Positions 1 through 64,000 of a stretch of DNA of 64,000 nucleotides are shown here, in pieces; position 1 is the first letter of the stretch, and each line of letters begins with the position of its first letter. The DNA comes from Styela clava (Eukaryota; Chordata; Ascidiacea; Stolidobranchia; Styelidae). The translations under genes and the position numbers were made by a program. The stretch spans positions 8,866,001-8,930,000 of the forward strand of contig NC_135250.1 of NCBI RefSeq assembly GCF_964204865.1, read 5' to 3'. A model generated the notes under the pieces. It saw only the letters and a program-made list of their open reading frames with translations, did no database searches and was not told where the DNA came from.

Positions 1-2651
1 AATAAGGTTTAAAACGTTACTATGAAGAAAGGAAAGGTAATGCAAAGATAAGGACATGCGTCGCTCACTCATAGGTATATATGCTGCTAGACTTCTACTG
101 CTTGAACATATATGCAACACGCCGCGGTTTCTTGGAAGCAAAATGCTCAATAACGCGCTGGTTAAAGTCATGCATCCCAGAAATAACGTCTCTGTGAATG
201 GATAAAACAGCCAAGGAATTTAATCTATCTTGCTTCATTGTGTTTCTGAGATACGTTTTAATACGCTTCAGCGTGCTGAATGTTCGCTCTGCGTCGGCGG
301 AAGAAATAGGCGTCGTCAAAATGATGTCCCGAAATTTTGCAGACGCCGCAAAGGTAGTTACTAGAGTGTTATCTATGAGGAACCCATAGAGCGCGCAAGT
401 TGATGTGATGTTCAAAAAAGTTTGATTGGTGTATATACATCGCAATTCATTTTCCAATTTACCCACGTTCATCATGGGGTAAAATTTGGAGACAGTAGCC
501 AACAAATGGATGGGAAATTGACGTGCAAATTTTGAAAAAATTTTGGGGTTCATCAAAGAGAACGCGGCAAGGTGTTCAGTGCGCAGACGATCGCCTATTC
601 GATTCACCAGAATGTCACAGCATTTCTTTGCAGACAAAATCAAACGCTGCGTTGTTTGCCCGCGGCGTAAAGAAGCACTTCATGTGTCGTCGTATTTTAT
701 TGTTTCCCGGATACGAGATACAGCATCGCAGAAGTCTGAAATACACGACTGCACAGACGCTCCATCCATTAGCCTTGACTGCAATGCGCCGTATAATACA
801 TCCACGTGATAGAATATTGTGGAGAAAAAATGAAAACTCACCATCTTCTAGCAGACGCTTTAGACCTGCCGCCTCCCTCACAGAGCGTTCGTCCCAAACC
901 GGAGAGCTCTGAATGCCATTGAAACACTCAATGAGCTCAGACTTAATTTCGGACACGCCCTGCACCACGCGTGATTGGAAGTTCCAACGTGTTGGTGCAC
1001 AAGCTGGGAGACGGCGGCTACATATCTGGCGAAGGAGGTCAGAGCGCTTCGGCGAAACGGAAAAAAATGAAGAAGACCCCGAGACATTTGCAAAACATAT
1101 ACGGACGAGAGGGGTATCAAGACACATATTTTTAATAACGAGGTTAAATTGGTGTGCATAACAATGTAAAAAATGCGCATGAGGAAAATCTTCTTTTATA
1201 TAAGCTTGAACACCATGTTTCGACCCACTCATGACTGCCGCGCCGTCATAAGTTTGAGCTATCAATTTTGACTTCGCGTTGTAAGGCTGTAACACTTCTT
1301 TCAGTACAGCCGATATCCCGCAAGCCGTGCGATCAACGATTGGTACAAAGCTGTGAAATCTCTCGGTAGATTTACCATCTTTCACAAACCGAAAAATCAC
1401 AGCCAGTTGGGAAACGCACGTGATGTCAGTTGTCTCGTCAGACTGAATCGAAAGGAACTGGCAAATCTCAATTTCCAGAGCCAAATGTTGTAAATAAATT
1501 TTATACATTGAGTCGAGCAAATCATTTTGGATATCCTTAGATGTCCCTTTCCAAACAGTTGCGGCATCAAGATGATTTCTCAATACTGTATCTAGGGATG
1601 CGGTGTATTCCATCATATCCAAAAATACCCCTCTATTAGAAGAGCCAGCCTGTTCATCGTGCCCACGGAGGGACAGCTCGTGACAACCAATGAACTTCAA
1701 AACATCTATCAATCGACCGAGAACATGGCGGTTTTTCTCGACGTTTTGGTTGTGCCGACGAATAGAAACCGCGCGTCCTTCATCCATCTGTGCTGCAATA
1801 TTAACATTTCCGAATGTTCGGTATTTTACTGCATTGTCCAGATGCTCCATGGAAGATTGATGATCCCTGGCACGCTCGGAAAGATGTTTAAGATCTCTAA
1901 AACCAAATTTACACCAACGTGAGTCACGGGCGGTAGCAAAAAGTAGGCAATAAAAACAAAAAAGTGCATTTTTGTCCTCGCTGTAACACAACCATTCGTG
2001 TTTTTTATACGAAGTTTCTGCGCAGAATGTACGCCGACGTTGTACCTCTAATTTTTGTTCCAGCGGCAACTGCGAAAACGGAGTGCGAAGTAGTGCATCA
2101 ACCTTATTCATTATGAGGACTAAGGCTAAGAAATGCGAAGCCGGAAAGAAGTGAGGAGCTCAAAAGGAATGTGGAAAATCGAAAGCAAATGGACTAAAGG
2201 TCTCTAACTGATTCAAATAGCGAAACAAGCGACAAAAACGAAGGCGAGGAAACTATCAACTCTTCAAGCAACCAACGAACGAGAAGGAATGCGTGAATAG
2301 GTCAACACGTTGTCGTAAGAAACGTCGGCATTGTGTCGTCATAATTTCGGGGCTAGCCCCGATCGGCCCCGATGATTTAGTAAAAGAAACAGAAAACAAA
2401 CGAGACAAACGCGGCGAGTGGAAGATAAATGAGAGAATACGATATACAATGAGCAACCGGGGCAAAATCGGCGTCGCCCCGTCGACGTTCGGCGAAGGCT
2501 TTGCGAGCGAAAAATGAACCATGTCGGGAGAATATGGCTAGTGTAGACAGTCTGTGCAACCGATATTGAGGTACTTTTCGAATATTTTTTATTATACCGA
2601 AAAAACAACCGGGGCATTGCCCCGGTTGGCCCTATTGACGCGCCGCCACTG
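1..2651 (-). mobile_element. hAT transposon, right-hand portion (left end outside the window)
   Basis: The right end at 2651 reads outward as a hAT-like terminus (complement strand begins CAGTGGCGGCGCG). Just inside it are GC-rich short palindromes such as GGGGCATTGCCCC (about 2610-2625) and GGGGCTAGCCCC (about 2350), unlike the AT-rich surroundings. The only large gene inside is a minus-strand hAT transposase, which starts about 540 bp from this end. No matching left terminus occurs in bases 1-95, so the element continues beyond the window and its target duplication cannot be checked. Basis: terminus and transposase seen in the sequence; superfamily from known hAT features. Confidence 0.8.
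95..2111 (-). pseudogene. hAT transposase with TTF-type zinc finger, broken by one frameshift and one stop
   Basis: The reading starts at 2111 (MNKVDALLRT) and carries, in order: a TTF-type zinc finger (residues about 25-100, with HEWLCYS, FCFYC and a downstream H-x-S-x-x-H), the RNase-H-like catalytic fold with the first acidic site in SIQSDETTD, the second in YDGAAVMSG, then HCYAHQFNLV. The C-terminal dimerisation block (SADAERTFSTLKRIKTYLRN) lies in another frame at about 120-250. A single-base shift near 811-818 separates the two parts, and an in-frame TGA at 680-682 follows it. The family normally cuts and pastes DNA with 8-bp target duplications. With one shift and one nonsense codon this copy should be inactive, but the little decay suggests a fairly recent element. 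A sequencing error at the homopolymer-poor shift site is possible but would not explain the stop. Confidence 0.88.
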
Positions 2652-4148
2652 GGTAGGGGGATTGTATTATGATCATTATTTGATATATTTAATGTTTTGC
2701 AAATTGTTGTTGCTTGTATTGTTTTTGTTTAGGAAAAACAACCACTTTTCTGTGTAACTACTAGACTGATTTTTCAAATTATCAGTAGGCGAAATTAGAA
2801 GATTCCAATAGGAAGTTTTTGCTATTATATTTCTTCTGGGTTGGTCTGAGGTTAGAGGTTTGTCATGTTTTTGTCAGTTTTAAAGTAAATTACTTGATGT
2901 GTTGGCAAGACAATGCGTTATTTTTTGTAGGATTTGTCACCAAAACTGATCTTTTTGATTCGTTGAAATGTCATATTTTGTATACCGGGTGACCTTCAAA
3001 AACCAGGTTGTAATTCAATATAATATATTATTACGTCCAAGAGCGTCATCACAATTCTAGCTTTCGAGTTTGGACGAAACTTGTCATGTAAGTCTGGGAT
3101 GGAGTCAACAAAACCCGTACAATTTTTCATTGCGATTGGACCAGAAAAAGGGGGTTATCTGCTTTTGGTACATCAGATTTGCATGTGAGTTGAAGAACTG
3201 CAGCAGAAATCACCCGAATTAACTGAATTATTATGAACAGTCGATCAGCATGAAACTGATAATTTGCTAAATGAACTGAGTGACTAAATATAGAATAAGA
3301 GTGCCAGAATGATACTTAATTGTCATAGTTATACAATACTTTCGAATTTTAAAGATGGCAAAATCAATGAATTTTGTCGTTTTAGCCATATTTAATAAAG
3401 TTTCTAAGTTTAGTGATTTTGATTGAATTGTATTCCAATGGGAATCTCATGGGATAGGACAGGCATAAATTGCTATGAGATGAGACCAAAAAATATTTTC
3501 CATGGGCAAGCCTGCTAAACCTAAGTCATTTGAAACATATTCCAGATAGAACATTACCTTGGTGCAAAGTGTCCTATATTACGGAAACCTTTGGGAACAT
3601 TCATACACAAACCGAATTTAAATGAATTTCTCCATTATCAAAGAAGAAATCAAGAAATGTATTGGTTCTGTTTGTTGGGGTCAACCTTTACATCGGTCTA
3701 GTATAAATATCACCTTTTTATTGCGAACTGAAATTCTAACATGCAAAATGGTTTCCTTGCTTCAGGAAATATCACATCGCTGGAGTTACCCTTTAAACTC
3801 GTTGCTTTGTTTTGCTATTTTATAGGTATATAGGAGAGCCAACAAATGGCCAATTTTGACCCCAATCAATTACTGGCATGAAAACATAATATTAGAAATA
3901 ACAATTGCTGAACGTTAAAGAGCTTGATTATTGTTCGATGGACCCAAAAGTTTCAATTAATCTTTTTCTTCCAACTAGTTATTTATCATCCCGAAAGTTC
4001 AAATTCAACAAATTGCAAATATATTATTTCATTATATCATATTGTAAGTGAAATTGAATTGAAACACGTTTTATTATTCTTGTCCACAACGAAAGTAATT
4101 AAAAAGGGACCAGTATGTGTAAATCTGGCGTTTGGGTGCTGTTGTGAA
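2652..4148. other. Intergenic, no gene seen
   Basis: AT-rich spacer between the hAT element and the first TPR-like gene. Both strands hold only short open frames without family motifs. A minus-strand AATAAA at 4070-4075 (read as TTTATT on the plus strand) lies about 75 bp past the stop of the 4149 gene and is a plausible polyadenylation signal for it. Confidence 0.6.
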
Positions 4149-5988
4149 TTACTTTGCAAGTTCTTTCAATTTTTCTCTACACATCTGTATTTCTTTCCGC
4201 CTTGTATCCTCGTCGTCGAAATCTTGGGCATCTTCTATCGCAACAATAGCTTTTTCATAAGTCTCTTTCGATTTTGATCGCTTGTTTAGGATATCATACC
4301 CTACCCCTAAGTTATACAGCATGTTTCCATAAATCCGTCGTTGCGAAGCATGCTTTCCAAATTGTTTCTCCATAGCTGCTACTGCTTGTTCACGGAACCT
4401 GACTCCTTTGGAATTGTCTTTTATCATCCAGTAGTTGTAAGATATCAGGGTTATGGCTAATGCTTGCTTCATTACCCGTTTTTCGGGGTCAGCTTTGGTC
4501 TGCTGTTTTATTTCACCAAGTAATTCCACCATATAATCGATACCAAAGTCAATGGCTAGGACACGAGACCTATCACCAGCATTGATCATAGGGCGTGCAC
4601 AATCATTAGCTTTGTGAATACATCTAAAAAGTCCATCTAGTATCTCATCAGGTTCTTTACCCATCAGGTAGATTTCACTGGCTATGGGGAGCATAATCAA
4701 TGCACTGGTAAAGGAAGAATTCCCAATAAGATCGTCTATCAATGCCATTATGTCATCGACATCGGGAAAAGGATCAGATAGAATAATTTTTTTAATTTCT
4801 TTAATAGCTTTCGATGCTTTATTTTCTCTTCCTAGTTGCAAGTAACACACCGCCATGAGTAGCTTAATTCCTAATGTTGTTTCTTCATCTTCTACTGATA
4901 CTTCTTCGAGAGTTGAGATTGCTTCGTAATATTTTGACTGGGATGCTAATGCTCTAGCTTTTTCTGAACAAATAGTAAAACTTGATTAGCAAACAGCCAA
5001 TGTGCGTCGCAACAATAACAATATATATATAGGCTATCACTCTTTGAAAAAACAATATTGTTGTAGTAGACATAATTTTTATCAGGTGCAAAAAACTGGT
5101 TATTCTATTTCAACAATTACAGTCTATTCCATTCAATTTATTAAAAAAAAAACACTTAATTTCTTAGGGCAGTAAACTGCCAAAGTTTGTCCACTTTAAA
5201 TTTATTTCGCATTATACTTGGGTAATTGGATTTGACACTTTCACGTCATTACAGCAACTTTCGAATGCAAAGTACTTTATTTGGAGTAACTTTTGATGGT
5301 GAAAATCAACGAAGTTATACGTATTGATTGATACATTTCGAATGACATTTTATTTTTTTATCATCGTATTATTGACTTGGTTTTACCTCTTTGAAGAGCC
5401 CGAGTCCTTGCCTTTCGACTGTTTGCACCTGCTTCGTCTTTGGAAAGAGTGCTTGGAGACGAAGCGCCTTCTGAAAAAGTATGTGTTCTTATACTGTAAA
5501 AATTTTCAGTGTTTTCTAGTGCATGATCTAGCGTTACAAACTTTGAAATGCTAGATGGATATGTGTGTAGATGTGTTAGCAAATAGGCTGAACAAATCAG
5601 TTTAAAAAAGTAAAATACTTTTGTTGAATGTTGATACCAGCAATCGGCTTATCACTCAGATAAATAGATATAAAACCGGACTCAAGTACACCATATTACT
5701 TACCAATTACTGCTTCCTCAGTGCTTTCAGTTTCTTGTCTGTAGAAAAATTTGAAAATTGATCTCACTCATGATTTTTTCGTATTTGACAATGCATTGCG
5801 TTCACAGGACTAAGTTCTGTCACTGAGTGTGAAAACTCACTGTTATCACTTTATTAGTGTGATTTTCCAATACAGGCTTAATTAAAAGTCGCAGTCATTA
5901 TGAAAGTACCATGCCATTATGTAGCTAACCTGATTGAAACGTTGGAAGCTTCGATCTCGATGTTTTCAATGTTATCTTCAGTAGTCAT
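4149..5988 (-). CDS. TPR-like helical repeat protein, copy 1 (3 exons)
   Basis: Exons: 5930-5988 (start MTTEDNIENI), 5704-5738 and 4149-4963; joined frames give 302 residues and all introns are GT-AG. The product is mostly amphipathic helix pairs of tetratricopeptide type: the first around EKARALASQSKYYEA (residues about 30-45) and CYLQLGRENKA (about 70-80), the last around MLYNLGVGYDILNKR...YEKAIVAIEDA (about 245-280). No signal peptide, membrane segment or catalytic motif is seen, so a cytosolic protein-binding role is the natural inference; the partner is unknown. It is clearly paralogous to the genes at 7916-9085 and 9746-11387: the large last exon is exactly 815 bp here and in copy 2, with the same splice phase before (E)(K/R)ARALAS. 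I know no named family that matches the whole chain. Confidence 0.8.
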
Positions 5989-7915
5989 TTTGATGAGAGG
6001 ATTGAGGTAAATTTTAATAAGATAAATATTCCACGCCGATCAATCGATGTTGTCGTTCACGTACATTCCCATACAGTTTACAAATGAAATATAACGATAA
6101 CCTTATTCCCTTTATATCTGACATTGAATTATCAAACACAATATTAAATTCAACAATGACCTACACTTGTCTGGAAAGATTATGCGCACAAAAACAAGCA
6201 TGTGAAAACCTGTCAAAACAAAGACTGGATTTCTCGATATGGCGTGTTGCGCAGGTCGGGTCGAGCGTTCATTGTGTTTCATGGTTTACGAGTAATTTGA
6301 ACCATGTCGCCGTGGGCACACAATACAATACAATTCACGTTTTCAATACGCGTCACAATACAATTCACATTTTAGTATGAGAATATAAAAAAGCTATATC
6401 AATCTGCTCTATAGAAACGTTTTTTTTTACAAAATAGTCAAACTTCGCTGCCTCTTTTTACTTGCCATGGTTTTATTCGAATTTCATCGCAGATGGTTCA
6501 CAACATTTCAGTTGTATTATCGTCTATTTACCTAGACATTAATCATTTACTGTTATCCAACAAAAACTAAATTAATGATTAACATACTGTTAGATTTTGG
6601 TATGGCTTGGGGTATGCTGAATGGGTTGATTCAGCAAACAACTAGAATACATTGGGAGGGTGAATTAATCAGCTTACTAGTTTTAACCACTCGATTGGGA
6701 AAAGTTGTAATAAACGTTGTGGCATGCCTTAAGTACCCCTTGGGGATGCAATGTCACTGTTGTCCTGTTAAAAATTCCGTTATATATATATATATAGATC
6801 TGCGAAAAATCGTACCATTTTCAAGTTTTTTTTTATACAAATAACGGAATCCGTAAGCCAGAGTTTATCAGCCGATTAAGAATTCCTCTAATAAGAGAAC
6901 TCTAACTGTTCAGGGGAGGAATAGTATAACTAACATTATATACTTATTTTGTATTCTTTTAACGCATATTAATACACATATAATAAACTATTTAAACTGT
7001 ACAAAAATCACAGCGCGATGTGTACATATCACTAGCTAATGATACAATATTGTAAAATAAACGGTAATAGAGAGTTTATGCTCTCACCTAGGGGCGAAAT
7101 AAACAGTTCCTGAACAGGAAAAGTGGGGCAAATAGCAAAAAAGGTTGGAGACTACCACACTGAACTATCTGTTCTATTAAAATTGTGACTTACAATGATT
7201 TTGTGAAAAAGAAACATAAGAAGCTGGTCTGATTACGACAAAATAAGCTTGTTAGGGTATAATGTATGTGGCTAAGTTAAAGTTGGAAAAAAAATTGAGT
7301 AATCCTCAAATTTTGAATATAATTTTCCATTAACATAATTTTTTTTATAAATAAGCATTCTCGGTAACGTTATTTGATCTAAAGTTATTCAGAGAATATA
7401 GGCACACAACACAGTAATATTTAATTTATAAAGGATTAAAGTTTTATATCAAACTACACAAATGTGTTATACCTATAATTTCCGAGACAAATTAAAGCAA
7501 GACCGAATAAAATACAAACACAACCTTATACCTGTTTATAAAGTAAACAATTGTAAACTAATATTGGCCATGGGAATACATCATATGCATTCAATCTGTA
7601 GTATTAATGTCATACAACAGGATGCTGCTATAATTTAACCCTTCACTCCTTCAAAACTACAGAAAAAAAAATATTATCCATGTCTTATAGTAATTAATAT
7701 CTTATTTATTCATTGGAATAAAAGGAACGTAGTATTTTTTGTTCGTGTTTGCGACATTGCTGTTAAATTACACATATTTTATACTTTCCACTCACATAGC
7801 TTAGTAGTTATAAATTAAAATTGAAAAATCGAAATTAAAATTGATGATAAAAAGAATATAATTAACCAAATAGTATGTTTCGACTCTTTCAAAATAAGTT
7901 TATATACTCATTATA
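5989..7915. other. Intergenic, no convincing gene
   Basis: Spacer between two tandem TPR-like genes on the minus strand. It must hold the promoter of the 4149 gene. One open frame (6084-6380, plus strand) shows no motif and ends in a short direct repeat (AATACAATTCAC, twice within 6325-6370), so I do not call it. There is an AT microsatellite at about 6780-6797. Confidence 0.5.
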
Positions 7916-9085
7916 TTAAAGGTCGACTTGTTTCAACTTTTTCTTGCACTCTTGTATGTCATTGTTTCTCTCCATTTCGGTATCATAATCTTTGGCATCC
8001 TCATATGCTTGAACAGCGTTTTCGTAAGCTTGCTTCGCAAGATCCTTTTTATTCAATATATCGTATCCAACACCCGTGTTGTAGTACAATTTTCCGAGAA
8101 CCCTTTGTTTTGAAGCATTTTTGCCGAATTGCTTTTTCAGTGATGCAATCGCTCGTTCTCGAAGTTTAACCCCTTTATGGTTATCGTTAATCTTCCAGTA
8201 GTCAAACGCCAATAAAATTGTAGCTAAAGCCTCCTTAGTTACTTGTTTTTCTGGATCACATCCTGATGTTTCTCTCAAATCGTCAAGCAATTCCGCCATA
8301 TATTCAATTCCGAAATCTATCGCAATGATACGCGATCTTCCCTCCTTTTCTATCATCGGAGTGGTGCATTCGCTCGCTGCGTGAATACAGCGAAAAAGCT
8401 TATCTATCACATCGTCTGGTGAATCTAACTTTTTGTACATATCACTTGCTATCGGAAGCAGAATTAATGCACATGCATATGATTTACTTTGTATGAAATC
8501 GTATATTAACCCCATGATATCCTCAACATCTGGATTGGGTGCAGAAAGCAAGGCTTTTCTGACGTCCTTCACATATTTCATTGCTTTATTTTCTCTACCA
8601 AGGTACAAATAGCAATGTGCCATCATCAGTTTGGTACTGATTGAGGTTTCCTCATCTGGTATTCCTGTGTCATCAATTAATGAAGCAGCCTCGTAATATT
8701 TTGATTGAGATGCAAGAGCTCTCGCACGTTCTACAAAGTAGAAAAATAGTGTAACATCAGTATAATTTCCAAATCCGTTTGCTATTTACTTGCGATCGTT
8801 ACACTGCTTTTGGAAAATTCCTTGCTAATTGAACATCGTTATTTGTCATAAATCGATCACGAATAGCAAATCAATTTAAACTGAGAAATGCTGATAAATG
8901 CATATTATTTTATATCATACAGATAGAAAATAATATGAAGAGGGTTTTATTAAACATTTTCTTTGAGCTATTTTGAATCCGCGCATCGCAATTATGGCTA
9001 ATGATAATTATCGATTTGAATTACACAGACAAACAAACTTACCTTGTCGTAGAGCAAGTAAAATTGAGTCATCCTTATCCTCCAT
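7916..9085 (-). CDS. TPR-like helical repeat protein, copy 2 (2 exons)
   Basis: Exon 1 is 9043-9085 (MEDKDDSILLALRQ), exon 2 is 7916-8730; the joined frame gives 285 residues. The splice falls at the same phase-1 position as in copies 1 and 3, before (E)RARALASQSKYYEAAS. The body aligns along its whole length with copy 1: CYLYLGRENKA, DVEDIMGLI, IDFGIEYMAELL, KGVKLRERAIASLKKQFGK, YYNTGVGYDILNKKDLAKQAYENA. The small middle exon of copies 1 and 3 is absent, so exon 1 joins straight to the large exon. It lies head-to-head with copy 3, whose start is 660 bp away, so the two may share a promoter region. The function is unassigned; a scaffold or binding role is inferred from the repeat type. Confidence 0.82.
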
Positions 9086-9745
9086 TTGGGTGAGATTTAA
9101 TTTGAAAATTCACTATACTTTTATCTGAGCCTCCGAAATCAGCAAGAGCACTGCCACCAACATCTAGCTTGAAAGTTTAATTCTACTCTGAAACCGTTTA
9201 CGCTAGTAATAAGAGGAACTGAATAAAGAAAGCACAATTGTCTATGACGTACGTTGAAATAAACACCCTGTTACGAGGTGTTCGTTTGGGTGCCTAAGCC
9301 TTATGTGAGTGTTTCTACAAACGGTAAAATCTAAAATGTTTATTTCTATTTTTAAAAGAATTATATGCCCCCCATATCAAATACAATCAACTTTTATTTT
9401 GACATACTTCGATAAATAACAAAATATCTATTGTTCGTTGTTCTCTCTCAAACATTGTGTGGAACGGTACATGATTCGCCTCATTGAACAGTGGCGACTG
9501 CGATATGACATTGCCTAAGCACAGTGTAAATAAGAAACCAACGAACAGACACGAAGTGAATTGAAAGAATTTTATTCGCTCGTTCATAGCGAGTAATTCT
9601 AACTAGCCATGTGTAAGGTTTTTGAAACTAGGTGATGTAATTTTATTGGTAGTAGTATGATACAGATATCAGCGTAATTTACATTAATTTGTATTTTTTC
9701 ACAAATGAAGCGAGGAAAGTGGTCTAAATTTCTCCCAGGATAGCA
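9086..9745. promoter_or_regulatory. Head-to-head intergenic region, likely divergent promoter region
   Basis: These 660 bp separate the start codons of two divergently transcribed TPR-like paralogues (9085 minus, 9746 plus). Any core promoters must lie here or in unseen upstream noncoding exons. No clear TATA box or other named element was identified. The 66-codon minus-strand frame at 9387-9587 has no motif. Confidence 0.4.
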
Positions 9746-11387
9746 ATGGATAATAACTGCAGAGGTAAGTTACTTGATGTAGGTAAAAAAATATCTTCTT
9801 ATGTATATAGCAAGGATATCTGAAGGGCAGGGTTTTTATTTTTAAATTGGTTGTTATAAATCTAAAACCAGGGCGCCGTTTTGGAATGATTATTTATCAA
9901 TACGGATATAACAGTAAAATGTATCCAAATTAAACGATCTCTAAAAATCTATTTAAAAACTTAATTCTGTACTTTGTATTAGGGTAAGTATTCAGGGTAA
10001 AAATGAGAACTTTTTGCGCGTAGTGCAACGTATTAGACGGAAATTATCGAAATTGAGTCTGTCGCCTAGATTGACATTTCATGTAAGTTTGCTCACAGTA
10101 ATTCGGAAGCTCTCGAATGGTAAATGTTGAGGCGAATACAACCACTGACGCACAGCTAATAAGGCGTTTTCATTTTAGAAAATTAATCTATTTCGTGTGA
10201 TATATATTCTACGAAATAGGTTAATTTTCTGATATATATATTCCATTGAGTGCAGAAAACTTAATCCGCATTCTGATTTTTTTTTCATTTTCGGTTCATG
10301 TTCAGACTCGGAAGAAAAGCATGGCATGGTACAAGATTTTATTTTGGAAGGTAATTTAATCATGTAATATGTTTTGATATAAAGTAACGCGCGTTTTCCC
10401 TCTGCCTCCCCATTTTAAACTTCCTAATACTTCCTAGAAAGAGCCCGAGCTCTCGTGGGTAAATGCAAATATTATGAAGCCTCGTCTCTGCTTGATAATC
10501 TTCGTGATGTGGACAGTGCAGATTTGGATTTAAAACTTCTAATGGCAGAATGTTATTTACAATTGGGAAGAGAAAATAAAGCAGAGAAAATAGAAGGAAG
10601 CATCAGAAAATATTTTATTGGATCAGGATTGGATGTTATGGATGAGATTATTGCCATCGTCGATGTATTAACTGCTGGTCAAGCCATACTTTTGCTTCGC
10701 ATTGCCTGTGATATAGTATTTGCTTCTGCAAAGTCACCTGATGAAGTGATAGAAGGGGTGTACCGCTGCATCGATAAAATGAGAACGTCTATTAGAAAAC
10801 TCCTAGACTCACAAGGCTTGTCATCCCTGTCGATAGAGGGTTTAATTGGGCAACTACAAGGGCAATTTTCAAATCTATTAAGGCCTTTAAAGGCATTGAA
10901 CTCGATCGATTTATTGTCAGAAAGCAACCAAAAACCTATGAATCCAGATTCGACCCGTCTCCAAGTCATTGGATTAGATTTCGGCGTTGATTATATGATT
11001 GAAATGCTAAACAAATTACTCGGAATAGAAGTTGAGAATACGGAGAAAAAAGCTATCAAATTAGCTTGGATTTGCAGTCATATTGGCTATAATCTTGCCA
11101 TTATCAATGACAACACACGTAGCATTAACTTTCGTAAACGTGGTGTCAGTATACTTGAGTCTGAATTCAGAGAGCATGCAAACAAACATAACGTGTATGG
11201 TGTTTTGCTACATAATATTGGAATTGTGCTTGCAAATTCTGGAAGACGTGACGAAGCTGAATACTTCTACATTGAAGCTATAAAAGCTAAAGAGACAGCT
11301 ATTGATTATGGCGACACGAATGAGCAGCAGAAAGATATCAAATTGTCAAGAGATGCTTTAACACGCGTGCGCTCAGGGCCCATTTAA
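9746..11387 (+). CDS. TPR-like helical repeat protein, copy 3 with internal insertion (3 exons)
   Basis: Exons: 9746-9764 (MDNNCR), 10306-10350 and 10438-11387; frames join to 337 residues. The conserved splice precedes (E)RARALVGKCKYYEAS. Shared landmarks: LLMAECYLQLGRENKA, VIGLDFGVDYMIEMLNKLL, RSINFRKRGVSILESEFREHANKHNVYG, HNIGIVLANSGRRDEAEYFYIEAIKAKE. Compared with the other two copies it carries an extra segment of about 45 residues (roughly residues 140-185, including IGQLQGQFSNLL) just before the IGLDFG motif. It is the most diverged of the three. It is on the opposite strand to copies 1 and 2, so one duplication was inverted. No targeting signal is seen and the function is unknown. Confidence 0.8.
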
Positions 11388-11749
11388 AAACAATGTTCAG
11401 CCAAACGACGACATATTCAACATTTTTCTCACTTGTTAAACTTACCAAAAACTTTGCTATCTGCCCATCGACCTCATTAAATTGAGTCAATTTGAGGTAA
11501 CTTTAAAGTAGGAATTTGTCACAACATTTATAGAATATTTGACTTTGCCATCTTATATATAAGTAACATTTGGTAAATGATGGGTACGATTCCCAAAACA
11601 GTTGCAGATTGGCATTAACTTTGCATATATAAGTCAAAAACCAGTTTACCACGTTTCGTAGGAGGTACAAAATACAAATCATACATATTTAGTACTTGAG
11701 CACATAGGTTTTCCAGGTGCAAAAAACAGACAAACGAAAAATTCCGCTC
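11388..11749. other. Intergenic, 3' flank of TPR-like copy 3
   Basis: AT-rich sequence with no open frame of note. It contains the end of the TPR-like transcript and the run-up to the hAT relic. Confidence 0.4.
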
Positions 11750-12460
11750 CAGAGATGGAGCATCTCTCCGAGCATTCAATATGTTTGCTAATCAAAGTAA
11801 CAGATCCCATATTTTTCCTATCATCGACGCTGCTCGATCTGTTGCGATGTCAATAAGATGTTTCACATTAAGTTTATGATCTTCCATCGCAGCTGTTTTT
11901 TCTTGTTGTTGTAGTTTTTAAACTCAGAAAGTAGAAGATTTTTCCCGTCACTTTCATTTGGCAAGTTGAGATTCATCGACTATATCTGTTGACTAATCAA
12001 ATGCCAGAGTGAAATAAACAAACGTTTATGTGGTTATTTTGGTGTGAAAGACTAATTTGAATTCTCTAATCTTTTTCGGCGCAATTTCTTCCGCAGAAAT
12101 AAGCAAGCATTCTTTTATATATTCACCATCTGTAAAAGGTTTCATTTGATTGACAATAGTATCAGATATGCGCAAATAAGATTTTTCAATTGCGGTTGCT
12201 TCTGCTGAAGATTTCAGAAAAATATGTTGCTGAGCCTTCAGATTGCTTTTCAGCAACTGTAACTTGACTTTTCGCTCCCCACACATAGGTTAATAATTTC
12301 ACTGTGCATGAGATCAAAGTGTATATTCAAATTATAATATTTCAAGCTCGAAACAGATTTGCGGCAAATTAAGCAACAGCGTTGTCTTTTACTTAAACAA
12401 AAAAGTAGGCTACTCCTCCTAATCCTTTTTGTATTTCCGATTTTCATCCTCACGCTTCAT
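11750..12460 (-). pseudogene. hAT transposase relic, BED-finger ZBED/GTF2IRD2-like type
   Basis: Minus-strand fragments in changing frames follow the order of this transposase type. A C2H2-like BED finger (CLICRKSVSSLKYYN then HFDLMH) lies at about 12320-12410. Next come KVKLQLLKSNLKAQQHIF and PFTDGEYIKECLLISAEEI (12060-12290). The catalytic region follows, as FTLAFD-stop-STDIVDESQLA, at about 11950-12020, and TDRAASMIGKNMG at about 11820-11850. The stop in the catalytic block replaces the residue after the first catalytic Asp. Frameshifts near 12285 and several stops show a dead copy. It is a different lineage from the transposase at 95-2111. No termini were found. Confidence 0.75.
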
Positions 12461-13609
12461 CTTCTCCTCACGTTCCAGACATACCGATAGAGTTTGGTTT
12501 GTGGTTTATTTTTAGTAGACTGAAATTAAATTCAAAAAGAGAGCTATGCTCGAATATGTGAAAACGGGGACAAAAGTAAGTTATTTTATCGTCAATTCCC
12601 CGATAATCATATGCGGTAACTTACCAAGCGGACAACTCGACTACCCAGGGTACCGTTTACGGTACAGGGATTGTCATAGCTTTTTCAGGCACTGTGACTA
12701 TGATTCAGTTCAACGTGAATTGAAATGCCAACAGAATAATAACAAAACGACCCATGGGTCCCACTCTGTGTCCAATATCCGTCGATAAAACACGGTAAGT
12801 AGTAGAGTTGAGCACAAACAGCATTCAGGTCTCCAAAAAACAGGACTCTGTTTCAACAAACAGGATCGGATCAGGAGTGGGAATATTCTCGGTTGCTCGA
12901 AGTCAATCAGGAGTACCAACTAAATCTATAATATAAGCGATAGAAGTATCGTACGTACTTGCATAATTTAAGCGGAATTAAATTATCCGTACATAACTAT
13001 TAAAACATAATCGTGCCTCGTTTGGATGATACCGGGTGGATCCGAGTTTACCACTGTTGGACAAGTCTGAACGTGGTGTTTTGTAATTTTTAACAGTGTT
13101 TGGATGCTGTTGTCGGGTTGCGGCGAATAACTCACATGCCTGTATGTTTTAATAATTTGTTGCGCATTACCAAAGAAATGAATATGTAGGTGTCTTCAAA
13201 ATGAAATGTTTAAATGTGATTGTAGTGAATACTGGAACCATGGATGACCAAGCCTCGCGTAAGCTATTATTCCCATGCTTTGGTAAAAATTGTTTTAGCG
13301 TATGGGTCATAAAATATGCTTTAGTTTAAATTGAGTCATGCTTAATAGACAGCGCTTAGATATTTAGTTTGAATTAGAATATGCATAAAGTTTTGGTTGG
13401 ATGCCTATTGTTCATATGTATGTATGTATGTTTATTAGTCTCGTAAAATAAATATATATATATAAAAGAGTTAAAGTAATTATCAATACTGAAGACGGAA
13501 TGTATGTACAAGACCATACTGACCTAAAACACACGAATGTGCGGCATGCACCCCTTATGATAAGCGTAAAATATGATAAGTCAAATACGTATAATACGGT
13601 CATTTATAC
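12461..13609. other. Intergenic, nothing identified
   Basis: Spacer with short motif-free frames only. A GTAT/TATG microsatellite lies near 13416-13432 and a short AT run near 13450-13465. Confidence 0.4.
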
Positions 13610-14525
13610 CAGTGGTTACCAACCTTCCTACCCTGGCGGACCGGTAAAATTAAATGTATTCGCGGACCGGCAAAAAACTGAAATCACCGGAACAGAAAAG
13701 AATAGCATATATTTGCGCAATGACATGCAGTGCTGGGCACCCATTATGCGTAAGAAATGCACGCATAAAACATCTCACATGAAAAACATGTACATGCCCA
13801 ATCATGTACAAACACAGTTAACTCTAGTGATAATTTTGCTGCTGTTTCGTTTCCAATATGGGGTTGCAAACGAGGCCTCAGAGAAGTTTCTGCAACACGT
13901 AGCTCTGCAGCGGCGTGCAGCCGATTTCTTTGCTTCGTTTTTATTAAAGCTAGTGATGAAATTTTTTTCTCATAACGCCGTAACTGGTTGAAAATGCGGA
14001 CAACAGTTTGATTGCTCGATTACTTAGCGAGGGTATTCGTTATCATTGTGACAGTGATTCTTTTCTAAATCTAGACTGTAAATTAAAATCACAATTTCAA
14101 TCAAGCGTTTTTGTTTTCATCGTATTCATCATATTAAAATCTGCAGTTGATCGACGCCTCAAACGAAATGGATTTACATTACAATGACAAAATCGTCGGT
14201 AACTTGACCCCATGCTCGAAGTCCTATATGTCAGCGGCCCATGCTTTTTTGCGCGTCTCGTGACCACCGCAGGGTGGAGCAACAAGTTCATATCTTACTA
14301 GAATCGGGGCCGAAAAAGCGAAAATTGTGATTACTCGGCGCCAAGATGCCGTGAAGGACATCGCCAAGACGTCGCAATATGACGCAATATGAGAAATTGC
14401 GTAATAAACCAACGCAACGTCGTCATCAAAGCGACTGAGACGGCATAAAGACAACAAAACAACGAAATTTCTCGCGGACCGGCAAAAAAGCTTGGCGGAC
14501 CGGCACCGGCGGTTGGGAACCACTG
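13610..14525. mobile_element. Non-autonomous hAT element, 916 bp
   Basis: Left end CAGTGGTTACCAACC; right end GGTTGGGAACCACTG, its inverse with one difference. Flanks are ATTTATAC (13602-13609) and CTTTATAC (14526-14533), an 8-bp target duplication with one mismatch, as expected of hAT transposition. GC-rich repeats of GCGGACCGGC lie near both ends (about 13635-13670 and 14475-14510). The internal open frames carry no transposase motif. Confidence 0.88.
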
Positions 14526-15833
14526 CTTTATACAGACAGTTGTGCGAGGAGGGTGGGTGGGTGTGGTAACAGGGGCAAGGGTGGTATGCACCATTCAAGG
14601 GTGAGTGTTTCTAGTAATATAAGGATATTGTAGCGTGAATGCGTTCCTACAGGTCTTGGTGAAATGCGTTGTAATAAATAAATTCTCTCAAGTTATTCGT
14701 TTTTCCAAGGTACTTTGTATTTTCTAGTTCTAAATACAGCCAAAAGAGACGAGGATCCACAAAACCTATCATGATCGCATTTCAGCCATCATAGTTTTCC
14801 AGAATTGGATAAATGCATTTTTCAATCATACTGTGGACCTTGGATTATTCCAAATAAAAAAAATTCAAATGGAACTCCTAAATATTCCTGCAATAAAAAC
14901 TATAAATAATTTTGAATCTTTTATACGATCCCTGGCTATAATGCACGCATATCACTATAAGGGCTCGTAACCATTTTTGATGACGCGGTTCTTTTCTGAT
15001 ATTGTTCTCTCAAAGTTCAAAACGATTGTCCAAAGATGTTTATTGTTGAATAATTTAGTCGAAAAGTTGGTGAAATAGTAATCAAACAGAAATCCGGTAA
15101 AATACAGTGCTATTACACAGGAGGGACCAATTATAACTATACAAATTTACACGTCCTACCTTCAAGCGACCCGCACCGAAGGGTCAAGGTTCAATGCCCA
15201 GAGTTACCGTTGCCAGTTTACAAACACAATAAGAGCGGTCACTGCTTAGAATCATGGACGCTACAGCAACATAGTTTTAAATGCGGTGCTATTTTATTTT
15301 CATAGTGTTTTGGTGTGCTGGCGCCTAGCAGTAAACCTGATAATACATACAGACATAAGTGCCACTTGATCTCACAAGTCACAATATAATTTTGATGTTT
15401 TGTTGGACATAGTAATGAGTGTGTGCTAGTGTACGTAATACAGCAGACTTCGCAATGTTTATATGCGGTTGTACTGAGCACTATAATTGTATAAAACAGT
15501 CCCCTATGTAGTTCTAGATTCGGCAATGTTTAAATGTGAGTTTGGGAAACATGATAATGCATATTTTCAAGTGTTCAGATGTGTGTCTAATGAACATGAA
15601 ATTCGTCAGAGTCTTAAAATTCTGACTCCGCTCATCTCTTGTAAGTACTTCTATGTAACTCCAACAGTGACTATGTCTGGGAGGGGTCACACTCACAGGT
15701 CACGAGATAAACAACAGCAACTAAAATTTCAAGCGAGCCACACGAATCCTCCAGGATTGGACATCCCTGTCCCAGGATTGGATCATCCCTTTCTAGAAAA
15801 CGTTCTTTTTTTTAGATGAAAATATTTGGGTGC
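14526..15833. other. Intergenic, nothing identified
   Basis: Only short frames without recognisable domains. No splice-compatible conserved exon was found. Confidence 0.4.
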
Positions 15834-16010
15834 TTCTGAAGTATGCGTACCAAGATGGCGGACACCGGGCGTATCATGTGTACCGGGTTAGGGTTAGGCC
15901 ATAATTTTATTCTAATTTTCCTTATTTTTTTTTTCCTTAGTTCGGGACTAGCCAAGTGACTACCGTAGTATTTGTATCTAAATTATGGTTTAACCTGGTA
16001 CACATACTAC
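15834..16010. repeat. Diverged copy of the CACCAAGATGGCG foldback repeat
   Basis: The left arm (CTGAAGTATGCGTACCAAGATGGCG, 15836-15860) matches the arm of the palindrome at 35263-35366. It is followed by GGGTTAGGGTTAGG and, at about 15985-16003, by AACCTGGTACACAT as a partial second arm. The A/T-rich middle is about 90 bp. This looks like an older or partly deleted copy of a short dispersed inverted-repeat element. Confidence 0.55.
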
Positions 16011-17710
16011 GTTCCGGCAACAAATTCGCAGTTCTCATGGTCCAAAAACCAGTTTTACGTTGATCAGCAGGCCTGAAAATTCCCAATAAAAATTGCTCTG
16101 GATAGTTACAGCATTTTTCAACGCCGTCTCGATAAACATTTGTTGTGTGTGTGTGTTGTCAGGTTGCTCAATAGCTGCGTTTATGATTTGTTTGAATGAC
16201 CATACCTCACAATCAAGCGTATGCGTGTTAGAAGTTATTCTATGTTTACCTCCATATTGATATGTCGTACAAAGTTTTTTTCAGATATCAGTGCCGGGGA
16301 TAAAATGACATTTTTTATATCAGAATGGTAAATTGTAATTATAGTAGCTCTGTCTTTCGATTGCTACCGAAACTGCAAAATATACTGAAGTACTACTTCA
16401 GGAATTAATACCGAGATAATTTCTAATGTCCAGAACCACGTAACCCATTAATAAATGTAGATACGCATATAATTAAAGCTGTTTATTTTGATCCATACTC
16501 AATCTCTAGAATGAAATTTATTTCAGGTAAGATTGATTGCTTTTCACCAAATACTGAAAATCGAGACACAAATTGGTGAACATTAGTTTTGACCTTGTTT
16601 CAAGAACAAGCCGTAACAAATCATGATGGAAACATTATTTCTAATTGTACTGATAATGAATGGTGTTTCCCAATCTCTCATCGTTTGGGTTGTTTCGGGA
16701 AACCACTTGAACTTGTGTATGACTCCCTCGTTTACGTTATGTTGAATATAACTGCTTCTGTTGCCTCTCATTCGAATCGCATTCCGAGGAAATTTGTATT
16801 TATTTTGCGCACTCAAGAAGGGTTTCATCGGCAGTTTTGTTTATGCAACACAATTTTACTTTGTAAAGTTAGCTTGCGTTTATATGAGATCATTTCGTTT
16901 CTTCGTCAAACAATTTTCTTAGTTCCGTTATATAAGAATGGTTAATATAGTATGTAAGTAGGTAGGTATTTCGAATCAAAGTCCCGAAATGGGACACGAG
17001 AGTAAGATACCCATTTCTGAAGACATTCACTTCGGCGGAAACGCGAAATATATTGCAAATATCGAGGGAATACCCCAGACTGACTGCCTGCCAGATATAA
17101 GCCCAGTTTTGGAAACTACCTCAAAATTCAGTAGCGCGTTGGTGTAAAGGCAGGTAAGGTATGCTTTTTATGTCGATTATCCGACCCGGGGCGTAATAAA
17201 TTTGGTAGAGTTAAACGTTTCCGATGAGAAATCAGAATGGTGTTCAAGTCAGTTTGAATAAAAAGCTGGTTCTTTCACTCTCACACGGACAAAAATATGA
17301 ACTCGTATACACACAAATCGGAATGTACTGTTTGTTTGCGTAATGTTGCGAACGGGTCAGTCATATTACGCTTTATTTAATTTCCGCTTGGTTGACCACC
17401 ACTTCAAAACGATGAAAACCAGTTTCCGGATACCTAGCCAACATTCATGTTAGTCGCAACGAAAAGAGAATATCGATAACGACGGAAGATTTGGGGTGAT
17501 CTCCCCTGGCTGTCGTGCACAGTTGCTTATCATCAAAAAGTTGTAAAACAACGAAAGTTATAATTCCCTAGCAGTTCTCTATAATCTCAGTTCTCTATAT
17601 AAGATGGATTTCGAGATGCTAGAAACCAGTATGATTGAATTTGCGAAACTTGAATGGTTAACATCGTACGATATAAAAGATCTCCATCTTGGCAACTCTG
17701 AATAAATAAA

Positions 17711-18733
17711 ATGTCAAAGGTAAGTTTGCTTTACTTGAATTTAAAAATTCTCGGAAGAATACTATAGAGCAAAATTTATAGACTTTTGAATCAAGATCGC
17801 TAAAATAGTCATGCAGGCCAAATAGAGGCTATGCGATGTGAGTTGCCAGTAGATCTAACTACTTATAGAAGTACCAGTAGACACTTTTGCATTCTATTAG
17901 ATGGGAGTAAAAAAAATCCTGGAACTTTTTTAGGGTATTCACTATGATTTGTTATATCAGTCTATGAACAAAATAAATTAAAAAATAAATTTTCTTTAAT
18001 TTATTTTAATGTGGTAATCTGGTAAATATTTCTAACATTAAATCATAATAATCTTGTTTTAGGTAACATGTATAATTCAACTGCTTTTTATCACAATCGT
18101 AGCGGTCTCCGTCCAAGATGTTACATGTTGGGATCCATTGTAAGAAATTATATTATTTTGAGAAACTAGTTCTTGTGTAGAACAAAATATCGTGCGGATA
18201 GCCTATATATCTATTCATATTAGAGAAGAGTTTACAAAATCTGGCTTTAGATTTGAATGTATTTTCGCCATTTTGTTTCTTTAGTTGCCATGCGGATTTT
18301 AACAACCCAAATCAAGTTTGGATTTTCATTTGGTTTATGTTATGCGAGTACACCATAAAGGTTTTGCTGATATTTGTCAAGAGCCCGAATAATCAAAACT
18401 TAGCCTACATTCATGATCATGTTATTCAGTTCAGATGAATCATTGCTTTTTGGCTGTCACATTAAGAAAGAAAGCGAAGTCGCCTTAAACCTGAACTCGT
18501 TCGAACCAAAGTTGGAAATAAAAGTTGAATGCAAAGAAGGGATCGAATTTACTACTTTCATGTGTCTGCAGTTTTGCTACGATCCAGTCAATCAAAATTC
18601 TCCCAGATCGATTCCAGGCAAAGTCCTCAGAAACAAAGATTTGTTTGAGCAAAAAACGTTTAATACAACGACTCATAAACAAAGAAGAATAAAAGTTACC
18701 TATGGATGTAGATGTGTGTTGGAAGATAAATAG
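17711..18733 (+). CDS. Small secreted cysteine-rich protein, copy 1 (3 exons), cystine-knot cytokine-like
   Basis: Exons: 17711-17719 (MSK), 18063-18139 and 18430-18733; 129 residues. Exon 2 supplies the rest of a signal peptide (CIIQLLFITIVAVSVQ) and ends in TCWDP. The mature part of about 105 residues has seven cysteines: CWDP, FGC, VEC, FMC, QFC and GCRC. The spacing of the last ones (VECxxxxxFxTFMCLxFCYDP ... RRIKVTYGCRCVL) suggests a small disulphide-rich, growth-factor-like fold. The C-terminal V-x-x-GC-x-CV resembles the end of IL-17 family cytokines, but I cannot align the rest, so this is only a suggestion. Two paralogues share the exact exon plan, including a 9-bp first coding exon. 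Splice sites are GT-AG and phases agree (0, then 2). Confidence 0.78.
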
Positions 18734-19606
18734 GCTTTTAAAGACCAACATACAATGTCCAATAATACTTCGCTATTTCTGCTGTCCTATTTATTTATTT
18801 ATTGCAACATAATTTAATTTATTATCGTATTTATAACATTTGCCAACTACATTATTTACTATTTTCCTACTTGAACAATCATGTTTGTTCACAATTAATT
18901 ATTTTTTGGGTATGCAATGAATATAGGTAATTATGGCTGCGTGTTAGTTATATGGTCCATCAATGTCTCTTCTCTACATGAGTACACAAACAGATGCGTC
19001 TCGGTGAACCAAAGTAAAAGTTCATTCCCTGGGTCAATTAAGCGCCATCATAACATGCTGTGAATCAAGTGCCATGCTAACGGGTATTCTGAGTTCTTGT
19101 CATGCCTAGATGGTTATGTGATCAATACTTCGTCACGGCTAATTAAATATATAGGTAGATTGTGGGAATCTTAAAAGAGAATATTTGAGCCAGACTAAAA
19201 GTTCAGTTTCATCAAATTTCATAATATTCAAATCCTCCTCTTTATAAATTGAAAATAGATTGCTCATTAGTCAGAAAATGGCGTCATATATTCTGATATT
19301 ATTTGAAAAATCCTCGAATGTATAAATCCCAATTTCATATTGGATTAACCTCATGGACTATGTGAATCTTTGATTAGAATAGTGTAAGAAATAATGAATA
19401 TTTTTATAGATCCGACTTTTATTATTAGATCGTGCCTATACGTTCATATTTAGACAGGGGCTTTATAGAAAAGAATTATTCATTTTACTAAACGATGTTA
19501 CCAAGAGTCACTTTCCATTTTTCTATTTAATTTACGCATACCTTATAAATACTAACCAACACAGATCCATTTTGATATCATTATAGACTATAGAGACTGG
19601 GGTCAT
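18734..19606. other. 3' flank of cysteine-rich copy 1, repeat-rich
   Basis: No further exon seen. A segment at about 19125-19390 (CGGCTAATTAAATATATAGG onward) recurs at about 24350-24560, where it opens the shortened copy B of the segmental duplication. Confidence 0.5.
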
Positions 19607-20126
19607 CAGTGGCGTAGCATCCACCCCCGCAACCTCCGCGGTCGCGGGAGGGCCCACATCGCAAAGGGGCCCATGCGGTTAGAATTTAGAAATTGAAGCC
19701 GCAAAACCAAAAGCTGCATTGCAAAACCATTGATGCACATCTTATAACGTTGATGTTAGTTCTGCTCAAATCGTTTTGTCACGTAACAATGCCAGGGAGT
19801 CGTCGATTTTCGGCATGTTGCGGTTTGATCGCACCGGCAAAATTACGAAGGCTGTCTGAATGATGTCGAAAGCAAAACCTCTCAGTGGCGCACAGAAACG
19901 CAGAAAAGGGGCAGAAGAGGAAGCACGTATGAAAAAATTTAAGTAACCAATAAGTAACCAAGATAAACGGCAAATTTTAGGTTTTTTAATAGCGACATGT
20001 TATGCTTTTTGACGAAATGAAAAAAGCGTTGTTTTAGCCTATGTCCGAGAGTTTTTTGGGTCATTTCCACGAAATATTTTTGCGGGGGGGGGGGGGGGGG
20101 GGCACGAGAGTCTTGCTACGCCACTG
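19607..20126. mobile_element. Non-autonomous hAT-like element, 520 bp, perfect 8-bp target duplication
   Basis: Ends CAGTGGCGTAGC and GCTACGCCACTG are exact inverse copies. The flanking 8 bp GGGGTCAT occurs on both sides (19599-19606 and 20127-20134). The element is present in copy A but not at the matching place in copy C, so it arrived after the duplication or was lost from C. A run of 19 G (20084-20102) lies near the right end. No transposase coding is left. Confidence 0.92.
20084..20102. repeat. Poly-G tract of 19 bases
   Basis: Uninterrupted G19 inside the hAT-like element at 19607-20126. It is striking in such an AT-rich region; its length may be unreliable because homopolymers are hard to sequence. 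Confidence 0.9.
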
Positions 20127-20134
20127 GGGGTCAT

Positions 20135-23100
20135 GAGCGCGAAATCCCATTCTCCAATAATAACAACAACGGAATATGCCATTGTATTTCCTCACTCTTT
20201 CGTTTGGCTAGTCGAATACGAAACATACTAGGAAGTAGTTGTCAGAAAATTGGAAAAAATAAAAAAACTTCGAAGGAAACAAATCTGGCTCTCGATTATA
20301 ATTAATCATCTATTTATACAATGAAGTAGTTATTATTTATCGATTTTAATCGGTAAGTATGTTGATAGGTATTTGTCTACTTGATAGGTATATTTAATCT
20401 ACTCCAGATTTTGCATATGCATTCATCATATGTCGTACCAGAAGCCTATTGATTTTGGATAAATTATGTCAAATAATTAGCGAGTTATCAATTAATTAGT
20501 GATGGGACACAAGGTGTCACTATGGAGTAAGAGCGCTGTTTTGGGGGATCCCCTAACTTTCGATCGATAAGTCTTTGGTCTCTCACCGATTTCTCGTAAT
20601 ATATCGCACTGTCACTGATTTAACTCCTATTCATTTTTGTGCTTTCAAGAACGTCGTAAAACTGCAGGGCATATTTCGGGTGCACATATCGGGACTCAAC
20701 ACATGGAAAACTTCAAATTAAATTTGTGATGTTACTTTAAACAAAACTTTTACGTGTCAAAATAACATCGGAATATAAGTTTACTAAAGAATTAGATATC
20801 AACGTCATTTACAGCTACATCTGTTGTACATCTGGGAAATGTATAAATGATAAGTGATTTCATGACCCCTTGCATAGTATTATTATCTAAATTTTTAGGA
20901 TTTATTTCGCACCTATACATTTCCCCTAAATTTTCGTTATTGATTACGTAAACATCTATAGCTATGCGTGCTCAAACGTCATGACATGGACTGACGTCAT
21001 AGTATAATAACGGGTTCCCCTTGAATAGTATCATGATCTAAATTTTTATGATTTATTTAGCACCTATACATTTCCCTAATTTTTCAATATTAATTACGTA
21101 AACAAATATATCTATGGGTGCTCAAACTGCATGACATCATTCTATTGACTGACGTCATAGTATAACGATGAGTTCTCATTTTCGTCACAACAATAGAAAA
21201 ATCGTGTTGTGTGTGAAGCATAAGCGGAAGTGTTGTCAAATGACCAGGTTTAACTTCAAAGCAAATCAAGCTAGCTGTCGGTTGAAATAAATTGTAGAAT
21301 TGCACAATTAGGTTAATATTTAAAATACATCACCCTGCGGACACAATGAATAGATGTGTTTTCTGTTACAACATTCCTCTTTTCGTCTCTGTTATTGTAA
21401 TGAATGGTGATATTTATATCAGGCGCAGATTAGTTATTAGCATTAATATCCTGCAGTTCGAAGTTTTTACAGTCTATTATTTGAAGGCTAGCGTCAGAAA
21501 ATCATAAACTTACTTAAAAAATTGATAACAACATCGTTTTCAACTACTATAAATAAACAAACGAAATAGTACTTGTTGTGTAATTAATTGGTATAAAATG
21601 TTCACGGTGCCTGCATTGAAGTGTAGTTTTTTATATCTTTACATTCCGAACACAATTATTTCAATCTATGATTCTCATTCAGGATTCGAAATATAAAAAA
21701 TTGGGATCCGGGATGAACAAGGAAAGTTGAATTTTTTGCCAAGTCACGATTTTTTCGATGAGTTCGAAGAGTATGGCGCTTAGTATTTTATTAGCAAATG
21801 ACTTTTTTTTAGTCATTATCAAGTGTTTATGTTAATAACAATCAAATACATTTTTTTGTTCAACTACTAAACGAATAAGGTGTTCTAAGTATAATGTGAG
21901 ATTTTTTTATCGAGAAATATCATGATATAGTTGTCATAAACTAAACATATCAATCCAATTGGTAATATAAAACTGGGTGTCTATTGCATTACATGAATAA
22001 GAGGCATTTTGGCGATCTATAATCAGAACGGTGATTTCTGACAGATAAGGAGTTTTGTGAGGGGAATAACCTGGTAAACGGGACATATATGTGTTCCTCG
22101 ACATTCCGCGATTTCACGATTTTATCAGAATGGTGATTTTCGACGAATCGGGGGTTAGGTGCGGGGAAGAATAAATTTATTATCTTTTGGTATGTCCCTA
22201 TTGTTTAGATAAAAATGTGAAAAGAAAGGAAAATAAACTGGTTATGGTAAAATCATGATTGATAAATTACCCTTTCCAATTGGACTTAATTTAGGGCTTT
22301 AGGCTATAAAACTGTACCATCGCTTCATTCCGCTGACAGCCAATCAGGTTTTCTTCCTGCAAAAATGCCTTTTTTAATTTTGTCTTTTAAATGTAATGTA
22401 CATCTCCCCCCAAATTATTACCAAACTAAAACAGCCATTTTACCATAAGTTATATACATATCTATAATAACGATGATGATAAAATATGTCAAAATATTGA
22501 TTCGGTTCAATTCTTTTTCAACAGTCAACACCTGTTATTATTAGCACACAACCTATGACTTCAAATTTGTCCTATATTATATGTAGTAAAGTGAAAGTAT
22601 CCTAAATAAAGAACGGACGACGTGGCTTAACACAACTACATTGTTGTAATTTTGCGTCGCTTACGTTCAGATTGCTCAGCGGTATTTTCATTCATGAAGC
22701 ATAAAAGGAATATATCATGAGACTCAATGGCCCAAAAATAATATGCTTGACATAGTTGAACCCATAATTCGAGGGAGATAAATTGACAGCATAAATTCAA
22801 TCGTTTGCGAAAACTTTCCCACACGAAAAAATGTCAAGTAACGTCATAGATCCTGAAAATTCTTGAAATTTTCTCTTTGTTATAGCCTTCTTAATTTTAT
22901 TTTAAATTTGAAAAATGAGACAACAGAACTAACTCTGTGCGATGATGTGCGGAACTCCTTCGGGGTGAGAACACACTTGTCTAAAAAATCCAAATAAATG
23001 AATGAAATAATTAAATACGATTTCAACATTGCGTAACATTCGATTATGATGTCAACAGTATGTTGGCATCGGTCGTTAGATTTGAGGAAGAAAATGGCTG

Positions 23101-24340
23101 CTATCAAATTAAATAAATAGTCAACATTACGTAATTACTTTGTCTTAGCCTTTAGACCATATTCATTACATCACAGTCACAATTCTCAGTACTGTAGACT
23201 CAAATATTTTAGGGAATTGTCTATGCAATTTTCACAAACTGGTTGATGGGAATGGACTACTGTAAGGATGAATTCGATTTATTTGATTTGTTTCAAATTA
23301 CGTAATCAACTTACCATTTTAATGTTTGCCGTTACTTACTAAAGTTGTTCCCCTTTCCTGAACTCACGAAAAAAGTCTTCCGCGGTTGGTAGTCCTGTCA
23401 TTTTCTGAATTTATGTGTTCAGGACAGGATAACAAGTGGGGTAAAAATATCCGACCTTACTGTAAGATGTTTTAACCATTGAATGGGGGTTTTCAATCAG
23501 AACAATACTGAACAACGACCACCACCCCAAGTTATAGCAATGTATTAAATATTCATGGTGCAAGTATTTATTAGAAAACGAAAACGAATTCATAAAAAAA
23601 ATGTTTTCAAATAAATATAAATGAATAAAAAACCAGAATCAAGAGAATGTATGAAAGTATTTTCAAATATTTAAATAAACACTTTATATATATTTTACAT
23701 TTATATGACGTGTATGATTTTGTATAATAAGACAGGGCGAAGCATAACCATTGATAACTCAAGTTAAATCGAGGTTATTTTACTAAAGCAAATTTGGAAT
23801 TGCTTGAAATGTCTACTTGAAAAAAATTCCAAGTGTAGAGTTTTTAATCACCACATCAGTGTCAGCAACATGAATTTAAGCGTTTTAGCAGGGTTAAGCT
23901 AAAAATGAAATTAATATTAAATTTCATAGTGACACATAAAAAAGACCGAAAATATATTTTCTGAGGAATTAAAATGCAATGAACAACAAAGTTTTTTGCA
24001 ACCATATCTTACGTTTATTCCTCTCTACTTTCCACCAAACAAAACAAAAGTTTTTTTTCTGACAAATCAACATTTTTAAATACTTTTCTTGGTTATAAAT
24101 TTGGCTACCCTTCTTGCTGGAAAGGGTTAAAACGTTTATTATTATCATTCTTGCATTCATTATATCTGTCAGTAATAATTAACACCCATAAAATATCCCC
24201 ACAGCTGATGCGGGTTGTTTTGAATTCCGTGCTTACTCGAGTGCAAACAGGTAAATGCAGCCGAGATATCCTGCAAAAGTCGGGATCAATATTTACATTA
24301 CCTAAGCCAGCTTATAAGCGTATGGGCTGTCTATCTAACC
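20135..24340. other. Gene-free distal part of duplication copy A
   Basis: Sequence shared with copies B and C but without a conserved open frame. Frames that look open here are interrupted in the other copies, which argues against coding. A short internal repeat (CACCTATACATTTCCC..., about 20910-21000 and 21060-21170) appears twice in tandem. Confidence 0.55.
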
Positions 24341-24344
24341 TTGA

Positions 24345-26430
24345 ATGTTCACGGCTAATTAAATATATAGGTAGATCGGTGGGAATCTTAAAAGAGAATA
24401 TCTAAAAGTTCAGTTTCATCAAATTTCATAATATTCAAATCCTCCTCTTTATAAATTGAAAATAGATTGCTCTTTAGTCAGAAAATTGCGTGACATATTC
24501 TGATATTGTACGAAAAATTCTCTAATATATAAATCCCAATCTTATATTAGATTAACCACATGGAACATACCAAATAATTACAGTCTACTTGGCATCATGT
24601 GAAATTGCTTTACCGCCAAACATCATGATATGGTTGTCATAAAAAAGTATATCAACCCAATTGGTAATACAGAGCTAAGTGAAAAGCATTTTTGCCCAGC
24701 TATTAAAAAACGGTGATTTCTGACAAATATAGAGTGTTGTGAGGGGAATAACCTGGTAAACGTGACATATGACGTGTTCCTCGACATTCCGTGATTTCAC
24801 GAATTTATCAGAATGGTGATTTTCGACGAATCGGGGGTTAGCTGCGGGGAAGAACCTGGTTATCGTTACGGTTACATCCGTCGAGGTCCAATAAGTTATA
24901 TTATCCTTTGTTATGTTCTATCCCTCTGTTTAGATAGAAACATTAATTTAAAAAAAATAAACTGGTTATGGTATAACCATGAGTGATGAATTACACCTTG
25001 TAATCGAACTTCAATAAGGCTGTTGAACTGTACGATCGCTCAATTTTACTGACGTTCAATCAGGTTTTCTTCCTGCGAAAATGCCTTGTTTATTTTGGCT
25101 TTAAAATGTAGTGTACATCTCCTCCCAATTTATCACCAAACTAAAATAGCATAATTCACCCTAAGTTATATATACATATTTATTTAACGATGATGATGAA
25201 ATATGTCAAAATATTTATTTGTTTTTCACTTCATTTTGAATAGTTAACTCTTGCACAGTCAACACCAAACAACCTATCACTCCAAATTCGTCCCATACTA
25301 TATATAGTAAAGTGAAAGTATCTTGAATAAAAAATGAACGACGTGGTATACCATAACTACATTGCGACTCTTACATTCAAATTAATCAGCGGTATTTTTA
25401 TTCATAAAGCACTAAAGAAATGTACCATAATACTCAATGGCCCAATAATACTATATTTTGAACAGAACACTTTTCTACATGAAAAAATATCAAGTAACGT
25501 CATAGACTCTGAAAATTCTTGAAAGTTTCCGTTCTCTTTTGTTAAAGCTTCTTTAATTACCTTTAAATTTCAAAAATAATACAACAGAACTGGCTTTGTG
25601 TGATGAAGTGCGAAACTCATTCTGGGTTAGAACAAACTTGTCTAAAAAATCAGAATAAAAAAAAAATAAATTAAATACGATTTCGACATTGCAAAATTAT
25701 TCGATTATTATTTTTACAGTATGTTGACATCAGTCGTTATATTTGAGGAAGAAAATGGCTGCTATCAAATTAAATAAATAGGCAACATTACGTTATTACA
25801 TTGTCTTAGAATTAGTGTAAGATGGTTTACCCATTGAATGGGGATTTTCAATTAGAACGATACTGAACAACAAACACCCAATTTTTTGCAATGAAGTAAA
25901 TATTCATAGTGCAGGGATTCATTAGAGAAACGAAAACGAATTCATAAAAAAATTAGTTCGAATGAATAACAATAATTTAAAAAACGAGAATAAAGAGAAT
26001 GTATGAAAGTATATTCAAATATATATTTAAGTAAACACTATGTTGCGCTTATTCTTCTCTACTTTCCATCAGACAAATCAACATTTTTAAATATTTTTCT
26101 TGGTTATAAATTTGGCTACCCTTCTTGCTGGATAGGGTTAAAACATTTATTATCATCATTCTTGCATTCATTATAACTGTCAGTAATAATTAATACCCAT
26201 AATATATCCCCACAGCTGATGCGGGTTGGTTTGAGTTTCGTGCTTACTCGAGTGCAAACAGGTAAATGTAGCCGAGATATCCTGCAAAAGTCGAGATCAA
26301 TATTTACATTACCTTAATCAGCATAAAAACGTATGGGCTGTCTGTTTAACCTGGAATTTTGACAGTTGCGATGAATCTCCGATTTTCTCGCGCACTCTTT
26401 TCTGAAGCGCCTTCTGCTTTCGGTCCATCG
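24345..26430. repeat. Segmental duplication, copy B (about 2.1 kb, gene-less)
   Basis: Begins with sequence like 19125-19390 and jumps directly to sequence like 21940-24340. It therefore represents the unit with the intervening 2.5 kb missing and without the gene. Anchors: CATGATATGGTTGTCATAAA (24625; like 21931 and 31764), AACCTGGTAAACGTGACATAT (24750), and CAGCTGATGCGGGTTG (26213; like 24203 and 33905). It is adjacent to the end of copy A, so it is a tandem third copy. Confidence 0.75.
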
Positions 26431-26491
26431 ACATGCATACCGGCTATATGCACAAAATCACACCCGAACTAATATTTGCTCTATCCCAAAA

Positions 26492-26648
26492 CAGGGGTGT
26501 ACAACCCTCGGCCCGCAAGGAAAAATTGTGCAGCCTGCGGAAACGTGCCAATTCTGAATTGTGTGTAGCCTGCGAAGCGAGGTTTCAATTCATTTTAATT
26601 TGGTACGTGCGAAGAATTGCGATCCCTTTGCGTTGAGGGGTTATACCT
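26492..26648. repeat. Possible hAT-like end fragment
   Basis: Begins CAGGGGTGTACAACCCTCGGCCCGC, very like the start of the element at 54172 (CAGGGGTGTGCAACC). The region is short and GC-richer than its surroundings. The right border is unclear (…GGGGTTATACCTG) and no target duplication is visible, so it may be truncated. Confidence 0.4.
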
Positions 26649-26649
26649 G

Positions 26650-27655
26650 AGTCAAACAAATAATCTAGCACTCAACTTATTCGCTGAGTGTTTACACAGA
26701 ATAAGAAACATGTTAAATCAGTAACTGACTAGAGAGAAAAAAGTCATATGTCAGAATTACGTTTTTAAAATTTGGTTCCAATAAAAAAAAATCAGACATT
26801 CAGCTCGACCTTTGGCGGACATAAAATAAACAAAATGGCGGCGATTCGAAATATTTGTTTGAACCGATTCGAATAATTTACTTTGTTCATTTTGCAGACC
26901 CAAACACTCCATTTTTGAGTTTTGTCCATATGAGGGACCCGATAGCATTGTACGAATCCCCTTACAGCTACATAAAGTATATATACATTTTTTGTAAAAT
27001 TCACAAAAATTCTTTTCAAATATTGTTACGTTGATTTGGCCACATTTAATCCAAAGATTTAGAAAGTACAAGTGATTGCGATGGAATAAATAAAATTTCC
27101 TTTTTTTTCCAAAATCAGAATAATTTGTTGAAGCAAATACCACGTAAAATTCGTATGCTGGATGGTCAATTTGGCTGGCCAGAAAGAAAACTCTGTTATC
27201 ATCTATGTCAGTCAAAAATTCCGCCGTGGGGGAGTCTCTGGTAATAAATGACTGTAAAGTATCTCATTCAGTTATAATCGCATAAACACGAAAAACACGG
27301 ATCTAGTAAGGCCCAAGATTGGAAGGTGGGTCATTATATCAATAATACTTGGATCTATCACTCAACCGAATCATGCGTACAAATGGAATCGATAACAACG
27401 ACAACAGCGATCATGAAAATAAAACCGTTATATCTGTATTGGCTGAAACGAACGAGATCGTTATTAAAATTATTTCAATACCTTTTGTCTTTTATTGCGA
27501 GTAAACGGTGTTTTTACCGATCCCGAGTCGCTTGAATATGCCTTGTACCTTAGACGCACTTGCGGACAAGTCATTATCAATTTGATTTTTTGTTAAAACA
27601 ATTTCCCTTTTTTTATTCTATTAGAATATTTAATTATATTATTTAAATAAAGTAA
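26650..27655. other. Spacer between duplication copies B and C, no gene called
   Basis: A 152-codon minus-strand frame (26757-27215) is open but lacks domain motifs, a signal peptide or splice partners, and is rich in residues expected of AT-rich random frames. I leave it uncalled. Confidence 0.4.
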
Positions 27656-28964
27656 CCCCGTCTCGTGTTACCGAAACTGCAAAATATACCGAAGTACTAC
27701 TGGTATTCAATCCGAGGTTATTTCTGATGGTTGAAACCACGGAACTATTAAATGAAGCTGTATCTTTTGACTAAATTTTATTTCAGGTAAAATTGCTTTT
27801 TAACAAATAAAGAATTGAAAATCGAGACGCAAATTGGTGAAGATTAGTTTTGACTATGTTTCAAAAACACCTCATTACAAATCATGATTGAAAACATTAT
27901 TTCGAATTTTACCTAAAATGAATGATGTTTCCCAAACTCTCAGCGTTTGGGTTGATTGTTTTGGGAAACTACTTGAACCTGTTTAATTGAGGTTTCTTCG
28001 TTTACGTTATGTTGAATATAACACATTCAGTTGCTTGTTGTTATTGTGCGAAAGGTTCCATCGGCAAGTTTTGTTTATCCAAAACAATTGTATTTTGTAA
28101 ATTCTGCTTGCGTTTATATGAGATCATTTCGTTTCTTCAGCAAAACAATTTTCTTAGTTTCGTTATATGAGAAAGGGTGATATGGTGTGTAATTGGATGG
28201 GTATTTCGAATCAAAGTTTTCAAACGGGACACGAGAGTAAGATACCCAGAACTAAGGACATTCATTTCTGTGGTAACGCAAAATATATTACAAACTTCGA
28301 GGCAATATCCAAGTTATAAGACCTGGTATTGGAAACTACCTCAATATCACGGTAACGCATTAGTGTATAGGCAGGTAAGGTACTTGATAATGTTACAGTC
28401 AAAGAGGTGTCGGTCGCCATGCCCGGTCCTGCTTTTCATGTATATTATCCGACCCAGGGCATAATAAATTTGACGAGGCTGAACGTTTTCGATGTGAAAG
28501 CAAAATGATGTTCGAGTCAGTTCGATTGTAAAGCTGGTTATCCCAATCTCACACACGAACAAAGATATACACACGTATACACACATGTTTGAATGTACGG
28601 GTTGTTTGTGTAAACTTTAGGGTCAATCATATTCCGCTTTGTTTAATTTCCGCTTGGTTGACCACCGCTACAAAACGATGTAAACCAGTTTCGAGGTAGC
28701 TAGCATTCATATCAGTCGATACGAAGAAAGAATATCGATAACGACGAAAGATTTGAGGTGATCTCCCCTGGCTGTTGTGCATAGTTACTCATCATTATAG
28801 AATTGTAAAACAACGAAATTTATAATTTCGTAGCAGTTCTCCAGAAAGGTACATAAGATGGATTTCAAGAAGGTAGTAATCAGTCTGAATGAATTTGCGA
28901 AACTTGAATGGTCAACATCGCATAGTATAAAAGAATTCCACCTAGGCAACTCTGAAAGAATAAA

Positions 28965-29979
28965 ATGTCTAAGGTAAGTTCGCTTCACTTGATATTGAAT
29001 ATACTTTGGAGAATACTACAGAAAAAAAATTATAGAGTTTTGAATCAAGCTGGCGAAAAATAGTGAAACAGGTTATGAGTCGCCAGTAGATCTAACTCCT
29101 TATAGAAGTACCAGTAGAAACCTTTGTATTCTCTTAGATGGTAATAAAGATGAAGTACTGGAGCTTTTTGGGGGATTCATTGTGATGTGCTTTATTAGTC
29201 TAAGAACAAAATAAATTTAGTTGATTTATTTTTATTTTAAATATTTTTAACATCAAATAATTTTCATCGTCTTTTAGGTAACATGTATGATCCAACTGCT
29301 TTTTCTGGCAATCGTGGCGGTCTCTGTCAAAGACGTTACATGTTGGGATCCCTAGTAAGAAAACATTATGTACTTATTTTATTTTAATGAGATAGTTTTA
29401 GTGCATAACAAACTATCGCGGAATAGTTTATTCAATTTTTTACACTATGGAGATCATATTTCATCCTTTGTTCTGCCAGATTTGAAATTATTTTCGCCAT
29501 TTTTTTTATACCATTGTTGATTTTTTTTTAGTTGCCTAGTGGGCTTTAAAAACCTAAGTCAAGTTTGGATTTTGATTTGTTTCATGTTGTGATATCATAA
29601 TAGTTTTATTAATATTTGTCAAAAGCCCCAAATATTCGAAAATTATTTTACACTCATCATGATCATGTTATTCAGTTCAGATGAATCATTGCTTTTTGGC
29701 TGTCACATAAAGAAAGAAAGCAAAATCGCTTTAAACCTGAACTCGTTCGAACCAAAGTTGGAAATAAAAGTTGAATGCAAAGAAGGGATCGAATTTACTA
29801 CTTTCATGTGTCTGCAGTTTTGCTACGATCCAGTCAATGAAAATTCACCAAGGTTGCTTCCAGGCAAAGTTCTCAGAAACAAAGATTTGTTTGAGCAAAA
29901 AACTTTTAATACAACGACTCAAAAACAGAGAAGAATAAAAGTGACATATGGATGTAGATGTGTATTGGAAAATAAATAG
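28965..29979 (+). CDS. Small secreted cysteine-rich protein, copy 2 (3 exons)
   Basis: Exons: 28965-28973 (MSK), 29278-29354 and 29676-29979; 129 residues, the same exon lengths and phases as copy 1. The signal region is CMIQLLFLAIVAVSVK, then DVTCWDPY. The last exon differs from copy 1 by only about seven residues (for example SEVAL to SKIAL, NQNSPRSIP to NENSPRLLP, TTHKQ to TTQKQ), all cysteines are kept, and no stop or frameshift is present. The surrounding introns and flanks carry many indels and substitutions. This contrast suggests that the coding exons are under selection and that both copies are functional. Function is as discussed for copy 1: a secreted ligand-like protein, family not assigned. 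Confidence 0.78.
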
Positions 29980-30043
29980 GATTTGAAGACCGATTAACAT
30001 TGTACAATAATACGTCGTTATTTATGACTGATGTCCTATTTAT

Positions 30044-30070
30044 TTGTTTATTTATTTATTTATTTATTTT
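30044..30070. repeat. TTTA microsatellite
   Basis: About six tandem copies of TTTA downstream of cysteine-rich copy 2; the matching place in copy A (about 18788-18802) has about three, so the array changed in length after the duplication. Confidence 0.85.
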
Positions 30071-33000
30071 TTGTAAGAGTAATTAATTTATTGTCATATT
30101 TATAACATTTGCCAACTACATTATTTACTATTTTTCTACTCAAACAATCATGTTTCTTCACTATTATTAATTTTTTGCTTATGCAATAAATATAGTTATT
30201 TATTGCTGAATATTAGTTATATAGTCCGCCATAATCACAATTTCATATTAGATTAACCACATAGACTATGTGAATTTTAAGTAAACTGAGTGTGAAAAAT
30301 TATATATATTATTTTATAGATCCTAATTTATATTATTAGACCATGGCTTATTGGGTAATTCCGAAACAATTTTACTTGAAACAGCATTAGAATTTGACTT
30401 ATTGGGATTTATTCTCCATTTTTTTAAATTTATTATATGGATTACGTAAGCATTAATGGTGTCATTATGAGTAATGTTTTTAAACACGTTCATATTTAGA
30501 CAGGAACGCTTTAATGAAAATAAATATTTAATTCTACAAAAGAGGATTTACGCATACCTTGTAAATATGAACCAACACATATCCTTTTTGACATCAATAT
30601 AAAGACTGGAGTGAGCACAAGTTCCTATTCTCCCATCACAACATTTTGTTTTCCTTTTCTCATTCTGTCGCCTGGCTAGTCAAATAAGAAACATACCAAG
30701 ACGTTGTTACTTTGAAACGAACAAATCTGGCTGTCGATTGTAATTGATCGTCTATTTAGTATTTATACAATAAAGTACATGTTTAATATATCACACTGTC
30801 ACTGGTTTAACACGTAATTATTTTTTTGCTTTAAATAACGTCGTAAAACCCCAGTATATATTTCGGGCTCAGATATCGGGGCTTAACATATGGAATACCC
30901 CAAATCAAATTTGTGATTCTATTTTGAACAAAACTGTTACGTGTCACAGTAACACCGGAATATAAATTAGCTGAAGAATTAGATATCAACCCCATTTACC
31001 GCTACATCTGTAGAAGTTGAATATACCCAAAAAAATTCAACAAGGGGGAATATTTGAAATATTCTCGATCGTACAAATTCCAATTTGTAGATCCTGGCTC
31101 ATATTATATTGTACCTGATGGGTGATTTCGTGAAAAATTACCCCTTGAATAGTATGATTATCTATATTTTTATGATTCATTTCGCATCTAAACATTTCCC
31201 CAAATTATCAATATTGATTACGTAAACATCTATCGCTATGGGTGCTCAAACGTCTTGACATCATTCTGTGGACTGGCGTCATAGTATAAAAAATGGGTTC
31301 TCATTTTTGTCACAACAATAGAAAAATTTATGTCTGTGTGTGAAGCATATGCGGAAGAGTTATCAGATGACTAGATTCAACTTCAAAACAAATAAAGCTA
31401 GCTGCCGTAAATAAATACACGAAACAGAAACATCTAATTAATTGGTATAAAATATTAGGTATGGTGCATAGAAGTGTAGTTCTTAATATCGTTACATTCC
31501 GAACACAGTTATTTCAATCTTTGATTCTCATTCAAGATTTGAAATATAAAAAAAATTGGGCTCCGGGATGAACAAGGAAAATTGTCAAGTCACGATTTAT
31601 TCAATGAGTTCGAAGAGTATGGACTTTTGTATTTTAATAACAAATGACTTTCTTTCAGTTATTATTTAGTGTTTATGTTAATAACAATCAAACATATTTT
31701 TTTGTTCATCTACTAAACGGATATGGTGTTCTAAGTATAATGTGGCTTTTATCGTGAAATATCATAATATAGTTGTCATAAACTAATCATATCAATCCAA
31801 TTGGTAATATAGAACTGTATGTCCATTGCATTTCATTAATGAAAATCCTTTTTGCCGAGCTATAATCAGAACGGTGATTTCTGACAAATATGGAGTTTTG
31901 TAAGGGGAATAACCTGGTAAACGGGACATATTTGTGTTCCTCGACATTCCGTGATTTTTACGTATTTATCAGAATGGTGATTTTCGACGAATCGGACGTT
32001 AGCTGCGAAAAAGAACCTGGTCGGTCAACGGGGCGTATACGTTTGTCAGGGTCCAATAAATTACATTGTTATGTTTGTTGTGTTCCTATTCCTCTGTTTA
32101 GATAAAGGAAAATAAACTTGTTATGGTATAACCATGCGTGATAAATTACACCTTCTAATCGAACTAATTCAAGCTGTTAGTACGATCGCTTTATTCCACT
32201 GACGGCAAATTAGGTTTTCTGTCTGCGAAAATGCCTTGTTCAATTTTATCTTTAAAATGTATTGTACATCTTCACCCAACTTATTAACAAAATAAGACAG
32301 CTATTTCACAATAATGCATGATACTTATAATAACGATGATGATAAAATATGTCAAAATATTTATTCGGTTCAATTCATTTTTAACAGTCAACACCTGTTA
32401 TTTTTGAATATATTTACCGTGATAGTAGATACGTTGGAGAACACATCCCCACATGCAAAATATCATGTTACGTCATAAATTTAAAAAAATTCTTGAAAAC
32501 GTTCTCTTCGTCATAGCTTCTTCAATTAACTTCGAGTTTGAATAGGAAGACAACAGAACTGGCGTTGTGCAATGATGTGCGGAACTCTTTCGGGGTGAGA
32601 ACAAACTTGTCTAAAATATCAGAATAAATAAAAAATAAAAATTAAATACGATTTCAACATTGCGATATCATTCGATTATGATAGCTACAGTATGTTAACA
32701 TCGGTGGATTCATTTGAGGAACAAAATGGCTGCAATCAACTTAAATAAATAGACAATATTACGTAATTAGTTTGTCTTACAAAGTAGATCCTATTCATTA
32801 CATCACAGTCACAATTCTCAGTACTGTAGACTGTTAACATTTTAGGGAATTGTCTATGTAATTTTCACCAACTAGTTGTCGGGAATGGACTATTGTAATG
32901 ATGAATTTGGTTTATTTGATTTGTTTCAGATTATGTAATCAACTGACCATCTCAATGTTCGCCGTTAGTTAGTGATTGAAGTTGTTCCCCTTTCCAGAAA

Positions 33001-34210
33001 TCACGAAAAGAGTCTTCCGCGGTTGGTATTTCAGTCATTTTCTGAATATGTGTGTTTGGGACAAGGTAACATCACAAGTGAAGTAAGAATATCCGATCTT
33101 ACTGTAAGATGTTTTAATCATTTAATGGGTTTTTTTAATTAGAACGATACACTCACTTTGTGGAGTCCAACGAACTATTCTGAACAACAATCACCCCAAG
33201 TTATAACAATGTAGTAAATATTCATAGCGCAAGTATTTATTAGAAAAATGAAAACGAATTTATAAAAAAAATGATATCAAATAAATAACAATAAATTAAA
33301 AAACAAGAATAAAAGGATGTGTGAAAGTATTTTCAAATAAATATTCAAATGAACACTTTATATACATATTACATATTCAAGACGTATTTATAGATTTTAT
33401 ATAATAAGGAAGGGCGAAGCATAATCATTGATAACTCCAGTTAAATCGAGGTTATTTTTGAATTGCTTTAATGATTTTATAATTTTCAAATTAATATTTT
33501 TTCATCATATGTTGAAGGAAGTAATGTACGCGTAAAAAAGTGTAGAGTTTTTTAATCACCATATCAGTGTCAGCAACATGAATTGCAGCAAAAAATGAAT
33601 TCAATATTAAATTTTACAGTGACACATAAAAATAATTCAATAAATATCTTCTGAAGAATCAAAATGCAATAAACAACAACGTTTTTTGTAATCATATGTT
33701 TTATATTTAATTTCGTGTCGGGACCGCGTCTAAGAACATCGCTCCTGGTTTTGGTTTCAGTTTAAAAACCAAAATCTGTTATGCTTTTCACCCATGGGTT
33801 CTATTTTTGTTCATGCCGCTGTTACCTGTATACTATTGATTTCTACGCTTCACTTCAATGCTTTTTCACTATATATATTGCTTCGATACGGATAATATAT
33901 ACCCACAGCTGATGCGGTTTTGTTTTAAATTCCGTACTTACTCGAGTACAAACAGAAAAATGCAGCCGAAAATACCGTGTACAATTCGAGGTCAATATTT
34001 TACATTACCTGAGCCATCTTATAAACGTATGGGCTGGAATTTTGACAATCACGGCGATTCCCCGATTTTCTCGCGCACTCTTTCCTAATGCGCCTACTGG
34101 TTTCGGTCTATCGAAATGCATACCGGCTATTTGCACAAAATTAACCTTGATCTACCATTTGCTCTATCCTGAATCGTCGTCAAAGCTACCGTTTGGCGGT
34201 ATTTGAGCAA
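30071..34210. other. Gene-free distal part of duplication copy C
   Basis: Aligns with 18800-24330 with gaps. No frame is conserved among the copies. Confidence 0.55.
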
Positions 34211-35262
34211 ATATAAAACTAAGTGAGTGTAAACAATTACCAACGTATAAGCAATTGATGCCCCTGTATGTACAGCGCCTGGGCAGGATGAGATTTGTGC
34301 AAGATGTTTTTTAATTTTGGGTTGGCCAGTCCGCTTATATCTGCAATTATTACGGCGCACAAGGTAAGAAAACAAAATACGTTGACCAATCTTTCAAATG
34401 TCGAGATCGTTGTAAGCCCAATGAAGCAGTCAATATCATCAATGGCTGAAGATGTTTTTCGTTCGCAAATATTGCACAGAGGTATACTATTATTCATCGC
34501 GATTTGGTCAAATGTGCTTAAATTACTCTGGAACTATTTCAAATCATCTGTTACCTGTGAACTCCCGAATTAAAGGCACGAAGGTATGTGACCTCTCGAT
34601 TATATTTATTCAATCATGTTGATGATGTAACGGTGCTAAAACAGTACTCCTGTAACACAAATCCTTCATCAAATTTACTCAATGAAAGAACAATTTAATA
34701 CCGCAATAAAACACAAATAAGGAAACAATCAACTTTCATTGTACAAATATTCTGTCTATACTGTAGGTAACCTAATAAAAGTATACGGACGAGTCCACTC
34801 AAATGGCGACTAACGTCGTAGATCAATCCACCTTTTATTAATCCTTCACAGCGGGAAGTCCCCTAACTTACTCATTGCGCAAATAACTTACAATTTGGAT
34901 ATTTACCTCTAAATATAAGCTAGTGTTGTTCCCTTTCTCGAAAAAGACCGCGATGAGTTTTTCGAGATCTCGGAAATTTCTACGTTAACGAGTCATGGCA
35001 AAGCATGATGCAGGAGTATATTAGAAAAATGTACACAAATTCGTAAAAATATTTTAAATAAATAATTTGGTAATTAATTTATGATTAGATTATTTACATA
35101 TATGTGGCTTATTTTTATTATTGTTAAGGCAGGCAGGGCTAAGTAGAATTAATAATAATTAGAGTGTAATCGAATTTATTAAGTCGACATAAATTTCATA
35201 TGGCATAATTTTTTTCTATTTTAGTTTAAATGTTGATACAAGTCATGGTAGAAAAATTGAAC
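34211..35262. other. Spacer, nothing identified
   Basis: Overlapping open frames on both strands near 34237-34573 have no recognisable domain. No conserved splice context was found. Confidence 0.35.
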
Positions 35263-35366
35263 TTCCTGAAGTATGCGCACCAAGATGGCGCACAACCTGA
35301 ACTCAGGTTATGTACCAGGTTAGGGTTCAGGTTGTGCGACATCTCGGTGCTCACACTTCAGGAGTA
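35263..35366. repeat. Short palindromic (foldback) element
   Basis: The left arm TTCCTGAAGTATGCGCACC then AAGATGGCGCACAACCTGAA is answered by the right arm TTCAGGTTGTGCGACATCTCG then GTGCTCACACTTCAGGAG, with GGTTATGTACCAGGTTAGGG between them. The whole 104 bp can fold on itself. A diverged relative lies at 15834-16010, so this is a dispersed family. Confidence 0.8.
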
Positions 35367-35615
35367 CCGAAAAATTACATACTGTGCAAAAAAGAAGTAA
35401 CATAAACCTGAAATACGGCATTGTCCTTTCAATAAAAATGAAATATTGGTCTGCGGGCATTCTCAACATCGTATAATATTACATCGGGAATTTTAGCAGT
35501 AAACTATGATTGAAATCCAAAATACAACAACTCAAAAATATGCTGACAACGATAAATATACATAAATAAATATATAAATATTCTGCGAATAAATATAATA
35601 ATAGCCAAAATGAAG

Positions 35616-36771
35616 TTAATTGTCACGTTTCCGAGGTCTATCTACCAGGACACATCGGCAGCCATATGTGACGTTTACCCTTCTTTGCGTTCCATTAGGC
35701 AAATCGAAAGTTTTTTCTTCAGACAGATCAACATTTTCGAAAACTGTGTCTGTTTTCGAAACGGGTGACGCTTGTTGAACAGGGTCGTAGCAGAAGTTTA
35801 AGCACATGAACGTTTGGAACTCTATACCGCCATCGCATTCAACATTAACCATCAGTTGCGGTTCAAACGAGTTCATGTTCAACTTGACCTCGCTGTCTTT
35901 TGTTAAGTTACATCCAAATCTTATCGCTTCGGGCGAACTGAAAAAAAATAGAATATTCGTGTTTCTATTTCAAAATTTCAAAAATCACGGATGGGATTAG
36001 TATTTCCGATGTTCAAGCTAGAACAAAACGTCCAGATTGGAATTTTATTCCGTGTGATCCAGCGCCTAAAATTGATTCCAACCAAGACCAAACAGTTCAT
36101 ATTGTAGTTTAGAATAAATGACACATCTACTCTGAAAAACACCTGCAAGAAGTACCACACTAGAATTTTTCAAGTTTATTTATCTGGACATTAATTGGGC
36201 CAGAATTTAAAAATCCAGCTCGAATCACAATTGTATGCAACTTTTCGTTGATAGTGGAATTCAGTACCTCAGCTCAGTTGATTTCCTGTTTCTATTGACG
36301 CAAACGGCTTTAAATCTTGCGTCAATCGGTGGTATTTACCAATGCGCGGTCCTACATTATAACGCTTTTAGTGGCTCTTGGCCTTTTAGTGGTCACCGTA
36401 GCTTCGCTCAGTGATTATCTTTTAAATTGATTGTGTGATTTCTCGTTACTTTGCTTTGAGTGATTTTTCTTAAAAAACATCTCACGCCTTCTTATGTTTG
36501 AACTTTCGAAAATAATAGAAATAAATGGTTTATTTAATATGTTATACCTTTTTCACAATGTAAATACTTGGTAAACTCTAACTAGAAAAATATCTGAATT
36601 ATACATACTTGGGGTCCCAACATGCAACGTATATCGGACCAAAAATCGACATCAACATTGCCATCAGCGGTAAATTGAAAATGCTCCTTATCTGTTAAAC
36701 AATGTTGAAATATATTGCATATTCTAAGTTGAAGGTGACGCTGATTTTGTTTCAACACTTACTTGAGCCAT
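35616..36771 (-). CDS. Small secreted cysteine-rich protein, copy 3, diverged and inverted (3 exons)
   Basis: Exons: 36763-36771 (MAQ), 36609-36691 and 35616-35937; 137 residues. Exon 2 gives a hydrophobic leader (LPLMAMLMSIFGPIYVA) followed by CWDP, as in copies 1 and 2. Exon 3 keeps every cysteine and the family landmarks: FGCNLTKDSEVKLNMNSFEPQL, VECDGGIEFQTFMCLNFCYDP and RRVNVTYGCRCVL, then a basic tail RPRKRDN. Between the fifth and sixth cysteines the sequence is freely variable. The 9-bp first coding exon and the splice phases are identical to the other copies. The opposite orientation and greater divergence show an older duplication. The conserved block from EF to CYDP marks the likely structural core. 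Confidence 0.78.
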
Positions 36772-37099
36772 TTTGAAATTTTCTTTTACAATTGATAGAA
36801 AATATATTTCAACGCCGTTAGGTTTCCAGTACAATTATCAGTAATTAACTTTTGTTGTCTCCTTTTTTTTCCGGAAAATATAAATTTTGTCTCGCTGTTC
36901 CCTTCTGTTTTCTTTCAGATGTTAGCTCTTACTATTTTCTGTACGGTATAACATCTCTTTTTATACTGTCCACTATCTCCGCAAAATGGGCATATATATC
37001 GCATTATAGTAACCACCTATTATTCTACCTGTTGAATTCCGAAATAATGTAATTACGAAGTTTTTGGTTCTCCAATTGTTGACTATCTATGTATTATGG

Positions 37100-37310
37100 A
37101 ATTTGGACTTAGGTGGAAGCCAAGGTGATTCCCCGAATTCACACACACCCGTAAAGCGCCCACTGGTTTCGGTCTATTAAATTCCGTGGCCGTGTGTACA
37201 CTTACGCCAATTGATCTAATATTTGCTATATGTTTGAGCTACCGTTTAGCCATATCTAAATAAGTATGATAATACGAAATGAATGTAAACAATTTTTTTT
37301 GTAAATAATT
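37100..37310. repeat. Diverged copy of the distal segmental-repeat end
   Basis: GGTGATTCCCCGAATTC then ACTGGTTTCGGTCTATTAAAT, GATCTAATATTTGCT, GAGCTACCGTTTAGCC and GAATGTAAACAATT follow the same order as 34053-34240 and, in part, 26365-26480. The end-block of the duplication unit is thus present a third time, beyond the inverted gene copy. Confidence 0.6.
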
Positions 37311-40300
37311 ATTGTTCGTATTAGGAACTGACCTCGGCGTACAATTTCCAAACTTATTAATTGATGTCACCCCTTATAAAATGATATATTCGTTTTATTT
37401 CGGAAGTATATATCCGCCAAAGTATCGACTATAACCCGACAATGATGCAAATTTTTGGAATTTAAAAAAATTCGTTGTTTTTCTTTATCTATACTCATTG
37501 CTTCATCGATACTGGCCCTGTTTGAAAACAATGGTCAAAACAGATAACTGGTATATCGAAAATTCATGCTCATTTTGAAGACAACTAACTGTTCGTAAAC
37601 ATATTCAAAATTGGATGTTAAATACAAAACTAATTAGAATTGTATTTCGTAGGTGTTATAAATTAGCATCTAATATTCCTTCGTGATATCAACCAAAAAG
37701 TGATTGCCATCTAATAAAAACAAACTTGCGATAATTAGACCAAGTTATTTTCAAATTAAAACGTATAAGCACAAGTTCAATTGAGCCCTTCATAATATAC
37801 CTTGCGTATGGGTGATTCTATTCGCATACTTGGCATTGAATAGACTTCAATTGTTCTTGATTTTCTTCTCAAGTGGTTGGTAAATATTCACAAGTCAATA
37901 AATTTTCTAATTCTGATGATCTTATGATTTAACTCTTAAACGTTTAATTGAAGATGAGAAAATGGCTCACGCAGTCCATAAGAATGTAATCAAAACTCTT
38001 TTGTTTGGTTAAGTTAAGTCATGATTTGATGAATAAAGTATATATTTAAATCTAAATACTGTGAAACAATAAGATTACGAAACGATTACAGGGCATGATC
38101 GTATATTGTGAGGGAGCAGGAGATTTTGCTGTGGTTTCAAGGATTAGTGAATTATAAGCCGTTAAGAACAATTATTCGTGAAAAGATTAGAATGAAAAAC
38201 TTTTATTTATGGATCAATAGATATGGTTCACCAAACAATACTAGAATTTCTTGAAGCGTCTGATGATGGCTTCTAATTTTAATTGTATTGAATATTAGTC
38301 CTTTTTAATTTGAAACTGTGTGAAATGAGTTTTTATATTTCGAATCCACTTGGCTTCGTAATAAATATTACAAATTGTTTATAGACTTACTTGTTAACTT
38401 GTACTTATTAGCGACACATAACCTGCCAAACAAACCTATTATCGTCGAAGGACGAACGAGAATATGTAAACGGTAACGTAATGGAGGAAGCTGAGAGTCC
38501 TCTCAGTACGCCATTGTCTATAATCATAAGTTGGAAACCACCATTCCCATATCTTACAAGGAATATAGCACTAGTCCAGTTTACCACCTACTCAAACAAA
38601 GATGGATATTGCGAAATGTTCTTTTCTGAATTTATAAGTCATTTATGACTGTCACTCAAAACATACTTCCTTTTAAGTGATTTGGAATTTTTCCAACCAT
38701 CAAATTTTATAATGATAAAATTTATACAGCGTGAATTGAGACATTCCAATGTTCCAATATGTTGTAATAGTTAAACCTCTAATCAAAAATGGGATTTTAC
38801 ACAGAATACGATATTTTATTTTTAGCTTCGATTTATATCTTATAAATATTGTATTATTATAAATAATCAAGAATATGATGACATCTCCAATGTATTAGGA
38901 GTAATTTCGAAATTATTGTTCGATAAAAATGAATTTCACTAAATAAACGTGTTAATGCACTCAAAAACATGTTACTGTCGTTAAAAATAGATAAAACGTA
39001 GTTATACCTTATTTTATAGAATTTGAATTATATTTTAAAAGCAGTGATCAGCATTATTTTCCTCTTTCTAGTTTATTGCACTATTTAATATTTCAAGAAA
39101 TTGCGTCATCTGGTTTTTGAATTATTTATGCCGTAATGTGTTCAAATACATTACATTATAAGTTGTCCACGATTTATAAATACCCCATTAAATATTAGTA
39201 AAGTAAATATTTGTTAAAAAATACCCATATGTTGGACTAGGTATGGGCAATATGGTTCATTCATTGCGCAGAGGTATAGGTTTGAGAATATTCGATTCAC
39301 ATATACAATAGTTGCCCGTTTGTTTAGCCAAACTTCTTTACACGCAAATCATACAAAACCATGTTACGACACGCGTGGTCCGGATGCTGAACAGATTGAA
39401 TTACTGAACAATTCAAAATTGGAAAATACGCGTTTCCATACAGCTATACATACATAGAAAAATTCTTTGTTTAGAATTTGTTTGGGAAGTGTTGCTCACT
39501 GTTACAAAAACAGTATATTTAAGGCATTGGAACTAGGAAATACGTATGATATTCGGGGCTTAATTTGCAGATGATTCTTCTAATAAAAGTTTATATGAAA
39601 ACAGAATAATTCATCGAAAACAAAACAATTTTAGTATGAATTCTCGCAGGCAATTAGCAAGGCGAAATCTAGTGAAACGTTTCTTATAATGATGATCTAT
39701 TCTTTATTTATGCCGGATAGCAGTCATATACGAAAGGATAGCCGGGCCAACTTAACGTTACTTTCATAAAACCTTTCGAATATCATGTATATTTGTACAA
39801 TTTACGATGTTATTCAATTATTTTTGAATTGTAAAACTGTAGATATATCGATAGACATTATCCTTTTTGTGTTTTTTTTTATTACTATTCATGTGTATAA
39901 AAACAGTAAGCGAACTATTGTGCAGTGGTAAAATAAAAAATCGTTAACGTTGTTTAAATTGTATTGGTATGTTTACATATATATTAAATATAAGATGACA
40001 GTATACGTAGAATGCATTTTTTTTGTCGATCGCTCAGTTCCCTAAAAAGTTCTATAATGATAGGTATTTCATCAATCTTAGAAAAAAATCCAAAATGGGG
40101 AAAATGTATTTTCTACTAAAAGGAAAGCTGTCAAAGCTTTTTCATTCAGAAAACTTATCGTTTTGAAAGAAAACGTAGTGGGTGCAGGGTAACTAAATAA
40201 ATATAAATATGTCCTCAAGTCGACTATATAAAACATCGAACAATGGCGGAGAGTCCAGCACTGGTTTATATTCAACTAAGTTTTGCGTTACTCTGAGATA

Positions 40301-41082
40301 AAGCAGAACCGGATGCTCTATTTTAGCATCAGTGATTGAGGAGAAACGGCTTTAACACTCAGATGATGGGGAAATCTGGATGTCCATTTAATAGCTTTCT
40401 TCAGTTGCCGAAAACCACCACTTACGTTTGCCATCGGTAATCTATATCCATTCATTGTGATTTAAATAGGGAATTTTTTTCATAAAATATTTCCCACATT
40501 ATTCAAGACATATAATTCATAAGTCATACTTTCTTGTGTTGACTAAATCTTAAATGTTGACATGGTCCAGGTATATTGTAATAAAATAAAAATCCCGTTC
40601 CCAAAAGGATATATAATGTTATATATAATGTCACCTTTGCGACTGCTTCGCCTTTTTTGCCAAATATGGTAAAATACCTAAAATGGTATCATAAGATAAA
40701 TGTAATGCTAATCACGTATATACCAACATTCTGACTCGATACAATTTTGATTTCTGGTATCTAACACAGTCAGTAAAAAAATGAGGAAAAGGTTATATAC
40801 ATCTTGGAAGACCAGAAATTCATTATTATAATATTCGCGAACCCATATGCATTGAGTATTTATGAAACGAATTGTTCAATATTTATATTTTGACCATGTT
40901 TTGACAACTCAATATCATTTAAAACACTTTGACATCACTACCAAGCATATTTATAACGGAAGTACATTATAGTTGAAAAATTATGACATACTCAACTTGA
41001 TTGAATGATCTTGTGATGGGTTGCATTTTCAATCTGATAATTTGTTTAGTTCCCCAACGCAAACTGCAAATAAAGGTTCCAT
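37311..41082. other. Gene-free AT-rich region
   Basis: No open frame with a recognisable domain on either strand. Nothing else stood out except low-complexity AT stretches (for example about 40605-40630, tandem TATATAATGT). Confidence 0.5.
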
Positions 41083-41271
41083 TACATTTGAACCCACGTA
41101 CATTTGAACCCATGACAATTGCACCTGTATGCTATTGCACCTATGGAATTTTTTGTGTTTCACGGATAGTTAAATCCATACTAACCCTAACCCATGGGTT
41201 TTAGCACCCGCATATAGATTGAACCCGTGGATATACGCATGGGTTCAAATGTACATGGGTTCAAATGTACG
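41083..41271. repeat. Foldback repeat with doubled ends (ACATTTGAACCC)
   Basis: The left end has two tandem copies of TACATTTGAACCCA (41083-41112) and the right end has the inverse, two copies of GGGTTCAAATGTAC (41241-41270). The middle includes TTGCACCT twice and CTAACCCTAACCCATGGG. The structure is a 189-bp inverted-repeat element of unknown class; no clear target duplication. Confidence 0.7.
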
Positions 41272-43112
41272 GTCACCGCAAATAAATGCATACCGGTAAG
41301 CGTAATTGGGTTCAGGCGATCAAACTACACACTAAGATGGAGGGCAAACACGGCCAGAGTTCATCTTCCGAAGATAAATATCGTCACGCTAATAACCGAA
41401 TTGCGTAAGTCATTTTAAGCAGTTCTGAGAAAAACGTAAAAAACTTCCTAATGATATTGCTAGTCCATTGAGAGTCAATAATTTGCCATAGTTCAATTTT
41501 TTGATCGTAGCCGGATTTAAGTTAATTTGTATGATGCAGTCATGTGACGTCATAATGGCGCACTGTGACTTAGGCAAAATGTGTCTATGACTATTTCCTA
41601 ATAAAAATATTCATTGTTAATCACTATTGTAGTTTATGTTTCTTAAAGCGATTTGCATCTTTATGCATGATATGCTCACGAAATGAAGGCCTTTCAATAA
41701 AACAGGTAAACGTTGAGCATATGTATTTTATTTCTGTCACGACGAGAGCACTAATTAATGAAGCAATCCTTCACGTAGAATATTCTTCATTTAATTGTTT
41801 TTAGTCTTAACGTAACAATTGATAAATAAAACTTTGTATCAGGCATAAATTCGAGACAAGTTGATTATCAGTGAGATTTATTAATACAAACTAACTGTTT
41901 GGTTCCGTTCAATGTCAAGACATGAATGCAAATATTTGCTTTCATTGTAAATATATATGACAGAATAGGAAATGAGTAAATAATATCATATCAAGTAAAT
42001 ACCAAACGAATATTTGTGATTATATATATATATATATATATGTGTGTTTGCATATTTTGACGTTGAGGTTCATCAGGTAGTTTTGTAACAACGTATTGAT
42101 GCATTGTTTTTGTTATAGAATGTCTTTCAGGTTTCGGGAAGTTCAACGGCGGCATCCCACCTCGAAAGAAGTGGGCGGTGATGATAGTTGAAAAAGTTAA
42201 ATTATAGTTGCAAGTTTCGTGTTCAGTTGTGGCCCCCTCAATTCAAATTAGTTGCTTTCAATCAAGCGAAACACATGCATAGCTAACCCCAGTCAATTCT
42301 GACTACCGACAGCATATATATATATATCTCGCTTTCTATGTAGCTAGCATACATAAGTGGAAATGGATCATAAGTGTACATTCTCACATGTTTATTTTTG
42401 TGGCACTATCGTCTCAAACTTTTGGTGTACATCTCCGGCGCTTTGTAGTACAAGAAGAGAGCAATGCTCGACTATATTGAAATGAATGCAAGTTCTTACC
42501 TGGAGCTGAATAACTAGTTTGCGGAAAACATCAACGCACAAACATGACAGAATAAGGCGTTCCCGTATTTTATATAAAAAAAAGTGTTTGTTGAAATATT
42601 GGGTCGTATAGGACTCGTAACCATCTAATATAGAGCAAAAGCATTTTTGATCAATGGGTCAAAAATCATATTTTTAATGTGGAAAAGAAGACGGTAGGTA
42701 ACTAATATTCAATCAATGAGATACCAGCTGTTGTATTTTTTCTGTGAGTGGTATCATCCTTGAATGGTATTGAGTAGTTTTGAGCTTTACACACGCAACA
42801 CTTACGTCGTCTCAAATTTACGAAATTTACGTGCAAAACACGGGTTCACATACATATAAATTACCGAAAAACGTTCATAATACCATGGCAAATATTATCA
42901 ATATTATCCGCTTTTAGAGCATTATATTTTTTTATGCGAGTCTTTCAAATTTTGTTTTTCAATCGTCACTACACGCGAAAAAAAATAATAAACTGCAAAA
43001 TAGCACATGTAGTACCTCTCGTACACCCCGGCTATTTTCTACGGTCTCCTCTGGTTCATCAATGAGAATTCTCATCGGGTCCATGCGCCTCCGAAATCGA
43101 ATCATTGTAGCG
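41272..43112. other. Gene-free region with AT microsatellites
   Basis: A TA/TG microsatellite at 42020-42047 and another TA run at 42314-42327. No coding evidence. Confidence 0.5.
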
Positions 43113-43163
43113 CATGGGTCAGCAACCCTTTGTCGCTTGCGGGCCCAAATTAGGGGTTGTGGG

Positions 43164-43335
43164 CAGTGGTGGGATTCAAATTTTTTGTCAGCTGGTTTCA
43201 TCACAAAAGTCATATTTTTCAGCCGGTTCTGTTACAAACAAAACATTGACAGTAACCAGTTAAGCTAACCGGTTCGCTGATCTCATAAAATTTCATGAGA
43301 GGGTTCTATAGAAGCGGTGCGAACCGGCTGAATCA
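43164..43335. repeat. Nested short element inside the hAT element
   Basis: Starts CAGTGGTGGGATTCAAA and ends GCGAACCGGCTGAATCA, with GCCGGTTC/GAACCGGC-type inverted motifs throughout. The end lacks the expected complement of the first bases, so the element is truncated or diverged. It probably jumped into the older host element. Confidence 0.5.
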
Positions 43336-43516
43336 TATATATTTAAAGAGTTAAAAACCGAACGGATGGCCGATGAATCACAATGTTTTTTTACACAGAT
43401 CATAAATTGAAATTTTACATTTTAAACAGCGCGCGAAGACTGTGACAACTAGTGAACTCAAAATTACAAATGTCATTTAATGTGACACTTGTTGTTGCAT
43501 CACGATTGATAGCTTT

Positions 43517-43819
43517 TCAATATCTGGCTGCACACTGTATGGGCATCCGAGTTCTCAGCTTGTTCATTGTAATGTTCAATTTCGAAAATAATTTAAACAT
43601 TTCTTCTATTTTCCGAGTCACGGTTCTAGCAGAAAGGCTCATATTGGAGAATAAATTTTCTTCTTCATGGCATACAATACCGACTACGGTCATCAACGAT
43701 TTTGAAATGCTTCTATTCATAATGACGTATAGTGTTCTATACCTCTTGGCCCAAGTGTTCTGCGCCCTTAAACACTCTACATTCAGCTTCAACTTTTTTG
43801 CGTTTTTCTTTTTTGCCAT
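43517..43819 (-). pseudogene. Remnant of hAT transposase N-terminal region
   Basis: A 100-residue open frame begins MAKKKNAKKLKLNVEC and contains NMSLSARTVTRKIEEM, a hallmark segment that in ZBED5/FAM200/GTF2IRD2-like hAT transposases follows the BED finger region. The rest of the protein, including the catalytic core, is missing, consistent with an internally deleted element mobilised by another copy's enzyme. Confidence 0.65.
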
Positions 43820-44061
43820 TTGTCAATTTATATTTAAACTGCAGGCTCTTGATACTAGTATCTGTTCAAATTGTTAGGCTATAATATAATTTAGACTACA
43901 TGTGTCTCACAATAAATTCTGATACGTGGAAAGAATATAATCGACTCCTCAAACGTAGATTATAAAATTAATTCTTCTTCAAAACCGCAGTTTTGTCGCT
44001 ATATTTCAGTGAAGCGTCGCTGGCCGGATCTGACCCGCGGGCTGTAGGTTGCCGACCCCTG

Positions 44062-45239
44062 TTGTAGCGAGACAAGATGTGAGAAGTGAGATCCGTGATT
44101 TTGTTATGTCCTAAAAGTTGTAACAGACATGTTGCCATTAAGTGCATACCGTGTGCTATATTTCACCCATTCTTGGATTAAACTAATTCTCTTTGCTTGA
44201 ACTAAGGCTGGGTTCATTACCAATTTCAAGACTGAGAAGTTAGTATGTTCTTTGCATTAATTTGTCACTTGGCGGGCGCACCAAAAAACAAACATAATGT
44301 GTCGCTTTGTGATCCGCGAGCCGAGAGTTTGTCATACCTACGCTGCAGTAGGTGATTGACGTCTGTGCTTGTACGCTTCATACCGTTGACTTAGCACTGC
44401 GTCTTGAAGATGTCATTTGCAAAGCTGCCTTGGTTTTGTAAAATAAGGTATGTATTATTTTGGAATGAGCGAAGCCCTTGAATTATAGTGCATCTGTTGT
44501 AATAATCTGTTGAACTAGGCCTAGTTGTAAATAACCCCAAAACTTACTAAAAAGTCCAAACATCTACCGACAGTCAGTCACTGTGGCCGAGCGAGAGCTG
44601 ATAAAATTAGATATGTAACAGACTATATATATTATGCTGACTGGTTTCTACGCTAAAACCAATTATTTGAAGGTCAAGCTAGTCTATTAGGCTACGAGAC
44701 AAAGTCTTGAAGACCAGTTTCGTAGCGACCATGAGATGAATAAGTAAAATATAGGGGTTTTGTATGAAAATGTACGCGTGTCAGCTCGACTCCCGATAAT
44801 ATTCGTTTAAATCTACAATGCAAAGCCTGCTTTCAAAACGATTCTTTTAACAACATGCAGCTGCTGTAATTAATTTTCAGTTAGCACAGACCTGGCAATG
44901 GAAGATAATTTTGTATGAAAAATACCTCTTAATTTGATGCAATTTTATTGCAATGAAAATGTGGGTGCTTGAATTAGTAATGAATGAGTGAGAATAATTT
45001 TGAAGACATTTGTACGTTTACGTATAGTTACTTATGACAGGTTGAGGTTCCAAAAAACATGCCACAAGGTATGATGCAGGCCAAACCGACGAATGAGTCA
45101 CATACATGCTATATTTGAAATGACTTAAAATGGTACTTTACAACAGACTTTTGTGTGTGTACTTTTGTTTTAAATGACGTTGAATAAAACCTAAAACAAT
45201 GTACGACTGTCATTAGATATTTTCGGACTAAAATATCAT
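44062..45239. other. Spacer downstream of the lipocalin gene
   Basis: No gene. A minus-strand AATAAA (44944-44949) is a possible polyadenylation signal about 290 bp past the lipocalin stop. Confidence 0.4.
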
Positions 45240-48200
45240 TTATAGTTCAATTTTAGTATGGCCAGGATTTTGGTAGGATGCAGACAATCGTTTGCAATCT
45301 GTTGGGTATAGCTTCAACAGCTCCCATCCACCACCGATTTCTTCAAGTTCGTTTGTTGCAGCGGCGACCTGTTCCGGTTGAGATTCAGGCGACGGCACAA
45401 AAACAGTTACGACTCTTTTACCTGCAACGAAAGTATGTCTGATTCGTGTAAGTTGATAAATTATCTATATTGTGAAATTTTATTCATAGGGTGTTATTTT
45501 GTTTGTTAGTTTATTCATCCAAGTTAATATATACACATAACATACCTGTATGGCCACAACATGTAAGCTTCATTGCGTAGTTTTTGTAGTCAGATACCAT
45601 CACAAAGTCTGAGCTTTCTCTGTCATCTTGGTATAAGGTGGGAAAGAAATATGTCAGAATTGAAGGAAATGAATGTAAAAAAGCAAAGAAGTCTGAAACA
45701 CAAAATACAAAAATATGCTGGCAAACGTGTGAACGCAGTCCGAAATTTCAGTTGGCATCAAAGCGTTTAAATTAATTTCAATTTTGATATGTGATATGTC
45801 GGGAGGCAAAGTCAGTTAGGGGTTCAAACAATATATATTACAATCAGACCCAGTTAAAATCTTGATCTCTGCTATTGGGCCGAGGCCCCAAAACAACCCC
45901 CTTTGCTTTATTACACTTCAAGTCCAAGATATCGTATTGTAGTATAATATGTATTGTGTTATATATGGCTACAAGCCTAATCACAATACAATTATTACGC
46001 ACATTTTCGATAAAAGAAAAACTGAATCAAGTGGAATAGGCCGATAAAATAGAGCTCTTGTTTACAAGGTGCAACTAAATCCTATTATGTACACGCTGTT
46101 TAATTAAATCTCTAATCATATAAAAAATAGCATCCAGACTCGACAAAAATTCAAAAAAACTTACTGCCACCCTGTTTCTCCGTAAATCTAGAATTTCCAA
46201 CTTTCTTGTATTCCTTGTGATCTTCGCTATGGGAGTGTTCATCTCTGAAACAAAGATGCAACATAATTTAAGAAGTTGAGCGCACAAACAGAAGAAGCGA
46301 GCCAGTGTTATAAGAAAGAGAAAAGAACTTTTCAAAGTGCAAAAGATGAAGGAAAATAAAAAGAGACTAATAAAATTAAATTCGGTTTAATTTTATTTTT
46401 CGTTTTGAATGCTCAGACAAATCAAGTATGCTGCTCAAATGTATTGCTGTTATAAAATTCCAGGTTTTTCAATTTATATATAATAGGTTTTTAGTGATAT
46501 TCAATTTAAACCAAAAAGGTAATAAAGGCGAAAGTTTAAGAGAATGATGAACTGAGACAATACAAAAAACGATTGTATATATACCCAAATTTGGTGTGTT
46601 CTATTGCGACTTTTCCGCCGTCACTTGTTCCTCCAATATCTTTGTATGCAGTACAGCCACTAATTTCATGGGACTTTCCAGCGGTGTACCAGGTACCTAG
46701 AAGCTGATATGCGGTATTAATAATATTAATTACAAGTCAAAGCGCGAATTAGAGAATTTAATCCTAACTGAACAACTTTACAAACCTTTTCAAATTGAAA
46801 TCCTTTGGTAACATCTGGTAGAGTACATTTTGAGTGTCCATGGTTTTCACTTTCAACAACCACATCGTGAATGTCATAATTAACATTTGGTAGGTTTTTG
46901 CATTCAGTAGGATATAATTTCACCAGTTCCCAGTCATGTCCGATTTCTTCTAGACGATTAGTTGCTGCTGCAACTTGTTCGGGGAATGATTCTGGATTCG
47001 GTGAAAAAATATCTACAACCTTTTCGCCTTGAAATAGAAAAAATATCCAGATCAGTCTTGATCTACATGTATATTATATTTTTAAAATATTTGTCTTTTA
47101 CCTCGACACAAAAATTGAGACTCCTTATTTTTATTAATACTTTTATACTTATATTATATTGTTCAATTGTATAGGGCAAACATACATTCTACCGATATTC
47201 AACTACTCGATTTTGATACTTAATATGTCGTATTTGAAATTGCGTCAAAATTTTTCCACCAATAAAACTGTAATACGAATTAAATTCTATAAGATTATTA
47301 CTGGTGATGAAGGGATTGGCAAAATGAAATCGATTTGCCTAAAAACTGAATTTGGTGGTACACAAATCTATTGAGATATATATAATTAGAGTTTCTACAA
47401 TTCCAACAGGCTCCAAACAACTAAAATAATATGATCAATTTCTAAACTCACCACTGTGATGATCGCATATCAGTTGCAATAAATAGTTTTCGTAGTCAGA
47501 AAATAAAACAACTTCTACAACATTTCCTGAAAAAAAAACTATCAAATTTACTAGGATGAAAATTATTCTGATTGATTGGTAGTCCATTGCCCAGCCTGAC
47601 GCATGAAGGATTATGGATACAATATAAACGAAACGCAAGTAACAACGTATTAGCATGATTCCCTCCTTAAAACATGTTTTGTAACCCAAGCGCTGCCACA
47701 TGAAATCAGACATTTGAATAATAGAGGATATTTGCATGAATGCATGATGCAAAAAATACATGAATGTTATATTTTTTCCGACACGAAAGTGTGCTTAACG
47801 ACATTTTTTTATTTTTTTCATTTCCACACAAGTTTCGGTAAACTGCATTCATGTGATACAGTGAGAATTTGCAATTTTGAATGCAAGCTAATTGATTTAT
47901 ATATATAAATTATTATTTCAAATATTATTTTCATAATATCTTACCCAAATGTGACGTCTTTACAAATCTTGAAGGTCCAACTTTCTTTAAATCATAATGT
48001 GTCAACGTGTTTTGAGTTTCATCACTGCATAATGATAAAATTCATAAATAAATTGTTAGGTTACGTTAACACGGTGTCCAGGAAAGGCATAAATAAATAC
48101 AGGACGATTCAGATGACTAGCGACCAAAACATGTAAACGAAATACGGGATTTAAAACGCTACCAAAAAAGTGAGTGAACATATCGGAAAGAATGAAATCT

Positions 48201-51200
48201 TTACTTTATATTGAAATAGTCCGAATCAACTTTTCCAGGACTGACTCCTCTAATGGCAGTACAACCTTTGAGTTGTGTAGATTGTCCAACCATGTACCAT
48301 CTTCCCTTGAGCTGTTTTAAAAATAAATACATTTTTTAAAAGTAAATAAATTTTATCATGCTGCGACCCGGCTCATTTATCCTAATCGGCATAGATTCGA
48401 GCCTGATCTTAATATAAAAAAATGCTGTTCAAAATTATCTGATGTCTGTCAATCAGGTACAGCTAATTCGAAATGCTTCAAAAATAAAATCCGAGTTGTG
48501 GAGGTATGTTGGAGCAGTGATTTTCAACCGGTGTTCCGCGGGGACCTCCAGGTGTTCCGCGAAAAATTGCTTTTTCGAAGTATTATGACGTCTTTCGAAT
48601 AATATAAATAGAGTCGATTTGAAAACGGCGAGTCAGAGTTTTAAAAAGTCGGTATAAAAAACTTGTAACCAGATAAGAAATGACAGGCCATATTCCCTTT
48701 TAATAGACTTTATCTCGACGAGTATTTTTAGTGACCCATTCCATTCTTGACCAAATAATGTTTCGAAAATGTGAACATTATACTCGACCATGAATGGAGT
48801 CATCATCGGAGTTGATTACATTCGTTGCATTTTGAAGCTTTTCTTGCAGTAATAATTAGGGTGTGGCATCATCAAAATCGTCAAGTGAAGTGTTAAATTT
48901 GCAAATTCCGTAAATAAAATTGTGAATTTGTAGGTAACGATTTTAGCTATGATAATGGTCGCGGTATTGTTTTGTTGGGAAAGAAAACGTTAAAACTCGA
49001 GGTGGTTAATTCTAATCAGCATGTAAGATATCGTTAAAGAAGTGCTCTTTATCGTCATCTCGCCTAATGACCACGTAGAAATGTCTTTATTTCAGCTTTT
49101 AAATCAACATTCAGGATTCACGCAATCACAGATTTATCTAATCACAGTATCTAATTGATTTATTCCGGAAATAACACTGACACCAATGTGGTGCATAAGA
49201 AACTCAATTATTGTCTTAATAAATGTGTGCATCCCGTTGTCGATAATGATAATATTATTCGCTAAACTGGGACGTTTAATTTGCAAACGGCGATAAGTTA
49301 GATCTAAGCCAGCGCAAAAGATAAAAATCAGAATAAAATTAAGTTGGAATTTAAAAGCGCTCCATTAATGTCATTAACATCTGTGTCCGATGTGAACGCA
49401 TATAGTTCTACCAAAATATGAAACTTCGATCTCCGCCGATCGACAAGAATTAATACTTGCGCACAAGAACAGTGGCGGTAATATGATAACGTTCAGGGGG
49501 CAAAAAAAGTAGCGATTATGACGAAATTAAACAGTAAAAATCGCTTTGCTGCCAATTTTCAATGTTTCTATTAATTTCCAAATCGACCTCCGACCTTCTG
49601 GACTCCTGTTGCGTATAAAAAAAACGCGAGAAATTGAGAGACGTTGAGAAAGAGCTGCGTGTTTGTCTCTCCTCAATTACAGAATAAAATATTTGAAACT
49701 ATTCGAAACAGACCCAAATATCACACTAAAATACTATTTCTGTTTCTAGCTACCGTAATCATAGTATTCATGAGCAAACTTGCAAAAACATATATTTGTG
49801 CCGTACTTTAGCTCTCGTAGCTCTGAATCGGAATGTGTCACGTCTTTTCCTGAAGTTGACAAGCTATATTACTGATTTCGTTATTTTATTTTCATGCCGA
49901 AATGATCGACGTCAGTTAATTGCATAATATAGTTTATTTCCAAAAATTCCGTTTGGTGTTCCGCCACAATTTCAGATTAAAAAAAGTGTTCCTCGGTACA
50001 AAAAAGGTTGAAAATCAATGTGTTGGAGGTTCAGTCTCTAAAAATATGCTTATACCACTGGTATAAGGACTCATTAGTGTTTTAGACTCGGGTTTACCTG
50101 TTATCAAGACCATTATGAATACGAACCTGGTGTGAAATATACTGCTCCGACACTTCAGGCAATTCACAACTGTTTTTCGAATACGGTATTTTTTTGCAAT
50201 CAGTGGGATAAAGTTTCACTAGTTCCCAACCCTCACCGACATCTTCTAGAGCGTTGGTAGCCGCAGCGACTTGTTCGGGATGAGATTCCGGATTGGGTAC
50301 AAGAACTTCAATGACCTTTTTTCCTGAATATGCATAGTATTTGAATTCAATGTTGAAATTTTTAAGTTACTAGTTTTAATAAAGACGCATCGCGCATTTG
50401 TGATTGAAAAGTTAATAATATTGTAGCAAACGTTTTCATTCCCCACTACTAAAACTAAAAATGTTGGAACGGTAGGACACTGGCCTTCCTGCATTTATTG
50501 CACCGTCCTACCTTTATTATAGCTATAAAGGCAAACTCAAGAAGGTTTTTAAAATTCTCTGTAAATATATTATGAAACATATAACATTGTCATCGTCAAA
50601 ATTGTTTGCCATTGAGTGAGCAGAATACTTCAATATGTTGAATACATAATAACAAACGTGAAATTTACCTGTTTTAGCGTCACAGAACAATTTCATTATG
50701 TATTGCTTAGAATCAGAAACGATTACGAATTCCGGAGAAAATTCTTTATCTGCCAAATAAATAAAAAATGTTTTATAATCAATCTTAAGAAAATTGAAAA
50801 TAGTAGTTAAATTTAGGATAAAATGATTTTGACTATACTAGAGGTGGACGAAATTTTTTTTATAAAGTGCATTATATGTAGCAAAGTACGAATTATATCA
50901 TGTACATAAAAACAAACATATCATCGCTTCAAATATTTTAACTTTCTAATTCAAATCATTGGAATACCAAAATGTATGTTGACCACAAGTCCTACCTTTG
51001 CTAGATTTTACTGCAAATCTGGATTTGCCAACCTTTTTGTACTCGTATTGGAGAATCTCAGTTTTGTGCGAAGCATCACTAAATAATTTAAAAAAATGAA
51101 ATATGCATTTTGGGGTAGATTGTATTTTGTCCAATATGACCAACCCCGTGATATTGTTGACCTTACATCAAAGTCACAAATCGATGTAAATGTTGGCATT

Positions 51201-52640
51201 CGTTATTTTCAGACGTCTAGCTGGTACCTGACATCTTTTGGCGAGAAACAAATTACTTATATTACCGTGAGTTCTCATATTTTTTATTGATCCAAATTAC
51301 CGTGAATACATGCTTATATATCAATTTGTCTTTTATATCAGCTATTTAATTAAGTCTTTAATGCAAATATATATTGATTTATTTTGAAAAATAAGTTGTC
51401 AAAAGACGGACTCTCTGCATTATTGATCAAATATACAAATTGCATCTCACGCAAAATTGTGCAATTCGATATTCACAGTGCCAGTTGTGGTAGTTTGTGC
51501 GTGAAATTGACTGTCGACTCTGCATCTAGAACCTTCAGTATACGACACTCCGACTGTGTACCATTTCCCTTCAATCTGTAATTTTGAGTTGGAGTTCGTG
51601 AAAAATAAACGTAAAATATTTCATTTGGAAATAATACATTTAACATTGAGTTTGTGCACCGCAAATTAACATGATCAAGAACACTAAGGACTAAATTATT
51701 GTATTATATTTGAATATATTCCCCACTGTTTTTTTAAAAAAAAATAGTTTGTCGTATTATATACATTCCATTAAGTATAGTATTGCATATAATACCTGTT
51801 ATTATTCATTGTCCATATTCAATTCATATGTACGGAAAAAAAATTACAGTACATTACATTCAAAGCGTCCCAATTGTTCAGAATGAGGGCAACTTGTTAT
51901 ATAAAACAGGGATAATCAACTATTTTCACTAGAGGTCCGTACACAAAATATTTATTAAATATCACGGTGATCCGGTGATTCCACAAATACATTTTAACTA
52001 TGCAAACAAAATTTCAAATGTATCGTTTGATAAAATACAAGAGCAATGCTCAATATCGCGCTTCGGTGTCAATATAACAAGGTTTCAGTTGTTCAGCTGA
52101 GCGCCGACTTTGCTTGAAAGATGTGAAACATTTGCCACAATAGCACACGTAAATAAATATTTTAAAATCTATATTTGGAATATATTAGTTGCTGAGAGAA
52201 GCGATTTTTCTCCAAGTAATATTAAGAAAACCCACAACGTCCACGAGAATTTCATCAAAACGATTTTTTTTAGTTGTTCACCGAAAAATGCATTACATCA
52301 CGATTGTGAAATAAAAAGAAAACGGTGCATTCAAAGTCAAGAAGCAACTGCGGTCCAAATTTAATACTCGAACGGTCCGGATTCGGACCGCCAGTTGAGT
52401 AGCCCTGATGTAGAAAACTAAATGTTTAATAGTCGAATAAGATTATAATATTATTCCATAATGCATAATATTGTTGATTTGCATGATTTCCACCGACACA
52501 AATTCATTAAAAGTTGGGCTTACTTTGTCAAAATTTAAATCTTCCTTCACATGAGGTAGCGCACAATTTGTGCTTCCATAAACTACGCTGGGAACAGAAG
52601 CTATACACAACAAAACTGCTAATTTTGCCATAGAATCCAT
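45240..52640 (-). CDS. Secreted three-domain lipocalin polyprotein (13 exons, 522 residues)
   Basis: Exons, in coding order: 52524-52640, 51451-51575, 50996-51078, 50669-50749, 50127-50323, 48205-48311, 47945-48024, 47452-47526, 46786-47027, 46585-46703, 46165-46244, 45546-45626, 45240-45421. Total 1569 bp, one open frame, all GT-AG. Signal peptide: MDSMAKLAVLLCIASVPSVVYG. Three lipocalin domains follow. Each opens with C-x-LP-x-V and the G-x-W strand motif (IEGKWYTVG, LKGRWYMVG, LLGTWYTAG) and has a K-K-V-G-x-S-R-F strand. Each ends with PE(S)xPEQVAAATNxLE helix, W-E-L-(V/L)-K-LYPT(D/E)C. Lipocalins are extracellular eight-stranded barrels that bind small hydrophobic ligands. The start resembles apolipoprotein-D-like members. 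Each domain spans five exons with the same intron phases (0, 2, 1, 1), so the gene grew by tandem domain duplication. Confidence 0.9.
48515..50020. mobile_element. Non-autonomous hAT element, 1506 bp, inside a lipocalin-gene intron
   Basis: Ends CAGTGATTTTCAACC and GGTTGAAAATCAATG are inverse copies with one difference. TGTTGGAG flanks both sides (48507-48514 and 50021-50028), a perfect 8-bp target duplication. It fills most of intron 5 (48312-50126). Near both ends GTGTTCCGC recurs. No transposase frame remains. Confidence 0.92.
51907..52407. mobile_element. hAT-like non-autonomous element, 501 bp, in lipocalin intron 1
   Basis: Ends CAGGGATAATCAACTA and CAGTTGAGTAGCCCTG are imperfect inverse copies. 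Flanks ATATAAAA and ATGTAGAA agree at six of eight positions. Subterminal GGTCCG motifs lie at both ends. It is older than the element in intron 5, judged by the decayed target duplication. Confidence 0.7.
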
Positions 52641-53310
52641 CTTCGTTCAATGACCTCCACACTAAAATAGAGGTTTATCGGACAGCAATATTTAACTCTT
52701 GCACTGACACAGGTATTGCGGAAATGTGCTCACTGACTGACCCGTATCTACGTGTGGCAAAGTCGAATATCTCTTTTTCAGACGTGCACGTTTGAAATTA
52801 ATGATCAAATTTACGTTTTATTTGATGTTAAATAACATTTGTACTATTAAGAATTACGTGAACATAAGCATTTTTCTGCGTATGCATCAGAGAGTATTAA
52901 CGCTTCGGTGTTGCAGTTACACCGAGTGTCATGTATCGGAGTAATGCTTTAATTTACACAAATAAAATAAAAATTTCGTAGTATATGGCATATTTAAAAT
53001 CAATCATTTTATGCAAAGGAAGCAGTCGATCATGATCATAAATCATCCTGCAAATAAATGGCATGGGTACCCAGACGAAAACGATAGGTTTCGTAATGAA
53101 AGATACATATACACGTGATATTTTATAACAATTAATGTCGCAATTAATTGGATTGATCATCTTTTCATGCACCAACATCTTGATTACACCGGTTTTAAAT
53201 GATCGATAGTTTGAAAATCAGTACCTGGGCTTGTTTGGATGATTTCGAAGTGCCGAGGTTGTTATGGGTACCTTCAATCTTGCGGACACCAATATTTGAC
53301 CACAATTTTA
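52641..53310. promoter_or_regulatory. Upstream region of the lipocalin gene
   Basis: Immediately upstream (minus-strand sense) of the start at 52640. A TTAAATATTG stretch on the complement at about 52686-52695 is a TATA-like candidate about 50 bp upstream, but this is weak. The remaining sequence holds no gene. Confidence 0.3.
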
Positions 53311-53590
53311 AAGAGTTTGGTATTTTTGATGTAGCATAACCTATTTTTGGCACAATCACAAATATACATTAGCTATCACATAGTGAAAGCCTGTTACGAT
53401 TACGATGGTAAAAGCCAAATTGACTGTTTACCATATCGAAAACAAATATTGCAAATACTTATTTAACAATGCTACATTTTACAGAGTACAAGTCGAATAG
53501 TGTTCATTCGGTCATCTTCAATATCGTTAACGGCCAATCAAGCTCAACAGTTACTCAATTTCAATATTAAACTCTTACTAGCGCGAGATA
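53311..53590. repeat. Diverged direct repeat, left copy
   Basis: Shares, in order with 54871-55220, GATGTAGCATAAC, TTGGCACAATCACA, AGCTATCACA, AACAAATAT, CAATGCTACATTT, AATTTTCATATTAAA-like and GCGCGAGA. Copies differ by many substitutions and indels. The two hAT-like elements at 53764-54732 lie between them. Confidence 0.65.
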
Positions 53591-53763
53591 GCATTCGAAC
53601 ATGAATGCTTGGGCCACATTGTTGTCAGTGATAGGTTAGTTAATGGGTGGGCAGGGTTTTCAGAATGGCGAGCCATGTAAGTGTGACGTAATAATTTAGC
53701 TATCAATCTTTACGAATTAGGATGTAAATTATTAGAATTCATCCGGAAACGATAGACTATAGT

Positions 53764-54163
53764 CAGTGGTTCCCAAACTTTTTTGTATCATCGCCCCCTT
53801 ACAACTTTTGTAATTTATACAACTTTTTCGCCCCGCAGCATTAAGAAAATTTTAAAGTCAGAAACGATAATTTTAATATTTGCGTAATATAATGCAATGT
53901 CGGGCACTATGCTTTAAGACAAAAAAGGCACACTCGAAAACATTTCACACGAAGAAAAACTATCAAATAATGTGTCGGCCAAAAATTGAAATAGGTGAAA
54001 CATAAAATAATACCATATATTTGCGTAATAAAATTGCAGTGCGGGACACTCATTATTATATGCTATTCTTTTCTTTTCCACTCATTTTTAATTTCTGCCA
54101 GTCCGCGAGTACAATTTATTTAATTTTACCGGTCCGCCAGGGTAAAAAGGTTGGGTACCACTG
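53764..54163. mobile_element. hAT-like non-autonomous element, 400 bp
   Basis: Ends CAGTGGTTCCCAAAC and GTTGGGTACCACTG are inverse copies with one or two changes, closely related to those of the element at 13610-14525. The right subterminal GGTCCGCCAGGGTA is shared with that family's left end. No convincing 8-bp duplication is seen, possibly because the neighbouring element disturbed the junction. Confidence 0.75.
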
Positions 54164-54171
54164 CTTTAAAC

Positions 54172-54732
54172 CAGGGGTGTGCAACCTTTAATACAGGAGG
54201 GCCAGATATAAATAACTGAGTAAAACCGCGGGCCGTACTTTTATTTAACATAGGCTTTCTAGTAGTAGCAAGCACGAAAATTTTGGTTAGTGATGTTATG
54301 ACATGGGTTATCAGTGCCGAGATATAGGCGTGTCAATATCAGATCAGTACCCCGGTATCGGCGATAAAAGCCGTATCGGTATATCTCTAGTGTATGTATC
54401 CCCATTCAAAAATTCAAATTAAGAAATAGTGAGACACGACGCGGCAAACCCCATCAAGATTGTGTTGAACAATCAAGTATTTTAGACACAATGTTGAACA
54501 TCCGCCTCTCATATTCAACCTTCGTTTTTAACTGTCTGGATTTTAACTTTAAAACCATCAAATAAATATCACGATATTGAATATTTTAACAGACGAATTT
54601 TTATTCCAGTGTGACACAACAAAACTCTAAAACGTCGATGGTGCCGTTATTCCATAAAAAAATACCAAGTCCCTTCGAGCCACGGAAATAGGTCCCACGG
54701 GCCGGGCCACTGGTCGTATGTTGCACCCCTCT
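54172..54732. mobile_element. hAT-like non-autonomous element, about 560 bp
   Basis: Starts CAGGGGTGTGCAACC and ends ATGTTGCACCCCTCT, approximate inverses, with GGGCCAGA and CGGGCCGGGCCACTGG near the ends. It abuts the element ending at 54163. No clean target duplication. The start recurs at 26492. Confidence 0.6.
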
Positions 54733-54870
54733 AATTGAAAGCAAATACAGTAGGCGATGGATGCAAGGCCTATACGCCACACCATCTAGTCCAGTGGGAG
54801 CAATACAGATCACAATACCACTACGCTGTTTTTTGTGGTTGGTTGGCAGATTGTCTGTTTTAGATAGTCT

Positions 54871-55220
54871 TGGAGAATCTGCAATTTTCGATGCAGTACA
54901 ACTGATTGTTTGGCACAATCACACATATAAGCTATCACAAAGTAAATGTCTACTTAAATGAGGGCAACATAATGGGAGATGAAAACCAAACTGGACAACG
55001 ACCCGACTGTTGCAGTTGAATCACACTGAAAACAAATATATATATATACCGATGAGATAAGAAAATAATTATTTCACAATGCTACATTTAATAGAATACA
55101 ATCCAAATGTTCTTCAACAACAAACGTGACTGGAAAAGCCGCCATTTCCCAAATCTTTCACAACCAATGAAGCTTAACGGTTTCGAATTTTCATATTAAA
55201 ATTTTACCTGCGCGAGAGAA
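54871..55220. repeat. Diverged direct repeat, right copy
   Basis: Partner of 53311-53590. This copy includes an extra AT microsatellite (about 55037-55048). The pair is an old tandem duplication of noncoding sequence. Confidence 0.65.
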
Positions 55221-56032
55221 TATTTTTTGTTTTGTTTGCTATCTCTTAAGAATTTATGCCACAACAAATAGGAGTAGTATAAATGAGACGATTTCCCGAT
55301 TTTGATTGGTTCTTTCGCCCGAGAAGCCGCTGCACAATGTGTTCGTTCCATAGTTGGTCGGCGTAATAATTAGTTAACTAAATCGGGAACATAAACGCTT
55401 ACAATCGTACTGTTGAGGCACCATTGAAAGTAGTACAAAAAAATCTGCAATTAGCTCAAAATAACTTTACTTCTTCTTATTTAAAATCTATGCTCTGGAG
55501 AAAAATAGAATACATCAAATGTGCATTGTTTGGTGAGTGTAGGCACATAGTGAAGTGTAATTACAAAGTGATTCGTGTAAAATAAAAGTGATAAACGCGC
55601 AAGCAGTAATCAACGCCATGGCTTCGTGCAGTTTGTATAGCAATTTATTATTAAATAGAAATTTCCGCCTTAACATTCATGGTTTTTTTTCTACGTTTTT
55701 CAAAGTTTCTGAGTTTTAAAATAATTACCATGTTGTCGCTATCTAAACAACGCTATTGAGTATAGATAGATTGTGGAAAAATTGAAAGCTTAGCGTCGTA
55801 TTCAAAATTCCACTTAATAAAACTGCCGTCTTCTAATAAAAAAAAATGACCTGTAAAGAGATTTATCTTGTTTCCTGGTTTGTTAATCCGATGTATTTTT
55901 TATTCAAAGTGAATGAACATAGTTAATATAGTGTCATATAGTGTGAAATTTTCAATATATATATATATTTTAATCTACTTCGATATTTTAATAAGAAATA
56001 CCGATATTCTACATTGAACTCACAGCTGTAAA
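55221..56032. promoter_or_regulatory. Upstream region of the bHLH gene
   Basis: Holds the presumed promoter and 5' untranslated sequence of the bHLH gene. No clear core element was recognised; a TATATATATATA run at about 55958-55969 lies about 65 bp before the start codon. Confidence 0.3.
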
Positions 56033-58480
56033 ATGAAAGTTATCAATCAATTCAATAAACAACCGCATCTAAATTATGGGAAGAACGACTTATTTTGTCG
56101 CAAAACATGCTCAAAAAGAAAACATAAGACAAGAGGAGATCCAAACAATGCAGCCAGAGAAAGGTAATTTTAGTTTTTTCTAATGAATTCTTAACAGGAG
56201 ATTTGCTGCAATTTGATAATATTCCATTTTCATGATTTCAGGAATAGAGTTAAAACGTTGCGAAATGCGTTTACGCAGTTACAGCACACCCTACCATTCA
56301 TTCCTCCAGATACAAAGCTTTCGAAGTTGGACATACTCATCCTTGCCACAACGTATATAAGACAACTTTCAAAAGAATTAGGGACTGACCGTTCTACCAA
56401 GCGATTAGGTGAACTATCGATCCAAATATACCTATTTCATGCAGAATAATTTCCATAAAACTAGAACGTCCTGTTTGTTATTCCGAATTTCTATTTCTGT
56501 CCTAATGTTTTATTTTTATGATGATAAAAATTTTAAAAGTGTAATGTATTCTGAAAATAGTCCTTTCCCCGCTTTATTTCGATTATGACTATGTAGTTTC
56601 GTTTTTGCTGATATTTTGGACAAGAACGTAAGAATTTTGTATTTTTTCCACCTATCTAAATTAATTCGGCAGATCAATTGGAAAAATCTTCGGCTCAGAT
56701 TCGAGAAAGAAAAAGACTTCGTCAGGCCTTACTCCATCCCGTTAAGGTAATTTACAATAACCCACTAACTTATATTCTTTTCAAAAAATAAAGGTTTCAT
56801 ATGTGTTGTAATTGTACAGCTGCACGGCAAAACATATCAATAATTTAATTTTCGAAAGTACTTTCAGGTGTTTAATTCATTGGGCTAAGCACGGGGGCTT
56901 CCACAATAATATGCTGTTTTTTGATGTGACAATTACAAGTAAAACGCGAAGGAGTGTATAGCATCAAATAAGTACATGGATCTTACGCCATTTTTAACAT
57001 TTCTCCATGGATAGGCGTTTTTGATACTATTTTAATGTACAATAAATATTGAAGCAATATATTCCTTTTGATTATCCTAAATCAGTAAATAAAATAACGT
57101 GTACAATAGCAATCGCAAATGGAATAAAAACCACTAATATTTACAATCCATAGTCAATGATGCAAATATGTTTTGATAGATCCGCGTATCTTTCAAAACG
57201 ATCTTTGATTTTAACATTTTGTCCTGTCATCGCTACTCACTTGATCAAACAAAATTACAAAAACTTGCCCCAATGGTTCCAAGTCAGTCGTATTACTTTG
57301 AAGAATGACGAAAACCTATCACGAAAATGGAAATTGAATGATATGTTTTTCCACACATCCATTGATTAGAAACTACTCAGATGTTGCGATTAAAACTAGG
57401 AAACTTACATGGGCATTAAACTGTGACAAAACGGAAGCAACCATCAGAGACTTATAGTTGTGCCCGTCACCAGTGCGCGTGCGAGTAAGAGGCGTCACAG
57501 TCACGTTAGGGATTAATGTTTCGCGGTTCTATAGGCCTGTAAACGTTGCCTACTGTAGCTGGTGTAATGAGCCGTATAAATAAATAGTGCGGTTTTGAAA
57601 TGATGTAATCTTTTTTCTTCGCAGTCCTTTTAAAAACTTGATCATATACTTGTATTCTCTATAGATTTGTATATACAAAATATAAAATAGGTAATACAAA
57701 CCTAAACAAAAAAGCATTTGCATTATTTTTTTTTTGTGCGTGTGTATATATATCGAGGTACGTCAAAGGAATATCGCTTTTGTTCACTTCTTTTATTAGT
57801 GATTTAAACAAGCCAAATTTGATTAACTTGTATGAACATCAGAGAAGTCAAAAATAGTCATTTTTTGAGAATATTCGGAAATCAAACAAGAAATTCAATT
57901 GGTTTTCTCATATTGTGGAAATCGTGGCATATAGCTCATAAACGTTACTCAATAATCTGACTAGTTCTGTGCGACTAATTCTCCCCGTTTGGACATTTTA
58001 TTCATTTTTATTTTTATTTTTTACGGTTTTCCGAACTGGAACAGTGATGGTTTATGCGTGGTATGACTATATTATGTTGGTAGAGTTCCTACTTATATTT
58101 CCTTGATGTCCATTTGTTATCTTTATGTGATTAAATATAATTCAAAATGATTTCTTCAGAAATGGCCGATGAGATCTGCAATTTATTCGAGTATGTCACA
58201 GAAAACTGAAAGTTTCAAAGTGGAATCTATAAACTCAGTTGCTGTCACGGACATAGAATGTGAAACAGTATCAACAATCCATGCAAACATTCCAAACGAG
58301 ACACATAAACTGTCAAATCAGTCTAAACGTATGAGCTGCCATTCAAAATATGAACATTTATACAGAAAAGAGCATGATACGGAAGAATACAACTTACTTG
58401 AATCAATTAATGTTGAATACAAAACATTTGATAACTTTGAGATTTCGTTGGGGCAGGTACCACACAACTTTGTCTGCTAA
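56033..58480 (+). CDS. TCF23/TCF24-type basic helix-loop-helix transcription factor (4 exons)
   Basis: Exons: 56033-56163, 56242-56408, 56673-56746 and 58160-58480; the joined frame gives 230 residues. The basic region spans exons 1-2 (GDPNNAARE then [11 protein letters not shown]), followed by helix 1, loop and helix 2 ([33 protein letters not shown]). After the domain comes [17 protein letters not shown], split between exons 3 and 4. The combination of [10 protein letters not shown] and the downstream LHPVKKWPMRS is characteristic of TCF23/TCF24 proteins among class A bHLH factors. The basic region retains the N..R.R pattern with A-A-R-E-R-N-R; bHLH factors dimerise and bind or block E-boxes in the nucleus. 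The C-terminal 95 residues are lineage-specific and Ser/Thr/Glu-rich. An AATAAA at 58693-58698 is a plausible poly(A) signal. An additional 5' exon cannot be excluded. Confidence 0.88.
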
Positions 58481-59070
58481 CTGTCATTCTGCTTCCTTCC
58501 ATTAAATATTATGATATCCTAAAAAAAGATTGAAAAAAAAGCTGATCTCTCAACTCTAGCGGATCACGCGACACAATCATAAGAGTCCGAGACACTGACC
58601 TCGTATCCTAAGGACGTTGTGTAAAAACTGTCGCGTTATTGTAAACTCAAAGCTTTCGGAAACTTGATATATCTTCTGTTTCTAGTTTATTCAATAAATT
58701 TAACACGGCCTTCGGAAAGTGTTCATTAAAATATTTTCAATTATTTTATCTGGTCTTCTCAAAATAGTGTAGCAAAAATTCTATTCTACAGACATTTAGA
58801 AATATTTAAACGTATATTTTGAAATTATTGTGGTGGTTATTGCTCTACTAGAGGTGCGGTTGACGTGTTGTGGAGTAGGAATTCTTGAAATGGGCGAAGT
58901 AGATACGAAAAAGCGAAAAAAACTCGGATGGGGAGATTCATTCAAGAACATTGCAAAAGATTAAAAATATGGAAACTTGTTTTGGGTATGTGCCAGTTGT
59001 AAAAGCCCTCAGAAATAGAAGCTCAAAGTTAGGCTGTTAGGGAGAAGTCAATTAAGCTATAGTATAAGGC
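58481..59070. other. 3' flank of the bHLH gene and spacer
   Basis: Contains the likely polyadenylation signal of the bHLH gene. A short frame near 58890-58965 (MGEVDTKKRKKLGW...) could be a decayed transposase start but is too short to support. Confidence 0.4.
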
Positions 59071-60071
59071 CGGCCTGCCCAACCCTTTTAGTGTCGCGGG
59101 CCACTTTCACATAAAGAATTCATTGCGGGCCACAATCGTTTTTACCAAGCTTAAATACCAGCCAAGTTCTGTTTTACGTCGTTTTGTAAAATTCGAATGA
59201 TCAATACAAGTACCTAATAAAGCAACGTTTTTAGGATTTCCGAACGGATATATTGAATATGTAGGAATGCCATCAAGTCAATGTTATCACAATTTTGAAC
59301 GGATACGCAGTAACTAAATTTCAGAATTTTTATTTAACGCAAAATTAGCATGACCACAATAGAAAAATACAAACAGAAAAATAAACGAATCCCGAACCCA
59401 GTAGCAAATATATTGTTCACTTTTTTTACGGCGGCGATAAGGAATATCAAAACCGACACGAATAATATGTAATAAGAATGAAATTAATTTCGACAATAGC
59501 TTTCGAGTTTGTCAAACAAAACGCGCAGTTCCGCAAGATATGAAAAACCTAAACATCCAAGTCCACCAGAGCGCAAGACGTGATATCTGCGTGATATGGA
59601 GAACCGACATTTAGATAAAGATGGCCGGAACGAACACAGCAAAATCACGAAACATATCTTTCTAGTCTACATAAAATATCTGTATCTGAAATCCCAATTG
59701 TCATTCACGGCTCGTTGGAAATTGACGGTTGAATACATTCAATACAACACACTGGAATAGGCAAATCGTTCGTATCACTAATTGAAAGCGATGTCTCGAA
59801 AATTGTCATTTCAAGACTGACTATGATAAAAAGGAAGTCCAGATATCTCTCTCCGACAATCACGTCCGCAAAGAGAGTTTTAAAAAGTGGCATTTCTCGA
59901 CCGTTTAAACAAGGAATAATGTTTTTATGGCATGTGTCAATATTTTCTTAGGTTTGTGGGAGACATCGAGATAAGTTTAGTATACCAAATTCTGGAAAAT
60001 GCCGCGCGGCCACTTGGAACCCTTCAGTGGGCCACATGTGGCTCCGCGGGCCAGGTGTTGGACGACCCTTG
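59071..60071. mobile_element. hAT-like non-autonomous element, about 1.0 kb
   Basis: Left end CGGCCTGCCCAACC with GTCGCGGGCCACTTT just inside. The right end is GCTCCGCGGGCCAGGTGTTGG then ACGACCCTTG; the ends are imperfect inverses. Flanks TATAAGGC and TATAGGTT agree at six of eight. Internal frames carry no motif. Confidence 0.65.
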
Positions 60072-60340
60072 TATAGGTTCTCCGCCACGGGTTTAGTCGA
60101 AAAAACGAGTTTTGGAGTCTATTTCGCAACTCAAGACCAAGGAGTTCATACTCGACTGTCAGTACAATGTAAATTCATACTATCTGCTGGCGTTTGCAAA
60201 TTTGTGTGCGTATTGAAATATTATAGAGAATGACAAAAAGTCGTTTTCCAATCATAAGGCAGTTAAACATGGAGATTCCCGAGATATTTATTGAGATTTC
60301 CAGTTTGTTTCGAGTGGTTAAAATCATTACTGACTAATTA
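60072..60340. other. Spacer between two transposons
   Basis: No feature recognised. Confidence 0.4.
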
Positions 60341-60595
60341 GGCCGCGAGCCGAGGCCATTTATCTTTCAGTTTCGTAGCGCACATCAGGTAACTACCTGA
60401 AAATGATTTTAAAATGTTCCTTAGAAATTTAGTAACAAATATTGCCTTGTTCCCACTTCCAAAAGTTGCACGTTTTACAGAAAAGACGCTTTTACTACAA
60501 TAAATATGTGTTACCATCTGTCCTATTTTCTCTGCTTTTCCGGTATCATGGGCCAATGAACGCAGACTTCTGCATGACGTAACAGTCAAGTTAGT
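60341..60595. repeat. Left terminal inverted repeat of the 3-kb element
   Basis: Inverse of 63040-63288. Shared core: GTTTCGTAGCGCACATCAGG, GGTAACTACCTGAAAATG, GTTGCACGTTTTAC and GACTTCTGCATGACGTAACA. The open frame through it is present in both arms only because they are copies and does not indicate a gene. Confidence 0.85.
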
Positions 60596-60991
60596 CAGCT
60601 GTAGGTGGATCCCCAGTGGTCGGATGAATATCAGATGTACTCAACTGCTCGCTTTTGCGTTGAGTAGCCTTTCCATAGTTTTTTTCAGTTACCGGTAATA
60701 TTAGTCCAGTTATTCTAAGGAGGTGTTGAAAAGTATAGGTAAGATATTAAACACTTGTATATCCTTGCCATAAATAGCAATTTTAGTTGAGCACTAGCTC
60801 ATAAGACGTTGTTAAATAGGTACCGTACGGTGCGGTAACTCCAAGGAAGGCTAGACCTAGAATAATATGTCACAAACAACGATATTTTCTGGCTTGCATG
60901 AAATGTTTATGATTAATTTAATGACTCTTCTTGACTATTCAGCAGACTTATACTACTATAGAGGCCACAGCATATCTGGAAATAGAAAGGA

Positions 60992-61534
60992 ATGGCTGTT
61001 TCTGTAATGCACGGTTGTGTGAAAGAGAAGAAATTAATCAATTTTACTAATGTCGGTTGGTCTAAATCTGAATTCATAGAGTCGACAAGAACCTGGGAAG
61101 CAATGATAAGTTATGCCGGAGTGGAAAGAAAGGTAGCATTGGGAATGATTGAGAGGTGAGAAATTAAGTTGTAGACAAACAGTTGATGTTTCAAAATATA
61201 GTCTATAGTCCATACTCATACTGTCATAGGACATTTCAGACTGTGATATATCAAAATTTAGTGTAGATATAGTCTAGTAATGGTATGCAAACACTGCTGG
61301 ACTGTAGAACATGCAATGAGCATATATACGCTCATTTAGTACATCAGATAAAATGCATTATGTATTCAAGGTATTAGTTAGTATTTAGGGGTATTTTTAA
61401 AATCATGCTGCTCCAAATATTATTTTCTTCCTTATTTTAGATACTGTACTACAAAAGAAAACGGCAATGTTCCATCAATCCGACCTAACGCAGGCTCTGA
61501 TCCCTGCTGCTATCAGTGCTATAAAATGGATTAA
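60992..61534 (+). pseudogene. Decayed two-exon coding fragment inside the 3-kb element
   Basis: Exon 60992-61155 (MAVSVMHGCVKEKKLINFTN..., ending ALGMIE) joins in phase to 61441 onward (RYCTTKENGNVPSIRP, then CCYQCYKMD) and meets a stop at 61532-61534. The donor GTGAGA and acceptor TTTTAG are standard. The closely spaced cysteines suggest a small metal-binding N-terminal module of an element-encoded protein. Further open stretches (about 61710-61850 and 61985-62080) could be later exons, but a frame-consistent model was not obtained. No family assigned. Confidence 0.4.
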
Positions 61535-63039
61535 ACAAGAAGTCTTGAAGCTTAAAGGTATATGAGAATCATAATAGTTGCAAACAGCTTAGATGGGCTA
61601 TTCATATTGAAATACTTTAGCACTTTTCTGCAATTGGAACTGCCCATCAAATTCATGTTGGAGACTTCATTGAGATTTTCAATTCATTTTTTTCCCTCGA
61701 CTATGAAGATCTTTTGAGGTTAACGAGGTATTAATAAATAAAGCTGAGGAATTTGAAGAGGATATGAAGAATGTAAATGATACCAGGGCACGTCTATTTA
61801 ACACTGTCAAACATAAGGATTATACTCTCCACCCAACAATGATTCACTGAAGAAGCATGTGGCCCTCAAATCAGTTCTTGAGTTGGCAAACTGCAAAGAA
61901 AAATAGTCAAAATAATTTATGAAAGTGTGCCAAAATCAACTTAAATTGCACAGATTTTTGTTTTTGTATTGACTGCAGAAATCACAGTACACCTATAGAG
62001 GAAAAGTCGATTTTTGAGATAGTGGATTTCGAAAACAATTCAGAAGAAAGTGAATTAGATATTACAGTTGATTTAATAAGTATCATATATTTGTTTTTTT
62101 TTCGGACATTTGTTAGTGTCGTAGTCCTGTTTCTAGAAATATTATTGCCTTTGTTCAAATACATAACCACATAAACTAAAAAAAGATTAATTGTAAATTG
62201 TAATATTTCTGTTCACTATGTTATGTACATATTGTACATTCATTTAATTTTCTTGACTTTTGCGGTAAATTTCTAAGTGAGAAATAACTGATTTATTTGT
62301 GTTTTCGTGCTCACGATGTTAATTTGTGACTTCATTGCTTAAAAATAAATACGTTTGATACTTGATAGCTTCTATAAAATGGATGTAGCTTTTTATGCTG
62401 TTCTTGTTGTAAACTGCTTGTGGTTATTACATAAAATTTATTCTCAAATGTGAATCAGCGTTGTTGGTGTCGCTGCTTTCGAGGTCACTCCCGACTCCTG
62501 TCACACAATTAAAGTATTTTTTGTTGTTGGTTACATGTATGCCATATTTTTCGTAATCTACCTAATAAATTATGATTGACTGAGGAAGTCCGATTTTGGT
62601 CAGGCAAAACATTACAGGAATACATTTGTGTTAGTGTGCTGTAGGGCTCTCGAATTGTATAGTTCTTATGTATGCGTTGTAAACTTATGGTTATTGAATT
62701 TCCGGGAACCTCTTATATTCAATTTCGCACCAGGATTGTGGAACAAGCTGTAATGCGTTCATTATGTTCGTTTTCACACAAAACTGAAGAATTTATTTAG
62801 TTACCAGATGTGCGCTACGAAACTCATTTTCTGGGCGTTTTCATGGTTTCGTCTCACGGCCCATATCCGTGGTAAGGATCTACAAGTGTTTAATAATTTA
62901 CTTATACATTTTTCAACAACGTCTTAGCATAACTTAACTAATAATAACTAAACAGGGCTATGGAAAGCCTGCCCAACTCAGCGCAAGGTCGAGCAGAAAT
63001 AACTAATATATTCATCCGCTCGCTAACAGCTGGTTTAAT

Positions 63040-63288
63040 TCAATTGTTACGTCATGCAGAAGTCATTGTTCAGTGCCGACAATGTAGAGAATATAGGACA
63101 GATCGTAGCACATATTTCTTGTAGTAAAAGCGTCTTTTCCGTAAAACGTGCAACTTTTGTAAGTGGGAACAAGGCAATATTTGTTACTAAATTTTTAAGG
63201 AACATTTTAAAATCATTTTCAGGTAGTTACCTGATGTGCGCTACGAAACTCACTTTCTAGGCGTTTTTCAGGGCCTCGGCTCGCGGCC
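63040..63288. repeat. Right terminal inverted repeat of the 3-kb element
   Basis: Inverse copy of 60341-60595; ends GGCCTCGGCTCGCGGCC followed by TA. Confidence 0.85.
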
Positions 63289-64000
63289 TAAATCATACCT
63301 CCCGCGGTGTAGATATATTTTATCAACTTTCTCACTTGCCTTTGCATCTTATTTGATCAACGGAGAATAATTACTAGAGATATTTATTAAGGGTCCGTTA
63401 AATGAATGTTTCTGATAAATTTCTCCGAATGGATTCATTTCTCATGACAATATTTCTGTTTGGATCACTGACCATGACCTTTTGTAACATGGCAACTACC
63501 GATTACATAACAATGGTTCAACAATGCCCTTGGCAACCTTGGTATCCATGAGAACCAGAGACAACCAATCATGTACCTCTGTACTTTTGCAATTAGTCTT
63601 GTAGTCTGTTCTGTCGAGTCTTTACTCGTTCGGTCGAGGGGGTTTAAGTTTCAATCGTACGATGTTTTCGATAGATCTTTCTGCGTGGCTTGTTATGTAA
63701 CACTTTCCTGGTGAGAAATGATAATAATGTTGGGCTATATGTGCCGATGCAATATTACTTCATGGTAACGTTATATTTAATGACTCAATCTGACGGATCG
63801 AATACCGATGCAAAATCGAACACTTATTGTCTAATCCGATTTTAATTTTCCGAGTTCTGTCAAATCCAAGTTTTTATAGTAATCAGACTTAATCAATATG
63901 TTATATTTTATAGCCTTGGAATAATACAATCAATTACGTTACATCCCATTCTTGCTAGCCAATTTCAATATGGGGATAGCGTGCTGTAAATGCACAAATG
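63289..64000. other. Terminal spacer, no gene seen
   Basis: No open frame or repeat of note to the end of the window. Confidence 0.5.

Follow-up and report, generated by a model that had tools for sequence, protein, structure and literature searches.

The minus strand of the window (the whole 64-kb stretch of DNA that was analysed) probably carries one gene for a secreted chain of three ApoD-like lipocalin domains, which would have come from a fused and duplicated single-domain gene and would act as a three-pocket carrier. Lipocalins are mostly single-domain carriers. Chained lipocalins are already known, and the three-domain form, probably of a tunicate, is an uncommon one, unusual but recognisable.

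Gene model and number of genes

The minus strand of positions 44500-54000 was read, and its open segments were listed and then spliced. Joined at GT-AG borders, they give a predicted gene of 13 exons running from 52640 to 45240, with a coding sequence of 1569 nt (522 residues and a stop). This independent reconstruction is identical to the 13 exons and single 522-residue frame of the preliminary description. All 12 introns are GT-AG, with sizes from 82 to 1815 bp. Their phases read 0,2,1,1 | 0,2,1,1 | 0,2,1,1, so that the threefold repeat claimed earlier is seen in all three domains, and the exons said to be shared by adjoining domains are indeed exons 5 and 9, each of which ends one domain and starts the next (1|2 and 2|3, respectively). 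The exons of the gene model are as follows.

52524..52640, minus strand, exon 1: signal-like peptide and domain 1 N-terminus (first Cys)
51451..51575, minus strand, exon 2: domain 1, GKWY motif, phases 0 to 2
50996..51078, minus strand, exon 3: domain 1
50669..50749, minus strand, exon 4: domain 1, VSDSKQY, third Cys
50127..50323, minus strand, exon 5: domain 1 end (LYPTDC), 9-residue linker, domain 2 start
48205..48311, minus strand, exon 6: domain 2, GRWY
47945..48024, minus strand, exon 7: domain 2
47452..47526, minus strand, exon 8: domain 2, FSDYENY
46786..47027, minus strand, exon 9: domain 2 end (LYPTEC), 24-residue linker, domain 3 start
46585..46703, minus strand, exon 10: domain 3, GTWY, preceded by an 82-bp intron
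46165..46244, minus strand, exon 11: domain 3
45546..45626, minus strand, exon 12: domain 3, VSDYKNY, adjacent Cys pair 458-459
45240..45421, minus strand, exon 13: domain 3 end (LYPTDC) and stop codon

In exon 11, another in-frame GT lies 6 bases upstream of the donor used. The predicted protein has a mass of 58.3 kDa in full and 56.0 kDa from residue 23. As had been claimed, there is one signal-like start, encoded by exon 1 (MDSMAKLAVLLCIASVPSVVYG, hydrophobic 10-mer mean of 2.96); residues 1-22 were taken as the signal-like peptide, with the cut site set by eye. The chain ends in ...SASYQNPGHTKIEL, without a hydrophobic tail.

The chain may not stay whole: a polyprotein precursor cut at its linkers would release three single lipocalins in equal amounts. 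The linkers, 9 residues (linker 1) and 24 residues (linker 2) from the last Cys of one domain to the first Cys of the next, could accommodate such cutting, and a cut in linker 1 is conceivable at the KK of residues 179-180, which follows directly on the final Cys of domain 1. Against this, when the chain was scanned for [KR][KR] and RxxR, the latter was absent from all 522 residues and linker 2 had no dibasic pair, the KK being the sole one in a linker, which agrees with the earlier remark that no furin-like dibasic site is obvious at the junctions. Release of three separate lipocalins is thus unlikely, and a chain that remains intact is preferred.

The interpretation as a single gene rather than three neighbours is supported. 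Contig C1, on which the gene lies, also bears clusters of lipocalin last-exon matches at 6.86-6.95 Mb and 7.11-7.14 Mb, as would suit three adjoining genes with separate promoters and first exons that had been wrongly merged. However, exons 5 and 9 stay open across the domain boundary, with no stop, and end at GT donors; neither linker, counted from Cys to Cys, contains a Met. Introns 5 and 9 were scanned for ATG frames that open with a hydrophobic segment; the scan, which does pick up exon 1, yielded no alternative signal-peptide first exon there, and intron 9 offers only 82 bp before exon 10. Furthermore, read-through of this kind is seen in none of 57 paralog loci (50 distinct places) fetched from the genome. 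Three separate genes were rejected on the continuity of exons 5 and 9, the lack of an internal Met and the lack of alternative signal exons, and a wrong merger is highly improbable. Intron 5 consists mostly of one insertion of 1506 bp (48515-50020). Its ends are inverted and almost identical (CAGTGATTTTCAACC / CATTGATTTTCAACC), and 8 bp (TGTTGGAG) are duplicated exactly, a signature that we take to be that of a hAT transposon.

Lipocalin identity and likeness of the three domains

Three motifs mark the lipocalins: SCR1, G-x-W near the N-terminus; SCR2, [TS]-D-Y-x-x-Y; and SCR3, with an Arg before Asn-Pro. The G-x-W and LYPT(D/E)C claimed for each domain were found in all three, SCR1 reading GKWY, GRWY and GTWY. 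Similarly, SCR2 is present three times (SDSKQY, SDYENY and SDYKNY), with Ser in place of the first Tyr in domain 1. In SCR3, Pro replaces Arg in every domain (VPNP, SPNP, VPSP), whereas the Arg is retained in several paralogs (SRNP) and in ApoD (ARN). In this the three domains depart from the strict definition, and they would be classed as 'outlier' and not 'kernel' lipocalins.

The preliminary description had proposed a search with Pfam lipocalin profiles, and the outcome is mixed. PF00061 matches the whole chain over three stretches with 34.7 bits vs. a cut-off of 23, whereas domains 1, 2 and 3 alone reach 13.4, 22.7 and 14.9 bits, all below that cut-off. On domain 3, the profile of the lipocalin relative Triabin reaches 18.2 bits, below its cut-off of 21. 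Domain 3 alone finds only insecticyanin (E 0.2) and sandercyanin (1.4) in the PDB, which are weak matches. The three domains combined in one profile match ApoD (2hzq) at E 1.2e-4 over profile columns 2-149 of 164, which supports the claim of three lipocalin domains, and triabin at 1.4e-3. A profile of six sequences, the three domains with three paralogs, reaches bilin-binding protein at 2.8e-7, ApoD at 3.5e-7 and insecticyanin at 4.6e-6, followed by retinol-binding protein from 0.0013 and crustacyanin at 0.0018, non-lipocalins appearing from E 0.046. A profile of the last exons only gave no matches in the PDB. In general, these comparisons support a lipocalin identity for the predicted chain. 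Among solved structures, ApoD and the insect bilin-binding protein/insecticyanin are the best-matching relatives along most of the domain; they differ from the chain in having one domain each and in the third region, where the window domains carry Pro instead of Arg.

The domains share 45.9% (1-2), 51.3% (1-3) and 42.5% (2-3) identity. The aligned sequences have in common invariant Cys residues and the stretches G-x-W-Y, P-E-Q-V-A-A-A-T-N and L-Y-P-T-x-C. Each domain has four Cys in invariant columns (26/57/131/178 in domain 1, 188/218/284/331 in domain 2 and 356/386/458/505 in domain 3), a likeness to the ApoD type, and by analogy with ApoD we assume that they pair into two disulphides per domain. 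Domain 3 has an extra Cys 459 beside 458, which could, speculatively, bond to a partner. The dS values are 1.90 (1-2), 2.19 (1-3) and saturated (2-3); dN, at 0.46, 0.44 and 0.58, respectively, is far below dS in every pair. All three domains are under purifying constraint.

At the DNA level, strong similarity between the repeats is found in the stretches of exons 5, 9 and 13, which are 72-76% identical at E 5.3e-8 or better. The remaining pairs listed are short, with 16-34 bases and E of at least 0.014; several are palindromes, and one match lies in exons 7 and 11. The introns themselves do not align in the DNA comparison of the repeats. Since the introns are unalignable and the only strong DNA matches are those of exons 5, 9 and 13, the duplications are old, with the frame kept. 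A genome-wide search with exon 5 as query recovered the corresponding segments of exons 13 and 9 at E 9.6e-18 and 3.9e-17, and the next best place after the window exons at E 0.0034; the similarity of the repeats is therefore far above chance. Judging by these sequences, the three domains are of common origin.

The lipocalin family of the genome and the origin of the chain

The genome searched comprises 376.6 Mb. The fused exon 5 query (66 residues) gave 43 matches at E<=1, namely the three window exons and then 40 other places of decreasing significance, and the whole query is covered only by the window's own exon 5. A search with the last exon of a paralog gave 272 candidates, of which 150 were scored. 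Among these 150, the best rows are 54 at E<=1.5e-9; 14 paralog rows (two of them overlapping) fall within C1:6.86-6.95 Mb. Thus, by sequence, the genome has a large lipocalin family, in contrast to the single lipocalin reported for Ciona in the relevant passages of a chordate survey (PMC8420045). In-frame stops in 3 of the 54 best rows lend something to the idea that the window gene is itself decaying, a non-functional relic of lipocalin duplications, but with 522 codons open, 12/12 introns GT-AG and dN well below dS in all pairs this is scarcely credible.

We translated 27 loci from the exon 5 search and 30 from the paralog search; with 7 in common, they represent 50 distinct places. All 57 reach a stop within 34 residues past the last Cys, and in none of them, drawn from the 272 candidates and the exon 5 matches, does a second N-terminal module follow. 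One paralog, L034, is a complete single-domain gene of six exons with phases 0,2,1,1,1, a signal-like start and 215 aa; its identity to domain 3 is 27%. In another, L035, of which four exons were read, the first intron has phase 0 and a 140-nt exon 2 ends in phase 2, after which come an exon of 81 nt and the beginning of the final one, the third exon being missing from this reading. Two further loci, L060 and L061, are intronless frames; L060 alone matches ApoD in the PDB at 2.6e-4 and scores 15.9 bits against Pfam, below cut-off. The single-domain lipocalins of this genome (L034, L035 and the C1 clusters) have the same C-terminal pattern as the chain and, where read, the same intron order, but unlike the chain they stop soon after the last Cys. 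The order 0,2,1,1 appears to be the basic layout of single-domain genes in the family, to which L034 adds one extra phase-1 intron. The triple gene would consist of whole copies of this layout, and L034, being single-domain with phases 0,2,1,1,1, makes the internal duplication of an ordinary gene a fitting origin. A tree was built from only 46 columns of 19 last exons, 3 from the window and 16 of paralogs selected among the fetched loci; in it, the three window domains lie on one side of a branch with support of 99/97. This clade, together with the intron order shared by single-domain paralogs, speaks for the intragenic duplication put forward earlier.

The chain probably originated as follows. 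A single-domain lipocalin gene with introns 0,2,1,1 would have been duplicated head to tail. The two tandem genes would then have fused, losing the sequence from the last Cys codon to the next mature N-terminus, with the result that the last exon of one copy continued into the N-terminus of the following copy, which lacked a signal. The four-exon module, running from phase 0 to phase 0, would have been duplicated again by unequal crossing-over; we infer this order of the duplications. In the product, each domain would fold separately into an eight-stranded antiparallel barrel, a fold that the profile match to ApoD supports indirectly, with two disulphides, and the chain would stay whole as a soluble extracellular three-pocket carrier of small hydrophobic molecules. 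The three pockets need not be equal, the predicted pI of domains 1, 2 and 3 being 6.2, 5.0 and 6.3.

Within the window, tblastn with the chain and its domains found no convincing lipocalin gene outside 45240-52640 (best E 0.66). PF00061 run against the whole genome in six frames gave no match at E<=0.001, the window gene being among those missed; since such a search is too blunt for split exons, it was not used as evidence of absence. Inspection by eye of a dispersed lipocalin-bearing repeat revealed neither clear terminal repeats nor a long frame resembling a transposase. Rfam at gathering scores gave no matches in the 64-kb window.

Chained lipocalins in other organisms

Polycalin is held by a membrane anchor at the midgut. 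The passages cited describe polycalin of the lepidopteran midgut as a multi-domain lipocalin (PMC10145054, PMC4985599), with 15 lipocalin-like structures in Plutella (PMC10145054). It resembles the predicted chain in having several lipocalin domains, but the moth protein has 15 and the chain, probably from a tunicate, three; the latter lacks a hydrophobic C-terminal tail for an anchor, and nothing ties it to chlorophyllide. The grouping of the three domains among sampled paralogs of their own genome suggests an origin separate from that of lepidopteran polycalin. AimA of Aeromonas is described as a secreted protein with two tethered lipocalin-like domains, each active alone (PMC6219842, in the passages cited). 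Like the chain, whose secretion is predicted, it joins lipocalin-like domains in one secreted protein, but it is bacterial and has two domains. Yeast Svf1 also has more than one lipocalin domain, its two domains being proposed to hold ceramide between them (PMC10583516, in the passages cited), although this protein is intracellular, at the ER-Golgi interface. Both AimA and Svf1 are likened to the chain by description, not by sequence. Three further papers considered as tandem-lipocalin cases (PMC8310156, PMC5399370, PMC9779611) were set aside, as none shows such a protein in the passages cited. No tunicate multi-domain lipocalin was found in the literature searched, whose coverage leaves out most subscription journals.

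The chained forms found, which the preliminary description does not mention, come from Lepidoptera, yeast and one bacterium, and tunicates are the sister group of vertebrates. The evidence tips somewhat toward a polycalin-like protein having arisen independently in a chordate, a tunicate with about fifty or more gene-like lipocalin copies and a soluble three-barrel carrier whose co-evolving pockets would keep ligands together. If so, the lipocalin fold has been strung together by exon-module duplication in one more animal line, and the chain could provide a small system for the effect of multivalency on ligand binding.

Mitochondrial COX1, sought as a marker of the taxon, gave no match in the assembly. 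Elsewhere in the genome, contig C9 has a GH6 match at E 1.5e-6. The 9 kb around this GH6 match contain, on one strand, cellulose-synthase-like segments and then GH6, with profile scores of 60.6 (PF13632), 28.5 (PF03552) and 42.4 bits (GH6), all above their cut-offs. PMC6523144 reports cellulose synthase from every tunicate genome but from no other animal genome. With gene content and introns that point to an animal, a tunicate origin of the DNA is therefore probable, since a cellulose-synthase-like and GH6 region lies in the same genome.

A dispersed repeat carrying lipocalin pieces

A repeat of at least 10 kb that bears lipocalin sequence occurs elsewhere in the Styela clava genome:

Loci L066, L067, L068-L071, L073 and L074, on contigs C14, C8, C9, C17, C13 and C16: dispersed lipocalin-bearing repeat

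The C14 and C8 copies are 96-98% identical to each other, and in both of them the lipocalin-like frame is interrupted. Four other copies, chosen for the long frames given by a genome-wide search with the last exon of a lipocalin paralog, run 217-218 codons from stop to stop, the start codon being unclear. The repeat holds several lipocalin-derived pieces, one of them inverted. By appearance, 30 of the 150 scored rows of that search correspond to its degenerate second piece, an assignment verified in the C14 and C8 copies only. No long transposase-like frame was seen in the repeat, which is likely a mobile element with captured lipocalin copies.

A probable lipocalin array and hAT-like sequences

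The same search placed 12 last-exon matches within 36 kb (G000:C1:7106086-7142088), in open frames of 221-276 codons. They seem to form a cluster of lipocalin genes that lack introns and occupy either strand, 1.77 Mb from the window lipocalin gene on the same contig. Intron 5 of the latter gene contains a 1506-bp hAT-like insertion (48515-50020) with an exact 8-bp target duplication, TGTTGGAG. Inspection by eye elsewhere in the window revealed:

98-2159 (-): long frames that resemble a hAT-type transposase

Other open frames in the window

18404-18730 (+): cysteine-rich frame 1
29593-29976 (+): cysteine-rich frame 2
35619-35969 (-): cysteine-rich frame 3
4152-4985 (-): long open frame 1
7919-8785 (-): long open frame 2
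10428-11384 (+): long open frame 3

The cysteine-rich frames (FMCLQFCYDPV ... VTYGCRCVL) are mutually related and constitute a small family on both strands; a Pfam scan of one of the three returned zero matches at E<=1. The long open frames look, by eye, like a single family. Frame 4152-4985 (-), the sole one of these three scanned, gave weak matches to tetratricopeptide-repeat models, under the cut-offs.
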